From Candidatus Vesicomyidisocius sp. Agig_15_S12 (GTDB lineage: Bacteria > Pseudomonadota > Gammaproteobacteria > PS1 > Pseudothioglobaceae), in contig CP072532.1 of assembly GCA_021730225.1 (NCBI GenBank), forward strand, positions 455,230-519,229: a stretch of DNA of 64,000 nt, given 5' to 3'. The translations under genes and the position numbers were made by a program. Below the pieces are notes generated by a model. That model worked only from the letters and a program-made list of their open reading frames with translations, made no database searches and was not told the DNA's origin. This document shows, piece after piece, positions 1 to 64,000 of this stretch; within the stretch, counting starts at the first letter, position 1, and each line of letters starts with the position of its first letter.

Positions 1-607
1 CTTGATAAGGGGAATAAAAAATAGTTATACCTAAAAATTCAATCGTAACATTTTTTGCTATACCTTTATTGGTTGTTGAATTCAATATGATTTTATCAGC
101 CTTCATTTTCCAATCAGAATTACCTAGTGGGCATAAACTGTAGCTACCTGAGTTGAATATTTGTTCGGTACCATCATGAGTTACAAATTGTGCACGACCA
201 TTTATTTTTAAGTCTGGATAGTAGAATTTTACTTGATTTAGAGTTGTATAAATCATTGTACCTTGTTTTTTAATCATAGCTTTATCACCAGTTAGCATAA
301 GTTCGTTGTTTTGAAATTTAACATAGCCAGTAGCTTTTGATGTTTTGCTAGGTTTGTTAATACTAATTTCATCAGCGCCTAGAAAATAAGTGCTTGAATT
401 TAGTGAAACATTGCCTTTTAAAAAATAACTATCATCTTTATAAATTTCACTATAATTTGCTTGAATATTAAGATCTTTAGTTTTAGTTAAGAGTATTTGT
501 TTTGGGAAAAGTAAGACATTATTTTTACAGTCTAGTATTAAACTTCCAGCACTAATAGTGCTAGATAAAAGAGCAAGTAATAAACAAAGAATTGATTGTT
601 TTTGCAT
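1..607 (-). CDS. lptD: LPS-assembly outer-membrane protein LptD, N-terminal part (cut by window edge)
   Basis: About 202 N-terminal residues are present and the gene runs off the left edge. The ATG at 607 begins a clear Sec signal peptide (MQKQSILCLLLALLSSTISA). What follows is the periplasmic OstA/LptA-like beta-jellyroll domain with the typical alternation of short strands: a region reading FLKGNVSLNSSTYFLGADEI and, near the window edge, an 'AKNVTIEFLGITIFYSPY' segment matching the end of the jellyroll before the barrel. LptD inserts lipopolysaccharide into the outer leaflet together with LptE. The gene is divergent from hflK with a 143-bp spacer. The barrel lies outside the window, so integrity cannot be judged. 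LptA alone is the other possibility, but the conserved 'F.G..IFYSPY' ending favours LptD. Confidence 0.82.
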   Translation of the reverse strand, partial: MQKQSILCLLLALLSSTISAGSLILDCKNNVLLFPKQILLTKTKDLNIQANYSEIYKDDSYFLKGNVSLNSSTYFLGADEISINKPSKTSKATGYVKFQNNELMLTGDKAMIKKQGTMIYTTLNQVKFYYPDLKINGRAQFVTHDGTEQIFNSGSYSLCPLGNSDWKMKADKIILNSTTNKGIAKNVTIEFLGITIFYSPYQ

Positions 608-712
608 AATGATTGTATATTCTTTCAAATGTTGTTATTTTAACATCATATAATCATAATAATAGATTGCCCTATTAGTTACATAAGCTTACTTTAGTTT
701 AGGTAAAATAAC

Positions 713-737
713 TCCAGATTTTAACTATATATCTGGA
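713..737 (+). promoter_or_regulatory. Hairpin in the hflK leader
   Basis: TCCAGAT (713-719) and ATCTGGA (731-737) form a perfect 7-bp inverted repeat with an 11-nt loop, ending 13 nt before the hflK start codon. There is no T-tract, so it is not an obvious terminator. It may affect hflK translation, whose Shine-Dalgarno is weak. Function is inferred only. Confidence 0.3.
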
Positions 738-750
738 CACATAAATTAAA

Positions 751-1920
751 ATGGCTTGGAATGACAATAACAATAAAAATCCTTGGAATGGCAATAATCA
801 AACTCCACCGGAATTAGAGAAAGTAATCAAAGATATGAAAAATAAATTTGGTGGTTTTTTAAATGGTAAGAAATCATCAAATATAATTACACCTAAGATA
901 ACTTCAAATGGCAATTTGAAATATATTTTGATTTTAATTTTATTTATTTGGTTATTATCAGGTATTTATATTATTTCCCCTGCTGAAAAAGGAGTTATAC
1001 TGCGTTTTGGGGCATTTCAAGAAGAAACTTCTCAAGGGCCTCATTGGCATATTCCTTATCCTATTGAAACTTTAAATAGAATTAATGTTGAACAAATTAG
1101 AACGTCTGAAATTGGTTATCGTAATATGATTAATAATAATCGACGTTTTGGTAGTAATGTTTCATCTGAATCTTTAATGTTAACTAAAGATGAAAATATG
1201 ATTGAAGCTAAATTTGCAGTTCAATACAAAATAAATAATGTTCAAGATTATTTATTTAATGTTGTCAAACCAGACACAACACTTCGTCACGTCTCTGAAA
1301 GCGCTATTCGGCAAATTGTTGGTCAAAATACTATGGATTATATCTTAACTGAAGGGCGATCTAGTATTGCTGATGATATTAAAATAAAATCTCAAAGTTT
1401 GCTTGATAAATACAAAACTGGTTTATTAATAACTACAGTTAATATGCAAGATGCTCAACCACCAGAGCAAGTACAATCTGCTTTTTCTGATGCAGTTAAA
1501 GCTCGAGAAGATAAGCAACGCTTAATTAACGAAGCACAAACTTATGCTAATGACATCTTACCTAAATCTCGTGGTAAGGCTGCACGTATGCTTGAGGAGT
1601 CAAAAGCTTATAAATCTGAAATAGTTTCTAAATCAGAAGGTGAAACTTCGCGTTTTAAACAAATTTTAGCTGAGTATGAAAAAGCACCAAAAGTTACTAA
1701 AGAGCGTTTATATCGAGAAACTATGGAAAACGTACTGGCTACTACTAGTAAAGTCTTAGTTGATTCTAAAATGAATAACATAATGTACTTACCTATTGAT
1801 AAGCTTATTAACACTAAGCAAGCAAATGCACAGGTTACTATTCAAGAATCATCAATAAAGCAAAACAATAAAGGTAGTAGTAATGTTAGAGACATTTTCC
1901 GAAATAGAGGAGGCAGATAA
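751..1920 (+). CDS. hflK: FtsH protease modulator HflK
   Basis: 389 residues, slightly short of the roughly 420 of E. coli HflK. The N terminus is Asn/Gly-rich (MAWNDNNNKNPWNGNNQTPP), as is typical of HflK. One transmembrane segment lies at about residues 58-75, followed by the SPFH/band-7 domain starting at SPAEKGVILRFG and a long Ala/Glu/Lys-rich helical region at about 240-320. HflK forms the membrane-anchored HflKC complex around FtsH and limits degradation of membrane proteins. The stop codon overlaps the hflC start by one base, so the two are surely co-translated. The operon order hflK-hflC-hisZ-purA-rnr is standard for many gammaproteobacteria. Confidence 0.95.
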   Translation: MAWNDNNNKNPWNGNNQTPPELEKVIKDMKNKFGGFLNGKKSSNIITPKITSNGNLKYILILILFIWLLSGIYIISPAEKGVILRFGAFQEETSQGPHWHIPYPIETLNRINVEQIRTSEIGYRNMINNNRRFGSNVSSESLMLTKDENMIEAKFAVQYKINNVQDYLFNVVKPDTTLRHVSESAIRQIVGQNTMDYILTEGRSSIADDIKIKSQSLLDKYKTGLLITTVNMQDAQPPEQVQSAFSDAVKAREDKQRLINEAQTYANDILPKSRGKAARMLEESKAYKSEIVSKSEGETSRFKQILAEYEKAPKVTKERLYRETMENVLATTSKVLVDSKMNNIMYLPIDKLINTKQANAQVTIQESSIKQNNKGSSNVRDIFRNRGGR

Positions 1921-2777
1921 TGCAAAAAATAGGTTTAGCACTAATTGCTGTTTTATTTTTAGTATTAAGTTCAGTAGTCTACACAGTTAATGAAACCCAA
2001 ACAGCCATTAAATTACGTTTAGGTGAAATTGTAAGCGTTGAGAAAGTTCCAGGTCTTAAATTCAAAATGCCATTTGTTAATAACATTGTAAAATTTGACA
2101 ATCGTATTCAAACTTTAGATGCGCCATCTGAACGATTTTTAACAGGCGAGAAAAAGAATGTGATTGTCGATTCTTATGTTAAATGGAGAATTGAAGATGC
2201 TGAACAGTTTTATAAATCAACAGGTGGTAACATAGCTAGAACTAATAATCGCCTAGCTCAAATTATTAAAACTGGGCTTAAAAGTGAATTTTCAAAACGT
2301 ACTATTGCTGACGTTGTTTCTGGTGAACGTAGTGAAATTATGGCAAATATTGCCAGACTTGCGAAAAAGGACATTGCTCAATTTGGTATTAAGATTATTG
2401 ATGTTCGCATTAAACGAATTGATTTATCACAAGAGGTATCTAATTCAGTTTATCGTCGTATGCAGGCAGAACGACAAAGAGTAGCTAAAGAATTTAGATC
2501 TAAGGGAGCAGAGAAAGCTGAAATAATTAAGGCAGCAGCTGATAAAAAACGTACTATTATTTTGGCAAATGCTTATCGAGATTCTGAGAAAATTAGAGGT
2601 GAGGGTGATGCTGTTAGTGCAAATAACTACGCAAAAGCCTATAGCAAGAATTCAGATTTTTACGTTTTTTATCGTTCATTAGAGTCGTATAAAAAGTCAT
2701 TTTCCAATCAAGGAAATATTTTAGTTCTTAATCCAAATACGGAATTTTTCCGTTACTTTAATCCACAAATTAAATAA
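1920..2777 (+). CDS. hflC: FtsH protease modulator HflC
   Basis: 285 residues against about 330 in E. coli. A single N-terminal transmembrane helix (residues 4-22) is followed by the SPFH domain (ETQTAIKLRLGEI) and a coiled region rich in Arg/Glu/Ala (about 185-240). It is the partner of HflK in the periplasmic cage that encloses FtsH. The start codon ATG overlaps the hflK TAA by one base. The length deficit appears spread over the protein; the ending 'VLNPNTEFFRYFN' matches the family's usual C-terminal strand. Confidence 0.95.
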   Translation: MQKIGLALIAVLFLVLSSVVYTVNETQTAIKLRLGEIVSVEKVPGLKFKMPFVNNIVKFDNRIQTLDAPSERFLTGEKKNVIVDSYVKWRIEDAEQFYKSTGGNIARTNNRLAQIIKTGLKSEFSKRTIADVVSGERSEIMANIARLAKKDIAQFGIKIIDVRIKRIDLSQEVSNSVYRRMQAERQRVAKEFRSKGAEKAEIIKAAADKKRTIILANAYRDSEKIRGEGDAVSANNYAKAYSKNSDFYVFYRSLESYKKSFSNQGNILVLNPNTEFFRYFNPQIK

Positions 2778-2789
2778 TTAGATACGGGA

Positions 2790-3740
2790 GTGTGGCAATT
2801 GCCTGAAAGTATAGAGGAGCTTACTAATAACCAAGCATTGGTTTTTGAGTCCTTGCGCCGCCATCTTTTAGATTTATATGCTGATAGAGGGTTTGGGTTA
2901 GTTATTCCCCCAATGGTTGAACATGTTAATTCACTTCTACTAACTAATGATGTTGTTGATGAAAGAACATTTAAGTTTTTAGATCCTAATAGTGGTAAAA
3001 TGTTAGGAGTTCATGCTGATATTACTCCGCAAATTGCGCGTATTGATGCTAAACGTGGTAGCGATTCGATTGAAAAATATTGTTATATTAATTCAATTTT
3101 AAAAACTAAAGCAGATGATTTTTACGCATCACGCTCTCCTATTCAGGCAGGAGCTGAGCTTTATGGTTCAAATGCAACTGAATCTGATGTTGAGGTAATC
3201 GAATTAATGTTAGAAAGCTTAAAGCTATTATCAATTGATTCAGTCATACTTATCTTGGGTAATGTTGCTATTTTTGATTCTTTAACAGAACAAGAGAATA
3301 TATCAATACAAGAAGTAGCACATTTGAGAGCTATTTTCTCACGTCGATCAACACCAGATTTAGCTGTATTCTTAAATAATAACACGCTTAAAAATGCTGA
3401 TTTATTTATTCATTTGATAAAACTAGAGGGAGGTTCTGATATTCTAGATAAGGCGTTGATAATATTTGGCCATTTTGAACAAGCTAGAATAGCTATTGAA
3501 GATTTAATTATCATTGACAAACAGCTTCTTGAAAAGGGTATTAAAGCTATTTTTGATCTTAGCGAATTACAGGCCTATGAATACCATACAGGGGTTGTGT
3601 TTTCAGCTTATAATAAAAATTATTCTAAAGCTTTAGCGCAAGGTGGTCGTTATAACGATATTGGTAAGTCTTTTGGAAAATCAAGGGCAGCTACTGGCTT
3701 TTCGTTTGATTTGAAATTCTTATCTCAAAGTCATTTTTAA
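2790..3740 (+). CDS. hisZ: ATP phosphoribosyltransferase regulatory subunit HisZ, C-terminally short
   Basis: The protein is a class-II aminoacyl-tRNA-synthetase (HisRS) paralogue that activates short-form HisG in histidine synthesis. The GTG start at 2790 lies 12 bp after hflC. HisRS-like motifs are visible: GFGLVIPPMVEH near residue 30, the ADITPQIAR motif 2 region near 76-84, and the late AQGGRYNDIGKSFGKSRAATGF block near residues 283-304. It ends about ten residues after that block, at 316 residues, whereas many gammaproteobacterial HisZ proteins continue to about 380-395. The missing part would be the C-terminal domain. The stop is clean and purA follows after 26 bp, so this looks like a tolerated truncation. 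Confidence 0.88.
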   Translation: MWQLPESIEELTNNQALVFESLRRHLLDLYADRGFGLVIPPMVEHVNSLLLTNDVVDERTFKFLDPNSGKMLGVHADITPQIARIDAKRGSDSIEKYCYINSILKTKADDFYASRSPIQAGAELYGSNATESDVEVIELMLESLKLLSIDSVILILGNVAIFDSLTEQENISIQEVAHLRAIFSRRSTPDLAVFLNNNTLKNADLFIHLIKLEGGSDILDKALIIFGHFEQARIAIEDLIIIDKQLLEKGIKAIFDLSELQAYEYHTGVVFSAYNKNYSKALAQGGRYNDIGKSFGKSRAATGFSFDLKFLSQSHF

Positions 3741-3754
3741 AAAATATTAAATAG

Positions 3755-5083
<1,329 letters not shown>

Positions 5084-5086
5084 TTA

Positions 5087-7204
5087 ATGTCAGATCCTCA
5101 TTATAAAAGAGAGTCAAAAAAGTATGACAACTCAATTCCTTCAAGAAAATATATCCTTAGTTTTTTTGAAAAAAAATCACGTACACTACATGAATTATAT
5201 GATTTATTAACTATTGATTATCGCCAAAAAAAACCTCTATCGCACCGTCTTACAGCTATGGTTCGTGATCAACAGCTTAATTTCGATCAACATGGTATGT
5301 ACCATAAATTTAGTGCTAAAAATGGTGTGATAACTGGAAGGGTGATTGCCAATCCTAAAGGTTTTGGTTTTATTACGTTAGACAAAGGTGGTAAAGACTT
5401 AAGACTCTCATTAAAACAAATGCAATTAGTCTTTCATGGTGATAAAGTACAAGCACGATTACTTAATCAACGTGGTGATGCACAAATTATCAAAGTTATC
5501 AAAAGCATTAAAACTGTAGTGGGACGTTTACATCTTGAAAAAAAATGTGCTTATGTTGTAGTTGATGATAAACGTATTAAGAATAATATTAGTATTTTTA
5601 ATATTAATAAAGAACACCAAGATAAACAAATTGTAATTGTTAAAATTACTAGATCCCCAACTTTGAAAAGCCTAGCAATAGGTGAAATTATTCAAATCTT
5701 GGGTGTCTACATGGATGAAGGAATCGAGACAGATTCTGCTCTTTATCGAAATAGTATTCCTGTTGATTTTTCACTAGGAGCATTTGAACAAACCTCTAAA
5801 TTACCAATTGTAGTTACTGATTCTGATAAAAAAGGTCGAATTGATATCACTAAAATGAAGCTAGTTACCATTGATGGTGAAGATTCTCGTGATTTTGACG
5901 ATGCTGTGTATGCACAAGTCACTAGAAAAGGTTGGAAACTAATTGTCGCTATTGCTGATGTATCACATTATGTAAAAGAAGGATCAGATTTAGATAAAGA
6001 CGCTTTTGATCGTGGTAATTCGGTATATTTTCCACGCCGTGTTGTGCCAATGTTACCTGAAATTTTATCAAATGGCTTATGTTCGATCAATCCTGGTGTT
6101 GAACGATTATGTATGACTTGTGAGATGAATATTGATACTCATGGCAACCTATTAGATTATAAGTTTTATCCTGCTATTATGTTCTCACATGCTCGATTAA
6201 CGTACACTAAAGTTAATCAAATTTTAAAGCATCATGATACTAATTTAACCCAGTACTATGCACCAGTAATGAACAATTTAAACGCATTATATAACTTATA
6301 CAAATCACTTAGAACTTCCAGGATTAAACGTGGAGTAATGGATTTTGATCGTATTGAATCACAAATTTTATTTAAAAATAATGGTAAAATTTCTAATATT
6401 GTTGATCGTTCTCGTAACGATGCCCATAAACTGATTGAAGAATGTATGCTAATGGCTAATCAAGCAAGTGCAAAATTTTTAAATCATCATAATGAAGATT
6501 TTTTATATCGGATTCATCCAAAACCTACAGCTGAAAAAGTAGAGGTTACTCGTCAATTTTTAACTGCTATTGGCTTAACACTTGAAGGTGGCATACAACC
6601 AGAATCTAAAGATTTTGCTAAAGTTCTTGAAGATTCTAAAGGTAGAAATGATGAAAATATAATCAAAACCATTGTGTTGCGCACAATGAAACAAGCTGTT
6701 TACACCCCTACCAATGAAGGTCACTTTGGCTTAGCATTTGAAGACTACACCCACTTTACATCACCAATTAGACGTTACCCTGATCTTCTAGTACATCGCG
6801 CTATTAAACGTGTTTTAGGCAAAAAAGGTAAGAAACCAAGTAAAAAAATGTTTGAATTTGGTGCACATCTATCTATGACTGAACGTCGTGCAGATGATGC
6901 TTCACGTGATGTTGAACAGTGGTTAAAATGTGAATATATGCTTGATAAGATAGGAGATCGATTTAATGGTGTTATTTCTGGTATTGCTAGTTTTGGCATT
7001 TTCATTGAACTTACTGATATCTTTGTCGAAGGTATGATTCCTTTGTGTGACATGAAAGATGATTATTATGTTTTCGATAACATTAACCAGCAACTCAAAG
7101 GAGAACTTACTGGTAAAGTTTATCAATTAGGAAGTACTATCAAAATCCAAGTTACCTCTGTTAATCTTGATAATAGACAAATAATGTTTTCTCCTATAGA
7201 ATAA
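5087..7204 (+). CDS. rnr: Ribonuclease R (3'-5' exoribonuclease)
   Basis: 705 residues against about 810 in E. coli. An N-terminal winged-helix-like segment (about 18-75) is followed by cold-shock domains (VTGRVIANPKGFGFITLD-type motif near 80-100). The RNB catalytic domain has DSRDFDD at 266-272 carrying the Mg-binding aspartates. A C-terminal S1 domain (FNGVISGIASFGIFIEL onward) completes it. The protein stops right at the end of S1, so the Lys-rich tail found in E. coli RNase R is absent. It degrades structured RNA and takes part in rRNA quality control. It is the last gene of the hflK operon and converges on ilvD. Confidence 0.96.
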   Translation: MSDPHYKRESKKYDNSIPSRKYILSFFEKKSRTLHELYDLLTIDYRQKKPLSHRLTAMVRDQQLNFDQHGMYHKFSAKNGVITGRVIANPKGFGFITLDKGGKDLRLSLKQMQLVFHGDKVQARLLNQRGDAQIIKVIKSIKTVVGRLHLEKKCAYVVVDDKRIKNNISIFNINKEHQDKQIVIVKITRSPTLKSLAIGEIIQILGVYMDEGIETDSALYRNSIPVDFSLGAFEQTSKLPIVVTDSDKKGRIDITKMKLVTIDGEDSRDFDDAVYAQVTRKGWKLIVAIADVSHYVKEGSDLDKDAFDRGNSVYFPRRVVPMLPEILSNGLCSINPGVERLCMTCEMNIDTHGNLLDYKFYPAIMFSHARLTYTKVNQILKHHDTNLTQYYAPVMNNLNALYNLYKSLRTSRIKRGVMDFDRIESQILFKNNGKISNIVDRSRNDAHKLIEECMLMANQASAKFLNHHNEDFLYRIHPKPTAEKVEVTRQFLTAIGLTLEGGIQPESKDFAKVLEDSKGRNDENIIKTIVLRTMKQAVYTPTNEGHFGLAFEDYTHFTSPIRRYPDLLVHRAIKRVLGKKGKKPSKKMFEFGAHLSMTERRADDASRDVEQWLKCEYMLDKIGDRFNGVISGIASFGIFIELTDIFVEGMIPLCDMKDDYYVFDNINQQLKGELTGKVYQLGSTIKIQVTSVNLDNRQIMFSPIE

Positions 7205-7275
7205 GAGAATAATACTAAAATTTCTATAAAATATTTATTTATTCATTAATAACATTAAAGATAAATAAGTATTAG

Positions 7276-8940
7276 TTAATCAGTAACTGCACCTTCAGAA
7301 GCAGATTTGACTAATTTTGAAAATTTTGCTAATACACCTTTAGTATAGTTTGGTTTAGGTTGCGTCCATTTGGATAAGCGTTTATCAATAATAGCTTGAT
7401 CAACTAATAGTTCTAAAACATTATTTTTTGCATCAATCATAATTTCATCGCCATCTTCAACCACTGCTAGCACTCCACCTTTAAAGGCTTCAGGAGTGAT
7501 ATGACCGACTACAAAACCATGTGTACCGCCAGAAAAGCGCCCATCAGTAATAAGTGCAATTTTACCACCTAATCCTTTTCCCATAATTGCAGAAGTAGGA
7601 GCAAGCATTTCACGCATACCAGGACCACCAACAGGACCTTCGTAACGAATAACGATAACATTACCTGCTTTTATTTGGTCATTTAAAATAGCCTTAAGAG
7701 CTCCTTCTTCATGAGAAAAACATTTAGCTGTACCTTTGAAACTTGAACCTTCTTTACCAGTAATTTTTGCCACAGCACCATCAATTGCAAGGTTACCTCG
7801 TAAAATTCTAAGATGTGAATCTTTCTTTATTGGATTATCTAATGTTCTAATAATTTCTTGGGAATCAGAATACGATTTAACATTTTCTAAATTTTTAGCT
7901 AAAGTTTTTCCTGTTACTGTTATACAATCCCCATGTAACAGTCCTGCATCAAGTAGCATTTTCATTAGTGGTAATGTACCACCAATTTCAACTAATTCAC
8001 TCATCATATATTTACCTGATGGTTTAAGATCAGCAATAACAGGTACTTTTTTACCAATGCGAGTAAAGTCATCAATTTTAAGATTAACTTCAGCGGCATT
8101 TGCCATGGCAATTAAATGCAATACAGCATTGGTTGAGCCCCCTAGTGCAATAATTACAGTGATAGCGTTTTCGAATGCTTTCATAGTCATTATATCACGT
8201 GGTTTAATATCTTTATTTAATAAAACAAGAACAGCTTCTCCAGCTTGGATACAATCATCATTTTTATCATCTGATATAGCATTTTGTGCACTGGAATTGG
8301 GTAAACTCATACCTAACGCTTCAATTGCTGATGCCATAGTATTAGCAGTGTACATACCGCCACAAGAACCTGGACCAGTAATGGCAGTTTTTTCAATATT
8401 TTCTAGCTCAATTTCATCAATTTCATGGTTAGAAAATTGGCCAACCGCTTCGAAAACACTAACCACATCTGTATGATTTTTACCCGGTTGAATAGTACCG
8501 CCATAAACAAAAATACTGGGGCGGTTAAGACGTGCTAAGCCAATAATACAACCAGGCATATTTTTATCACAACCGCCAATAGCAACCACACCATCAAATC
8601 CTTGACAACCAACAACTGTTTCAATTGAATCGGCAATGACTTCACGTGATACTAAAGAATATTTCATACCTTCAGAGCCCATAGAAATACCATCTGATAT
8701 GGTAATGGTGTTAAAAATAACACCTTTACCACCTGCGTTGTTTATCCCTTTTTCTGCTTTGTCAGCCAATTTATTAATATGCATATTACATGGTGTTACC
8801 ATTGACCAAGTACTTGCTATACCAACCTGGGGTTTGCTAAAATCCTCCTTTTTAAAACCAATAGGATAAAGCATAGCACGACTTGGTGCGCGTTCAAATC
8901 CATCAACAACTTGTGAGGAATATTTTCTTGGGATGCACAT
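7276..8940 (-). CDS. ilvD: Dihydroxy-acid dehydratase
   Basis: 554 residues, full length for the 550-560-residue IlvD subtype. Cluster-ligand cysteines sit at about residue 50 (TPCNMHIN), 124 ([10 protein letters not shown]) and 193 ([15 protein letters not shown]). The GRFSGGTHG block near the C terminus is intact. The enzyme dehydrates 2,3-dihydroxy-isovalerate and -methylvalerate in valine, leucine and isoleucine synthesis. It converges with rnr and is divergent from the GNAT gene at 9017 with a 76-bp spacer. Retention suggests the organism makes its own branched-chain amino acids. Confidence 0.98.
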
Positions 8941-9016
8941 AATTTTTTATATCCAAAAATAAAGATTAAATTTTAGACTAAAATTGATATTTTAGTAAAC
9001 ATTTTAACCATTTAGC

Positions 9017-9442
9017 TTGATTAAAGCCGAACAAATTCTAACTCTAGTTAGACCTTTTTCTGAGGAAGGTAAAATATTGATTAGAACTGAGGCACAAATT
9101 AATGAAAATATTGGAGATTTTGTTTATTTGACAGACAACAATCAATTGATTGCTTGTGCAGGACTTAAAGATTGTAAAGAGGACAATATGGGAGAAATTT
9201 ACTCATTAGCAGTATCTAAAAAAGTACAAAAAACAGGGTTATCTTTAAAGTTACTTGAAAAAATTATGTTTAAAGCAAAAGCTAAAAAATTTTCCAAGGT
9301 TTTTGCATTAACTAAACATAGCACAGATTGGTTTATTAAACATGGTTTTATCCAAATGAGCATTATTAATTTACCCCAAAAACATCAAGCTTTATTTAAT
9401 CAAGAACGTAATTCATCAATTTTTTTTAAAAATGTTAATTAA
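9017..9442 (+). CDS. Stand-alone ArgA-type N-acetylglutamate synthase GNAT domain
   Basis: 141 residues. The whole protein aligns by eye with the C-terminal acetyltransferase half of ArgA: LVRPFSEEGKILIRTEAQI, the acetyl-CoA region GEIYSLAVSKKVQKTGLSLKL, the HSTDWFIKHGF motif and the terminal LFNQERNSSIFFK, which matches ArgA's 'LYN.QR.S..' ending. The amino-acid-kinase (arginine-binding) half is absent. The start is an inferred TTG at 9017 with no strong ribosome-binding site; no in-frame ATG precedes the conserved region. It overlaps rnt by 11 bp. I infer a short-form N-acetylglutamate synthase lacking the regulatory domain, but another GNAT substrate is possible. Confidence 0.75.
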   Translation: MIKAEQILTLVRPFSEEGKILIRTEAQINENIGDFVYLTDNNQLIACAGLKDCKEDNMGEIYSLAVSKKVQKTGLSLKLLEKIMFKAKAKKFSKVFALTKHSTDWFIKHGFIQMSIINLPQKHQALFNQERNSSIFFKNVN

Positions 9443-10013
9443 AGATAGAATTCGTGGTTATTTACCAGTAGTTATTGACATTGAAACAGGTGGTTTTAAC
9501 GATAAAACTGATGCAATATTGGAAATTTGCACCATTATAATTGGCATTGATAGAATGAATAATTTATACCCAAAAAAGCCACAACATTTTCACATTGAAC
9601 CATTTAAAGGAAGCATATTAGAACCTAGTGCGATAAAATTTAATAGTATTGATGTTGATAATCCATTTAGAATGGCAGTTAAAGAAGCTGATGCTATTAA
9701 GCAAATTTATACCAAGATATATACAGAACTCAAACAAAAAGACTGTACTCGTGCTATTTTAGTGGGACATAATGCCTTCTTTGATTTAGGTTTTTTACGT
9801 GCTGCAACTAATAGATGTAAACTTAAAAGCCCTTTTCATCAATTTTCAACCTTAGATACGGTTAGTTTATCAGCCTTATGCTATGGTGAAACGGTATTGG
9901 CTAAAGCCATACGTAAGGCTAATATTGAGTGGGATGATACTTATGCGCATTCTGCACTATATGATACACAAAAAACAGCTGAACTATTTTGTAAAGTTTT
10001 TAATACACAATAA
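9432..10013 (+). CDS. rnt: Ribonuclease T
   Basis: 193 residues; E. coli RNase T has 215. It is a DEDDh exonuclease: Exo I is VVIDIETGGFN at about 14-24 with the catalytic D and E, Exo II is HNAFFDLGFL at about 115-124, and Exo III is HSALYDTQKTAELF near 174-187 with catalytic His and Asp. It trims 3' ends of tRNAs and other stable RNAs. The ATG lies inside the 3' end of the GNAT gene, indicating translational coupling. Confidence 0.95.
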   Translation: MLIKDRIRGYLPVVIDIETGGFNDKTDAILEICTIIIGIDRMNNLYPKKPQHFHIEPFKGSILEPSAIKFNSIDVDNPFRMAVKEADAIKQIYTKIYTELKQKDCTRAILVGHNAFFDLGFLRAATNRCKLKSPFHQFSTLDTVSLSALCYGETVLAKAIRKANIEWDDTYAHSALYDTQKTAELFCKVFNTQ

Positions 10014-10247
10014 AGTTAAATCAAGTACTTTGAATAATCATTACACGTTATTGAACTTTTGTATTTGTTTAAATATACTTTAAATGCACTTTATTAACAA
10101 AGATTCAATTTTTGAACTTGTATCATAACACGCCCCCTATCATATGAAATATTATTTATAATATACGTAAGATCAAGATCAAAATTAGAAGTTAAAAATT
10201 CTCATAAGTCAAAATTAATTAATTTTTAATTTACCAAATCATTGCAT

Positions 10248-10253
10248 TATAAT
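10248..10253 (+). promoter_or_regulatory. Candidate -10 box for the dUTPase gene
   Basis: A perfect TATAAT lies about 38 bp before the dUTPase start, inside a 277-bp gap in which I see no gene. The matching -35 region (around 10225) is poor. An AAGGG Shine-Dalgarno-like stretch precedes the ATG at 10291. Confidence 0.35.
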
Positions 10254-10290
10254 CCTTGATAATTTTTAATATTATTGTAAGGGTTTATCA

Positions 10291-10959
10291 ATGAGTAAAA
10301 TTAAGCAAATGTTTGAATTACAAAAGCAGTTAAATAACAATACTAATGGTGTACAGTGGACTGATGGTATAACAAAAGACGGGCGTTATATTTCTTGGTT
10401 ACGTTGTATTTATATGGAAGCTACTGAGGCAATTAATTCGTTTAATTGGAAACACTGGAAAGATATTAAAAAGGAGCATGATTTAGATAATTCTAAAGTT
10501 GAGTTAGTTGATATTTGGCATTTTATTATGTCTGAAGCTATTCATTTTGGTGATACTCAATTTGCTCATAATTATGAAAATATAAAACCAGAAAGGGAAG
10601 TAAATCCAGAACTTGTGATAGAAATTTTAGAAAAACTAGTAGCCGTAGCAAGTAGTGCTAATGTAAATAAATCACAAAATGCTTTATATGAAATAACAGG
10701 GCTTTTTTTTAAAGCGTTAACAACAATGAGTATGGATATATCAGAACTCTATAAACTCTATCTTGTCAAAAATCAACTTAATATCTTTAGACAGAAACAT
10801 GGTTATAAGGAAGGCACTTATATTAAGTTTTGGGGCGTAGAGGAAGACAACGTTGTCGCCTTTCGTATAATGGAAAAATATCCAGATTTAATGCCAGAAC
10901 AATTATATAAAAAATTAGAGAAAGAATACAACATTCATAATGTTATACTTAATAAATAA
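10291..10959 (+). CDS. Dimeric all-alpha dUTPase (dUTP diphosphatase)
   Basis: 222 residues. The all-alpha NTP-pyrophosphohydrolase signature is plain: MEATEAINSFNWKHWK (about 45-60, first Glu pair) and KVELVDIWHFIMSEA (about 73-87, second E..D metal motif). This is the dUTPase_2/MazG-related family known from trypanosomatids, Campylobacter and some gammaproteobacteria. It is unrelated to the trimeric Dut of E. coli. It hydrolyses dUTP to dUMP, preventing uracil incorporation and feeding dTMP synthesis. It is monocistronic and lies next to the nrd operon. Confidence 0.85.
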   Translation: MSKIKQMFELQKQLNNNTNGVQWTDGITKDGRYISWLRCIYMEATEAINSFNWKHWKDIKKEHDLDNSKVELVDIWHFIMSEAIHFGDTQFAHNYENIKPEREVNPELVIEILEKLVAVASSANVNKSQNALYEITGLFFKALTTMSMDISELYKLYLVKNQLNIFRQKHGYKEGTYIKFWGVEEDNVVAFRIMEKYPDLMPEQLYKKLEKEYNIHNVILNK

Positions 10960-11073
10960 TCAAGAAAACTTATTAGAATAAAAGTAGTATATTATATTGA
11001 TTATTTACTAGAATAGAAGCAGGACGTAAGACTATTTGATAGTAATGTTATAAGTATGTATATACAGGAACAT

Positions 11074-11102
11074 AAAAATAGATTTATAGAATCTATTTTT
11101 TG
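11074..11102. terminator. Bidirectional Rho-independent terminator between dUTPase and yfaE
   Basis: Perfect 11-bp stem AAAAATAGATT (11074-11084) / AATCTATTTTT (11090-11100) with loop TATAG and flanking A and T runs. It can serve both converging transcription units. Confidence 0.7.
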
Positions 11103-11144
11103 GTTTTTAATTCATAAATGTACTACAACACTAATAATAATCAT

Positions 11145-11408
11145 TCAATTTCTTGAAGAAATTTTGATATCCGTAATAGGCGTTGCTCTACAAGCTAAAA
11201 TTTCTCCTTGTGATAATGGCATTATAGAATCCTGATGGATTACGTCACCAGATAATAGTTGCAATATACAGCTACCACAATGTCCTTGACGACAAGAATG
11301 ATTAATGAGTACATTCTGTTGTTCAAGTTCAATAAGAATGGAGTGATCTCCATAAGTATATAATGATTTGGTTTTACCATTAATGTTATCGATTTCTATC
11401 CTAAACAT
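11145..11408 (-). CDS. yfaE: 2Fe-2S ferredoxin YfaE (NrdB cofactor maintenance)
   Basis: 87 residues, the size of E. coli YfaE. It shows the plant-type ferredoxin cysteine pattern: CRQGHCGSCILQL (three ligands) plus the fourth Cys in GEILACRATP. It sits 8 bp behind nrdB, the conserved place for YfaE, which reduces the di-iron/tyrosyl-radical cofactor of class Ia ribonucleotide reductase. The neighbourhood makes the function quite certain. Confidence 0.93.
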   Translation of the reverse strand: MFRIEIDNINGKTKSLYTYGDHSILIELEQQNVLINHSCRQGHCGSCILQLLSGDVIHQDSIMPLSQGEILACRATPITDIKISSRN

Positions 11409-11416
11409 TTAATCAG

Positions 11417-12553
11417 CTATAATTTAAAACTATTAAAATCAAAGTCTTGTTCATCCAAGGTATTATCAATAGCGCTGACTAAATAAGAGGTAATTTCAGT
11501 TTCTTGGGGCGCAACTTGAACGTTATCAGAGTCTAACCAATGGTTAATCCAAGGTAAAGGATTGATACATTCATCAAATACAGGACTTAAATTTAGAGCC
11601 TTCATACGTACGTTGGTAATATATTCTAAATATTGTTTTAGCATCTTTGCATTTAAACCTATCATAGAACCATCACGGAATAAGTATTCTGCCCAATCTT
11701 TTTCTTGTTCACAAGTTTCTTTGAACATGGTAATTACTTCTTTTTCACACTCTTTTGCTATTTTTTTCATATCAGGATCATCCTTGCCCTCACTCATCAA
11801 ATTTAGTATATGTTGAGTACCTGTTAAGTGGAGAGCCTCATCACGAGCAATCATTCTAATAATTTTAGCATTACCCTCCATAACCTTTCTCTCGGCGAAA
11901 GCAAAAGAACAAGCAAAACTAACATAGAATTGTACTGCCTCAAGAATATTAACTGACACAATAGTAAGGTAAAGTTGTTTTTTTAAACAATACAAGTTAA
12001 TTAATATCTCTTTATCTTGAACTTTAAACTTACCTATACCGTGTAATAAATAAGCCTGAGTATATTTAATTAACTCATTGTAGTGTTTAGACACACTCTC
12101 AGCACGCTGAATAATTTTATCTATTTTCATAATATTATCAAATACTATACCTGGTTCATTAACAATAGCACGAATAATATGCGTATAAGAGCGTGAATGG
12201 ATAGTTTCAGAAAATGACCAAGTTTCAATCCAATTTTCTAACTCTGGCAATGATACAATCGGCAAAAAAGCAATATTAGGAGAGCGACTTTGTACTGAAT
12301 CTAGCAAGATTTGGTATTGCAGATTAGAAATAAAAATATGTTTTTCATTGGGTAATAATTTAGCAAAATCTATTTTATCTTTAGAAACATCAATCTCTTC
12401 TGGACGCCAAAAAAAAGAAAGCTGTTTTTCAGTGAGCTTTTCAAATATTTCAAATTTTTGCTTATCAAAACGTGCTACATTAACTGTATTCCCAAAAAAC
12501 ATCGGCTCAATTAGTGTATTGCTTATTTTTTTGGTAAAAATACTATATGACAT
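11417..12553 (-). CDS. nrdB: Class Ia ribonucleotide reductase, beta subunit
   Basis: 378 residues, matching E. coli NrdB (376). The radical tyrosine lies in [17 protein letters not shown] (equivalent to Tyr122 of E. coli). Iron ligands are visible in the helix containing [10 protein letters not shown] and in [17 protein letters not shown]. It supplies the tyrosyl radical used by NrdA. It lies 15 bp after nrdA and 8 bp before yfaE, forming the operon nrdA-nrdB-yfaE. Confidence 0.98.
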
Positions 12554-12568
12554 ACTAAAAAACTCCTT

Positions 12569-14845
12569 TTATAGTTTACAAATACCGTCTGTACAGTTGT
12601 TATCATTTCCTTTTTCCGACATGTCTTTGCTACCAACATCACGAGTTGTATGATAATAAAGCGTTTTAATACCATATTTATATGCTTTCAACAAATCCAT
12701 TAAAAACAATTTTATTGGCACTCTATTACCTTCAAACTGTGAAGGGTCGTAATGTGTGTTAGTAGAAATAGATTGATCTACAAATTTTTGCATAATCCCA
12801 CAAAGTTGTAGATAACCTTCATTATCTTTAATATCCCAGAGTAGCTCATACTGGTTTTTTAATAATTCATAATCAGGTACAATTTGTTTTAAGATACCAT
12901 CTTTAGACTGTTTAATAGATACAAACCCTCTAGGTGGTTCAATCCCATTAGTTGAATTAGAGATTTGTGACGAGCTTTCACATGGCATGAGTGCTGTTAA
13001 AGTTGAGTTTCTAAGACCTGTAGATATAATATCCTGACGTAGTGTATCCCAATCAAATTCTAATTTGCAATCACAAAACGCATCAATATCTTTTTTATAA
13101 GAATCAATAGGCATAATACCTTGTGAATATTGGGTTTGAGAAAATAATGGACAAGCGCCCAATTCTTTTGCTAACGTATTTGAAGCCTTTAATGAATAAT
13201 ACTGTAATGCCTCAAAGGTTTTATGAATGAGTTGATTACCTGATCCATCAGAATATTTCGCACCATTTTTGGCTAAATAATAAGCAAGATTAGTTACGCC
13301 AATACCGAGTGTTCGACGGTTTTTACTAGTAAGTTCAGCTGCTTTAATTGGGTAATCTTGATAATCAAGCAAGCAATCCAATGAGCGTACAATAATATTA
13401 GTTAACGTTTCTAACTCATCTAAAGAATCTAATGCACCAAGGTTAACTGCTGATAATGTACAAAGAGCTATTTCTCCTTGTTCATCCTGAACTGAATATA
13501 ATGGTTTAGTTGGTAAAGTAATTTCCATGCAAAGATTGGATTGTTTAATAGGTGCTTGTTTGGCATTAAATGCACTATGGGTATTGCAATGATCAACATT
13601 TTGTAAATAAATACGGCCTGTATTAGCACGTTCTTGTATAAACTTAGAAAATAATTCTCTGGCTTTAATAGTGTGTTTTCTAATTAAAGTATTTTGTTCA
13701 TATTTCTTATATAAACGTTTAAATTCTTCTTGGTCAGCAAAAAAGGCATCATACAAATCAGGGGTATCATGTGGTGAAAATAAAGTAATATTATCATCTT
13801 TTAAAAAACGTTGATACATTAAGCCGTTAAACTGCACGCCATAATCTAAATGACGAATACGATTTTCATCCGTTCCTGTGTTGTTTTTAAGAACTAATAA
13901 ATTTTCAACTTCTAAATGCCACAAAGGGTAGAATAAAGTAGCTGCACCACCCCGTACGCCACCCTGTGAACAAGATTTAACAGCGGTATGGAAATGTTTA
14001 TAAAAAGGAATACAACCTGTATGTGTTGCCTCACCACCGCGAATAGGGCTACCAATTGCACGAATTTTACCACCATTAATGCCGATTCCAGCACGCTGAG
14101 ATATATATTTAACAATAACCCCAGCAGTGGCGCTAATAGAATCTAAATCATCATCTGTTTCAATTAATACACAAGATGAAAATTGGCGTGTAGGTGTTCT
14201 AACCCCAGCCATAATAGGTGTAGGAAGGGAGATTTTAAACAAACTTACTGCATCATAAAAGGACTTCACAATGTTCATGCGTTTATTCACTTCATATTCT
14301 TGAAATAAGCACATACCCACTAACATATAAAGAAATTGTGGAGATTCGTAAATTTCACCAGTGACACGATTTTGAACTAAGTATTTGCCTTCCAGCTGTT
14401 TAACAGCGACGTAGGAAAAACTCATATCACGCCAATGATCAATATAAGAGCCTAATATTTCAATTTCCTCTTTGAGATATTTATTAAGAATATCTTTGTC
14501 ATAAATACCTAACTCTGTGAGAGTTTTAATGTGCTCAAAAAATGGGGGCGGGGTAAAGGATTTAAACGCTTTTTTACGTAAATGAAAAATGGATAAACGT
14601 GCCGCTAAATATTGATAATCTGGTATGTTTGTTGAAATTAAATCTGCTGCTGATTTAATAATTGTTTCATGAATATCTTCCGTTTTAATACCGTCAAAAA
14701 ACGCCAACTGTGCATTGATTTCAACTTGGCTAACACTAACGCCATTTAAGTCTTGTGAAGCCCAATGTACAACACGATGAATCTTTTCCATATCAATAGA
14801 CTCTTGTTGTCCATTACGCTTAGTGACTTTAATATCTTGATTCAT
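12569..14845 (-). CDS. nrdA: Class Ia ribonucleoside-diphosphate reductase, alpha subunit
   Basis: 758 residues, near the 761 of E. coli. The N terminus is an ATP-cone (VTKRNGQQESIDMEKIHRVV), so dATP activity control is likely kept. Active-site cysteines are visible in RQFSSCVLIE, SNLCMEITLP and ALCTLSAVNLG, and the C-terminal redox pair is in NNCTDGICKL. It reduces ribonucleoside diphosphates to deoxy forms with NrdB. Just upstream lies a strong inverted repeat (14885-14926). Confidence 0.98.
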   Translation of the reverse strand: MNQDIKVTKRNGQQESIDMEKIHRVVHWASQDLNGVSVSQVEINAQLAFFDGIKTEDIHETIIKSAADLISTNIPDYQYLAARLSIFHLRKKAFKSFTPPPFFEHIKTLTELGIYDKDILNKYLKEEIEILGSYIDHWRDMSFSYVAVKQLEGKYLVQNRVTGEIYESPQFLYMLVGMCLFQEYEVNKRMNIVKSFYDAVSLFKISLPTPIMAGVRTPTRQFSSCVLIETDDDLDSISATAGVIVKYISQRAGIGINGGKIRAIGSPIRGGEATHTGCIPFYKHFHTAVKSCSQGGVRGGAATLFYPLWHLEVENLLVLKNNTGTDENRIRHLDYGVQFNGLMYQRFLKDDNITLFSPHDTPDLYDAFFADQEEFKRLYKKYEQNTLIRKHTIKARELFSKFIQERANTGRIYLQNVDHCNTHSAFNAKQAPIKQSNLCMEITLPTKPLYSVQDEQGEIALCTLSAVNLGALDSLDELETLTNIIVRSLDCLLDYQDYPIKAAELTSKNRRTLGIGVTNLAYYLAKNGAKYSDGSGNQLIHKTFEALQYYSLKASNTLAKELGACPLFSQTQYSQGIMPIDSYKKDIDAFCDCKLEFDWDTLRQDIISTGLRNSTLTALMPCESSSQISNSTNGIEPPRGFVSIKQSKDGILKQIVPDYELLKNQYELLWDIKDNEGYLQLCGIMQKFVDQSISTNTHYDPSQFEGNRVPIKLFLMDLLKAYKYGIKTLYYHTTRDVGSKDMSEKGNDNNCTDGICKL

Positions 14846-14884
14846 TGATACTCCTAGTAGGAAACACTACATAATAATGCTCGT

Positions 14885-14926
14885 AAAATACGCTATATTT
14901 ATTTTAATATAAATATAGCGTATTTT
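14885..14926. terminator. 18-bp perfect inverted repeat between hemH and nrdA (terminator and/or operator)
   Basis: AAAATACGCTATATTTAT (14885-14902) is repeated in exact reverse complement at 14909-14926, with a 6-nt loop. It lies 35 bp downstream of the hemH stop and 40 bp upstream of the nrdA start, both on the minus strand. It can be read as the hemH terminator, though it has only three GC pairs. Each arm resembles half of an NrdR-type box (see findings), so it may also control nrdA. Confidence 0.55.
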
Positions 14927-14960
14927 AAAATTTATATATGGATAAAAATAATTTAACATA

Positions 14961-15944
14961 CTATAAATGATTAGAGATCAAATTAGAAAGCATCTCAATA
15001 TGATCATCCCTATCGTTTAATGCAGGAATGTAACTAAAATGGCGACCCCCAGATTGAATAAAATAATTTCTATTTTCACACTCAATTTCTTCTAAAGTCT
15101 CTAAGCAATCAGCTGAAAATCCTGGACAAATTACTTGAATATGTTTAACACCATCACAAGCTAATGTTTTTAATCTTTCTTTAGTCTGTGGCTTAGTCCA
15201 AGGTTCTCGACCAAAAATAGATTGAAAGCTAAACAAATAATCGCTTTTATTCAAATCTAGCTTTTTAGCGAGTAATTTAGCTGTATCAACACAATGATCA
15301 TAATATATATCACCATTATCAATATATCGTTGAGGAATACCATGAAATGAAATTATCAATTTATTCGGCTTTCCATGTTTAATTTGATGTTCTAATACCG
15401 TATTAGCAAGTGTTTGAATATAATCATCATTGTAACAATAGTATTCAATAAAGATTATTTCTGGCTTTTTAGCCCAAGAATCATTCAGTACTTGATTAAT
15501 AACATCTAATGTTGAGAGTGTTGTTGTGTTCGAGTATTGAGGATAAAGCGGCAAAACAATGATTTTTTCACAATCTTGATTACGTAACTTATTCAACACT
15601 GATGAAATAGAAGGGTTTCCATAACGCATACCCATCTCAAATACTAAATTTTTATGTCGCTCAAGCAATGTTTTTTTAACGCCTTGTAATTGTAACTTAG
15701 TAATGCTTAATAATGGAGAACCAATACCAATTCTATCCCAAATTTTGGCATAATTTTGGGCTGATTTTTTAGGTCTTGTATTAAGAATAATAACATTTAA
15801 TACTAGCCACCATAGGAATTTAAATTTAATAGGAAAGCTAACCACTCTAGAATCTGATAAGAATTCAGATAAATATCGCCTTAAAGATGCTTTTGTAGGG
15901 GCATCAGGTGTACCAATATTAGTTAGTAGAATACCTATTTTCAT
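14961..15944 (-). CDS. hemH: Ferrochelatase
   Basis: 327 residues, full length. The N terminus KIGILLTNIGTPDAPTKASLRRYL is the standard ferrochelatase opening (usually LLVNLGTPD). LIISFHGIPQRYIDNGD contains the catalytic-site His, and FSFQSIFGREPWTKPQT and ICPGFSADCLETLEEI are conserved C-terminal blocks. It inserts ferrous iron into protoporphyrin IX at the inner membrane face. hemF also occurs in this window at 41.3 kb, so an oxygen-dependent haem route is present. It is monocistronic, with a 630-bp gap upstream. Confidence 0.96.
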   Translation of the reverse strand: MKIGILLTNIGTPDAPTKASLRRYLSEFLSDSRVVSFPIKFKFLWWLVLNVIILNTRPKKSAQNYAKIWDRIGIGSPLLSITKLQLQGVKKTLLERHKNLVFEMGMRYGNPSISSVLNKLRNQDCEKIIVLPLYPQYSNTTTLSTLDVINQVLNDSWAKKPEIIFIEYYCYNDDYIQTLANTVLEHQIKHGKPNKLIISFHGIPQRYIDNGDIYYDHCVDTAKLLAKKLDLNKSDYLFSFQSIFGREPWTKPQTKERLKTLACDGVKHIQVICPGFSADCLETLEEIECENRNYFIQSGGRHFSYIPALNDRDDHIEMLSNLISNHL

Positions 15945-16574
15945 TTTGAAACAATTTTATATACATTTAAAAGTAAATTTTATTACTCTTTCACTTTCCA
16001 TACAGTCTTGTAAAATTTATATTTACATTCTATTTACATTAATAAACCGTTTAATGAAGTTTGTATTTTTGGTTTTTCTAAAATAGTTAGTTGGAAAATT
16101 CATATCCAAAGAATGGATTTAAAATATTTTTTTTAAATCTTATTTTATGTATTCTCTTTAAAATTTTCATCAGAGGTATTTTCAGCTTTACATTGTTTTA
16201 AAATTTTTGACTTTGGTTTAAACTTAGCCCTTTTTTAGATATTAAGCATATCTAAATTATTATTATGTTAAGGTTTTACTTAAAAAAAACTTCTTGCTAT
16301 TTAGCAAAATTTTGTAACATACTGTTACATTTTAATTTTTATCAAATTTTTGTATATTTTTTATTACTAGAATTGATTAATGCCTATTGCATAAGATTAA
16401 AATTATAGCATAATACCATTAATCTTTTTTTCTTTTTAAAATTTAAAAAATAATTATAAATCAATAATTTATATAATATATTTAGTATATTTTAACTAAT
16501 TTATTTGCCAAATAAGAGTAGTAAAAATTAACTATAATAGGTGTTAAATTACATTTAAAATTAAGACATAAATA
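15945..16574. other. 630-bp AT-rich gap without a recognisable gene
   Basis: Both strands are broken by frequent stops. A short minus-strand open stretch near 16150-16240 reads as a Lys-rich peptide (KRAKFKPKSKILKQCKAE) ending in TAA, which could be the tail of a lost gene, but I could not identify it. A TATAAT at 16533-16538 may be the -10 box of the downstream HTH-nadE gene. Otherwise I see nothing. Confidence 0.4.
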
Positions 16575-18455
16575 ATGACAAATAGAACTAAATATTACTT
16601 GAATACAGTACGTAAAAAGACTAACCTTTCAGACTATAAAATCTCACAAGAATATTCAATTAATCAAACTAATTTAAGTAAATATAAATCAGGAAAAGAT
16701 ACCCTTTATGAAACCCACGCTTGGCTATTTGATAATATTTTAAAAATTATCCCTGCAAAAGTCGACACCCATACTAAACTTGAACAAACAAAGTTTACTG
16801 ATAGTAAATCAAAGTCCATATTTTGTCAAAATCAACTAGAAAAACTTACAAATAACTCAAGATCTATCAAAATTGATATTGCGCAAATTAATCCTATTGT
16901 TGGTGATTTAAATGGAAATACTCAAAAAATTATTAAATTAACACAAGAAGCATATATTCGTGGTTGTGACTTATTAGTTTTTCCAGAATTATCGCTGATT
17001 GGCTACCCTCCTGAAGATTTACTGCTACATGAAGGGTTTATTCAACAAGTCCAAGATAAAGTAACTTTAATCAGCCAAACCATCTCTAATAATATTTCTA
17101 TTATATTTGGAGCACCATACAAGAAAAACCATATTTTATACAACAGTGCCTATCTTATTCAAAATTCACAAGTGTACTTTTATCATAAACAGAATCTCCC
17201 AAATTATGGTGTATTTGATGAAAAACGTTATTTTAAATCAGGTAATAAGCCTTTTATTTTTGAATGTCAAGGAAAAAAAATTAGCCTAGTTATCTGTGAA
17301 GATGCTTGGACATCGGATATTATCTCTATCTCAGCTAATCAAGGTGTACAAATCATAATTAGTATTAATGCCTCTCCATTCCAGATTGGCAAACACTCAC
17401 AACGCATTGAACAAATTAAAAAACGTGTCTTAGAGACTAAAACTAATTTTATTTATGTTAATATGGTTGGTGCTCAAGATGAGTTAGTATTTGATGGTGC
17501 ATCTTTTGCAATGAATTCAAATGCCAATATCACTTTGCAATTACCCTTATTTAAAGAAGTAGTTCAAAGCGTTAGTTTTACCTCCCCTATTACATTATTT
17601 GACACTGACTCTATTGAGAAAACTATTTATGATGCCTTGGTGCTTGCTACCAAAGATTACATTGAAAAAAATGATGTTTTTGATGGCGTAGTAATTGGTT
17701 TATCTGGTGGTATTGATTCTGCACTTACCCTTGCTATTGCTGCTGATGCCATAGGCGCTGAACATATTAAAGCTATTATGATGCCTTATAAATATACCTC
17801 AAACATAAGCCTTGAAGATGCTAAAATTCAGGCAACAACAATGAATGTTGATTACCATGAAATCAACATTCATATCATAGTAGACAGTTTTAACACACAA
17901 CTCAATACGCTATTTATCGGGATGGAAACCGATGCTACTGAGGAAAATATACAAGCACGTATACGGGGTACACTACTAATGGCAATCTCTAATAAATTAG
18001 GAAAAATCGTACTTACCACAAGTAATAAATCTGAAATAGCAGTTGGCTACACCACTCTATATGGCGATATGTCAGGTGGTTTCGCTCCTCTTAAAGATGT
18101 TAACAAGACTTTAGTTTACCAATTAGCTAAATATAGAAACACCATATCAGCTATCATCCCGGAACGCGTTATCGATAGAGAACCATCTGCTGAACTCGCA
18201 CCTAACCAAGTTGATCAAGACTCCTTACCATCTTATAACGAACTGGATACAATATTAGCACTATTTATAGAACAAAAATATTCAGTTAAACATATCATTA
18301 AGCAAGGTTTTAACGAACAAACTGTTAAATATATTACACAAATGGTGCTTAACAATGAATACAAGCGAAGACAAAGTGCGCCAGGGCCTAAAATCAGCCT
18401 AAATGCTTTTGGTAAAGAACGTCGCTACCCTATGACTTCTAAGTTTCAGCCTTAA
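16575..18455 (+). CDS. nadE: Glutamine-dependent NAD synthetase with an N-terminal helix-turn-helix fusion
   Basis: 626 residues. Residues 98-626 are a complete glutamine-dependent NAD synthetase: nitrilase-type amidase half (AQINPIVGDL; Glu in LLVFPELSLIGYPP; Lys in YHKQNLPNYGVFDE; Cys in LVICEDAW), then the synthetase with P-loop GLSGGIDSA and TTSNKSEIAVGY. Such enzymes normally begin at 'M.IALAQINP'. Here that Met position is Ile98 (codon ATC, 16866-16868). The reading frame continues upstream through a 27-residue linker into about 70 residues that look like a small Cro/CI-type HTH protein (LSDYKISQEYSINQTNLSKY). No in-frame ATG, GTG or TTG lies between the HTH start and the amidase. It makes NAD from deamido-NAD with glutamine nitrogen. 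Confidence 0.92.
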   Translation: MTNRTKYYLNTVRKKTNLSDYKISQEYSINQTNLSKYKSGKDTLYETHAWLFDNILKIIPAKVDTHTKLEQTKFTDSKSKSIFCQNQLEKLTNNSRSIKIDIAQINPIVGDLNGNTQKIIKLTQEAYIRGCDLLVFPELSLIGYPPEDLLLHEGFIQQVQDKVTLISQTISNNISIIFGAPYKKNHILYNSAYLIQNSQVYFYHKQNLPNYGVFDEKRYFKSGNKPFIFECQGKKISLVICEDAWTSDIISISANQGVQIIISINASPFQIGKHSQRIEQIKKRVLETKTNFIYVNMVGAQDELVFDGASFAMNSNANITLQLPLFKEVVQSVSFTSPITLFDTDSIEKTIYDALVLATKDYIEKNDVFDGVVIGLSGGIDSALTLAIAADAIGAEHIKAIMMPYKYTSNISLEDAKIQATTMNVDYHEINIHIIVDSFNTQLNTLFIGMETDATEENIQARIRGTLLMAISNKLGKIVLTTSNKSEIAVGYTTLYGDMSGGFAPLKDVNKTLVYQLAKYRNTISAIIPERVIDREPSAELAPNQVDQDSLPSYNELDTILALFIEQKYSVKHIIKQGFNEQTVKYITQMVLNNEYKRRQSAPGPKISLNAFGKERRYPMTSKFQP

Positions 18456-18640
18456 TAGCCATTTAAAGAAATAACACTATTAAAATAATGATACAAATGA
18501 TCATCAATGTATTATTGAATACAAGTTATAAAACTTATAGCAAATTACTCAACTTATCAAAGTTAATAAATTTTTATTCTTTTGAATGTATATAGTATGT
18601 TTTGCATTAAAATGATATGTTAATCAACATCCTATATATA

Positions 18641-19930
18641 TTATACAAAAATTTGAAGCATACCCTTAGCTTTGTGTTTAGTTTCCTGCAACTCTTGTTT
18701 AGCAATAGAGTCAAACACAATGCCAGATCCTGTCCTTAAAGTTAGCAGATTGTTTTGTTTGCTAATAGTACGAATAAGAATGTTAAAATCCATTTTTCCG
18801 TTACTGCTGACATAACCTAACGATCCTGTATAGGATTGACGTGGAGTTTGTTCAAGTTCTTGAATAATTTGCATACAACGGATTTTAGGGCAACCAGTAA
18901 TAGTCCCACCTGGGAATAATGCACTAATTAAGTGTTTAATAGTAGTATTTAGTTTAATTTTTCCTTTGATATTTGAAACGATATGATGTACAAATGGATA
19001 GCTTTCCAAACTCATAATTTCATCAATTTTGATACTTCCGTATTCACACACCTTACCCAAATCATTACGCTCTAAATCAAGTAGCATAATATGTTCTGCT
19101 CGTTCTTTAGGGTGGTTGATGAGTTGTTGTTTTAGACGCTTATCTTCACTACCTATACCGCGTGGGTAGGTACCTGCAATAGGTCTGCTTTGTATGACAT
19201 TACCATCCACGCTAAATAGGCGCTCGGGGGAAGAAGAAATAATACTAAACGTTTGTAATTGTACCAGTGCGGAAAATGGGGCAGGGTTGGTTTTTTTCAG
19301 TGCTTGGTAAATTTGAGTTGGAGTAATATCATTAGTTAACTGGTATTGCCATTGTCTTGAAAGATTTACTTGAAAAACATCCCCTGCTTTAATGTATTCA
19401 CGATTCTTTGCCACACCTGATAAAAACTTAGCTTCTTCTTCAGTATATAAAGTACCTGTTAATTTACAATCAGGTATTAACTTTAATTGTTTGATATCTG
19501 CTAATACTTGATCTATTCTATACTTACTATCAAATTGGTCTAATAGATAGGTCTGATGGTTTGTGTGATCAATAATAATAGCTGTTGGAATTTGCACAGC
19601 TATAGCAATAGGTTGATTGCTTGTATGCATTATTTGTTTTAAAGTAGGTTCTATTTGCCCAATTAATTCATAAGAGAGATATACAAACCACCCTCCAGTA
19701 AAAGGCAAATCACTATAAATAAGTAGTGCATCTATACTAGCGGTGAGTTTGTCTAAAAAATCAAACTCTTCTAAGTCATTCAATACAATTTTTTTACCAG
19801 GATGTGCAAACAAAATCGAAAAACGATTAATAGAATTATGATTAACACTTTCTAATAAAAATGGATAACGTGTAGGATTAGCGTAAGATAACGCATCTAA
19901 ATCAATATCAGGAATAGATATAACCTTCAC
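18641..19930 (-). CDS. pabB: Aminodeoxychorismate synthase component I
   Basis: 429 residues of the chorismate-binding (TrpE/PabB) family. PabB-like features are the N terminus RYPFLLES, PFTGGWFVYLSYEL, and the catalytic C-terminal domain from about 165: KAGDVFQVNLSR, SSSPERLF, LLDLERNDLGKVCEYG, FPGGTITGCPKIRCMQII and YTGSLGYVS. The key loop reads PIAGT (about 250-254), the form seen in anthranilate synthases and one subgroup of PabB, rather than PIKGT. It forms 4-amino-4-deoxychorismate for folate. It is the last gene of an iscX-tolB-pal-cpoB-pabB cluster, 12 bp after cpoB. TrpE is the alternative, but the length and N terminus favour PabB. Confidence 0.85.
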   Translation of the reverse strand: MKVISIPDIDLDALSYANPTRYPFLLESVNHNSINRFSILFAHPGKKIVLNDLEEFDFLDKLTASIDALLIYSDLPFTGGWFVYLSYELIGQIEPTLKQIMHTSNQPIAIAVQIPTAIIIDHTNHQTYLLDQFDSKYRIDQVLADIKQLKLIPDCKLTGTLYTEEEAKFLSGVAKNREYIKAGDVFQVNLSRQWQYQLTNDITPTQIYQALKKTNPAPFSALVQLQTFSIISSSPERLFSVDGNVIQSRPIAGTYPRGIGSEDKRLKQQLINHPKERAEHIMLLDLERNDLGKVCEYGSIKIDEIMSLESYPFVHHIVSNIKGKIKLNTTIKHLISALFPGGTITGCPKIRCMQIIQELEQTPRQSYTGSLGYVSSNGKMDFNILIRTISKQNNLLTLRTGSGIVFDSIAKQELQETKHKAKGMLQIFV

Positions 19931-19942
19931 TTTAATTTATAG

Positions 19943-20608
19943 TTAATTATTAATCTTTGATTTTATGATGATTTTACTAAGTAGTTGCTTGGCTCTATTA
20001 ATTGCTTTATGTGAAGGAAATTTCACCAGCATTGTACTTAATAAACCACGTGCTTTGTCTTGTTTATTGAGTTTTATATATACTTTAGCCAATTCAAATA
20101 AAGAGTTTGAAAATTTATAATGCAATGGGTTTTGTTGTTGAAATACAATAAAAGTATTTTTAGCATTATGAAAATCTTCTTTAGCCAAATAAGATTTAGC
20201 TAACCAGTAGTACACATCTGAAGTGTAACCACTATTAGAATAATCTGCTAAATATTGCTTAAATAACTTAATAGCTTGGTCATATTGCTCTGTTATTAGC
20301 AAACTACGAGCCTGCGTATAAACACGTTTGGCTTTTTTATCATACCCTATCGTTTTAAACGAAGTTTCTTTAATTATACCACTGGATTTTTGATAAGTAA
20401 TTAAGTTAAACAACTCTTTAATTTTTCCAGCACTTACTTCCTGTTGTTGTTCTAACAACTCAATTTTACCTACTAAAATTTTATTTTTAAACAGCAAACT
20501 CTTAATTTTTTGATTATGATCTATAACTACTTTTTCTGTATTAATACCTGAATAAGCAGACTGTAATATAAAAATACTTAAAAAAATGAATAAACCAAGA
20601 TAATACAT
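19943..20608 (-). CDS. cpoB: Cell division coordinator CpoB (YbgF), TPR protein
   Basis: 221 residues. A signal peptide (about 1-20, ending near QSAYSG) is followed by a coiled-coil segment (about 28-70; KNKILVGKIELLEQQQEV) and tetratricopeptide repeats (QARSLLITEQYDQAIKLFKQ; SDVYYWLAKSYLAKEDFHNA; SNSLFELAKVYIKLNKQDKA). This is the CpoB/YbgF layout. In E. coli it binds TolA and coordinates peptidoglycan synthesis with outer-membrane constriction. It lies 6 bp after pal. No tolA, tolQ or tolR is in this window. Confidence 0.9.
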   Translation of the reverse strand: MYYLGLFIFLSIFILQSAYSGINTEKVVIDHNQKIKSLLFKNKILVGKIELLEQQQEVSAGKIKELFNLITYQKSSGIIKETSFKTIGYDKKAKRVYTQARSLLITEQYDQAIKLFKQYLADYSNSGYTSDVYYWLAKSYLAKEDFHNAKNTFIVFQQQNPLHYKFSNSLFELAKVYIKLNKQDKARGLLSTMLVKFPSHKAINRAKQLLSKIIIKSKINN

Positions 20609-20614
20609 GAAACT

Positions 20615-21145
20615 TTATTGATAAATAAACTCAACACGCCTATTTTTCTGCCATGCACCTTCATCGTGTTGTTGAATCATGGGCTTTTCTTCACCAAAAC
20701 TAATAACTTTAATTCTTGAAGAAAGATCATACAGGCTTAATACTTCTTTAACATTCAAAGCACGATTTTCACCTAGTGCTAAGTTATATTCACGTGTACC
20801 GCGTTCATCTGCATGACCTTCTAGACGTAATGTTAGTGTTGGATTATTACGCATAAAGTTTGCATGTTTGATAATTTGTTCAATTGAGGTCTTATCAATC
20901 TCAGCGCCATCATCAGAAAAATATAAAATAAAGTTAACACCAGTCTTTCTAAAGCTTGTTACAATAACTGATTCAGTAATACTTGCTATACTTGTAATAT
21001 CGAAAACATTTTCTTGCACGTGTTTCATTCTATCTTCAATGGAAACTATGCTTGACTTAGTTAATACTTTTCTATACAAATCGTTCCCAGATAAACATGA
21101 TGACAACAGTACTACTACTATTAACAAGGATATTAATTTTAACAT
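20615..21145 (-). CDS. pal: Peptidoglycan-associated lipoprotein Pal
   Basis: 176 residues. The N-terminal lipoprotein signal ends in the lipobox LLSSC (Cys near residue 17). The OmpA-like peptidoglycan-binding domain covers about residues 70-175, with NPTLTLRLEGHADERGTREY and ALGENRALNVKEVL carrying the Asp and Arg that bind diaminopimelate. The usual 'VYFDFDS' strand has drifted to ILYFSDDGAEI. Pal ties the outer membrane to the wall with TolB. It lies 11 bp after tolB. Confidence 0.95.
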   Translation of the reverse strand: MLKLISLLIVVVLLSSCLSGNDLYRKVLTKSSIVSIEDRMKHVQENVFDITSIASITESVIVTSFRKTGVNFILYFSDDGAEIDKTSIEQIIKHANFMRNNPTLTLRLEGHADERGTREYNLALGENRALNVKEVLSLYDLSSRIKVISFGEEKPMIQQHDEGAWQKNRRVEFIYQ

Positions 21146-21156
21146 TTTAACGGTGC

Positions 21157-22431
21157 CTATTTTAAATAATGTGACCAGTTTGGTTCTCTCACTTCTCCCA
21201 CTTTACTAGTTAGATCGAAAATTTTACGACCCCATGTTGAAACCACAGAAAGTACTCCAAACCCGCCTTGGTTAGTAGCAAAGATAATCATATCTCCATT
21301 TGGCGAGAAGAATGGAGACTCATCTAGTTGATTATTAGTCATGACTGTTAAGTCTTTAGTAGCAATATCTAATAAAGCGATACGATAATCTTGATCTATC
21401 TTATGTATCATAATCAAGCTTTTACCATCAGGTGAAAAAACGGCTTTGGCATTATATTTGCCTTTAAAAGTTACTCTATTAATTCTATTAGTTTTTAAAT
21501 CTTTAATATAAACTTGTACTTGTCCAGAACGATTAGAGGTAAATACAATTTTATTACCATCTGGTGAATAGCTTGCTTCAGTATCAATACCCATATCTAT
21601 AGTTAAGCGTGTTAGTTTTTTAGAGGATAAATGATAGGAATAAATATCTGCGTTACCATTTTTAGATAATGTAAGTAAGAGGATTCCACCATTAGGATGC
21701 CAAGAAGGTGATGAAGAAATACCATCAAAATAAGGTATTTTTTGTATTTTCCTACGTATAAATGGGTATTGAATGAACACCTCTGAACGAGAGTTTTTAA
21801 AAAACACATAAGCAATCTTATCCTGTTTAGGCGACCAAACAGGGGACAAAATAGGTTCTCTAGATTTTAAGATAGTTTGGGGATTTTGGGCATCAGAATC
21901 TGATATCTCTAAGCGATATTCACGTTCACCTTTATTCTTATTAATAACAGTAATATAGGCTAGACGCGTATTAAAAAACCCTCTCTTACCTAGTAAGGCA
22001 TGATAAATTTGATCAGATAAATAGTGGGCAGCTCTTCTAATACCATTATTATGTACGGTAAGTGTATCTTTATAAAGTGTTTTCTTAGAATAAACATCCA
22101 GTAATTTAATCTCAACATTAAAAATTTTTTTACTAATCTTTTCTAACTTACCTAGTACAATAGCTTCAATTTTTTTTGCCTTCCATTTATCAAAACTAGG
22201 TTCATTACTAATGACATAATTTGTATTAACAACACTAAATTCGCCTGAACGATTAAAATTATTACGCATAATATCTGCAATGATTTTTCCTTGGCTTGCA
22301 TCATCTACAACAAAAAAATCAGAAATAACAATAGGAAAAGTATTTCCATCATGTTTGAAAATGGTGACTTCTAATACTGCCCAAGAAAGAGTTGTATAAA
22401 GTGATAAAATAAAAACAATAAATTGTTTCAT
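21157..22431 (-). CDS. tolB: Tol-Pal system periplasmic protein TolB
   Basis: 424 residues, the usual TolB length. A signal peptide (cleavage near LSWA) precedes an N-terminal alpha/beta domain (about 20-160). A WD40-like beta-propeller of repeated 'SPDG.KI.F.S.R.G' blades follows (for example ASYSPDGNKIVFTSNRSGQ and AVFSPDGKSLIMI). It binds Pal and, in complete systems, TolA. The ATG overlaps the iscX stop (ATGA), implying translational coupling to iscX rather than to tolA as in E. coli. Confidence 0.96.
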   Translation of the reverse strand: MKQFIVFILSLYTTLSWAVLEVTIFKHDGNTFPIVISDFFVVDDASQGKIIADIMRNNFNRSGEFSVVNTNYVISNEPSFDKWKAKKIEAIVLGKLEKISKKIFNVEIKLLDVYSKKTLYKDTLTVHNNGIRRAAHYLSDQIYHALLGKRGFFNTRLAYITVINKNKGEREYRLEISDSDAQNPQTILKSREPILSPVWSPKQDKIAYVFFKNSRSEVFIQYPFIRRKIQKIPYFDGISSSPSWHPNGGILLLTLSKNGNADIYSYHLSSKKLTRLTIDMGIDTEASYSPDGNKIVFTSNRSGQVQVYIKDLKTNRINRVTFKGKYNAKAVFSPDGKSLIMIHKIDQDYRIALLDIATKDLTVMTNNQLDESPFFSPNGDMIIFATNQGGFGVLSVVSTWGRKIFDLTSKVGEVREPNWSHYLK

Positions 22432-22622
22432 TCCCTTTCTTCTATCCAGTTCATTTGAATAACCTCAAGAATTTTTTCACCTGATTTGTTTACATCATCA
22501 TCAAATCCATTCAGCGTAATAACCATCTGTCTAAGATCAACAAAATTAACAATACAAGGATTAATCTTTGGATAAGTATCGTTTAAAGCTATTGCAATAT
22601 CTAAAGAATCTGTCCAAATCAT
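22428..22622 (-). CDS. iscX: Fe-S cluster assembly protein IscX
   Basis: 64 residues, nearly the 66 of E. coli IscX (YfhJ). Recognisable blocks are WTDSLDIAIALNDTYP near the start, NFVDLRQMVITLNGFDDD in the middle and GEKILEVIQMNWIEE at the end. IscX binds IscS and iron and modulates cluster assembly. It is usually the last gene of the isc operon; here it stands alone in front of tolB and overlaps it by 4 bp. Other isc genes are not in the window. Confidence 0.93.
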   Translation of the reverse strand: MIWTDSLDIAIALNDTYPKINPCIVNFVDLRQMVITLNGFDDDVNKSGEKILEVIQMNWIEERE

Positions 22623-22696
22623 AAAAGTTCCTTAAGGCAAAATTTAATTTTAACCAAACTAAGGTTTACTATGTATAAATTTAGTAGTTTTTCTAA

Positions 22697-24799
22697 TCAC
22701 ATCCTGCTAACCTCTCTAACAAATTTTAACGTCTTTAATTGTACAAATACTTGATTTAATTGACTAACATTTGTAACACTAATCACTATATTAAGTGATT
22801 TGATAGTATTATTTTTTTCTTGAATCTCTAAAAACTCAATATTAATTTTCATCTTTGAAATAACACTGGTAATAGAGGCGAGTGTGCCTCTTTGGTTGGC
22901 AACATCCACGTCAATCATTGCTTTAAATTCCTCATCATCATTAGCCTGCCAATCAATGTTAAGCCATTGTGCATTTTTACTTTTAGCACGAACTAAATTA
23001 GCACAAATCAATCTATGTACCACCATACCTTTAGAGGTTGTTAAAACACCAGCTACTTTATCGCCAGGAATAGGATGACAACAAGAAGCAAAACTAATTG
23101 CTTTTCCTTGAGTTTTATGAATACTAATATTTTGAATTGTATTTTTGATATTATCTCCTTGCAACTTGTTCAGTGCAACTGATACTAAAATCTCAGAAAG
23201 TCCAATTTTCATGTACATGTCTTCTTTAGAATTACAATGTAACGCTTTAATACATTTTATCCATTGAACCTCATCAATATTATCTGTATCTATATTTTGA
23301 TAATCAAGTGCATTGGTTAATAAATACTCTCCTAACTGAATTAATTCAGAGGCTGACTCATTCTTAAGATACGCTTTAATTGAAGATCTAGCTTTTATAG
23401 TAACAACAATTTGTAACCAAGAAGATCTAGGAACGGCCTTATCGTCGGTAATAATTTCAATAGTCTGTCCTGATTTTAATTCGGTAGAAATAGGTGTAAC
23501 AACTTGATCAATTTTAGCTCTAAGAGTATGATTACCGATACTGGTATGTACCATATAGGCAAAATCAAGCACAGTCGATTTATAAGGTAATTGAATAATA
23601 TCACCTTCAGGGGTGAAAACAAATACCTCAGAAGGAAATAAATCCGCCTTAGTTTCTTCTAAAAACTCAATAGAAGTACCTGAATTTTGTTGAATATCTA
23701 ATAACGAACCCAACCAGTTATTAGCTAATTCTGATTTATGGTTAGAACTGCTCTTATAATGCCAATGTGCAGCAATACCATATTCTGAAATAAAATGCAT
23801 ATCAGATGAACGAATTTGCACTTCAATAAAAATTTTATTAGAACCAAATAATACCGTGTGTAACGACTGATAACCGTTTGATTTTGGTAATGCTATGTAG
23901 TCTTTAAACTTACCCGGTAAGGGTTTGTACAAATTATGAATAATACCTAAGGATTGATAACATTGTGCAACATCAGCTACAATAATCCTAAGTGCATACA
24001 TATCCAATACTTGAGAAAACTTTAAATGTTTAATTTTCATTTTTCTATAAATACTACAAGGTTGTTTTCTACGACCATTAATTTCAACATTTGGCAAGCC
24101 TTCTTGACTTAACCGGTTCTTTATTTCATTCTCAATATGATTAATAACTTTCTTGCGATTACCACATTGTTTTTTAATTTGACTCACTAGAACCCTATTA
24201 CGAAATGGATAAATAATAGCAAAGCACAAATTATCCAATTTAACTCTAATACTATTAAGATCTAAACGACGCGCGATGGGTGCATGTATTTCTACCGTTT
24301 CTTTGGCAATTCTAAGTTGCTTGTCTCTGTTCATAGAGCCAAGTGTTTGCATATTATGTAAACGATCTGCTAGTTTGATTACTATAACTCGCATATCACC
24401 ACTCATAGCTAATAGTAACTTTCTAAAATTTTGTGCTTGCTTATCTGTATTTGAATGAAATTTAAACCCAGTTAGCTTAGAAACACCTTCCACAATATGT
24501 GCAATTTCATCACCAAAATCACATTTAATTTGCTCATAAGTGACCGAAGTATCCTCAATACAATCATGTAATATTGCCGCTACAATACAACAGTAGTCTA
24601 GCTTTAACTCTGCTAAAATCATGGCAACTGATATAGGATGGAATACATAAGCTTCACCTGACTGTCTGTATTGACCATCATGTGCTGTTGCCGCAACAAT
24701 ATAAGCCTGGTAAACACCTTCAACCTGTTTTTTAGACATATAGTTTTCTAGTGTATTACATAGCTCGCTTATCAGGATTCTTTTATCAGGTAATTTCAT
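22697..24799 (-). CDS. spoT: Bifunctional (p)ppGpp synthase/hydrolase SpoT
   Basis: 700 residues, as in E. coli SpoT (702). The HD hydrolase domain is intact: AHDGQYRQSGEAYVFHP near 39-55 and the catalytic HD in ILHDCIEDT at 78-79. The synthetase domain (about 235-350) contains KFKDYIALPKSNGYQSLHT. A TGS domain (VFVFTPEGDIIQLPY, about 395-455) and a C-terminal ACT domain (about 625-700) follow. It sets (p)ppGpp levels in starvation. With both active sites apparently intact, it could be the only RelA/SpoT protein in a reduced genome. rpoZ is not adjacent. It is divergent from bamD. Confidence 0.96.
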   Translation of the reverse strand: MKLPDKRILISELCNTLENYMSKKQVEGVYQAYIVAATAHDGQYRQSGEAYVFHPISVAMILAELKLDYCCIVAAILHDCIEDTSVTYEQIKCDFGDEIAHIVEGVSKLTGFKFHSNTDKQAQNFRKLLLAMSGDMRVIVIKLADRLHNMQTLGSMNRDKQLRIAKETVEIHAPIARRLDLNSIRVKLDNLCFAIIYPFRNRVLVSQIKKQCGNRKKVINHIENEIKNRLSQEGLPNVEINGRRKQPCSIYRKMKIKHLKFSQVLDMYALRIIVADVAQCYQSLGIIHNLYKPLPGKFKDYIALPKSNGYQSLHTVLFGSNKIFIEVQIRSSDMHFISEYGIAAHWHYKSSSNHKSELANNWLGSLLDIQQNSGTSIEFLEETKADLFPSEVFVFTPEGDIIQLPYKSTVLDFAYMVHTSIGNHTLRAKIDQVVTPISTELKSGQTIEIITDDKAVPRSSWLQIVVTIKARSSIKAYLKNESASELIQLGEYLLTNALDYQNIDTDNIDEVQWIKCIKALHCNSKEDMYMKIGLSEILVSVALNKLQGDNIKNTIQNISIHKTQGKAISFASCCHPIPGDKVAGVLTTSKGMVVHRLICANLVRAKSKNAQWLNIDWQANDDEEFKAMIDVDVANQRGTLASITSVISKMKINIEFLEIQEKNNTIKSLNIVISVTNVSQLNQVFVQLKTLKFVREVSRM

Positions 24800-24896
24800 T
24801 CAATAATAGTTAAATTGAAGTAAAAATATTTACCATTATAATGCAACTACACCAGTATAATTCTTCGCATATCTGTAATAAATAATACATTTAATC

Positions 24897-25664
24897 ATGA
24901 AAAAATTATTCATCATTCTACCTTTTTTAGTATTATTAATTAATGGTTGCTTCTGGCAAAAAGAAATTAAAACAGAATCTGTTACTAAAGGCTGGTCGCC
25001 AAAGACATTCTTTACTCAAGCTAAAGAACAAGAATCATTAGGATTAACAAATAAAGCTATCGAACTTTTTGAACAACTACAAGCTGCTTATCCTGGTTCA
25101 AAATATGCATTACAATCTAAGTTAGAAATTGCCTATGCATTGTATAAAAACAAAGACTATGACCAAGCAATTTATCATCTAAATAATTATATTAAAATTT
25201 ATCCAGAGCATTTTTCAACTCCATATGCTTATTATTTACGGGGTGTTGTTTCACAAGATAAATCCCACTCATTTTTAGATGACTACTTTACTGATAGTGC
25301 CCAACGTGGTGTTAATTCAGTACGTAACGCTTTTAACTACTATCTAGCATTGATTGATAAATTTCCAAAAACTGAGTATACTGAAGACGCTATAACACGT
25401 TTAATTGTACTTAGAAATATTTTATCAAGACATGAATTGTTCATAGCTATTTACTACACCAAAAAAGGGGCCAATATTGCTGCTATTAACCGCACTAAGT
25501 TTATTGTTGAAAAATATCAAAATACGCCATCAGTTCCTGCAGCACTACATTTAATGGCAACCAATTATGATGCTATTAACGCAGCTACACTAGCAAAAGA
25601 TACACGTCGAGTGCTAGAAAAAAATTACCCTTGGTATACACCTTATTATTCTTTGAAGAACTAA
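24897..25664 (+). CDS. bamD: Outer-membrane assembly lipoprotein BamD
   Basis: 255 residues. The lipoprotein signal peptide ends LINGC with the acylated Cys at 18. Five TPR-like repeats follow (FFTQAKEQESLGLTNKAIEL; SKLEIAYALYKNKDYDQAIY; AYYLRGVVSQDKSHSF; FAIYYTKKGANIAAINR-type segment). BamD is the essential lipoprotein of the BAM complex that folds beta-barrel proteins such as LptD. It is divergent from spoT with a 97-bp spacer and followed after 18 bp by the MFS gene. Confidence 0.96.
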   Translation: MKKLFIILPFLVLLINGCFWQKEIKTESVTKGWSPKTFFTQAKEQESLGLTNKAIELFEQLQAAYPGSKYALQSKLEIAYALYKNKDYDQAIYHLNNYIKIYPEHFSTPYAYYLRGVVSQDKSHSFLDDYFTDSAQRGVNSVRNAFNYYLALIDKFPKTEYTEDAITRLIVLRNILSRHELFIAIYYTKKGANIAAINRTKFIVEKYQNTPSVPAALHLMATNYDAINAATLAKDTRRVLEKNYPWYTPYYSLKN

Positions 25665-25682
25665 AGTTCTTAACCTGTCTAG

Positions 25683-26858
25683 ATGAATAAACAAGAGAGA
25701 GTTTTCACGTTTAAAATTTCTTTAATCATGACTACACGTATGTTAGGATTGTTTATGATTTTTCCTATATTTTCAGTCTATGCCAGTAAATACACCAATA
25801 CTACACCTTACTTAATAGGTTTAGCTATTGGTATCTATGGTTTAACTCAAGCATTATTGCAAATCCCATTTGGTTATTTGTCAGACAAGTATGGTAGAAA
25901 ATCCATGCTAGCTATTGGTCTTATTATCTTTTTTATTGGTAGTGTTGTAGTTGCTAATTCAACAGATATCATAAGCATTGTTATTGGTAGAGCCTTGCAG
26001 GGTTCAGGTGCTATTTCAGCAGTACTAATGGCATTTTTAGCAGATTTTATTAGCGAAAATCAACGTTCTAAAGCCAATGCTTTTGTGGGGATACAAATAG
26101 GCATAGCCTTTATGCTAGCCTTATTACTAGGCCCTATTATTAGCGCTAAATTAGGTATCTCTGGCTTATTTTGGGTTATTGCTTTGCTTTCTGTTATTGC
26201 TTTGATTATTGTTAGTACCATGCCAGAAATTAAACCTAAAGAACAATATGCTTTGTCAATTGTAAACATTAAAAAAGTACTCAGTATTGATTTACTACGA
26301 CTAGATTTCAGCATTTTTGCACTACATTTAATTTTAACTTGTGCTTTTATCGCCATGCCAATTATTTTAGAAGAAAACAATATTATTGACATTAAAGATA
26401 GTTGGCAAATATATCTACCTATTATCATATTATCTTTTATTGGTATGTTGCCAATGGTAATCTTGGCTTCCAAACATAAAAAAATTAAGCTTGTGTTTTT
26501 AAGTGCTATCACACTATTGATTATTAGCCAAATTTTGTTTTATCAAACACAACTCACATACACTTCATTCTTGATCCTCCTAACTTTATTTTTTATTGCT
26601 TTTAATGCATTAGAAGCTATTTTACCTTCACTCATAGCTTCAGGCGCAAGTGCTGATAAACGTGGCTTGGCTATGGGGTTGTATTCTACATCACAATTCT
26701 TAGGTGTGTTCGTTGGCGGGATTTCTGGTGGACGTATTTATAACATATTTAATCTAAATAGTGTATTCTTATTTACTACATTTATTGCAATTATTTGGTG
26801 GATAATCATCCTTACAACAAAGCAAACAACACTCATTAAACAAACAGCAAAACATTAA
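25683..26858 (+). CDS. YajR-like major facilitator superfamily transporter
   Basis: 391 residues with twelve predicted hydrophobic helices. The MFS loop 2-3 motif is visible as [16 protein letters not shown], and helix 1 ([19 protein letters not shown]) resembles the YajR family. The C-terminal cytoplasmic YAM domain of E. coli YajR (about 60 residues) is absent; the protein ends right after the last helix. Substrate unknown. It precedes ssb by 14 bp, an arrangement also known from pseudomonads (MFS gene next to ssb). Confidence 0.85.
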
Positions 26859-26872
26859 TTGGAGCAAAAAAA

Positions 26873-27370
26873 ATGTTAGGAATCAACAAAGTAATTTTAA
26901 TAGGTAATGTAGGTCAAAATATAGAATTAAAATATACCCCTGATGGTAGATCAGTAGCTAATTTATCCGTTGCAACTAATGAAAGATGGATAGACAAAAA
27001 TACAGGGCAAAAAGTTGATAGAACTGAGTGGCACAGAGTTAGTTTATTTGGAAAATTAGCTGACATTGCTAGTCAATATCTACACAAAGGTTCTAAAGTT
27101 TACATTGAAGGTAAATTAAAAACTCGCAAATGGCAAGACAAAACTGGTGCTGATCGCTATACAACTGAAATAGTTGTATCTGGCTTTAATGCCACATTAC
27201 AACTATTAGATCGTCGCGATAATACTGATGATATGAATAATACACTTCAATCTCAACAATCATCATCACCTCCTTCTGCATTTGTATCAAAACAAAAGAC
27301 AGTACCGCCAGTATCAGACCCTATCACACCTATTGATAATTCTGAATTTGATGATGATATCCCTTTTTAG
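26873..27370 (+). CDS. ssb: Single-stranded DNA-binding protein
   Basis: 165 residues. An N-terminal OB fold (1-112) with [21 protein letters not shown] and [20 protein letters not shown] is followed by a Gln/Ser/Pro-rich linker and the acidic protein-interaction tip DDDIPF. It binds ssDNA as a tetramer and recruits repair and replication proteins. A GGAG Shine-Dalgarno lies before the ATG, and transcription ends at the perfect palindrome at 27392-27427. Confidence 0.98.
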
Positions 27371-27391
27371 AAATGGAAATATAAAGCTAGG

Positions 27392-27427
27392 CAATAAAAA
27401 ACCAGCACTAGTGCTGGTTTTTTATTG
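27392..27427. terminator. Bidirectional terminator, perfect 36-bp palindrome
   Basis: CAATAAAAAACCAGCACT (27392-27409) followed immediately by its exact reverse complement (27410-27427). The GC-rich core ACCAGCAC/GTGCTGGT is flanked by A and T tracts on both sides. It separates ssb from the converging sulfur globule gene and should stop both. Confidence 0.9.
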
Positions 27428-27441
27428 ATCATAATTTAATA

Positions 27442-27849
27442 TTACTTAACTGTTGGTGTTGGTATTACTGGTTTAGCAATTACTGGTTTAGCAATTACTG
27501 GTTTAGCAACTTTAGGTGCAATACCAGGCCCCCATGGAGTATTTACATAACCATTTGGAGCAAAACCATAACCATTACGACCATAACCATAACCATTACG
27601 ACCATAACCATTATAGTTGTTGTTCCAACCATTATCATCAAATTCATCAAACATATTACCCATTTCTTCTGCATACCAACGAGGATCCCAAAAATCATAT
27701 GGGTTATAGCCAAATATACCGTTATCTTCTTGATAACCGTAACTATTACGGTGGTTATAACCATTTCCCCAAGGGGAGTTATTACCACTCCAAAATGCAT
27801 TCACACTTATAGTAAACGTCAATAATGCTATTGTAAAAAAACTTTTCAT
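27442..27849 (-). CDS. Secreted Gly/Asn/Tyr/Trp-rich sulfur globule family protein
   Basis: 135 residues. A signal peptide (MKSFFTIALLTFTISVNA) is followed by a low-complexity mature chain rich in Gly, Asn, Tyr and Trp (SGNNSPWGNGYNHRNSYGY; NNNYNGYGRNGYGYGRNGYG). A central acidic segment DPRWYAEEMGNMFDEFDD and a tail with KPVIA repeats complete it. Composition and secretion signal match sulfur globule proteins, which coat intermediate sulfur droplets in thiotrophs such as Allochromatium. I infer storage of periplasmic sulfur during thiosulfate/sulfide oxidation. It is monocistronic, and its 3' end lies just inside the 36-bp terminator. A structural glycine-rich envelope protein of other function cannot be excluded. 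Confidence 0.75.
   Translation of the reverse strand: MKSFFTIALLTFTISVNAFWSGNNSPWGNGYNHRNSYGYQEDNGIFGYNPYDFWDPRWYAEEMGNMFDEFDDNGWNNNYNGYGRNGYGYGRNGYGFAPNGYVNTPWGPGIAPKVAKPVIAKPVIAKPVIPTPTVK
27464..27508 (-). repeat. Three perfect tandem copies of a 15-bp unit inside the sulfur globule gene
   Basis: The plus-strand unit ATTACTGGTTTAGCA occurs three times without change at 27464-27478, 27479-27493 and 27494-27508. On the coding strand it specifies the repeated pentapeptide AKPVI. A degenerate Gly-Tyr-Gly-Arg-Asn repeat lies further upstream in the same gene (about 27555-27610). Confidence 0.95.
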
Positions 27850-28026
27850 TGTTACATCTCCATTTAATCAAATTAAAGTATATTATAACATAATAATATA
27901 TTAACACTTAAATAAATATTGATCACATCAATAAAGATTCAAGACAATTATAATAATATTTTATTCGCCATGCCATTGCCATTTATTGCAAATTAGAACT
28001 TGTTATATACTTGTATAATGCTAATT

Positions 28027-31000
28027 ATGAATACAAAACAGATATTAAAATCCCTTTTAAATAAAAGAATTTTAGTACTTGATGGTGCTATGGGAACAAT
28101 GATTCAACAACACAAATTAACCGAAAAAGAGTATCGTGGCGATCGTTTTAAAGATTGGCATATCTTAGTTCAAGGTAATAATGATTTATTATCACTTACT
28201 CAGCCTCAGATTATCAAGAATATTCATAAAGAATATTTGAGAGTCGGAGCTGATATTATTGAAACTAATACTTTTAATGCTACTCGCACTTCTATGTCTG
28301 ATTATAAAATGGAGAAATTAGCCTATGAAATTAACTTTGAAAGTGCTAAAATTGCACGTCAAGCAGCAGATGAATTTTCAAGTGCTAAAAAACCAAGATT
28401 TGTTGCTGGTGTTATTGGTCCAACTTCACGAACTTGCTCTCTTTCACCAGATGTAAATGATCCTGGATTTAGAAATATTACTTTTGATGAGTTGGTTGAT
28501 GTTTATATAGAATCTACCCGTGGCTTGATTAAAGGTAGAGTAGATATTATTTTAATTGAAACCATTTTCGATACGCTCAATGCCAAAGCTGCTATCTTTG
28601 CGATTGAACAGGTCTTTGAAGATGACGGTATTGAGTTACCAATTATGATTTCTGGCACCATTACTGATGCTTCTGGTCGTACCCTATCTGGACAAATGAC
28701 TGAAGCTTTTTATAACTCATTGCGCCACGCTAAACCAATCTCTATTGGGCTTAATTGTGCACTAGGGCCTGATTTATTACGCCAATACGTAGCTGAAATG
28801 TCGCGTGTGGCTGATACCTATGTATCAGCTCATCCAAACGCTGGACTACCCAATGAATTTGGAGAATATGATTTAAATGCTCTAACCATGAGTGAACAGG
28901 TTAGTGAATGGGCAAGATCAGGTTTAGTAAATATATTAGGTGGTTGTTGCGGATCAACTCCTGATCATATTAAGGCAATTGCTGACTCAATTAATAGGAT
29001 ACCTCCTAGAAAGATTCCTACTATTAAACCAGAATGTCGCTTATCAGCGCTTGAAGCCTTTAATATTGGTAACGATTCACTTTTTATAAATATTGGTGAA
29101 CGCGCTAATATCACAGGTTCAGCTAAATTTAAACGTCTTATTCTTAACCAAGAATATGAAAAGGCGCTGGATATTTGCCGCACACAAGTAGAAGAAGGCG
29201 CACAAATAATTGATATCAATATGGACGAAGGTATGCTTGATGGTAAAACTGCCATGATTCGCTTTATGAATCTAATTGCCTCAGAACCTGATATTGCTAA
29301 AGTGCCACTAATAGTGGATTCTTCTAAATGGGAGATTATCGAAGCTGGACTTAAATGTACACAAGGAAAACCTATTGTCAACTCTATTTCACTCAAAGAA
29401 GGTAAGGCTAAATTTATACAATATGCCCGTCTATGTAAACGCTATGGTGCAGCAATTATCGTTATGGCATTTGATGAATATGGTCAGGCAGATACACAAG
29501 CTCGAAAAATTGAAATCTGTACAAAAGCCTATCACATTTTAGTTAATAACGTTCATTTTCCACCAGAAGATATTATTTTTGACCCTAATATTTTTGCGAT
29601 AGCAACAGGTATTGAAGAACACAATAATTACGGAATAGATTTTATTGAAGCCACACGCGCCATTAAAAAAAATCTACCTTACGCTAAAATATCTGGCGGT
29701 GTATCCAATGTATCATTTTCATTTAGAGGTAATAATACCGTGCGCGAAGCAATTCATTCAGTCTTTTTATATCATACTGTAAAAGCAGGTATGACAATGG
29801 GTATCGTTAATGCAGGGCAATTAATGGTTTATAATGATATTCACCCAGAACTTAAAAGAGCTGTTGAAGATGTTGTATTAAATACCAACAAACAAGCAGG
29901 AGAACGTTTAGTTGATATAGCCTTAAAATTTTCTAACACATTCGAGCAAAAAAATAATAAACAGGATCTAGAATGGCGTACATGGACAGTAGAAAAACGC
30001 CTAGAACATGCTTTAGTCAAGGGCATTACCACATATATTAATAAAGACACTCAAGAGGCATTCGATAAATTAGGTCGTCCTATCCTAGTCATTGAAGGCC
30101 CACTTATGAGTGGTATGAATGTAGTAGGTGATTTATTCAGTGCTGGAAAAATGTTCTTGCCTCAAGTAGTGAAATCAGCTCGAGTTATGAAAAAATCAGT
30201 AGCTTACTTAGATCCATTTTTAGAAGCTGAAAAAGAAAATTGTACTCCCAGCTCACAAGGTAGAATCTTAATGGCAACGGTTAAAGGAGATGTACACGAT
30301 ATTGGTAAAAATATTGTTAGCGTGGTACTTTCTTGTAATAATTATAAAATTATTGATCTAGGCGTAATGGTACCTACTGAAACCATACTTGAAACTGCTA
30401 GAAAAGAGAATGTAGATATTATCGGTTTATCAGGGCTAATCACGCCCTCACTAGATGAAATGGTGTTTGTCGCTAGAGAGATGACTCGTCAAGGCTTTAA
30501 ATTACCCTTAATGATTGGTGGTGCTACCACTTCTAAAGCACATACAGCCGTAAAAATTGAGCCAGAATATAACCATGGAGTTTTTTATGTAAAAGATGCT
30601 TCTAAATCCGTTGGCGTAGCAACTGCCCTACTATCAAAAACCCTTAAACAGCAACTTTTAACTGACACAAAGATCGATTATGAAAATGTACGTAAGCGTC
30701 GTATCAATAAAGGTAAAAGTAAACTTATTTCTCTAGAAAAAGCCAGAGCTAATAGACCTGATATTTCTTTTAACTCCATTATTAAACCTAAAAAATTAGG
30801 TATTCATGTTTTTAAAGATTATGATCTAGCTAAAATTTTCGAATTTATTGACTGGACACCATTTTTCCAAACTTGGGAATTAACCGGTAAATTTCCTGAT
30901 ATTTTAACGGATGAAATTGTAGGTGAATCTGCTAGTACACTATTTAATGATGCTAAGGTTTTATTTAAAAAAGTAATTAATGAAAGACTACTCAAGGCTA

Positions 31001-31680
31001 ATGCTGTTATCGGCATTTTCCCAGCTAATAGTATCAATGAAGACATTGAATTGTATGATGAAAATAACGAAGTTATAATAACCCTTAATCATCTACGTCA
31101 ACAATTAGACAAAAAGGGTAACACCCCAAACTTTTGTTTAAGTGATTTTGTTGCTTCAAAAGATAGCGGTATTAATGATTATATAGGCGCCTTCGCTGTT
31201 ACTACCGGTATTAATATTGAATTATTAATTACTACATTTAAAGCTGACCATGACGATTACAATTCAATCATGATTAAAGCCATAGCTGACCGTTTAGCAG
31301 AAGCTTTTACCGAACTTATGCACTTTAAATTACGCACCAAGCTTTGGGGTTATAGTTTTGAGAGGTTTGACAACAATCAACTTATCCAAGAAAAATTTGA
31401 TGGTATTCGCCCTGCTCCTGGCTATCCATCTTGTCCTGAACATAGTGAAAAAGAAAAACTTTGGACAATACTTGACGTTAAAAATAATACTGGCATGACA
31501 TTAACCAGCTCGTATGCAATGCTACCAACTGCTAGCGTCAGCGGTTGGTATTTTGCGAACCCTGATGCTGTATACTTTGGTGTGGCAAAAATCAATCAAT
31601 CACAATTAAATAATTACGCTAAACGTAAAAATATTTCGTTAGAACAAGCAGAAAAATTATTATCACCTAATTTAGAATAA
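28027..31680 (+). CDS. metH: Cobalamin-dependent methionine synthase
   Basis: 1217 residues from the chosen ATG at 28027; E. coli MetH has 1227. An upstream TTG at 28000 would add nine residues, but conservation starts at [22 protein letters not shown]. The order is a homocysteine-binding domain (about 10-330, zinc cysteines in [13 protein letters not shown]), a pterin-binding domain (345-610), a cobalamin-binding domain with the lower-ligand His in [10 protein letters not shown] (about 757), and an activation domain containing the [12 protein letters not shown] motif. It transfers a methyl group from methyl-THF to homocysteine and so needs cobalamin from synthesis or uptake. A TATAAT at 28014-28019 is very close to the ATG. 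Confidence 0.96.
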
Positions 31681-31888
31681 GAATACTTATAAAAAATATT
31701 AAACATTCATTGTTTAAAGTTTCTAACCCCATAAATAAATCTATGTTAAAAACATGTTATTCTAGACATTATTAAAATCATCAAAAAAATAGTTAAATTA
31801 CTTGTCAGTTCTGATCAAGCAACTTTGTGTTTGATTAGTAAAAAAACAGTAACTTATGATTATAAAATATATTTATCTAGATTTATTT

Positions 31889-32314
31889 TTAGTTAATTAA
31901 TTCAATTTTTCTAAGCATTCGTGCTAATTTATCTAACGAAACATTAATAAGTTTATATGAACCTTCTGCGCCATATAATTTTGCCAATGCAAGTGATTCG
32001 TTAATTACGACTTTATAAGGAACTTCTGAGTTAAATTTAAGTTCAAAAGTACCTAGATATAAAATAGAATGTTCAACAGATCCTAGCTCTTCAGTTCCCC
32101 GACTAATACTTGATGTAATTAGCTCATCTAATACAAATCTATTTTCAAGGATATTGATAAATAAATTTGAAAAGAAAACTTTTGAAATTTTTCCTTGTTT
32201 CTGGTTTAGAAATTGTTGTTCAATTTGAAATACTTCACCACCTGATACTAAATATTGATACAATGCTTGTATTACACGTTCGCGGGTGCGTTGCTTTGGA
32301 GTTTTAAAGGGCAT
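31889..32314 (-). CDS. nusB: Transcription antitermination factor NusB
   Basis: 141 residues, all-alpha NusB fold. The N terminus PFKTPKQRTRERVIQALYQYLVSG carries the Arg-rich boxA-RNA-binding helix. The later blocks ILYLGTFELKFNSEVPYKVVINESLALAKLYG and INVSLDKLARMLR are standard. It binds boxA with S10 in rRNA antitermination and, in E. coli, works with SuhB (also in this window). It follows ribH by 2 bp, the usual ribH-nusB pairing. Confidence 0.96.
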   Translation of the reverse strand: MPFKTPKQRTRERVIQALYQYLVSGGEVFQIEQQFLNQKQGKISKVFFSNLFINILENRFVLDELITSSISRGTEELGSVEHSILYLGTFELKFNSEVPYKVVINESLALAKLYGAEGSYKLINVSLDKLARMLRKIELIN

Positions 32315-32316
32315 AG

Positions 32317-32820
32317 TTAAAAAAATTGGGTATCTGCTTGTTGTATTAAATAAAGCATTATAATCATCGCCATAGTTGCTTCTTCGCCTTTGTTTCCTTT
32401 ATAACTACCAGACCTAGCAATAGCTTGCTCCATGTTATTTGTAGTAATAACACCAAAAGTAGTTGGGATTTCATACTGATAAGAAACATTTGATACGCCT
32501 CGAGCGCATTCATTACAAACAAACTTAAAATGAGGAGTTTCGCCGTTAATTACAGTACCTAAAGCCACAATACCATCGTATAAGTTTCCCCCATTTATTT
32601 GTTGGCTTGCTAATTTTTTAGCTAATAATGGAATTTCAAATGCACCAGGAGCATAAAATACATTAACATTATTATCCTTAATACCATACTTGATTAAAGT
32701 TTTTTGTGCTGCTAATAATAGATTATCACAAATATCTTGGTAAAAATAACCCACAATAATGGCAATTTTTTTCTTTGAAAGAAAATTTCTACTAACATCT
32801 TTATTAAATTTAAATTCCAT
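32317..32820 (-). CDS. ribH: 6,7-Dimethyl-8-ribityllumazine synthase
   Basis: 167 residues. Conserved elements are VFYAPGAFEIPLLAKKL, GIVALGTVINGETPHFKFVCNE (with the active-site region HFKFV) and PTTFGVITTNNMEQAIARSG. It condenses the ribityl-pyrimidine with dihydroxybutanone phosphate. It lies 10 bp after ribBA in the ribE-ribBA-ribH-nusB operon. ribD, usually nearby, is not in the window. Confidence 0.97.
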   Translation of the reverse strand: MEFKFNKDVSRNFLSKKKIAIIVGYFYQDICDNLLLAAQKTLIKYGIKDNNVNVFYAPGAFEIPLLAKKLASQQINGGNLYDGIVALGTVINGETPHFKFVCNECARGVSNVSYQYEIPTTFGVITTNNMEQAIARSGSYKGNKGEEATMAMIIMLYLIQQADTQFF

Positions 32821-32830
32821 TATTATTTCC

Positions 32831-33904
32831 TTATTTATTGGTATCTATATATTCAGTCACTTCTAGACCAAAGCCTTTTAAGCCATAAAGTTTTCTAGGA
32901 TTGCCTAATATTTTCATTCTTTTAACTCCAAGATCAGATAAAATCTGAGCACCAACACCATAAGTTTTAATATCGTCATGAATATCTCCATTAACGTTGT
33001 CAATATTTTCTAAAATACTTTGGTTAGTTTGCATTCTAAGTAACAATAAAACGCCACTGTCTGACTTAGCAATATGCTTTAATACAGCGTCAACGCTAAA
33101 GCTATTTGATTTTTCTCTTAATACATCTTTAAAAGTATCTTCCATGTGTACACGTACGTACGTATCAGAATTACCATTAATTTCGCCTTTAACCAAAGCT
33201 AAATGAGTTTCATTGTGAATACTATCAAGAAATGAAATTAATCTAAAAGTAGCAAATTCAGTTTTAAATTCGCGTTCATTAATACGCTCGATAGTTTTTT
33301 CATTTTCAACTCGATAAGAGATTAAGTTTTCAATCGTGCCTAACTTAATATTGTGTTTTTTAGCAAATATTTCTAAATCATCACGTCGTGCCATTGAACC
33401 ATCTTCATTTAAAATTTCCACAATCACACTAGCTGGTTCAAACCCTGCAAGACGAGCTAAATCACACCCTGCCTCAGTATGTCCTGCACGAATTAAAACC
33501 CCACCTGGTTGTGCCATAAGTGGGAAAATATGTCCTGGTTGTACAATATCATCAGGCTTGGCATCTTTTGCCACAGCGTCTAATATTGTCTTAGCTCTGT
33601 CTGCTGCCGAGATACCTGTAGTTACGCCTTTTATTGCTTCAATTGAAACAGTAAAATTAGTACCATTCGAATCATTATTTTGTGCAACCATAAGTGGTAA
33701 ATTAAGTTGCTTACAACGTTCCTGTGTTAATGTTAAACAAATTAACCCACGACCATGAGTCGCCATAAAATTAATATCTTCTTTAGTAACAGTTTTAGCA
33801 GGGATGATTAAATCACCTTCATTCTCACGGTCTTCATCATCCATGAGGATGATCATTTTACCCTGGCTGTAGTCTTTTAAAATTTCTTCAATGGTAGATT
33901 TCAT
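32831..33904 (-). CDS. ribBA: 3,4-Dihydroxy-2-butanone-4-phosphate synthase with degenerate GTP cyclohydrolase II domain
   Basis: 357 residues from the ATG at 33904 ([17 protein letters not shown]); the open frame extends 20 codons upstream into ribE but without homology. The N-terminal RibB half is intact: [13 protein letters not shown] (metal site), THGRGLICL and [15 protein letters not shown]. The C-terminal RibA-like half (about 205-357) lacks the zinc cysteines of GTP cyclohydrolase II: the region that should read HSECLTGD...CDCG is replaced by [17 protein letters not shown]. So only the RibB activity is likely, as in the RibBX-type proteins of many gammaproteobacteria. A separate ribA is then needed elsewhere. 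It overlaps ribE by 17 bp. Confidence 0.9.
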
Positions 33905-34493
33905 AACTATTTTTTTCAAAATATAACAATTGCTCAATATGTTTAGCGATAATATCAACCTCAAAATTAGCCTTGCTATTTATTTCTAATTCACCTAATG
34001 TTGTAGTTTTTAGAGTATATGGGACAATATTAATGTCCAATACACAGTCATTAATATTATTAACTGTTAAACTCACTCCGTTAATACAAACAGAACCTTT
34101 CTTAATGATATATTTTATCAAATTCTTAGGTGTTATTATTTTAAAACGTGTCGATTTACCTTCAATAGATCGCCCAACAACCTTAACAATACCATCAACA
34201 TGCCCACTAACTAAATGTCCATCGATACCTTGATTAAGTCTTAATGTTTTTTCAAGATTGACTAAACTATCAACACCTAAATGGCTAAAAATTGTACAAC
34301 TAAGAGTTTCTTTTGAAATATCAACTTTAAAATAATCATCATCTATTTTAATAGTAGTTAAGCACACGCCATTTACGGCAATGCTATCACCAACTTTTAC
34401 TTCATCAAAAAATGATTTCTTTGCTTGAAAACAAAACGAACCTAGTTCAATACTTTTAATCTTACCAATAGCTTGAATAATACCTGTAAACAT
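33888..34493 (-). CDS. ribE: Riboflavin synthase, alpha subunit
   Basis: 201 residues with the two lumazine-binding repeats: MFTGIIQAIGKIKSI...VGDSIAVNGVCLT in the first and LVSGHVDGIVKV...KGSVCINGVSLTVN in the second. It dismutates two lumazines to riboflavin. It is the first gene of the ribE-ribBA-ribH-nusB operon and overlaps ribBA by 17 bp. I see no FMN riboswitch in the 120-bp leader. Confidence 0.96.
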   Translation of the reverse strand: MFTGIIQAIGKIKSIELGSFCFQAKKSFFDEVKVGDSIAVNGVCLTTIKIDDDYFKVDISKETLSCTIFSHLGVDSLVNLEKTLRLNQGIDGHLVSGHVDGIVKVVGRSIEGKSTRFKIITPKNLIKYIIKKGSVCINGVSLTVNNINDCVLDINIVPYTLKTTTLGELEINSKANFEVDIIAKHIEQLLYFEKNSYEIYH

Positions 34494-34613
34494 TTACTTA
34501 TTTTTTTGGTTAAAATAAAAACTTTTACTTACACTAAATAACATTAATAAATAATCAAATCAATATTAAAATAACATGTCTAAAATTAAATTAAAAAGCT
34601 CTAATCTAAGGGT

Positions 34614-36227
34614 TTATTTTTTATAAACCAAATAATCCTCATAATTGCCAGAATAATAATGCATGCCATCTTCTTTAAGTTCTAACACCTTAGTAGAAAG
34701 TGAAGAAACAAATTCCCTATCGTGACTAACGAATATTAAACTACCTTTATAATTATCCAGCGCTAAATTAAGTGCTTCAATTGATTCTATATCAAGATGA
34801 TTAGTAGGCTCGTCCATTACCAATATATTGGGTTTCTGCAACATAAGTTTGCCAAATAACATCCTACCTTTTTCGCCACCAGAAAGTGATGTAACACTTT
34901 TTCCAATATTTTCTTTGCCAAATAACATTTTTCCTAGCACTGCACGCATTGCTTGTATATCATCTTTTTCACTCTTAAATTGACTCATCCAATCAAGTAC
35001 ACTCATATCAATTTCAAAATCTTTACTATGGTCTTGTGCATAATAACCAATATTAATATTTTCACTCCATTTAATCTTACCTCTGTCAGGTTTTATTTCA
35101 CCAATTAAAGTTCGTAATAACGTAGTTTTTCCAATACCATTTTGGCCAATAACCGCAATTCGATCTCCTGCTTCAAATAAGAAGTTAATACTTTTTAAAA
35201 CTTCAATCTTGCCATCCTTTTCAGTATCTCCTTTGGGATTAAAACTCTTAGATAAGCCTTCAACCTCTAATATATTTCTATGTATCTTTTTTTCTTGGTT
35301 AAATATAATATATGGGCTTACCCTTGAAGATGGTTTAATATCATCTAATGTAATTTTATCTAATTGCTTTAACCTTGAAGTAGCTTGTTTAGATTTAGAG
35401 GCATTAGCTGAAAAACGAGATACAAAGTGCTTTAGATTTTTAATTTTAACTTCTTTTTTAGCATTATCAGCTTGCATTTTTTCTTGAATGGCAGTTGACG
35501 TAATCATAAAATGATCGTAATTTCCAGGAAAAATACTAAGCGCACCATAATCTAAATCAGACATATGTGTACACACACCATTTAAAAAATGTCTATCATG
35601 AGAGATAATTATCATTGTTGCCTTGCGTTCCCTTAACACATTCTCTAACCAACGGATTGAGTTAATATCTAAATTATTTGTGGGCTCATCAAGTAATAAA
35701 ATATCTGGATCTGAAAATAACGCTTGAGCTAGTAAAATACGTAATTTCCAACCTGGTGCAATTTTATTCATTAGACCAAAATGTTGCTCTTCTGGAAAAT
35801 CTAAGCCTAATAGCAATTCACTAGCAGAAGATTCAGCCATATAACCATCCATTTCTGCAAATTTCATTTCAAGCTCTGCAACCTTTATACCATCCTCTTC
35901 GCTCATTTCAGGTAAGGCATAAATTCTATCTCTTTCTTTTTTGATTATCCATAACTCATGATGTCCCATAATCACGGTATCAATTACGCTAAAATTTTCA
36001 AAAGAAAATTGGTCCTGGCGAAGAATGCCTAAACGCTCTCCATTACTAATATGAACTGTGCCATTAGTGGGCATGAGCTCACCTGTTAAAATTCTCATAA
36101 AAGTTGATTTACCGCAGCCATTCGCACCAATTAAACCATAACGATTACCGTCCTGAAATTTAATAGAAATATCTTCAAATAAAGGTTTTTCACCAAACTG
36201 CATAGTAATATTGGCAGTAGAAATCAT
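34614..36227 (-). CDS. ybiT: ABC-F family ATPase YbiT
   Basis: 537 residues; E. coli YbiT has 530. Two ABC domains are joined by a helical linker: Walker [10 protein letters not shown] (about 34-42) and GQNGIGKTT (about 355), Walker [14 protein letters not shown] and [13 protein letters not shown], and signature LSGGEKGRM in the second half. The first signature is APGWKLRI, which is typical of YbiT. Blocks such as [10 protein letters not shown] and [15 protein letters not shown] match YbiT specifically. ABC-F proteins act on ribosomes, not in transport. It is divergent from the decayed ftsW. Confidence 0.94.
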
Positions 36228-36364
36228 AAACTTATTTTTGTTTTCACAAATGAAAAGAGAATATTATCCCATAATAGTAATAAAAAAGCCTAACTAATAG
36301 AATTATAAATATCACCTTGGTGAGTATAATTTAATAAAATAATTAGTTATTAAGAACTGATCTT

Positions 36365-37440
36365 TGACAAAAATAGTTCAATTTTCGATAAAAATCTACT
36401 TTTTCCTGTTTTAACATTGTTTATCTTTATTTGGATACTATAATTTTCTACATCACTACTGGTATTCTTTTAGTTATGACTATTATATAAAATGAGCTAT
36501 TTTTATTATTTTAGGCTTGAGTATTGGTTACACTACAATAAAAGTTCCTATGTATTTTTATAAAAATTATTTTTTATTATTACATTGATATGTTGACTGA
36601 TTGGTATTTTTTACGTAACTTATAGAAAAAAAATGTCAAAGATTAGACGCATTTAGATTAAATTTATGTTATTTAAACTTTAGTCTTTTGAAATTATTAA
36701 ATTAGTGGTGATTTTATTCATGATAGGATTTTTAGTTAAACAATAAAAAGATTTAAAAAAGTCTGCTATAAGATTTATTAAAACGTTTATCATTATTAGA
36801 AAGTTTACTACTAGTCTAGGTTTAGGTACGACCTTTATTACTATCCTCTATAATTGCTTTATTATGCTGTTAACCGGGCACAGATGGCTATTTAAAACAA
36901 TTATTCATAGTTGGTATAAATATTGTTACTATTATCATTATCCTTTTTCAAATTCCTAATCGAGTCTAATAGCTAACTTCTTTCTGGGAAAAAAGACTTA
37001 CAACTTAACGAATCTTGATAAAGTAGGCAAACTAAACAAAACATTAACTAGTATTACTAGAAGTGATTAAACTAGGCTTAGGTAATAACATTTAACAATA
37101 TACCAAATTGAAAGAACTACATGCTAATATGATTTCTACTATCTTTAGAAAAAATATATATTATTTACCTTTGCTTATATTATACTTAGAGGTTTTAAAT
37201 TTACCAAAAATACACTTAAAAAACAATCGTAAATATAAGTTTTATGTTGGCTTTGGTATTTATATTTGTATGGGGAAGTATGCGCAATTTAATGTTAATA
37301 TTACTATTAACCTAGGCTTAGCTCCACCCAAAGGGTTTGCTTTACCAACTTATTAGTTAGGTGAATGTTAAATATGATAGTTTCTCTCATATTACTTAGA
37401 ATTGATATAGAAAGTTGTTGTAAATATTCTAAACAAAAAC
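36365..37440 (+). pseudogene. ftsW: Decayed cell-division gene ftsW (septal SEDS glycosyltransferase)
   Basis: No long frame survives, but fragments across all three plus frames follow FtsW in order. Near 36385: FDKNLLFPVLTLFIFIWIL (FtsW N terminus). Near 36460: an ILLVMT segment (family 'LGLVMVTSAS'). Near 36820: LGLGTTFITILYNCFIMLL, like the 'PDFGAAFVI' helix. Near 36945: IPNRV**LTSFW, like 'PYRMARLTSFWDP'. Near 37075: LGLGNN then LKELHANMIS, like 'GLGNS...LPEAHTDFIF'. Near 37290: NVNITINLGLAPPKGFALPTY*, like '[21 protein letters not shown]'. Near 37385: ILLRIDIE. Many stops and frameshifts separate them. Position directly before murG is the conserved dcw-cluster place of ftsW. An 82-codon open frame at 37108-37356 is only a remnant. 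Confidence 0.88.
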
Positions 37441-37443
37441 ACT

Positions 37444-38466
37444 GTGTTTAACACAGCTAAAAAAATACTCATTATGGCTGGGGGAACTGGTGGACATATA
37501 TTCCCAGCACTTGCTATTGCTAACGAGCTTAAAAAGCATTCAAGTAATATTCAATGGCTTGGATCAAATTTTGGTATGGAAAACAATATTATACCTAAAC
37601 ATAATATTAAACTACACACGGTTAGTAGTGTTGGATTGCGTGGTAAAAACGTTATTAGTCTAATAAAAGCACTATTTTTACTGGGCTATGCCACATTACA
37701 AGTAATAAGAATTTTTCTAAAATTTAAACCTGATGTTGTACTTGGTATGGGGGGGTTTACTTCAGGTATTGGCGGCTTAGTGGCTTGGATATTTAAAACT
37801 AAGTTAGTAATCCATGAACAGAACTCTATTCCAGGAACGACCAATAAAATACTTAACAAAATAGCCACAAAAACCTTTCAAGCATTTGACGATACTTTTA
37901 TTAGAAATGCTACTACTTCTGGTAATCCAATTGTATTCAACCCTATTGAAAAACAGAATAATAATAAGTTAAACTTATTAATTATCGGCGGTTCTTTAGG
38001 CTCAGAGCCGATTAATGAGATAGTTACACAGCTTAATATTGATATTAATATTTGGCATCAAACAGGAAAATTACATGCTGATACAGTCAAATCTCAGTAC
38101 AAAAATAGTACAGTAAAAGTAACTGCATTTATTCAAGAGATGGCAAGTGCTTACGCTTGGGCAGATATTGTGCTTTGTAGAGCAGGCGCAATGACTGTTT
38201 CAGAATTAATGCTATCAGCCACTTCTAGTATCTTAATCCCTCTACCTAACTCCATTGATAATCATCAATTCTATAATGCTAAAATTTTAGCAGATAATAA
38301 TGCTGGCATACTAATTGAACAAAAAGATTTAACAATTGAATTACTAGAGGGAATTTTGCTTAATATTAACAAAGATCAAATTAAACAAATGTCTAGCAAT
38401 GCGTTAAAAATTGCCAAACCTAATGCAGTTAAACAGATTGTAGATTATTTACTTGTTTCTGATTAA
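37444..38466 (+). CDS. murG: UDP-GlcNAc:lipid-linked MurNAc-pentapeptide GlcNAc transferase MurG
   Basis: 340 residues; E. coli MurG has 355. A GTG start begins [26 protein letters not shown], with the GGTGGH donor-site loop at 13-18. [49 protein letters not shown] and the UDP-GlcNAc motif [17 protein letters not shown] are intact. It makes lipid II on the inner membrane. It is preceded by the ftsW remnant, and its 3' end overlaps the convergent bioB by 38 bp. Retention shows that peptidoglycan precursors are still made. Confidence 0.97.
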
Positions 38467-39397
38467 TACCTAGCTTTACAAACAAATCTTGGTCACTGTC
38501 CGTATTTGGATTGTTGGTAGTAAGTAATTGCTCACCATAAAAAATAGAATTAGCGCCTACAAAAAAACAAAGTGCTTGCATAATATCTCCCATCTTAGTG
38601 CGACCTGCTGATAAGCGTACAACTGATTTTGGCATCATAATACGTGCTACTGCAATGGTACGTATAAATTCACTTTCTGTTGGTGGCTTAATGTTTTCAA
38701 ACGGCGTTCCTGGAATAGGAACTAATAAATTAAGTGGTACACTGTCTGGATGTATTGCTAAATTAGACAGCGACCTAAGCATAGAGGCGCGATCAGTTTG
38801 ATCTTCACCCAATCCTAAAATACCACCACTACAAACACGAATATTAGCATTTTGTACTGATTCTAAAGTATTCAAACGGTCTTGAAAATTACGTGTAGTA
38901 ACAACATTTGAGTAATTCTCTTTTGAAGTGTCAATATTATGATTGTAATAATCTAGACCTGCTTCTTTTAAAACAAATGCTTGTTTCTGGGTTAACATAC
39001 CTAAGGTTACACACGTTTCCATACCCATATCTTTTACACCTTGAATCATTGGTATAACCTTATTTAGACTCTTATCAGTAGGATTTCTCCATGCAGCTCC
39101 CATACAAAATCGTGTTGCACCATTGTCTTGTGCCTGTTTAGCCTGTTGAAGAACTAAATCAATTTCCATTAATTTTTCATGTTCAAGACCTGTATCATAT
39201 TTAGAACTTTGCGAACAATATAAACAGTCTTCAGGACAGGCACCAGTTTTGATATTTAACAATGAACTAATTTGAACCTGATTAGGATCAAAATTCTTTC
39301 TATGAATACTATGTGCTTGAAATAATAAATCATTAAAAGGCAATATAAATAAATCTTCAACTTCTTTTAGTGTCCAATTGTGTCGTTGTTGTGTCAT
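38429..39397 (-). CDS. bioB: Biotin synthase
   Basis: 322 residues. The radical-SAM cluster motif CPEDCLYC lies at about 54-61. [30 protein letters not shown] and [11 protein letters not shown] (Arg for the 2Fe-2S cluster) are intact. It inserts sulfur into dethiobiotin. Its last 38 bp overlap the end of murG on the other strand. The following palindrome at 39447-39476 belongs to glnA upstream on the same strand, so bioB probably has its own promoter in the 50-bp gap after it. Confidence 0.97.
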
Positions 39398-39446
39398 AAT
39401 CTTTTGTTTGATATTTTATTAGTTATTTTAACTTAATTCAGATTTT

Positions 39447-39476
39447 AAAAAAGCCGTGTAAACACACGGCTTTTTT
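39447..39476 (-). terminator. Rho-independent terminator of glnA
   Basis: AAAAAAGCCGTGT (39447-39459) pairs with ACACGGCTTTTTT (39464-39476) around an AAAC loop: a 13-bp stem with a T-run on either strand. It lies 20 bp after the glnA stop and before bioB. Confidence 0.92.
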
Positions 39477-39496
39477 ATTTCATTTAAAATTAAATT

Positions 39497-40912
39497 CTAT
39501 ACACTGTAGTACATATCAAACTCTACCGGATGAGGAGAAGCACGAAGTGCAGTTACTTCTTTTATTTTAAGTTTGATAAATGAATCAATGATATTATCAG
39601 TAAATACACTACCTTTCTTTAGGAACTCACGGTCTTTATCTAGTGCCTCAAGCGCTTGATCTAATGAGCTACAAACTTTAGGAAAAGATAATTTTTCTTT
39701 TTCTGTCAATTTATATAAATCTTCATCTCCTGGTTTTCCAGGATTAATTTTATTCTTAATACCATCAAGGCCTGCCATTAACATCGCTGCAAATGCAAGA
39801 TATGGATTAGCTGTTGAATCAGGGAAACGTACCTCAATACGACGACCTTCAGAATGAGATACAAAAGGGATACGAATAGCAGCAGAACGATTTTTAGCCG
39901 AATATGCCAACATTTCTGGTGCTTCAAAACCTGGTACTAAACGTTTGTACGAATTAGTAGAGGCATTAGTAAAAGCATTAAGTGCTTGAGCATGCTTAAT
40001 AATACCCCCAATATAATAAAGCGCCATTTCACTTAAATTACCATATTCATTACCATCAAACAAATTCTTACCATCTTTAGTAATTGATTGATGAACATGC
40101 ATACCATTACCATTATCAACTGCAATTGGTTTAGGCATAAAAGTTGCCGTTTTACCGTAAGTATGTGCAACATTATGAACACAATATTTTAATATTTGAG
40201 TTTCATCAGCTTTTTTCACTAACGTATTAAATAATGCACCAATTTCACATTGTCCAGCAGTACCAACTTCATGATGATGAATCTCGGTAGTTACCCCCAT
40301 TTCTTCAATTGCTAAGCACATCTGTGCACGTAAATTATGTAATGAATCTACCGGAGGAACTGGAAAATAACCACCTTTAATTCTAGGACGATGCCCTTTA
40401 TTACCACCTTCAAAATCAGAACCAGACTCCCAATAAGCCTCTTCTGAATTAATTTCATAAAAAGCTTTACCTAAACCAAAGCCTGTATCCCATTTAACAC
40501 TATCAAAGATAAAAAATTCTGGCTCATTGCCAAAATATGCGGTATCACCAATACCAGTTTTATTTAAATAAACTTCAGCCCTCTTTGCAATAGAACGAGG
40601 ATCTTTTTCATAGTTAGTCATATTATTTGATTCAATAATATCACAAATAATATTAAGTGTAGATTCTTCGGTAAATGGATCCATTACCGCTGTTGCTGTG
40701 TCTGGCATCATAATCATGTCAGATTTATCAATAGATTTCCAACCAGCAATTGACGAACCATCAAACGTTTGTCCTTCGGTTAATTTTTCAATATTTACGG
40801 TGTGTGCTGGAACACTCACATGTTGTTCCTTGCCAATGGTATCGGTAAAACGAAAATCAATGAATTTAACTTTATTATCTTCAATAATCTTCAATACATT
40901 TTTAGCAGACAT
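39497..40912 (-). CDS. glnA: Glutamine synthetase type I
   Basis: 471 residues, as in E. coli (469). Conserved sites include [11 protein letters not shown], the metal/substrate region [33 protein letters not shown], and [15 protein letters not shown]. The adenylylation loop is present as DEDLYKL with its Tyr, consistent with GlnD (58.2 kb) still feeding GlnB/GlnE control. It assimilates ammonium into glutamine. It is monocistronic with its own sigma-70-like promoter (40934-40961) and a strong AAGGAG ribosome-binding site. Confidence 0.98.
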
Positions 40913-40933
40913 ACTTTCTCCTTTTTTTGACTA

Positions 40934-40961
40934 TTTATATTTTGCTGACAGCCTTTGTCAA
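40934..40961 (-). promoter_or_regulatory. Sigma-70-type promoter of glnA
   Basis: On the minus strand TTGACA (40961-40956) and TATAAA (40939-40934) are separated by 16 bp, about 25 bp before the ATG. I see no sigma-54 GG-N10-GC element or NtrC-type repeats, so expression may be constitutive. Confidence 0.6.
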
Positions 40962-41020
40962 AAATAACCTGCGCCGTTGCAAAAATTATTCTTCTTGGTT
41001 TTATTTATTATAAATTTATT

Positions 41021-41254
41021 CTACCCTGTTTTTTCTACAAAAATAATAATTTCATTAGTTTTTTGATTAACTAAAATCACTTTATGTCCATGAACTTTAC
41101 ACCAAGCAGATATATCATGAAGCACACCAGTATCAGTAGTTAATATTTCAATTGTGTCATTAATTTCAATTTTTTTAATCATCTCACCCAAACGGATAAC
41201 TGACATAGGACAAAATAAATGTTTAACGTTAAGATTATATTTCACTCTGTTCAA
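41021..41254 (-). CDS. TusA/SirA-family sulfur-carrier protein
   Basis: 77 residues with the TusA fold pattern: a Cys in [18 protein letters not shown] (usually CP.P), then [25 protein letters not shown], which matches 'L.V.ATD.....D...WC...GH'. TusA-type proteins pass persulfide sulfur to tRNA thiolation or, in sulfur oxidisers, between rhodanese and Dsr/Hdr systems. It overlaps hemF by 4 bp in a tsaC-hemF-tusA operon. The second Pro of the CPxP motif is Ser here. Role in tRNA modification versus sulfur oxidation cannot be told from sequence. Confidence 0.82.
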
Positions 41255-42162
41255 AAAGAGATATTAATCCAATCTTGAGGCTGAATAAAACGAGTATATA
41301 ATCTTTCTTCTTCACTACCTGGTTCTGGTTTATACTGGTATTGCCAACGAACCAACGGTGGTATTGACATCAAAATTGACTCTGTTCGTCCATCTGTTTG
41401 CAATCCAAATAAAGTGCCACGATCATAAACTAAATTAAATTCAACATAACGCCCTCTACGATAAAGTTGGAATTGCCTTTCATTGTCTGTATAGGGCGTA
41501 TCTTTTCTACGTTCAACAATAGGTCGATAAGCCTTAATATAAGCATCGCCCACGCTTCTCATAAAAGCAAAGCATTCATCAAAACCACCTTCATTTAAAT
41601 CATCAAAGAATAAACCACCAATACCACGTTGTTCATCTCTATGCTTTAAATAAAAATAATCATCGCACCATTTTTTGTATTTTAAATACACGTCTTTACC
41701 AAATAAGTCACATGCTTGTTTAGCTGATTGATGCCAAAAAATTGCATCTTCATCAAAACCATAATATGGAGTTAAATCAAAACCACCTCCAAACCACCAA
41801 ATAGGAATTTTACCTTTTTTTTTAGCGATAAAAAATCGAACATTAGCATGTGAAGTTGGCACATAAGGATTATGTGGATGAATCACTAATGATACACCTA
41901 AAGCAGTAAAGCTACGTCCTGCCAACTCAGGTCTTAGTGCAGTAGCTGAAGCTGGCATATTATTACTACGTATAATTGAAAAATTAACACCTGCTTGTTC
42001 AAATACAGCGCCATTGACTAGTATTAGAGTCAAACCATTGCCTGTATTATTTGGCTTTTTCCAAACGTCTTTAATAAAATTGACTTTACCATCTAGTTGT
42101 TCAATTTGTTTACAAATATCGGCTTGCAACATCAGTAAATACTTTTGAAGTTTTTCAATCAT
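41251..42162 (-). CDS. hemF: Oxygen-dependent coproporphyrinogen III oxidase
   Basis: 303 residues, usual length. Signature blocks: [55 protein letters not shown] and [30 protein letters not shown]. It oxidatively decarboxylates coproporphyrinogen III with O2, so the organism lives where some oxygen is available. It overlaps tsaC by 4 bp and the TusA gene by 4 bp. Confidence 0.98.
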
Positions 42163-42695
42163 CTAATCTTCTCTCCAGTTTGCAGATTAATAATTTTTGA
42201 CGCTTGGGTATTATAAGTTTTTGGCGGTATAATATAATCTAATTTATCGCCAAAAAATACTTTTAAATCTAGTACGCTTTTTGCATTACATTTATTTGTA
42301 ATATTAGCACTACTTGAAACTAGAGCACTATGAGTTACTGTACATAAATTAGTAATTAATTGATTATTAGTTAGTCTAAGTGCGATAGTATCAAATGCAC
42401 CTGTTAATAATTGAGAAGTACTCCTGTGTGCCTTGAGTAAATAAGTAGTTGGTTGAATATCAATGGTTACATTAACCAATAAAGAGGTATCTTTAACATA
42501 ATCTTTAAAATAATGCACATCACTAGCTAATAATATCAATCCTTTGGCGTTGGATCGGTGTTTAAATTGTAGTATTCTAATCATAGAAAACTCAAATTTT
42601 GGTAAACAAGATAACCCTTGAATAGTATCAGTAGGATTACTAATTACCCCGCCTGCTTTTAAGCAAAAAGCTGCAAATCTGGTTTGAAAATTCAT
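42159..42695 (-). CDS. tsaC: Threonylcarbamoyl-AMP synthase TsaC (YrdC)
   Basis: 178 residues of the YrdC/Sua5 family. [18 protein letters not shown] matches the PT..YGL substrate loop, and [13 protein letters not shown] matches the K(R)....GLIL motif. It makes threonylcarbamoyl-AMP for the t6A37 modification of ANN-decoding tRNAs. Length equals that of E. coli TsaC (190), without the Sua5 C-terminal domain. It overlaps hemF by 4 bp, and its ATG overlaps the stop of a short upstream frame. Confidence 0.88.
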
Positions 42696-42811
42696 GACTT
42701 TTTTAACTTACCAATTGGTATATCTCTAATTTTAGGAATCTTGCAGAGCACACGTAAAAACTTTTGATATAAATTCACATAATTAATATTTAAAACAACC
42801 AATTTAGACAC
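42692..42811 (-). CDS. Short frame or gene remnant coupled to tsaC (39 codons)
   Basis: From a GTG at 42811 this frame encodes 39 residues ending [18 protein letters not shown] and stops in TGA, which overlaps the tsaC ATG (ATGA arrangement). In-frame stops immediately upstream (TAA, TGA, TAG) suggest the 3' remainder of a longer gene whose 5' part has decayed rather than a designed small protein. I do not recognise it. The rest of the 320-bp gap before htpG holds only the htpG promoter region. Confidence 0.35.
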   Translation of the reverse strand: MSKLVVLNINYVNLYQKFLRVLCKIPKIRDIPIGKLKKS

Positions 42812-42949
42812 TTAGACACTTCAAGTCTACAATAATACATCACTCATATCGTTATACATTTTAATCAATTGATTATGATTTATAAAGTAATAACACTTAA
42901 CTTTTAAATACTAAAATAAAATTAGTAATTTGTTTATACAAAAATAACC

Positions 42950-42975
42950 CTTGTTTTTTTGTGTTTCGACCATAT
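42950..42975 (+). promoter_or_regulatory. Candidate sigma-32 (heat-shock) promoter of htpG
   Basis: CTTGTTT (42950-42956) and GACCATAT (42968-42975) with 11 bp between them resemble the sigma-32 consensus CTTGAAA-N(11-16)-CCCCATNT. It lies about 40 bp before the htpG ATG, which is preceded by an AACAGGTAG ribosome-binding region. Confidence 0.5.
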
Positions 42976-43015
42976 TAATCTATTTTACGCAAAAAAAAAC
43001 AGGTAGAAAAATATA

Positions 43016-44866
43016 ATGACAACAAAACAAACACATTCCTTCCAAACCGAAGTTTCTCAATTATTACACTTAATGATTCACTCTTTATATTCAAATAAAG
43101 AAATATTCTTACGTGAGTTAATCTCTAATGCTTCTGATGCAGTTGATAAATTAAAATTTAAATCCCTGTCAGATGATACTTTGATTGAAGGGAAAGAAGA
43201 ATTGCAAATTCACATTGATGTAAACAAAGATGCTAACACAATTACCATTACTGACAATGGTATTGGTATGAGCGAAGTAGAAGTTAATAAAAATATTGGA
43301 ACTATTGCCAATTCTGGTACTAAAAAATTTTTAAAAAGTTTAAATGAAACACAAGCACAAGACTCTAACTTAATCGGCCAGTTTGGTGTAGGATTTTATT
43401 CTAGCTTTATTGTAGCTGACAAGGTTGAAATAATTACCAGAAAAGCTGGTAGCAAAAGTAAAAAAGGTACAAAATGGGCTTCTACTGGTAAAGGTAAATA
43501 TTCAATAGAAAATGTTGATCGTCCAGATTTTGGCACTTCAGTTATATTGCACATCAAAAAAGACGAAAAGGAGTTTTTAGACGATTATCGCTTACGCAAT
43601 ATTATTTCAAAATACTCAGATCATATCACTGTGCCCATTATGATGGTTAAGGTTAGTGAAGACAATAAAGATATTGAATATGAGCGCATTAATAAAGCTA
43701 ATGCTTTTTGGGCTCAAGATAAACAAGATCTTAAACAAAAAGATTATGATGAATTCTATAAATCACTTACTTATGATTTTGAAGCGCCATTAACACAACT
43801 GCACAATCGAGTTGAAGGTAATATAAATTATACTTCATTACTATTTATCCCTTCAAAGTCTCCTTTCGATATATGGGAACCCAAACGCAAAGGAGGTATT
43901 AAACTTTACGCTAAACGTGTATTTATCATGGAAGATAATGAGGCGTTAATGCCGCTGTATTTACGCTTTGTTAAAGGCGTGATTGATACAGCTGATTTAT
44001 CATTAAACCTTTCTCGTGAAATTTTACAAGATAACAAAGTAGTCAAAGCTATCCGTAAGGCAAGTGTCAAAAGAATTTTATCAGTTTTAGAAAAGATGGC
44101 TAAAAACAAACCTGAAGATTATGCAACATTTTGGCAAGAATTCGGCATGCTTATGAAAGAGGGTGTAGTCGAAGATACCCCTAATAAAGATAAAATTGCA
44201 AAACTATTACGATTTACTACTAATAAAAGTAAAAATGCTACACAAACAGTAACACTTGAACATTATATAAAAAATATACAAAAAGACCAGAAAGCCATTT
44301 ATTACATAACTGCCGAAACATATGAAACTGCTAAAGGCTCCCCACATTTAGAAAATTTTAATCAAAAAAATATTGAAGTCCTGCTACTATCTGATCGTGT
44401 TGATGAGTGGATGGTAAGTAATTTTAGAGAATTTGACGGTGTCCAGCTTAAATCAATTGCCAAAGGAAATTTAGAAGACTTTGATTCTAAGGAAGAAAAA
44501 AAAGTCAAAGAAGAAGTTGCTAAAAACTTTGAAGTAGTCATTGAAAAAATGCAAAAAATTCTCACCTCTCAGGTTAAAGAAATTAAAATCTCTTCCCGTC
44601 TTAGCAAATCCCCTTCTTGTTTGGTAGCTGATGAAAATGAAATGGGTGGTAATATGGAAAGAATTATGAAATCATTAGGTCAAGATGTACCAGATACTAA
44701 ACCTATTCTTGAAATTAATCCAACTCATTCATTAGTTAAAAAACTTAAAACTAAAATTGATGAAGATTTAGTCAAGGTTCTATTTGATCAAGCTGTTTTA
44801 TCAGAAGGTGGTCAACTTAAAGATCCGGCGGAATTTGTAAAACGTATAAATAAGCTCATCAATTAA
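43016..44866 (+). CDS. htpG: Chaperone HtpG (bacterial Hsp90)
   Basis: 616 residues; E. coli HtpG has 624. The GHKL ATPase domain shows EIFLRELISNASDAVDKLK, DNGIGMSEVEV, and the lid/G motif LIGQFGVGFYS. The middle domain (SRE motif LSLNLSREILQDN with the catalytic Arg) and the dimerisation domain (about 495-616) follow. It is an ATP-dependent cytosolic chaperone. It is monocistronic and ends at a shared 14-bp-stem terminator. Confidence 0.98.
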   Translation: MTTKQTHSFQTEVSQLLHLMIHSLYSNKEIFLRELISNASDAVDKLKFKSLSDDTLIEGKEELQIHIDVNKDANTITITDNGIGMSEVEVNKNIGTIANSGTKKFLKSLNETQAQDSNLIGQFGVGFYSSFIVADKVEIITRKAGSKSKKGTKWASTGKGKYSIENVDRPDFGTSVILHIKKDEKEFLDDYRLRNIISKYSDHITVPIMMVKVSEDNKDIEYERINKANAFWAQDKQDLKQKDYDEFYKSLTYDFEAPLTQLHNRVEGNINYTSLLFIPSKSPFDIWEPKRKGGIKLYAKRVFIMEDNEALMPLYLRFVKGVIDTADLSLNLSREILQDNKVVKAIRKASVKRILSVLEKMAKNKPEDYATFWQEFGMLMKEGVVEDTPNKDKIAKLLRFTTNKSKNATQTVTLEHYIKNIQKDQKAIYYITAETYETAKGSPHLENFNQKNIEVLLLSDRVDEWMVSNFREFDGVQLKSIAKGNLEDFDSKEEKKVKEEVAKNFEVVIEKMQKILTSQVKEIKISSRLSKSPSCLVADENEMGGNMERIMKSLGQDVPDTKPILEINPTHSLVKKLKTKIDEDLVKVLFDQAVLSEGGQLKDPAEFVKRINKLIN

Positions 44867-44872
44867 TAAGTT

Positions 44873-44913
44873 AAAAGGTTATAAAAACCAGAAAAGGAAT
44901 TTTATAACCTTTT
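44873..44913. terminator. Convergent terminator of htpG and trmJ
   Basis: AAAAGGTTATAAAA (44873-44886) is the exact reverse complement of TTTTATAACCTTTT (44900-44913), loop 13 nt. The right arm contains the stop codon of trmJ, so the two units share a bidirectional terminator that overlaps coding sequence. Confidence 0.75.
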
Positions 44914-45645
44914 AAAAGGTTTGATATTTTTAAGAATACCCCTAAAAATTGACACTTCTTCTATCTTAGGCTCTACTTTAGTAAAAAAACAACGTAATCG
45001 ACGCATTAACAATATTTGAGAACGCTTATCTCTAAAATATTTAATATGCTCTAACACTTGAATAAGATGTGTGTAGAAACTTTCTAATTCATCAAAACTA
45101 GCCAAATTACTAACGCTTTCTTTAAATTCAGTTGGGGTGTTATAAATATAATTTTGATAAGCAAATACCTGAATCGCTGACGCAACATTTAAAGAAAAAT
45201 AATCAGGATTCCCAGGAATAGTCATGAGTATTTGACATAAATCTAATTCTTTATTAGTAAGACCTGACTTTTCAGTACCAAATATCACAGCAACTTCTTG
45301 ACTATCAATTGTAATTGTTTTTTGAATTTTATGGCAAGTTTCAACAACATCCATTTGTCTCCATTTAATGTTACGCTGGCGTGCACTAGCGCCAATTACT
45401 AAATGCGTGCCTTTTAAGGATTCTTCTAAAGACTCACAAACTATAGCATCTGAAAGTACATCATCTGCACCACTAGCTCTAGCCGTAGCCGTAGCTGATG
45501 GATAACCTTTTGGATTAACCAAATACAATTTTGATAAATTCATATTTTTCATTGCACGAGCTGCCGCACCGATATTACCAGGTTCGGTAGTATTAACCAT
45601 AACCACACGTACCTTATCAAAGGTATAATTTATTCCTTTCTTCAT
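44902..45645 (-). CDS. trmJ: tRNA (cytidine/uridine-2'-O-)-methyltransferase TrmJ
   Basis: 247 residues from the ATG at 45645; the frame is open 23 codons further, but that part overlaps suhB and shows no homology. SPOUT-class motifs: VRVVMVNTTEPGNIGAAARAMKNM at the start, EVAVIFGTEKSGLTNKELDLC in the middle and IPGNPDYFSLNVASAIQVFAYQ (knot). It methylates position 32 of tRNAs. It is divergent from suhB by only 13 bp, so their promoters must overlap each other's genes; trmJ and suhB are divergent neighbours in E. coli too. Confidence 0.94.
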   Translation of the reverse strand: MKKGINYTFDKVRVVMVNTTEPGNIGAAARAMKNMNLSKLYLVNPKGYPSATATARASGADDVLSDAIVCESLEESLKGTHLVIGASARQRNIKWRQMDVVETCHKIQKTITIDSQEVAVIFGTEKSGLTNKELDLCQILMTIPGNPDYFSLNVASAIQVFAYQNYIYNTPTEFKESVSNLASFDELESFYTHLIQVLEHIKYFRDKRSQILLMRRLRCFFTKVEPKIEEVSIFRGILKNIKPFKRL

Positions 45646-45658
45646 TTTTCCTTCTATT

Positions 45659-46459
45659 ATGCATCCTACGCTTAATATTGCCATTAAAGTCGCTAGAAAA
45701 GCTGGCAATATCATTTTAAGATATCACAATCAAATTGATCTTTTAACGATTAAAAATAAAACAACTAATGATTTTGTTTATGAAGTAAATAAAGCTGCTA
45801 AAGATGCCATTATAAACGAGTTAAAATACACCTTCCCTAGTCATTCAATTTTATATGAAGAAAAAAGTAAAATCTTAGACAATAATCGTTTTCAATGGAT
45901 TATTGATCCATTGAATGGCGCTACTAATTACTTACATGGTTTTCCCCAATATTCTGTCTCGATTGCTTTGTATGAAAATAAAGAGCCAAAACATGCTGTA
46001 GTATATGATCCATTTAAGGAAGAATTATTTACTACTTCTAAAGGAGAAGGTGCTTACTTAAACGAACAAAGAATTCGCATAACACATACTAATGGTTTTG
46101 AAAATACATTAATTGGTACAGGTTTTTCATTCAAAGAATCAAAACATTTAGATACTTATTTAAGTATGTTTAAAGCCATTTGTCTAAAGGTTTCTGGTAT
46201 TCGTCATACTGGCTCTGCTGCACTTAATCTAGCGTATTTAGCTGCAGGTCGGTTAGATGGTTTTTGGGAAATTGAACTTAATATTTGGAACATTGCTGCT
46301 GGTGTACTTTTAGTTAAAGAAGCAGGTGGTTTTGTAGGTGACTTTTCAGGACGAGATAAATATCTAAAAACAGGCAATGTAGTAGCTGGCAATAACCAAG
46401 TTTTTAAAGCAATTTTAAAAACCATTCATCCTTATTTAACAGTTAAATTACAACGTTAA
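45659..46459 (+). CDS. suhB: SuhB (inositol-monophosphatase family) with substituted metal ligands
   Basis: 266 residues, E. coli SuhB length (267). The fold is intact: ARKAGNIILRYHN, HSILYEEKS (metal Glu), the VVYDPFKEELFTTSKGEGAYLN block, GSAALNLAYLAAGRLDGFWE. The motif DPLDGTTNF is DPLNGATNY here: the second metal-binding Asp is Asn86 and the Thr is Ala88. The C-terminal WDxAAG is WNIAAG: that Asp is Asn211. These equal Asp93, Thr95 and Asp220 of human IMPase. The phosphatase is therefore probably inactive. In E. coli SuhB has a non-catalytic role in rRNA antitermination, which could explain retention. Confidence 0.93.
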   Translation: MHPTLNIAIKVARKAGNIILRYHNQIDLLTIKNKTTNDFVYEVNKAAKDAIINELKYTFPSHSILYEEKSKILDNNRFQWIIDPLNGATNYLHGFPQYSVSIALYENKEPKHAVVYDPFKEELFTTSKGEGAYLNEQRIRITHTNGFENTLIGTGFSFKESKHLDTYLSMFKAICLKVSGIRHTGSAALNLAYLAAGRLDGFWEIELNIWNIAAGVLLVKEAGGFVGDFSGRDKYLKTGNVVAGNNQVFKAILKTIHPYLTVKLQR

Positions 46460-46583
46460 AAATTATCAATATATAGATACCTAAAACTCTACTAGAAAAT
46501 ATGTTTATTACCACTAGATATTTTTTCTTTTAAAAAAAGCAGCTACTAAGCAACTACTATACTAGTATTTAGTTTAAATTTTA

Positions 46584-47336
46584 TCAAATATTAAATAAAG
46601 TAATCTGTTTTCCATTTAGCTCTTTAGCTTTTTCACTCATTAAATACACAATTATAGGACTTTTTGTCTCAGGCAATGGATTATTATATATATTTTCAGC
46701 TGGATAAGCAATCTGCCGCATTTTGGTACGCATTCTTCCTGGGTCAAGTGAATTTACCTTAATATTAGTTCTTTCTAATTCTTCAGATAAGGTTTTACTT
46801 ATTCCCTCGATAGCGAATTTACTTACACCATATGCACCCCAATATGCTTTTGCTACACGTCCTACTGATGAAGAAAAAAATAATATACGGGCATCACTTG
46901 ATTTATTAAGCACAGGAATTAATACTTGAGTGAGCATAAAAGGCGCGTTAATATTGATTTGCATAGTTGAATACCAAAGTTTAATATCATATTGTTCAAT
47001 TGGCATCATTGTTCCAATAATACTAGCATTATGAATGAGTCCATCAAGTTGCTCAAAATTATCCAAAATATCTTTTTGTAACTGCTCATAATGTTTAGGT
47101 GTTGCACCTTCTAAATCAAGCGGATAAAGAATAGGTTTTTGATAGCCCAAATCTATCACTTCATCATAAGTGGTTTCTAGAGAACCTAAATCGCGCCCTA
47201 ACATAATAACACTTGCACCTGCTTTAGCAAGGTCAAGTGTTATTGCCCTACCAAACCCCCGATTTGCGCCAGTAACTAAAATAACTTTATCTTCTAATTC
47301 ACCTTTAGTGATTGAATAATTAGTTGAAATTTCCAT
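46584..47336 (-). CDS. yciK: Short-chain dehydrogenase YciK
   Basis: 250 residues, classical SDR. The cofactor loop is VTGANRGFGRAI (about 20-31). NAS in GLIHNASIIG, catalytic Ser in FFSSSVG, and Tyr/Lys in WGAYGVSKFAIEG are present. The blocks YPLDLEGATPKHYEQL, AKAYWGAYGVSKFA and LDPGRMRTKMRQIAYPAE are specific to YciK. Substrate unknown. In many gammaproteobacteria yciK follows gph, and here the decayed gph lies directly upstream on the same strand. Confidence 0.9.
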   Translation of the reverse strand: MEISTNYSITKGELEDKVILVTGANRGFGRAITLDLAKAGASVIMLGRDLGSLETTYDEVIDLGYQKPILYPLDLEGATPKHYEQLQKDILDNFEQLDGLIHNASIIGTMMPIEQYDIKLWYSTMQININAPFMLTQVLIPVLNKSSDARILFFSSSVGRVAKAYWGAYGVSKFAIEGISKTLSEELERTNIKVNSLDPGRMRTKMRQIAYPAENIYNNPLPETKSPIIVYLMSEKAKELNGKQITLFNI

Positions 47337-47429
47337 TGACTTAATTCCTTTTTACTTTAAATACCTAATTCTTTTATTCTTTCATAAAAAGCAATCAAAT
47401 TACCTTTGTTATCAGATAATTCACCTATA

Positions 47430-48150
47430 GCTTATTATTTGTAGCTCTTAGGAACTCTATACAAAACAGTTACTCTTTCTTTAACTTGTTCATTAATAAT
47501 GATTTCAATCTTATCTAAAAATTCCTTAATCTCTGTATGTCTACTATTATTAATACTAGCATCCTTCTTTTTATTACTCAAATAATCATAGTACAAATCT
47601 TTTCTCGTCTCTAAATAACCATAAGCAACAGTTGTGGTTTTAATGTTAGTGTTTTAACCTGACAATAGATCAATTCTTATAATTCCTAACAAATAAACAT
47701 TAACTTAGATTAATTTCTGATTGCACACAAGCATATCATAACAGAGTAAGATGTGCTTTATTAAATACTAATGTATCATCAAAAACCACCATATCATAGT
47801 TTGTATCAAGTTTTCTTAATAATAGATAAATTAAATTATTAGGCTTATTAGTAATTACTCCAAAACACCTCTTTGATTCTAATAAATTTAACAAGTGTAT
47901 CAATATCTGAAAATATTTTATAAAATTGATTAATATGATCTTTATAAATATTCAACATTTTTATGTGTCTATCAATAAAATTAGAATAGAATTCATCGCA
48001 ATCAAAACTAAACTTAGTTAAAAATATCACTTCCAATAAAACTAAAGGATAAAATTTTTCACTTAAACCGCTGTATTGAAATAGCATATTTAACACATTA
48101 GCTAAATCTAATGCTATATTCAATCAATATACCATTTAAGTAAAAATAAA
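47430..48150 (-). pseudogene. gph: Decayed phosphoglycolate phosphatase gene gph
   Basis: Read on the minus strand, fragments in different frames match Gph in order. Near 48145-48125: FYLNGILI, the FDLDGTL nucleophile motif with both Asp lost (Tyr and Asn). A frameshift follows, then IALDLANVLNML and the cap region (open frame 47848-48123). Then VITNKPNNLIYLLLRKLD, NYDMVVFDDTLVFNKAH, a stop, YACVQSEINLS, a stop, CLFVRNYKN (normally CLFVGDHKRD). Finally NIKTTTVAYGYLETRKDLYYD near 47640. The segment down to about 47345 continues with stops. Position between yciK and a divergent plsC-like gene fits the usual gph-yciK pairing. Confidence 0.85.
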
Positions 48151-48231
48151 TTGAGTTAATACTCAATATGATAATCTCTATCAGTTAAAATTATAAATCT
48201 AACATTATAACGCTTACACTCGTAAATTATC

Positions 48232-48933
48232 ATGCTGTTCTTAAGGTCATTATTATATTTTTTAGGCTCATTTATTGCATTGATAATTTTAGTGATTGTT
48301 GCACTATCTTTGTTTTTTTTGCCATTTAAGTTTCGCTACATAATTTTATCTAAGTGGTCAATGTTTTGCTTATGGTGGTTGGAATATACACTTAATATTA
48401 AGCTCCAAGTGATCGGTAAAGAAAATATTCCTCCTAGAGCTTGTGTAATCGTTTCTAATCATCAATCTACCTGGGAGACACTTGGATTTCAACAAATATT
48501 TCCACCCCAAACTTGGGTGCTTAAGAAAAATTTATTATGGATACCATTTTTTGGGTGGGGTTTGATGCTACTCAAGCCTATTGTTATTAATCGTGGAAAG
48601 AAATTAAAAGCATTAAAAACAATTATAAAACAAGGAGAGAATCGATTAAAAAATGGTATTTTTGTGGTGATCTTCCCAGAAGGGACTCGCCAACCCTATA
48701 AAAAACTAGGAAAATATCAAAATGGTGCTATAGCTCTTGCTAAAAAATCATCTTGTGACATCATACCTGTTTATCATAATGCTGGTACAATTTGGCCCAA
48801 GGGTAGTTTTATAAAACACGCTGGTACTGTCACTGTAATTATTGGCAAACCAATGAAGATAAAAGAAAAATCTAGCAAAAAATTGACTCAAATTATTAGA
48901 AATTGGACTCAAAAACAAAGTAAAAATTTTTAA
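48232..48933 (+). CDS. 1-Acyl-sn-glycerol-3-phosphate acyltransferase family protein
   Basis: 233 residues. One N-terminal transmembrane region (about 6-32) precedes the acyltransferase domain. Block I is VSNHQSTWET (about 81-90; this subfamily has Glu in place of Asp in the HX4D motif). Block III is VIFPEGTRQPYKKLG. A later block is DIIPVYHNAGTIWPKG. It acylates lysophosphatidate in phospholipid synthesis, or a related lysolipid. It is divergent from the gph remnant and ends at a clear hairpin terminator (48946). Confidence 0.88.
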   Translation: MLFLRSLLYFLGSFIALIILVIVALSLFFLPFKFRYIILSKWSMFCLWWLEYTLNIKLQVIGKENIPPRACVIVSNHQSTWETLGFQQIFPPQTWVLKKNLLWIPFFGWGLMLLKPIVINRGKKLKALKTIIKQGENRLKNGIFVVIFPEGTRQPYKKLGKYQNGAIALAKKSSCDIIPVYHNAGTIWPKGSFIKHAGTVTVIIGKPMKIKEKSSKKLTQIIRNWTQKQSKNF

Positions 48934-48945
48934 TTTAACTTTGTT

Positions 48946-48973
48946 GTATCGTACTTAAAAGTACGATACTTTT
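48946..48973 (+). terminator. Rho-independent terminator of the plsC-like gene
   Basis: GTATCGTACTT (48946-48956) and AAGTACGATAC (48959-48969) are perfect reverse complements, followed by TTTT. It lies 13 bp after the stop codon. Confidence 0.85.
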
Positions 48974-49204
48974 AATCAAAAAATAATTATTTCATTTCAA
49001 TAAGAAAAAATCTTTAAAACTTTTATAATTGATATACAAATTAAACACATAGCGCTAGATAATAATAAATAGAATCATTACTGATATAATATATGAACAG
49101 TCATTTAGAGAGTAATATTATGGTTTATAATAAATAGTCATTATTCAACTATTAAATTTTATAAAAAATAAAAATTTAGCAAAACTAGCTAATTTGTTAA
49201 ATAT

Positions 49205-49265
49205 TTGTTCTATAAAGAACAAGTTATTGATTCTTTTCTGATAAAATTATCAGGTTGTTTTTTTG
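49205..49265 (+). promoter_or_regulatory. Terminator-like double hairpin in the yceD-rpmF leader (possible attenuator)
   Basis: Hairpin 1: TTGTTCT (49205-49211) / AGAACAA (49216-49222). Hairpin 2: CTGATAA (49238-49244) / TTATCAG (49247-49253), followed by GTTG and a seven-T run. Hairpin 2 plus T-run looks like an intrinsic terminator and ends about 10 bp before the yceD ATG on the same strand, so it would block the operon unless overridden. It could also end a short RNA started near 49095. Confidence 0.45.
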
Positions 49266-49275
49266 ATAAAGGTTA

Positions 49276-49770
49276 ATGCAAGGAATACCAGATATTATAA
49301 AATTATTTAGTTTTGCTAAAAAGGGGTTGAATTTTTCACACACATATCAAGTGAAAGATTTTCCTAGAATAAAAAAACTAATTAGCAATATTGATGATAA
49401 AGTAAAAGTTGAATTAAGTTTTTACATTAAAAATAATGTAGTTCCTTGTATTAAAGGTTCAATTCAATTAAGTGCAATCGTTGATTGCCAACGCTGTTTA
49501 AATGAGGTAAATATTCATTTAAGTCCTAGTTTTAAAATTGGATTTCTGAAAAATGAACAACAGAAAGAAAAGTTGGATTCAAGCTTTGAAACAATTCTTA
49601 ATGCTGATAAAGCATTTTCAACCATTGAATTTATAACAGATGAGCTATTAATATCCATTCCAATGAGTCCGATGCATCTATACAAGTGTCAATCGTACCA
49701 AGACAAAGAGTGGATAAATAGTCAAGATAAATATCATCCTTTTGCAACATTAAAACAATTAAAAGATTAA
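49276..49770 (+). CDS. yceD: YceD (DUF177) family protein, 23S rRNA accumulation factor
   Basis: 164 residues. DUF177 features: VDCQRCLNEVNIHLSP (the conserved CQRC pair, about 72-75), DSSFETI, IELITDELLIS-like stretch (FITDELLISIPMSP) and a late Cys. Next to rpmF, as almost always. In E. coli YceD is linked to 23S rRNA levels; plant homologues aid 23S maturation. It is the first gene of the yceD-rpmF-plsX-fabH operon, preceded by a terminator-like leader. Confidence 0.9.
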   Translation: MQGIPDIIKLFSFAKKGLNFSHTYQVKDFPRIKKLISNIDDKVKVELSFYIKNNVVPCIKGSIQLSAIVDCQRCLNEVNIHLSPSFKIGFLKNEQQKEKLDSSFETILNADKAFSTIEFITDELLISIPMSPMHLYKCQSYQDKEWINSQDKYHPFATLKQLKD

Positions 49771-49792
49771 AATAAAACCTAAGGAGTAAAAA

Positions 49793-49990
49793 ATGGCCGT
49801 ACAAAAAAGTAGAAAAACCCCCTCAAAAAGAGGTATGCGTCGCTCACATAATGCATTGGCAAACTCTACATTATCAGAAGATCAAGAAACAGGCGAAATT
49901 CACTTACGCCATCATATCACAACTGATGGTTTTTACCATGGTAAAAAAATAATTAACAAAGTACAAAACATTCAAAAAGTAAATGCTTAA
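49793..49990 (+). CDS. rpmF: 50S ribosomal protein L32
   Basis: 65 residues; E. coli L32 has 57. The N terminus [20 protein letters not shown] is diagnostic. The middle ([27 protein letters not shown]) is typical, with a slightly longer C-terminal tail. As in other gammaproteobacteria no zinc cysteines are present. An AAGGAG site lies upstream. It lies 22 bp after yceD and 5 bp before plsX. Confidence 0.98.
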
Positions 49991-49995
49991 ACCCT

Positions 49996-51015
49996 GTGGC
50001 AATAAAGGTATCAATTGATGCCTCAGGAGGAGATTATGGCATACCTGTTACTATTGTAGCAGGTATTAAAGCATTAAATATATTCCAAGATTTACATTTA
50101 TACTTTGTCGGTAATAAACCTAGCATCACAACTGAATTAGGCAAATATCCATCAAATACGCTTAATTCAAGATACACAATTATTCATGCAAGTGAAGTTG
50201 TATTAATGAATGAATCTCCAGCATTTGCATTACGAAAAAAGAAAGATTCTTCTATGCGTATTGCAATTAATCTAGTTAAAACATTTAAAGCAGATGCCTG
50301 TGTTAGTGCAGGTAATACTGGTGCACTTATGGCTATTTCTCGTTTTGTACTAAGAACCATTAAAGGTATTGACCGTCCTGCTATTATGGGACGTATGCCA
50401 ACCATAACTGGACATACACACATGCTAGATTTAGGGGCTAATGTTGATTCAAAGCCTAAAGCTTTAGTTGAATTTGCAACGATGGGTTCAATTGCTGTTA
50501 AACATACTGAAAATATTGAATCACCCACTATTGGTCTTCTTAATATTGGAGAAGAGGATATGAAGGGAAGTGAAAAAATTAGAAAAGCTGCTACTTTATT
50601 AAAAGCCTCTAACTTAAATTATGTAGGATTTGTTGAAGGTAATGATATTTATAAGGGTATCGTAGACTTAATTGTTTGCGATGGTTTTGAAGGTAATATT
50701 GCGTTAAAAGCTAGTGAAGGTGTAGCATCAATGATGGAACATTACCTAAAACAAGCATTTACTAGAAACTTATTAACCAAGTTAATTTCTTTAATTGCAA
50801 TACCAGTACTTAAAGATTTTAAATCTAGTCTTAACCCTGACAAATACAATGGTGCATCCTTGTTAGGACTGCGTGGTATTGTTGTTAAAAGTCATGGTAG
50901 TGCAAACATTGATTCATTTTTAACAGCAATTACTGAGGCTTATATTGAAGCTCATGCTAAAATCAGCGACAAAATATCACTTCAAATTTCAAAAGAATTA
51001 GAACATAATGAATAA
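49996..51015 (+). CDS. plsX: Phosphate acyltransferase PlsX
   Basis: 339 residues, normal length. GTG start (49996) giving MAIKVSIDASGGDYGI; SIDASGGD is the family's DAMGGD motif with Met replaced by Ser. ADACVSAGNTGALMAIS and LDLGANVDSKP are conserved. It makes acyl-phosphate from acyl-ACP, the first step of phospholipid synthesis before PlsY. It overlaps fabH by 8 bp. Confidence 0.97.
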   Translation: MAIKVSIDASGGDYGIPVTIVAGIKALNIFQDLHLYFVGNKPSITTELGKYPSNTLNSRYTIIHASEVVLMNESPAFALRKKKDSSMRIAINLVKTFKADACVSAGNTGALMAISRFVLRTIKGIDRPAIMGRMPTITGHTHMLDLGANVDSKPKALVEFATMGSIAVKHTENIESPTIGLLNIGEEDMKGSEKIRKAATLLKASNLNYVGFVEGNDIYKGIVDLIVCDGFEGNIALKASEGVASMMEHYLKQAFTRNLLTKLISLIAIPVLKDFKSSLNPDKYNGASLLGLRGIVVKSHGSANIDSFLTAITEAYIEAHAKISDKISLQISKELEHNE

Positions 51016-51952
51016 ATTCGCAAGAATCATCGGTACAGGTAGTTACTTACCACCTACCGTAATTACCAATGATGATTTATCAAAAACCATTAACACAACA
51101 AATGAGTGGATTGTTGCACGCACAGGTATTAAACAAAGACATAAAGTTACTAATGAAACAACTTGTGATTTAGCTGAAAAAGCAGCTAATCGTGCACTTG
51201 AAATGGCTGGTATTAATGTCAAAGATTTAGATTTGATTATTTTAGCAACTACCACAGCTGATAAAATTTTTCCTGCAACAGCAACCATATTACAAACCGC
51301 AATTGGTGCCTCATGCCCTGCATTTGATTTACAATCAGTTTGTGCAGGGTTTATCTTTGCACTAACCACAGCTGAGCAATATATCAAAGCTTCTGCTGCT
51401 AATAAAGTATTAGTTGTTGGTAGTGAAACTTTATCAAGAATTGTTAATTGGAATGACCGTTCTACTGCAGTTTTATTTGGTGATGGCGCTGGTGCTGTAG
51501 TATTAAGCGGCAGCGATAATACCGGTATTTTATATTCAAAACTATTTAGTGATGGAAATTATCTGTCTTCACTCCAAGTTAGTAATAATTACATTAATGA
51601 AGTGGGTTTTATTGAAATGTCTGGTAATGAAGTTTTTAAAATTGCCGTTAATCGCTTATCTTCTTTAGCAGAAAAAACACTTAAAGAAACTAATTTAAAT
51701 TCAAATAAATTAGATTGGATAGTACCACATCAAGCTAATATTCGTATTATATCTGCTGTTGCCAAACGCATCAAAACTCCAATGAATAAAGTAATTGTTA
51801 CTCTTGAAAATCATGGCAATACGTCCGCCGCCTCTATACCATTAGCACTGGATACAGCAGTTAGAGACGGCCGCATTAAAAGAGGTGACTATTTATTATT
51901 TGAAGGTATTGGTGCTGGTTTTAGTTGGGGCAGTATTCTAATTCAGTTTTAA
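51008..51952 (+). CDS. fabH: 3-Oxoacyl-ACP synthase III (FabH)
   Basis: 314 residues. The catalytic triad is visible: Cys112 in QSVCAGF, His in VPHQANIRII and Asn in LENHGNTSAAS. The conserved WIVARTGIKQRH and GAGAVVLSG blocks are intact. It condenses acetyl-CoA with malonyl-ACP to start fatty acid synthesis. The usual following genes fabD-fabG-acpP are absent here; the convergent ispA overlaps its end by 4 bp. Confidence 0.97.
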   Translation: MNKFARIIGTGSYLPPTVITNDDLSKTINTTNEWIVARTGIKQRHKVTNETTCDLAEKAANRALEMAGINVKDLDLIILATTTADKIFPATATILQTAIGASCPAFDLQSVCAGFIFALTTAEQYIKASAANKVLVVGSETLSRIVNWNDRSTAVLFGDGAGAVVLSGSDNTGILYSKLFSDGNYLSSLQVSNNYINEVGFIEMSGNEVFKIAVNRLSSLAEKTLKETNLNSNKLDWIVPHQANIRIISAVAKRIKTPMNKVIVTLENHGNTSAASIPLALDTAVRDGRIKRGDYLLFEGIGAGFSWGSILIQF

Positions 51953-52803
51953 AACAATCTTTCTTGTAATTTAGCTGTTAATTGTTGTAATTCTACTGCA
52001 TCTACACTTAATAAAGCTATCTCATCAATAGCTTTTTCGTATAAATCCTTATAAGCAAGTCTTGATTTATCCAATCCCAATAAGGATGGATAGGTAGGCT
52101 TGTTTTTATACTCATCAGAATATTGATTTTTACCTAATAACTCATCAGGTGTTTCAATATCAAGAACGTCATCTTGAATCTGATATGCCAAACCAATATC
52201 TTTAGAAAAAACATTTAAAATAGCCTGATCCTTATTGTTACAATTTTTAGAAACAATTGCACCTAGATTAACTGCACAATTTAATAATGCACCTGTTTTT
52301 TTTCGGTGCATAGTTTCTAACGTTGTAATGTTCACTTGTTTTGCAATAATAGACAGGTCAATTGCTTGACCTTCTGCCATTTCAAATGAGGCATGCGTTA
52401 AAGACTTTATTAACTTAATTTTTGTATCAGAACCAATCAAATTATCATTAACCAACACCTTAAATGCCAATGTTTGCAAACCATCACCTGCTAAAATTGC
52501 TTGAGCTTCTCCAAAAAGCTTGTGACAAGTTGGTTGATTGTGGCGTATATCATCATCATCCATAGCCGGTAAATCATCATGAATTAAAGAATATGCATGG
52601 ATAAACTCAACGGCACAACTACTAGAATCAACTAAATCCAAATGTGTACTAAAAATATTAGCAACAGAATAAGTAAGAATAGGCCTAAAACGTTTACCAT
52701 TGGTTAATGTACTATAACGCATTGCTTTAGTCAAATAACCATGTACTGGTAAATATTTCTCTAATTTAGTATTAATCCTCGTGATGTAAGTATTAAAGTC
52801 CAT
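51949..52803 (-). CDS. ispA: Farnesyl diphosphate synthase (polyprenyl synthetase)
   Basis: 284 residues. The first Asp-rich motif is HDDLPAMDDDD (about 75-85), the second is QIQDDVLDIE, and the TNGKRFRP isopentenyl-PP site lies near 35. It condenses IPP with DMAPP/GPP to farnesyl-PP for undecaprenyl and quinone side chains. It follows xseB by 49 bp as in E. coli (xseB-ispA-dxs), but dxs does not follow; the convergent fabH does. Confidence 0.95.
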   Translation of the reverse strand: MDFNTYITRINTKLEKYLPVHGYLTKAMRYSTLTNGKRFRPILTYSVANIFSTHLDLVDSSSCAVEFIHAYSLIHDDLPAMDDDDIRHNQPTCHKLFGEAQAILAGDGLQTLAFKVLVNDNLIGSDTKIKLIKSLTHASFEMAEGQAIDLSIIAKQVNITTLETMHRKKTGALLNCAVNLGAIVSKNCNNKDQAILNVFSKDIGLAYQIQDDVLDIETPDELLGKNQYSDEYKNKPTYPSLLGLDKSRLAYKDLYEKAIDEIALLSVDAVELQQLTAKLQERLF

Positions 52804-52852
52804 TACTAAAAAGTATTAATATAATATTTAACACTTAGTATAATACAAAATA

Positions 52853-53077
52853 TTACACCCTCTTTAGTGGTTTTTCGTTCGTATAATTGTATTGTTCAGT
52901 TAGCATGGAAATTTTTTGTTCTACTTTATTGAGTGCGTTTTGACATTGTTTAGTTAATTCAACACCTTTAGAAAAGTGATTAAGCGAATCTTCGAGATTT
53001 AAATCATCAGATTCCATGGCTTTTACATTTTTTTCTAAATTGATTAAACCTTGGTTAAAATTAAATTTTTCTGACAT
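52853..53077 (-). CDS. xseB: Exodeoxyribonuclease VII small subunit
   Basis: 74 residues; E. coli XseB has 80. The two-helix pattern FNQGLINLEKNVKAMESDDL and LEDSLNHFSKGVELTKQCQN is diagnostic. It is the partner of XseA (not in the window) in ssDNA degradation and mismatch repair. It lies upstream of ispA on the same strand. Confidence 0.93.
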   Translation of the reverse strand: MSEKFNFNQGLINLEKNVKAMESDDLNLEDSLNHFSKGVELTKQCQNALNKVEQKISMLTEQYNYTNEKPLKRV

Positions 53078-53448
53078 TTTATATTTTTTCCTCGCTATCC
53101 GATTTACTTATTATTTTATCCATTATTTTTGTTATAAATATTCTTTTAAGTATAGTAAACAGTTTAGTTAAAAACTAACACAATAATAAATTTTGATATT
53201 CTTTCTTATAAAATATGAATCATATATGTAAATAATACTAAGTACTATTCTAATACACCTATTTATCTATATAAATTATCAATCTTTATAAATATGATTC
53301 ATAACCTTTTAAATAAACACAAAAGAAGAGGTAAATCTAGTTAATAAGTGTCAAATTCTAAGTTTTTAACTCTTAACCATCTACGTTACTTCTGAAAGAA
53401 ATAACATTCTGATAAACATAGGTTAGTTCAACTTAAACGACCTTGTAA
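53078..53448. other. 371-bp gap between pcnB and xseB with no identifiable gene
   Basis: The region lies downstream of pcnB on its strand, where folK is common in related bacteria. I translated the minus strand and saw only scattered short peptides; one stretch (NLEFDTY*LDLPLLL) recalls the FolK 'R.LDLDLLL' block but is too short to call. No hairpin of note. Confidence 0.4.
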
Positions 53449-54600
53449 TTAAGACTGATTTAATTGTTGAGTTTTGTGCCAAAATTTAGCTACCTTAGCT
53501 AATTCAGGGTTGATACTTATAGAACGTAGTAATAAAAAATCATACGCCATTCTAAAACGTGGATTTTTTAGCAATTCTTTGACTTTTTTAGGATTCATAC
53601 TTTCTAATCTTGGCTGTATCATCCAGATATCTTTAATTCTACTACTAAGCCATCTTGGTAACGAAACTTGTTTAATTTGTTCAATAATAACTTCTTCTGA
53701 AGCTTGATTCATGGCTAAAGATGTAGAACATTGTTTCTTTTTAATCGCAAAAAAACGTTCATTTTGAGCCTGCCATAAAAATACAGCAAATAAAAAAACA
53801 GGTGTTACAGATTGGTTTCTTTTAATTCTATCTGATGTATTTAATAAGGCTTTTTTTATAAATTCATTCTTATGAGTTTGTTTAAATAAATATTTAAACA
53901 AACCATATTCCTCTAAGCGTTGATATATTTTAAACCCATATTCATTATGAAATAATTTAATACACTCTTCATATAAACGTATTGTAGAGATATTACCAAG
54001 AAGTGGTGCTTGCTCAAAAATAGCCGACTTAATCTCATTACTTAAATGAAAGTCTAATTTAGTTTGAAATCTAATAACTCTAATCATGCGCACTGGGTCT
54101 TGCTCAAATCTTTTTTTTGGATTTCCAATAACATGTAACTCTTGTACTTTTATATCTTGAAGCCCACCCACATAATCAATAACTTCTTGTGTTTCAATGT
54201 CGTAATAAAGTGCATTAATACTCAAATCTCTACGTACAACATCATCTTCAATATTACCATAACAGTTATCACGCATAATAACCCCGTTATTAGCCACTTG
54301 TACTTTCCCCGATCTAAAGGTAGCCACTTCAATAAATTTATGCGCTGAAAACATAACGTGTACCAAACGAAACCGCCTACCAATCAAGCGTGAATGTTTA
54401 AATAATTTATGTACTTGTTCTGGTTTGGCATTGGTTGCAATGTCAAAATCTTTTGGTATTAAACTTAAAAGAAAATCTCTAACACAACCTCCTACTAAAT
54501 AGGCTTTAAACCCAGCTTTATTTATAATATTAATAACCTTTAGAGCATCTTTATCTAGAAGATTTCTATCAAACTTAACACTCTGACGAATGACTTTCAT
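53449..54600 (-). CDS. pcnB: Poly(A) polymerase I
   Basis: 383 residues; E. coli PcnB has about 465. The nucleotidyltransferase motif is AYLVGGCVRDFLL (about 34-46) with DFDIAT (about 51-56) giving the two catalytic Asps. RRFRLVHVMF and DVVRRDLSINALYYD are typical of PcnB. RNA-binding region: VGGLQDIKVQELHVIGNPKKRFEQDPVRMIRVIRF. The basic C-terminal extension is short. It adds 3' poly(A) tails that promote RNA decay. CCA-adding enzyme is the alternative, but 'RLIGRRFRLVHV' favours PcnB. Confidence 0.88.
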   Translation of the reverse strand: MKVIRQSVKFDRNLLDKDALKVINIINKAGFKAYLVGGCVRDFLLSLIPKDFDIATNAKPEQVHKLFKHSRLIGRRFRLVHVMFSAHKFIEVATFRSGKVQVANNGVIMRDNCYGNIEDDVVRRDLSINALYYDIETQEVIDYVGGLQDIKVQELHVIGNPKKRFEQDPVRMIRVIRFQTKLDFHLSNEIKSAIFEQAPLLGNISTIRLYEECIKLFHNEYGFKIYQRLEEYGLFKYLFKQTHKNEFIKKALLNTSDRIKRNQSVTPVFLFAVFLWQAQNERFFAIKKKQCSTSLAMNQASEEVIIEQIKQVSLPRWLSSRIKDIWMIQPRLESMNPKKVKELLKNPRFRMAYDFLLLRSISINPELAKVAKFWHKTQQLNQS

Positions 54601-54608
54601 AAAAAATA

Positions 54609-55007
54609 CTAGCCTTGATACTGCAAATCAACTTTGGTTTTGAATGTCCAGTCTTTTTGCTTGTGTTCAGCAATTATGGTTGTATAAATACCACCACGAA
54701 CATTAAAAATTGCTTTTAACCGCATAAATCTTGGATTACTTGCTTGAATCAAATCATTAAGAATTTTATTAGTAACTGCCTCATGAAATTCACCCTTACT
54801 TCGATACGACCAAATATACATTTTTAATGATTTTAATTCTATACATACTTTATCGGCAATATACTCAAGATACAATGTAGCAAAATCAGGTTGTCCTGTT
54901 TTAGGGCATAGACATGTAAACTCTGGTATGTTAATTTGAATAATAAAATTACGTTCAATATTAGGATTATCAAAAACCTTTAAATTTTTATTAGGTTGAG
55001 ATGGCAT
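54609..55007 (-). CDS. queF: NADPH-dependent 7-cyano-7-deazaguanine reductase QueF
   Basis: 132 residues from the ATG at 55007, which is preceded by AAAGGA; upstream ATG (55031) and TTG (55049) starts would add residues without homology. It is the short, unimodular QueF type: the nucleophile region [20 protein letters not shown], then the [21 protein letters not shown] block (E(S/L)KSLK NADPH motif) and [10 protein letters not shown]. It reduces preQ0 to preQ1 for queuosine in tRNA. It lies 8 bp before pcnB on the same strand. Confidence 0.93.
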
Positions 55008-55148
55008 TAAAATTTTTCCTTTAAAAAACATGGTTATTTTACGCGTCAAAAAGTGTAGCGCTCTTTATAAAAAATCTAACTAAAAATAATAAATGTAATA
55101 ATTTTTATTATTGGTAATTTTATTAAATTATTTTTTATTAAGATAGTG

Positions 55149-56318
55149 TCAAAAAAAATTGGTAAATACTCTATCTCTAATTGAATAAAAAATAAAAATT
55201 AGTAACAACATAACTAAATGTACCCACCACAGTCCAATAATTGGTAAAGATTCTCCCCGTTCTAAGACTGATTTAGAAATTAGCAAAGCATTATTATATA
55301 AAATAAATACAACAATACCAATTAATACGCCTAAATTTCTACCTCTCTGCTGGGAAGTTTTTCCAAGTAGTACACCAAGCGCTGACAAAATTAAAATACT
55401 CAAGGGCTGAGATATTCTCCATTGAAACTCTGCTATTTCTGTAAGTTTTTTAGAAAGAAACAATTCAAGTGTTGATTTTGATTCTACTTTAGTAACCTTG
55501 CTAATTAATTTTTTCACACTTCCGTCAATAATTTGTATATCATACAAATTAAAATTTAATATCTTTTTCTTTGCATCTAAAGTAAATCCATGATAATTAG
55601 TACCGTCTTTAAGACGTAAATACACACTATTAGTGTTTAAATTAGTGTATTTTTTAGCCTGTTTCGCTAAGATTATAACTGGCTCATTATTAACCAAAGT
55701 GTAAATAAAAATCCCTTCCATATTTTGTTCTTTAGGATTATTAGAATTACTTACTTTTGATGCAAAGAAAATAATTTCACCATTTTTAAACTCTTGAAAT
55801 TCTCTTTCTTTAATAAAAGAAAATTTAGATATATTTTTACTATGATCTATAATCAAGTCTTTTTGCTGCTTAGACCAAGGTACTAGAACTGTCGTTAAAA
55901 TAACAATAACAATAACAATAACAATAACAAGTGGTTGAATGAATACCATAAAATGTTTATTGTTCAAACCTAATGAGTTCATTATGACAGCCTCTGAGTT
56001 TTTGTACAGCTTGTTAATACTCAAAATAATAGCCAATAATAAAGATAAAGACAAAATTGGCACAACATCTACAATCATATTAAAACCAACTAGTGGTAAT
56101 AGATCTTTAACAGGTATGCCTTCTTCTAGACTCTCTTTAACCACTAGTACTAACTGATTACCAAAAACCACTAAACTAATCACAATAAATACTGCACTCA
56201 AAATCACCAATGTATTACGCATTAGATATCTAGCTAAGATGCTATTTTGTAATTTAAAAGCTTTTTTTGCTATAATAAAGATTCCATACCTTGGGTATGT
56301 GCTTAAGGCGATTAACAA
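55149..56318 (-). CDS. lptF: LPS export permease LptF
   Basis: 389 residues at most. YjgP/YjgQ family: helices at about 33-55, 65-90, 105-130 (N-terminal) and three near the C terminus, enclosing a periplasmic beta-jellyroll (about 140-290). RYLMRNTLVILSAVFIVISL starts the conserved part; GKTSQQRGRNLGVLIGI is the usual last-loop motif. LptF with LptG and LptB extracts LPS for LptC/A/D. The start is doubtful: the only ATG/GTG/TTG codons are a TTG at 56318 and an ATG at 56222 inside the conserved helix. It lies 46 bp after rho. Confidence 0.88.
   Translation of the reverse strand: MLIALSTYPRYGIFIIAKKAFKLQNSILARYLMRNTLVILSAVFIVISLVVFGNQLVLVVKESLEEGIPVKDLLPLVGFNMIVDVVPILSLSLLLAIILSINKLYKNSEAVIMNSLGLNNKHFMVFIQPLVIVIVIVIVILTTVLVPWSKQQKDLIIDHSKNISKFSFIKEREFQEFKNGEIIFFASKVSNSNNPKEQNMEGIFIYTLVNNEPVIILAKQAKKYTNLNTNSVYLRLKDGTNYHGFTLDAKKKILNFNLYDIQIIDGSVKKLISKVTKVESKSTLELFLSKKLTEIAEFQWRISQPLSILILSALGVLLGKTSQQRGRNLGVLIGIVVFILYNNALLISKSVLERGESLPIIGLWWVHLVMLLLIFIFYSIRDRVFTNFF
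55899..55928 (-). repeat. lptF: Hexanucleotide microsatellite (AATAAC)x5 inside lptF
   Basis: Five perfect copies on the plus strand from 55899 to 55928. On the coding strand they encode alternating Val-Ile in the third transmembrane helix (VIVIVIVI). Copy-number change would keep frame and vary helix length by two residues per unit. Confidence 0.95.
56285..56299. other. Small inverted repeat at the presumed start of lptF
   Basis: CATACC (56285-56290) and GGTATG (56294-56299) form a 6-bp stem with a 3-nt loop, inside the first codons of the annotated lptF frame and downstream of rho. There is no T-run, so a weak terminator or a start-site hairpin is only a guess. Confidence 0.25.
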
Positions 56319-56364
56319 ACACTCGAAATGATTAAATTAAACAATGATTTTTTAAATCAATTTA

Positions 56365-57627
56365 TTACTTCTTTTGCGACATTAAAGCAAAAAATTCGTC
56401 ATTAGTTTTAGTCAACTTTAAACGATTAATTAAGAATTCAGCTGCTTCGACAGTATCCATTGGATGTAAAATCTTTCGTAAAATCCATATTTTTTGTAAT
56501 TCTTTTTCATCAGTAATTAATTCTTCACGACGTGTACCAGAAGCATTAATGTTAATCGCTGGAAAAATTCGTTTCTCACTTAAGCGTTTCTCCAAATGAA
56601 GTTCCATATTACCAGTACCTTTGAATTCTTGATAAATAACTTCATCCATTTTTGAGCCAGTATCAATCAATGCAGTGGCAATAATAGTAATACTACCTCC
56701 ATTTTCAATATTTCTTGCCGCTCCAAAAAAACGTTTAGGACGTTGTAGCGCATTAGCATCAACCCCACCTGTTAAAACTTTACCTGATGAAGGAGAAATT
56801 GTATTATAAGCACGTGCCAAACGTGTAATTGAGTCTAATAAAATTATCACATCTTTGCCTTGTTCTGAACGTCGTTTTGTTTTTTGGATAACCATTTCAG
56901 CAACTTGCACATGACGTTTTGCTGGTTCATCAAACGTTGAAGCGATTACCTCTCCACGAACAGTACGAGCCATTTCCGTCACCTCTTCAGGACGCTCATC
57001 GATTAAAAGCACAATAAGTTCACATTCTGGATGGTTAACCGAAATAGACGTAGCAATATTTTGCATAATCATAGTTTTACCTGCCTTGGGAGGCGCAACT
57101 AATAAACCTCTTTGACCTTTTCCAAATGGTGCAACCAGATCAATTACTCTAGCAGTAATATCCTCGGTACCACCATTGCCAACTTCTAAATTAATCCTTT
57201 CATTAGGATGAATAGGTGTTAGTGAAGCAAATGGAATCCTATTCCTAACATTATCTGGATCTTCACTATTCACTTCTGATACCTTAATTAAAGCAAAATA
57301 CTTTTCACCTTTTTTAGGTGCTCTAATTTTCCCCGCAACCAAATCACCAGTCGATAAATTAAAACGTCTAATTTGATTAGGCGAAATATAAATATCATCT
57401 GCACCTGAGGTATAAGAATCATCACTTGATCTTAAAAAACCATAACCATCTTGCAACACATCCAAAACACCATCACCCAAAACTTCCTCATCATTAGCCG
57501 CTTTGGCTTTAAGAATAATAAAAATTAAGGTTTGTTTTTTAGCTCTAGAAATATTTTCTGCACCTAAAGATTGTGCCAGTTCTAGTAATTTCTCTGGGCT
57601 AAATTTTTTTAGTTCTGATAATTTCAT
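56365..57627 (-). CDS. rho: Transcription termination factor Rho
   Basis: 420 residues from ATG 57627 ([19 protein letters not shown]), the family's usual beginning; an ATG at 57639 adds four. The RNA-binding cold-shock domain has [22 protein letters not shown]. The ATPase has P-loop [11 protein letters not shown] (about 175), Walker [17 protein letters not shown] and the secondary RNA site [11 protein letters not shown]. It acts as a hexameric helicase ending transcription. It lies downstream of trxA on the same strand, the classical trxA-rho order. It is important here because many genes lack visible intrinsic terminators. Confidence 0.98.
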
Positions 57628-57742
57628 GAATGTGTCCATATTAAGGTTAAGTATTTTTACTTAATTAGAGATGCGTATCTAAAATACTATAAAACTTTGT
57701 TAAACTAACTACTTAATAGAAAAATAATCAGTTATTTAGTCT

Positions 57743-58069
57743 TTAAATATTAGCGTCGATAAATGCACTAAGTTCTGCTTTTGAAAGTGCACCCATTTTG
57801 GTTGCTTGAACAACACCATCAAAAAATAACAACATAGTTGGAATGCCACGAATTCCATACTTTGATGGTGTTTTTTGATTCTCATCTATATTAATTTTAG
57901 CAATAAGAACCCTACCATCATATTCATCAGCAATTTCGTCTAATACAAGCATTAGAGTCTTGCACGGTCCACACCACTGTGCCCAAAAATCTACTAATAC
58001 CACTTGTGATGAATTAACAACTTCTGCTTCAAAAGAGGCATCAACTACTATTTTAATTTTATCGTTCAT
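57743..58069 (-). CDS. trxA: Thioredoxin 1
   Basis: 108 residues, E. coli length. The active site WCGPCK is at 32-37 within LVDFWAQWCGPCKTL, and the cis-Pro loop reads RGIPTMLLFFDG. It is a general disulfide reductase and electron donor for NrdA, whose operon lies at 11-15 kb. It is 115 bp upstream of rho. Confidence 0.98.
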   Translation of the reverse strand: MNDKIKIVVDASFEAEVVNSSQVVLVDFWAQWCGPCKTLMLVLDEIADEYDGRVLIAKINIDENQKTPSKYGIRGIPTMLLFFDGVVQATKMGALSKAELSAFIDANI

Positions 58070-58155
58070 ATTTTTATATTAATCTGAAATTAAAAAACAG
58101 CAGAACTTGATAACTGCGTGAAATTATATCATTATTTAACTAGTATAATTCTTAT

Positions 58156-60687
58156 TTACAATTTTTCCTCTAAACTCTCTTTTAGAATTAATTTTTCTGA
58201 CATACTCAATGGTTCATTTTTAGCGTTGCTAATAAAAAATACATCCTCAACCCTTTCTCCCATAGTTGCAATTCTAGCATTAATTAATAAGATGTTTAAT
58301 TCAAAGAATACGTAGGCAATATTAGAAAGTATGCCTTGCTTGTCAAGCGCGTTAATTTCTAATTGAGTTAAGTTCCATTGTTCATTTAAACTAAAACTAA
58401 TTCTCACCTTATGATCAAAATATTGATACATGTATACATCATGAGTTATTCTTACCTTCACATCCAAATTATCCAACTCATTTTTAATTCTTTGATTTAT
58501 ATTAATATACTCAAGTACTTCATCTTGCAAAACACTAATTGTGTTATAGACTTTATTATTCTTGGTGGTTAAAATTTTAGCATCCACAATATCAAGTCCC
58601 AATCTTTCAAGAATGCTAATTAATTTAAAGAATAAGCCCTTAAAATCATTACATAAAATAAAAATATCAACTACGTTATATTTTGAAATTTTAGAGCTAA
58701 CAATAATCTTATCTATAGTTATTTTAGTGGTAAAATTTAAGTGCCATAGAATATCACTCATATCATAACGTAAATAATAATCCTTGGGTAAAGTTGATAA
58801 TATTTTTTTAACCTCACTTATTGGGTAACCTTGAATAATAGAATTATTAATAACAGTTTGTTTGATATCTTGTACTCTTTGATCTACACTTGGACGTTGA
58901 CCATTACTACTTTTTAAGTATTTTTTAGTGTTGTAAAATAGTTTTTTCAGCAAAGAATCTTTCCAGCTATTCCATAAATTATCTTTTGTTGCACGAATAT
59001 CAGCTACTGTTAATAAGTATAAAAATTCTAAAAATTCAACTGTACCAACTTGCTCAGCAAAATATTTAATTACCCCAAAATCACCAATATCTTGCTTTTG
59101 TGCAACCATTGACATAAGTAAATGTTTTTCAACTAATTGCGAAACTAAATCAATATCATTTGCTTTTAATTGATGATATAGACAAAATTTACGTACATCA
59201 ATTGCACCTAACTTAGCATGCTCTCTACCTCCTCTACCTCCTCTACCTTTAGCAATATCATGAAAAAGTCCTGCTAATAATAACAATTCTGGTTTTTGAA
59301 TGTCTACTGCTATTTCACTACAAAGTATAAATTCTTTAGCAAACTCAGACACAAAAAAACGCCTCAAATTACGAATCACAAACAACGTATGTTGATCTAC
59401 TGTATAAGCATGAAATAAATCATATTGCATCAGTCCCATAATCTTACTAAAAGCAGGAATATAGCGCTCTAAAATACCATAACGATTCATAAGTTTTAGC
59501 GCCTTATTAACCCCTTGATTTTGCTGTAATAATTCAATAAATAATCGATTATTACTACGCCTTTTATAATAATCACAATCAATTAAATTAATACTAGCTT
59601 GCATTTGTCTAAGCGTTTTTGCACTAATACCACATACATAATTATGCTTAGCAATAAGTAAAAATATTTCAATAAAAGCGGACGGTATTTGAATAAAAAT
59701 CCGTTCATCAATTGAATGAATATAACCATAAATAACCATAAAACGATTATTCAAACACTGTGTGTTTAGAATTTCATCTTCTAATATTTGCAACAAAATA
59801 TCATTAAGACGAGAAACCTTAGTAACTGTTTGATAATAGTCTTTCATGAAAGACTCAACCGCTAAAAAATCTCCGTCAACATAACCTAATATCATTGCTA
59901 CAGATTTTTGATATTGAAACACAAGTCTGTCTTCACGTCGATTAGCAATAATATGTAGTGCAAATCTTACTTTGAATAAAAATAGTTGTGACGTGTTTAA
60001 TAATTCATATTCAGCAAATGTTAAATATTGCTTATCGATCAATTCAAATAAAGTATTAACACAAAAATACCATTTTGCTACCCAAACAACCGTTTGAATA
60101 TCTCTAAGACCTCCAGAGCTTTGCTTAATATTAGGCTCTAAATTATAAGCAGTATTAGATGGGTTTTGATGACGATTATGCTGTTCTTTTTTCTTTTCAA
60201 CTAAAAATGATTGACTTGACCAAACGCTAGATTTAATCACAGCTTTCATCTTATAAAACAAAGATACTTTACCTAGAATAACTCGAGATTCTAATAAATT
60301 AGTCACCACGCTAAGATCATTAATTACACTAATACAATCTTTTAAATCTCGAGTCGCATGTCCTACTTCCAAATTTACATCCCATAAAAATGTCAAAAAA
60401 CTAGCAATACTCTGTTGATAAGTATTATGAGAATCATCAGGAATTAAAATCAATAAATCTATATCTGAGTACAGATGTAATTCCTTCCTACCATAGCCTC
60501 CAACTGCCACTAAACACAACTGATCAGAAAGATTAAAACTTTGCCAAATATCCTTTAGTAATTGATCAATTCCATCACTTCTATATAAAACAAGTGCTTT
60601 AGCTGTCTCTGGACTATTTAAAAAATCTTCCTTGATTGAATTCTGTAATGATTGATATTGTGCTTTAAATAGTGATAAATCTATCAT
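58156..60687 (-). CDS. glnD: [Protein-PII] uridylyltransferase/uridylyl-removing enzyme GlnD
   Basis: 843 residues; E. coli GlnD has 890. The nucleotidyltransferase domain has GGYGRKELHLYSDIDLLIL (about 63-81, catalytic Asps 76 and 78). The HD domain has LAGLFHDIAKGRGG (about 465-480), slightly expanded by RGG repeats. Two C-terminal ACT domains (from about 680) sense glutamine. It modifies PII and thereby adenylylation of GlnA, whose target Tyr is retained in this genome. It is preceded by gltX. Confidence 0.96.
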   Translation of the reverse strand: MIDLSLFKAQYQSLQNSIKEDFLNSPETAKALVLYRSDGIDQLLKDIWQSFNLSDQLCLVAVGGYGRKELHLYSDIDLLILIPDDSHNTYQQSIASFLTFLWDVNLEVGHATRDLKDCISVINDLSVVTNLLESRVILGKVSLFYKMKAVIKSSVWSSQSFLVEKKKEQHNRHQNPSNTAYNLEPNIKQSSGGLRDIQTVVWVAKWYFCVNTLFELIDKQYLTFAEYELLNTSQLFLFKVRFALHIIANRREDRLVFQYQKSVAMILGYVDGDFLAVESFMKDYYQTVTKVSRLNDILLQILEDEILNTQCLNNRFMVIYGYIHSIDERIFIQIPSAFIEIFLLIAKHNYVCGISAKTLRQMQASINLIDCDYYKRRSNNRLFIELLQQNQGVNKALKLMNRYGILERYIPAFSKIMGLMQYDLFHAYTVDQHTLFVIRNLRRFFVSEFAKEFILCSEIAVDIQKPELLLLAGLFHDIAKGRGGRGGREHAKLGAIDVRKFCLYHQLKANDIDLVSQLVEKHLLMSMVAQKQDIGDFGVIKYFAEQVGTVEFLEFLYLLTVADIRATKDNLWNSWKDSLLKKLFYNTKKYLKSSNGQRPSVDQRVQDIKQTVINNSIIQGYPISEVKKILSTLPKDYYLRYDMSDILWHLNFTTKITIDKIIVSSKISKYNVVDIFILCNDFKGLFFKLISILERLGLDIVDAKILTTKNNKVYNTISVLQDEVLEYININQRIKNELDNLDVKVRITHDVYMYQYFDHKVRISFSLNEQWNLTQLEINALDKQGILSNIAYVFFELNILLINARIATMGERVEDVFFISNAKNEPLSMSEKLILKESLEEKL

Positions 60688-60702
60688 ACTTATAAGTATT
60701 TA

Positions 60703-62070
60703 TTAGAAATCAATCGCCATCTTTAAGCGTAATAAAGCTTTATTCTTACCAACCAATTCAGCTACAATATCAATACCACCCGCATTGCCATCACCACTTA
60801 GTGCAAGCCTAAAAGGCTGACCTACTCTTCCAAAATCGATATTGAGTTCATAGCATACTTGTTTAACAACTTGTTTAATATTATCAGCTTTCCAGATATT
60901 TAATATTTCTAATTCTACAAGTAAATGCTTAAGTGGTGTTTTATCTTTAAAGAATTTTTTAGCAAGTTTTTCATCAAAAGTATCAAAATCCTGATAAAAC
61001 ATTTTTAACTCACCTGCCATATTAACCAAAGTTTTACATCTATCTTGCAAGTATCGAACTACTATTTCAATATTAGGTGTATCTTTAATTGTAATTTCTT
61101 GATTTTGTAAATGCCAAGTCAGATTACTAAGTAAATTCTTAACACTGGAACTTTTAATAGTTTCTTGGTTGAGCCACAAAAGCTTATCTTGATTAAAACT
61201 TGCAGACGCTTTATTGATATTTTTTAATTCAAATAGCTGAACAATTTCATTTATAGAAAATATTTCTTGGTTACCATACGACCAACCCAAACGGGATAAA
61301 TAATTAAGCAAAGCTTCAGGCAAAAACCCTGCATCTCGGTACGCCATAACACTCACAGCACCATGTCGTTTTGAAAGACGTATACCGTCATTACCTAGAA
61401 TCATAGGTAAGTGTGCAAATTCTGGTAGATGCCAACCTAATGCTTGATAAAGGTTAATTTGTTTAGGTGTATTGTTAATATGATCATCACCGCGAATAAT
61501 GATATTAATTTTCATATCATGATCATCAACTACCACAGTAAGATTGTAAGTTGGCGTGTTATCGCTGCGAGCAATAATTAAATCATCTAATTCTTGATTA
61601 TTAATTGAAATTTTTCCTTTGACTACATCATTAAAAACCACTACTCCTTCTTTTGGATTATTAAAACGTACAACACCAGTATGTAGATTTTTATCCCGAC
61701 AACAACCGTCATACTTAACTTTTTTACCTTGTTTTGTTAACTCTTCACGCAATATTTGTAAGCGCTTCTTAGAACATTCACAATAATAAGCTTTTTTTTC
61801 ATCTAATAGTTGCTGGATAATTTGTTTATACCTATCAAAACGATCCGTTTGGTACAAAGGACCTTCATCATAATTAAGACCAAGCCAATCAATTCCTTGT
61901 AAAATAGCATCAACTGATGCTTGAGTTGAACGTTCTAAATCTGTATTTTCAATACGTAATACAAATTTACCATGTTGCTTTTTAGCCCAAATCCAAGCGA
62001 AGAATGCAGTTCTAGCGCCCCCAATATGTAAATAGCCCGTTGGGGATGGGGCAAATCTTGATTTCATCAT
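60703..62070 (-). CDS. gltX: Glutamyl-tRNA synthetase
   Basis: 455 residues (bacterial GluRS 460-490). Class I signatures: RFAPSPTGYLHIGGARTAFF (HIGH form HIGG) and the KMSKS-equivalent GIRLSKRHGAVSV. IIRGDDHINNTPKQINLYQALGW is the usual connecting block. Zinc-type cysteines occur in the YYCECSKKRLQ...CCRD insertion. It charges tRNA-Glu; in a genome like this it may also serve tRNA-Gln with GatCAB. It lies 15 bp before glnD and 12 bp after the Sel1 gene. Confidence 0.97.
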   Translation of the reverse strand: MMKSRFAPSPTGYLHIGGARTAFFAWIWAKKQHGKFVLRIENTDLERSTQASVDAILQGIDWLGLNYDEGPLYQTDRFDRYKQIIQQLLDEKKAYYCECSKKRLQILREELTKQGKKVKYDGCCRDKNLHTGVVRFNNPKEGVVVFNDVVKGKISINNQELDDLIIARSDNTPTYNLTVVVDDHDMKINIIIRGDDHINNTPKQINLYQALGWHLPEFAHLPMILGNDGIRLSKRHGAVSVMAYRDAGFLPEALLNYLSRLGWSYGNQEIFSINEIVQLFELKNINKASASFNQDKLLWLNQETIKSSSVKNLLSNLTWHLQNQEITIKDTPNIEIVVRYLQDRCKTLVNMAGELKMFYQDFDTFDEKLAKKFFKDKTPLKHLLVELEILNIWKADNIKQVVKQVCYELNIDFGRVGQPFRLALSGDGNAGGIDIVAELVGKNKALLRLKMAIDF

Positions 62071-62082
62071 TATTTTTTAATG

Positions 62083-62535
62083 TTAAGGGGTTACTCCTCT
62101 ATCGGCCTTGTCGAACCAATATTGTGCTTTTTCTAAATCTTGTTTAACTTCTTTACCATCTTCAAACAGCATGCCTAATGTGTACATTGGACCAGAAATA
62201 CCAAATTTAGCACCTTTTTTGAACCATTCAATAGACTGTATAATATCTTTTTCTACACCCTCTCCAGTCATATATGCTACCCCTAGCATATGATGAGCAA
62301 ATGCATGTCCCTTTCCTGCTGCTTGTAAAAAATTTTCAAACCCTAAAGGTTGATTTTTGACCATACCTAACCCGTTCATTTGCATCATACCAACACGCCA
62401 TAAAGCCTCAGCATTACCTTTTATAACCAGTGGAGCTAATAATTGATATGCCATGGTAAAATTCTTAGTATCAAAAGCAGTGACGCCACTGGATAAATCT
62501 GCATTATATATATCTGTGTTGCTTGAATCTGACAT
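62083..62535 (-). CDS. Sel1-like repeat (TPR) protein
   Basis: 150 residues, no signal peptide. At least three SEL1 repeats are visible: AEALWRVGMMQMNGLGMVKN, AFAHHMLGVAYMTGEGVEKD and GPMYTLGMLFEDGKEVKQD, each with the 'A...LG..Y..G.GV..D...A..W..KA' pattern. It is probably a cytosolic scaffold; partner unknown. It lies 12 bp upstream of gltX on the same strand and divergent from the Mth938-domain gene. Confidence 0.85.
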   Translation of the reverse strand: MSDSSNTDIYNADLSSGVTAFDTKNFTMAYQLLAPLVIKGNAEALWRVGMMQMNGLGMVKNQPLGFENFLQAAGKGHAFAHHMLGVAYMTGEGVEKDIIQSIEWFKKGAKFGISGPMYTLGMLFEDGKEVKQDLEKAQYWFDKADRGVTP

Positions 62536-62619
62536 TCTGTTTCTCTAATAATAGAAATAGAGAAATTATTTTACACTGTTATAATGTGCTTTTATTCATC
62601 AATTAGTCACTGTAATATC

Positions 62620-62982
62620 ATGGAATTAAACCAGCAAGAGACAGGTTATAACAGTATTGTTTCCGTCGAAGAATACCATGTTAAATTAACACATATACAA
62701 CTTAAAATACCTTGTTTTATTTCTTGTAGTTACTATTGTGAAATTAATATCAATCATCTTAATAATATTAATAAAATTTCATTATTCCCTCTATCTAGTC
62801 AAGATAATATTAATTTATTAATTATTGGTACAGGCTCAACACATCAATTTTTACATCCAAAACAACAGATAGCTATTCATCAAATGGGTATTAACACTGA
62901 AATTATGAATAATAAATCAGCTTGTCGAAGTTTTAATTTACTACTATCTGACGCTAGATCAGTTGGTTTATTATTATTATGA
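62620..62982 (+). CDS. Mth938-domain (DUF498) protein
   Basis: 120 residues from ATG 62620 (MELNQQETGYNSIVSVEE); the frame is open 12 codons further. The C-terminal block NLLIIGTGSTHQFLHPKQQIAI, GINTEIMNNKSACRSFNLLL matches the Mth938/NDUFAF3-like fold ('LLIIGTG....F....GI.VE.M.T..A..TYN.L'). Function is unclear; homologues include a mitochondrial complex I assembly factor. It overlaps rodA by 3 bp (ATGA), so they are co-translated. Confidence 0.85.
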   Translation: MELNQQETGYNSIVSVEEYHVKLTHIQLKIPCFISCSYYCEININHLNNINKISLFPLSSQDNINLLIIGTGSTHQFLHPKQQIAIHQMGINTEIMNNKSACRSFNLLLSDARSVGLLLL

Positions 62983-64000
62983 AATTATTAAGTGTTGCGC
63001 AAATACGTCATTATTGGCATTATTTCAAGATGGACACTCCTTTATTTTTATTTATTATGGCAATTAGTGGGTTTGGACTTATTGTGCTTTATTCAGCTTC
63101 AGGGGGTTCTATGCAAACTATGTATAATCAAGTCTTCCACTTTGCACTGGCAATTTGTGCAATGTTAATTATTGCCCAAATACCACCTTACCAACTTAAG
63201 CGTTTCTCTCCTTATTTAATGTTGTTTGGTATATTATTGCTGATTCTAGTCTTAGTTTTTGGTTCAAATGGTGGTGGTGCTCAACGCTGGCTTAATTTGG
63301 GTTTTATACGCTTCCAGCCCTCTGAAATTATGAAAATTATCGTCCCTATTGCTATTGCTTCAATTTTAAGTGAGAAAACATTTTTACCAAAACTACTACC
63401 CATTTTTCTATCTATTGTTGCCATTATTTTAATTGTGATACTTATCGCTAAACAACCAGATCTAGGTACTTCACTATTAATTGCTACATCTGGTTTTTAT
63501 GTATTATTTTTTTCTGGTGTTCGCGTTCAAATTGTTAAAAACAATTGGCTAAATTTTACTTTGATTTCATCAATCACTATTTCAGGTGTCTATGTTGTAT
63601 GGAACTATCTATTAATAGGTTATCAAAAAAAACGTATTATGACCTTATTTGACCCAAGTTCTGACCCGTTAGGTTCTGGTTACCATATCTTGCAATCAAA
63701 AATTGCAATTGGCTCTGGTGGTTTAATTGGTAAAGGCTTAGGACAAGGCTCTCAATCTCATCTTAATTTTTTACCTGAGCATACAACTGACTTTATATTT
63801 GCTGTTATTGCTGAAGAGCTGGGGTTTATAGGAATTATATTTTTATTTACCTTGTATGGATTAATTATTCACCGACTACTAATAATTTCTTTTCAATCGG
63901 AGGACAATTTTTCAAAATTATTAGGATCGAGTTTAACTTTTGTTTTTTTTACTTATATTTTTGTTAATGTTGGAATGGTATCTGGGATATTACCTGTAGT
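62979..64000 (+). CDS. rodA: Rod-shape SEDS peptidoglycan glycosyltransferase RodA (cut by window edge)
   Basis: The first 340 residues are present and the gene runs off the right edge. It is a SEDS-family membrane protein with about nine helices seen. Family blocks: ISGFGLIVLYSASGG, RWLNLGFIRFQPSEIMKI, AKQPDLGTSLLIA, FDPSSDPLGSGYHILQSKIAIGSGG, the catalytic-region LPEHTTDFIFAVIAEELG and GMVSGILPVV, which is the RodA rather than FtsW form. The frame is fully open, unlike the ftsW remnant at 36-37 kb. It polymerises lipid II with a class B PBP in lateral wall growth. Confidence 0.96.
   Translation, partial: MKLLSVAQIRHYWHYFKMDTPLFLFIMAISGFGLIVLYSASGGSMQTMYNQVFHFALAICAMLIIAQIPPYQLKRFSPYLMLFGILLLILVLVFGSNGGGAQRWLNLGFIRFQPSEIMKIIVPIAIASILSEKTFLPKLLPIFLSIVAIILIVILIAKQPDLGTSLLIATSGFYVLFFSGVRVQIVKNNWLNFTLISSITISGVYVVWNYLLIGYQKKRIMTLFDPSSDPLGSGYHILQSKIAIGSGGLIGKGLGQGSQSHLNFLPEHTTDFIFAVIAEELGFIGIIFLFTLYGLIIHRLLIISFQSEDNFSKLLGSSLTFVFFTYIFVNVGMVSGILPV

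Follow-up and report, generated by a model that had tools for sequence, protein, structure and literature searches.

The SuhB protein of Vesicomyosocius, a lineage of clam symbionts, is probably a catalytically dead pseudo-phosphatase that has been kept for its Nus (rRNA) role; we infer both the loss of activity and the Nus role. Loss of the phosphatase site with retained selection on the rest of suhB is well supported, and antitermination as the role that SuhB retains is plausible but unproven. The gene (45659-46459, + strand) lies in a 64,000-nucleotide stretch of DNA that was analysed as a whole, here called the window, from a complete genome of 1,033,397 bases. It is an intact open reading frame of 266 amino acids, and its product belongs to the inositol monophosphatase (IMPase; PF00459) family but has an eroded active site. 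The PF00459 (Inositol_P) profile matches the whole domain (positions 3-266 of 271) with 213 bits, compared with a cut-off of 27. The nearest solved structures are the SuhB proteins of P. aeruginosa and E. coli. The protein is a SuhB orthologue, since its best matches are SuhB chains and the locus adjoins trmJ in related genomes too.

IMPases bind their metals through one Glu and three Asp residues, which correspond to E67, D84, D87 and D212 of E. coli SuhB (PMC2080633). In the window protein E67 (codon 67, 45857-45859, + strand) and D84 are present, and D87 and D212 are Asn. E. coli numbering is used for these residues, and the equivalents of window codons 86, 88 and 211 (D87, T89 and D212, respectively) were taken from PDB alignments. 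The DPLDGT motif is replaced by DPLNGA (45905-45922, + strand), which keeps D84 and contains D87N (AAT, 45914-45916) and T89A (GCT, 45920-45922). WDIAAG is likewise replaced by WNIAAG (46286-46303, + strand), which contains D212N (AAC, 46289-46291). The preliminary description had placed codons 86 and 211 and Ala88 exactly where they are found, within an intact frame, and it was right that two metal-binding aspartates have been lost. It overlooked a third loss, D44N at codon 44 (45788-45790, + strand), a position that is Asp in E. coli and in all other compared relatives. The nucleophile-activating D44/T89 pair is gone, with Asn44 in four of four Vesicomyosocius-clade genomes and Ala88 in the window genome. 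We take the roles of these two residues to be those of D47 and T95 in human IMPase.

Two more changes are fixed in all four genomes at positions that are otherwise invariant in 34 comparison sequences. Codon 183 (46205-46207, + strand) is His at E. coli Arg184, and codon 190 (46226-46228, + strand) is Asn at E. coli Asp191. Papers citing the mutational work on E. coli SuhB describe an effect of R184 mutation on dimerisation. R184H therefore alters a dimerisation-linked residue, which counts against the preferred reading of a protein kept for its Nus role; R184 also varies in other reduced genomes. The share of active-site residues among universally invariant positions that changed is borderline (5/14 compared with 9/72, p = 0.047), with the active-site list taken from the human and bovine IMPase literature.

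If the losses act as expected from the family mechanism, Asn at D87 and D212 would remove the second metal site, and Asn at D44 (plus Ala at T89 in the window genome) would remove activation of the attacking water, so that phosphatase activity would be abolished. The first metal site (E67 and D84) may remain and might still help SuhB to fold or dimerise. That one metal site may still form counts against reading the protein as a pseudo-phosphatase. It is also the starting point for a decidedly unlikely alternative, in which SuhB is still active, or acts on another substrate, through the E67/D84 site with Asn ligands, or in which N86 partly deamidates to Asp. Asn-Gly is the fastest-deamidating pair, and E67, D84, the L86 carbonyl, K34, W211 and G88 are all conserved in window SuhB. 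However, D44, D87 and D212 are lost together, with T89 also lost in the window genome, and deamidation is unlikely for the N44-Lys and N211-Ile pairs. In M. tuberculosis, SuhB activity falls sharply when the metal sites are mutated (PMC2080633), and ImpC with the corresponding Asn change could not stand in for the wild type (PMC2834668). The latter paper presents Asn at the second Asp of DPxDGT as the standard dead mutant in E. coli SuhB, human IMPase and ImpC. Its residue numbers are D93N for E. coli and D90N for human IMPase, but by alignment the E. coli residue is D87, and the comparison with these dead mutants therefore rests on motif position.

D44N, D87N and D212N are fixed, as are R184H and D191N, in four of four Vesicomyosocius-clade genomes, and the SuhB proteins of the three nearest relatives are 95-97% identical to window SuhB. 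A sequencing error or an oddity of one genome is ruled out because the changes are common to the four genomes. The family comparison covered 71 SuhB loci, two of which are the same window gene and 66 of which lie outside the Vesicomyosocius clade. In these 66 loci D44 and D87 are always Asp, and D212 is Asp in 65 and Glu in one. At the class level, D44 is Asp in all 38 full-length relatives, and among 369 genomes the DPLDG pattern occurs in 324 and DPLNG, sought in an IMPase context, occurs in SuhB of one, the window genome. Convergent DPLNG elsewhere in the class was considered and rejected, as the sole other pattern match (genome G113) is an unrelated protein. The triple loss of D44, D87 and D212 is seen only in Vesicomyosocius. 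The preliminary description had proposed dating the changes by alignment to relatives, and this comparison places the three substitutions on the Vesicomyosocius stem because they are fixed in four genomes and absent outside the clade. They would thus have occurred before the four sampled genomes split. T89A is private to the window genome, E205G is found only in genome G035 and A188T is found in two genomes, so the active site is still eroding in separate Vesicomyosocius lineages.

Partial erosion of the same site is seen elsewhere. Across the 369 class genomes, one further SuhB carries the D212N motif, that of G254, a 1.0 Mb genome from another family. This protein (L200/L209, G254:C1:548626-549435, + strand) has D212N together with E205A, R184C and A188T. 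SuhB is intact in the sister genome G453, and D212 is kept in the other eight genomes of the G254 genus. The sole other D212 change in the window family is D212E, as WEIAAG, in Ruthturnera CSMAG_640 (G044; L014, C51). These two cases show that the SuhB active site has been partly eroded more than once in small genomes. As a separate observation, suhB of the Bathymodiolus heckerae symbiont BHECKSOX (G071; L051/L132) has an in-frame TAA at the K251 position near the C-terminus, which is either a truncation or an assembly error.

The substitutions on the stem form a burst when they are set against a background of NusA, CysQ and 45 window genes, the latter compared in four genomes of Vesicomyosocius and in four to seven of Ruthia/Ruthturnera. 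Seven of the 14 Asp residues of SuhB that are invariant in Ruthia are Asn in all four Vesicomyosocius genomes, compared with 47/651 in the other 44 window genes (Fisher p = 3.5e-5). No other of the 45 genes is as accelerated as suhB, for which the ratio of Vesicomyosocius-Ruthia to Ruthia-Ruthia protein distance is 4.98 (median of the other genes 1.87, next highest 2.93). The Vesicomyosocius stem is the longest branch (0.16) in a SuhB tree built with FastTree. Net charge of the protein rises from about -12 to about +5, and in none of the other 44 genes does it move as far. Two side observations concern the same measures. Adenylosuccinate synthetase (window 3767-5083, + strand) has the largest count of such Asp changes after suhB, with 6/25 Ruthia-invariant Asp residues replaced by Asn in each of the four genomes. 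After suhB, net charge rises most in the genes at window 5087-7204 (+ strand) and 41251-42162 (- strand), with shifts of +16.6 and +12.6, respectively.

Genome-wide drift from Asp to Asn is ruled out as a full explanation by the 44-gene background, NusA and CysQ, although AT bias clearly supplied the mutations. The genome's second IMPase-family gene encodes CysQ, a SuhB paralogue of like fold, in which DPLDGT and WDTAAG are both retained in 11 of 11 genomes, and none of the 35 invariant Asp residues of NusA has become Asn. The effect in SuhB is therefore neither family-wide nor genome-wide. Among the fixed nonsynonymous base changes in suhB, 25/29 are GC to AT, a bias that exceeds that of the other genes (p = 0.015). 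The Vesicomyosocius lineage is without recA and mutY (PMC3202245), and the burst fits such a lineage if constraint was lifted from many sites. With 25/29 changes of this type, drift explains the substitutions with no adaptive component. The burst thus appears to stem from AT-biased mutation once constraint on the active site had relaxed, not from adaptation. It had been suggested that SuhB is under selection for the antitermination role alone. The enzyme site is indeed lost, the gene is selected and the machinery is present, but "selection for" overstates what these mostly GC to AT substitutions indicate.

The charge shift allows a second, rather unlikely reading, in which SuhB has been reshaped as a basic factor dedicated to binding rRNA. 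The 17-unit shift and the new lysines would then strengthen contact with nut RNA or with the acidic AR2 repeat of NusA.

Continued purifying selection on suhB is evident within the clade. Omega is 0.11-0.19 for every pair among the four Vesicomyosocius genomes (p of about 2e-6 or less against neutrality). No stops, indels or broken frames were found in suhB of these four genomes, although about 11 nonsense changes would be expected at the same synonymous divergence if the gene were not selected. Frameshifts or high dN/dS in sister genomes had been named as signs that would speak against a selected protein. The four intact frames, low omega and missing stops instead bear out the proposal that the rest of SuhB remains under selection. 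In Ruthia suhB has an omega of 0.054, the third lowest of the 45 genes, and in Vesicomyosocius it has an omega of 0.140, in mid-range. This shift from the lowest ranks to mid-range is the pattern expected when one of two constraints is removed and the other stays.

The same increase could reflect slow decay, in which the whole of suhB is weakly selected in a small, AT-biased, recombination-poor genome, both functions are fading and the Asn changes are one symptom. The strong GC to AT direction of the substitutions, the lost recA and mutY genes (PMC3202245) and the acceleration of NusB are all compatible with such a process. We consider it unlikely, as the omega of suhB is ordinary for the genome rather than raised, the four frames lack all of the expected nonsense changes and the NusA-contact residues are retained. 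True decay in the same window also takes a different form. tolB is split across three frames in G035, and in G038 it is cut short and most of pal is missing. The Tol-Pal cluster (window 19943-22431, - strand; a CpoB-like TPR protein, Pal and TolB) is intact in the window genome and in G034, and no other window gene has an omega as high as that of the CpoB-like TPR gene. In some members of the Vesicomyosocius clade, Tol-Pal is apparently in decay.

If SuhB is a pseudo-phosphatase kept for its Nus role, then its fold, its NusA AR2-contacting surface and its frame would be under purifying selection because a noncatalytic job is still needed. In E. coli, relief of suhB mutant phenotypes needs no IMPase activity (PMC6614801; PMC4807359), and K251 and L254 of SuhB bind NusA AR2, with the double mutation weakening binding by three orders of magnitude (PMC6614801). 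The equivalent residues, K250 and L253 (46406-46417, + strand), are kept in four of four genomes. NusA is full-length in 12 of 12 genus genomes, its domains are all kept, including the SuhB-binding AR2 repeat, and NusG is present. The preliminary description had named NusB and Rho as present in the window and had pointed to this interface and to boxA as places to look, and each of them is found. nusB (31889-32314, - strand), whose product joins SuhB in the complex for rRNA antitermination, matches PF01029 with 81 bits. rho (56365-57639, - strand), which encodes the terminator that the complex opposes, matches PF07497, PF07498 and PF00006. The leader of the single 16S gene found contains TTGCTCTTTAAAAATATATTAAACAACTTGTGTGGGCACTCG (genome 960606-960647, - strand), in which a boxC-like stretch comes after a boxA; the rRNA spacer has a boxA as well, GAGCTCTTTAACAATTTAATAC. 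These leader and spacer sequences resemble boxA and boxC of E. coli.

An AlphaFold2 model of window SuhB (pLDDT 90) has a TM score of 0.90-0.94 to P. aeruginosa SuhB and to the SuhB chains of 6tqn, an rrn antitermination complex. The model was made with a deeper alignment, and one made with close relatives only (pLDDT 53) was discarded. Within this complex, Vesicomyosocius SuhB may recruit NusB/S10 and NusA to boxA as the rRNA is transcribed, or stabilise them there, and so promote antitermination and rRNA maturation. By acceleration in Vesicomyosocius, nusB ranks third among the 45 genes (ratio 2.63), though its omega within the clade is low (0.09). Its acceleration suggests that part of the antitermination complex may be less constrained, which counts against the Nus role. 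A very improbable variant is that SuhB is retained for a different noncatalytic role, such as binding RNA polymerase or another partner, and not for the boxA/NusB complex. E. coli SuhB binds RNA polymerase holoenzyme, and SuhB-NusA contacts extend beyond AR2 (PMC6614801). However, boxA, the boxC-like sequences, NusA AR2 and K251/L254 are all kept, and these are the needs of the known complex.

The view that the rRNA role of E. coli SuhB does not depend on its phosphatase rests on laboratory mutants. Evolution appears to repeat this experiment at the same motif position throughout a whole symbiont clade, with an independent partial case in the second reduced genome, G254. Vesicomyosocius SuhB would thereby be a ready-made separation-of-function protein, and the relative weight of its two functions becomes testable in nature. 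The family name is a poor guide to inositol phosphatase activity in reduced genomes. One further match in the fold search, PDB 9mmi, is an IMPase-family protein described as performing a dephosphorylation in riboflavin biosynthesis, and ribH (window 32317-32820, - strand) adjoins nusB. If SuhB is dead, a reaction of this kind may fall to CysQ or to a different phosphatase.

Window SuhB is most directly compared with E. coli SuhB, which is both an IMPase and a Nus factor (6ib7, 6ib8, 6tqn). The two have the same fold (TM 0.87-0.94 across PDB chains), K251 and L254 are kept and an rRNA boxA is present. trmJ adjoins window suhB on the opposite strand, which we take to be the neighbour arrangement of E. 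coli as well. Unlike the E. coli protein, window SuhB has natural D44N, D87N, T89A, D212N, R184H and D191N changes, and SuhB of the window type has a net charge of about +5 to +7 rather than -3. It also resembles the engineered mutants of E. coli SuhB, human IMPase and M. tuberculosis ImpC (PMC2834668; DPINGT with D86N in ImpC), in that Asn (N86) stands in place of the second Asp of DPxDGT. Those laboratory mutants are single, whereas N86 of Vesicomyosocius was fixed by evolution along with D44N and D212N. As in pseudoenzymes generally, the fold is kept, catalytic residues are lost and purifying selection continues. It differs from them in that the loss is a recent event inside a single genus-level group, and in that the retained role is already separable from catalysis in E. 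coli.
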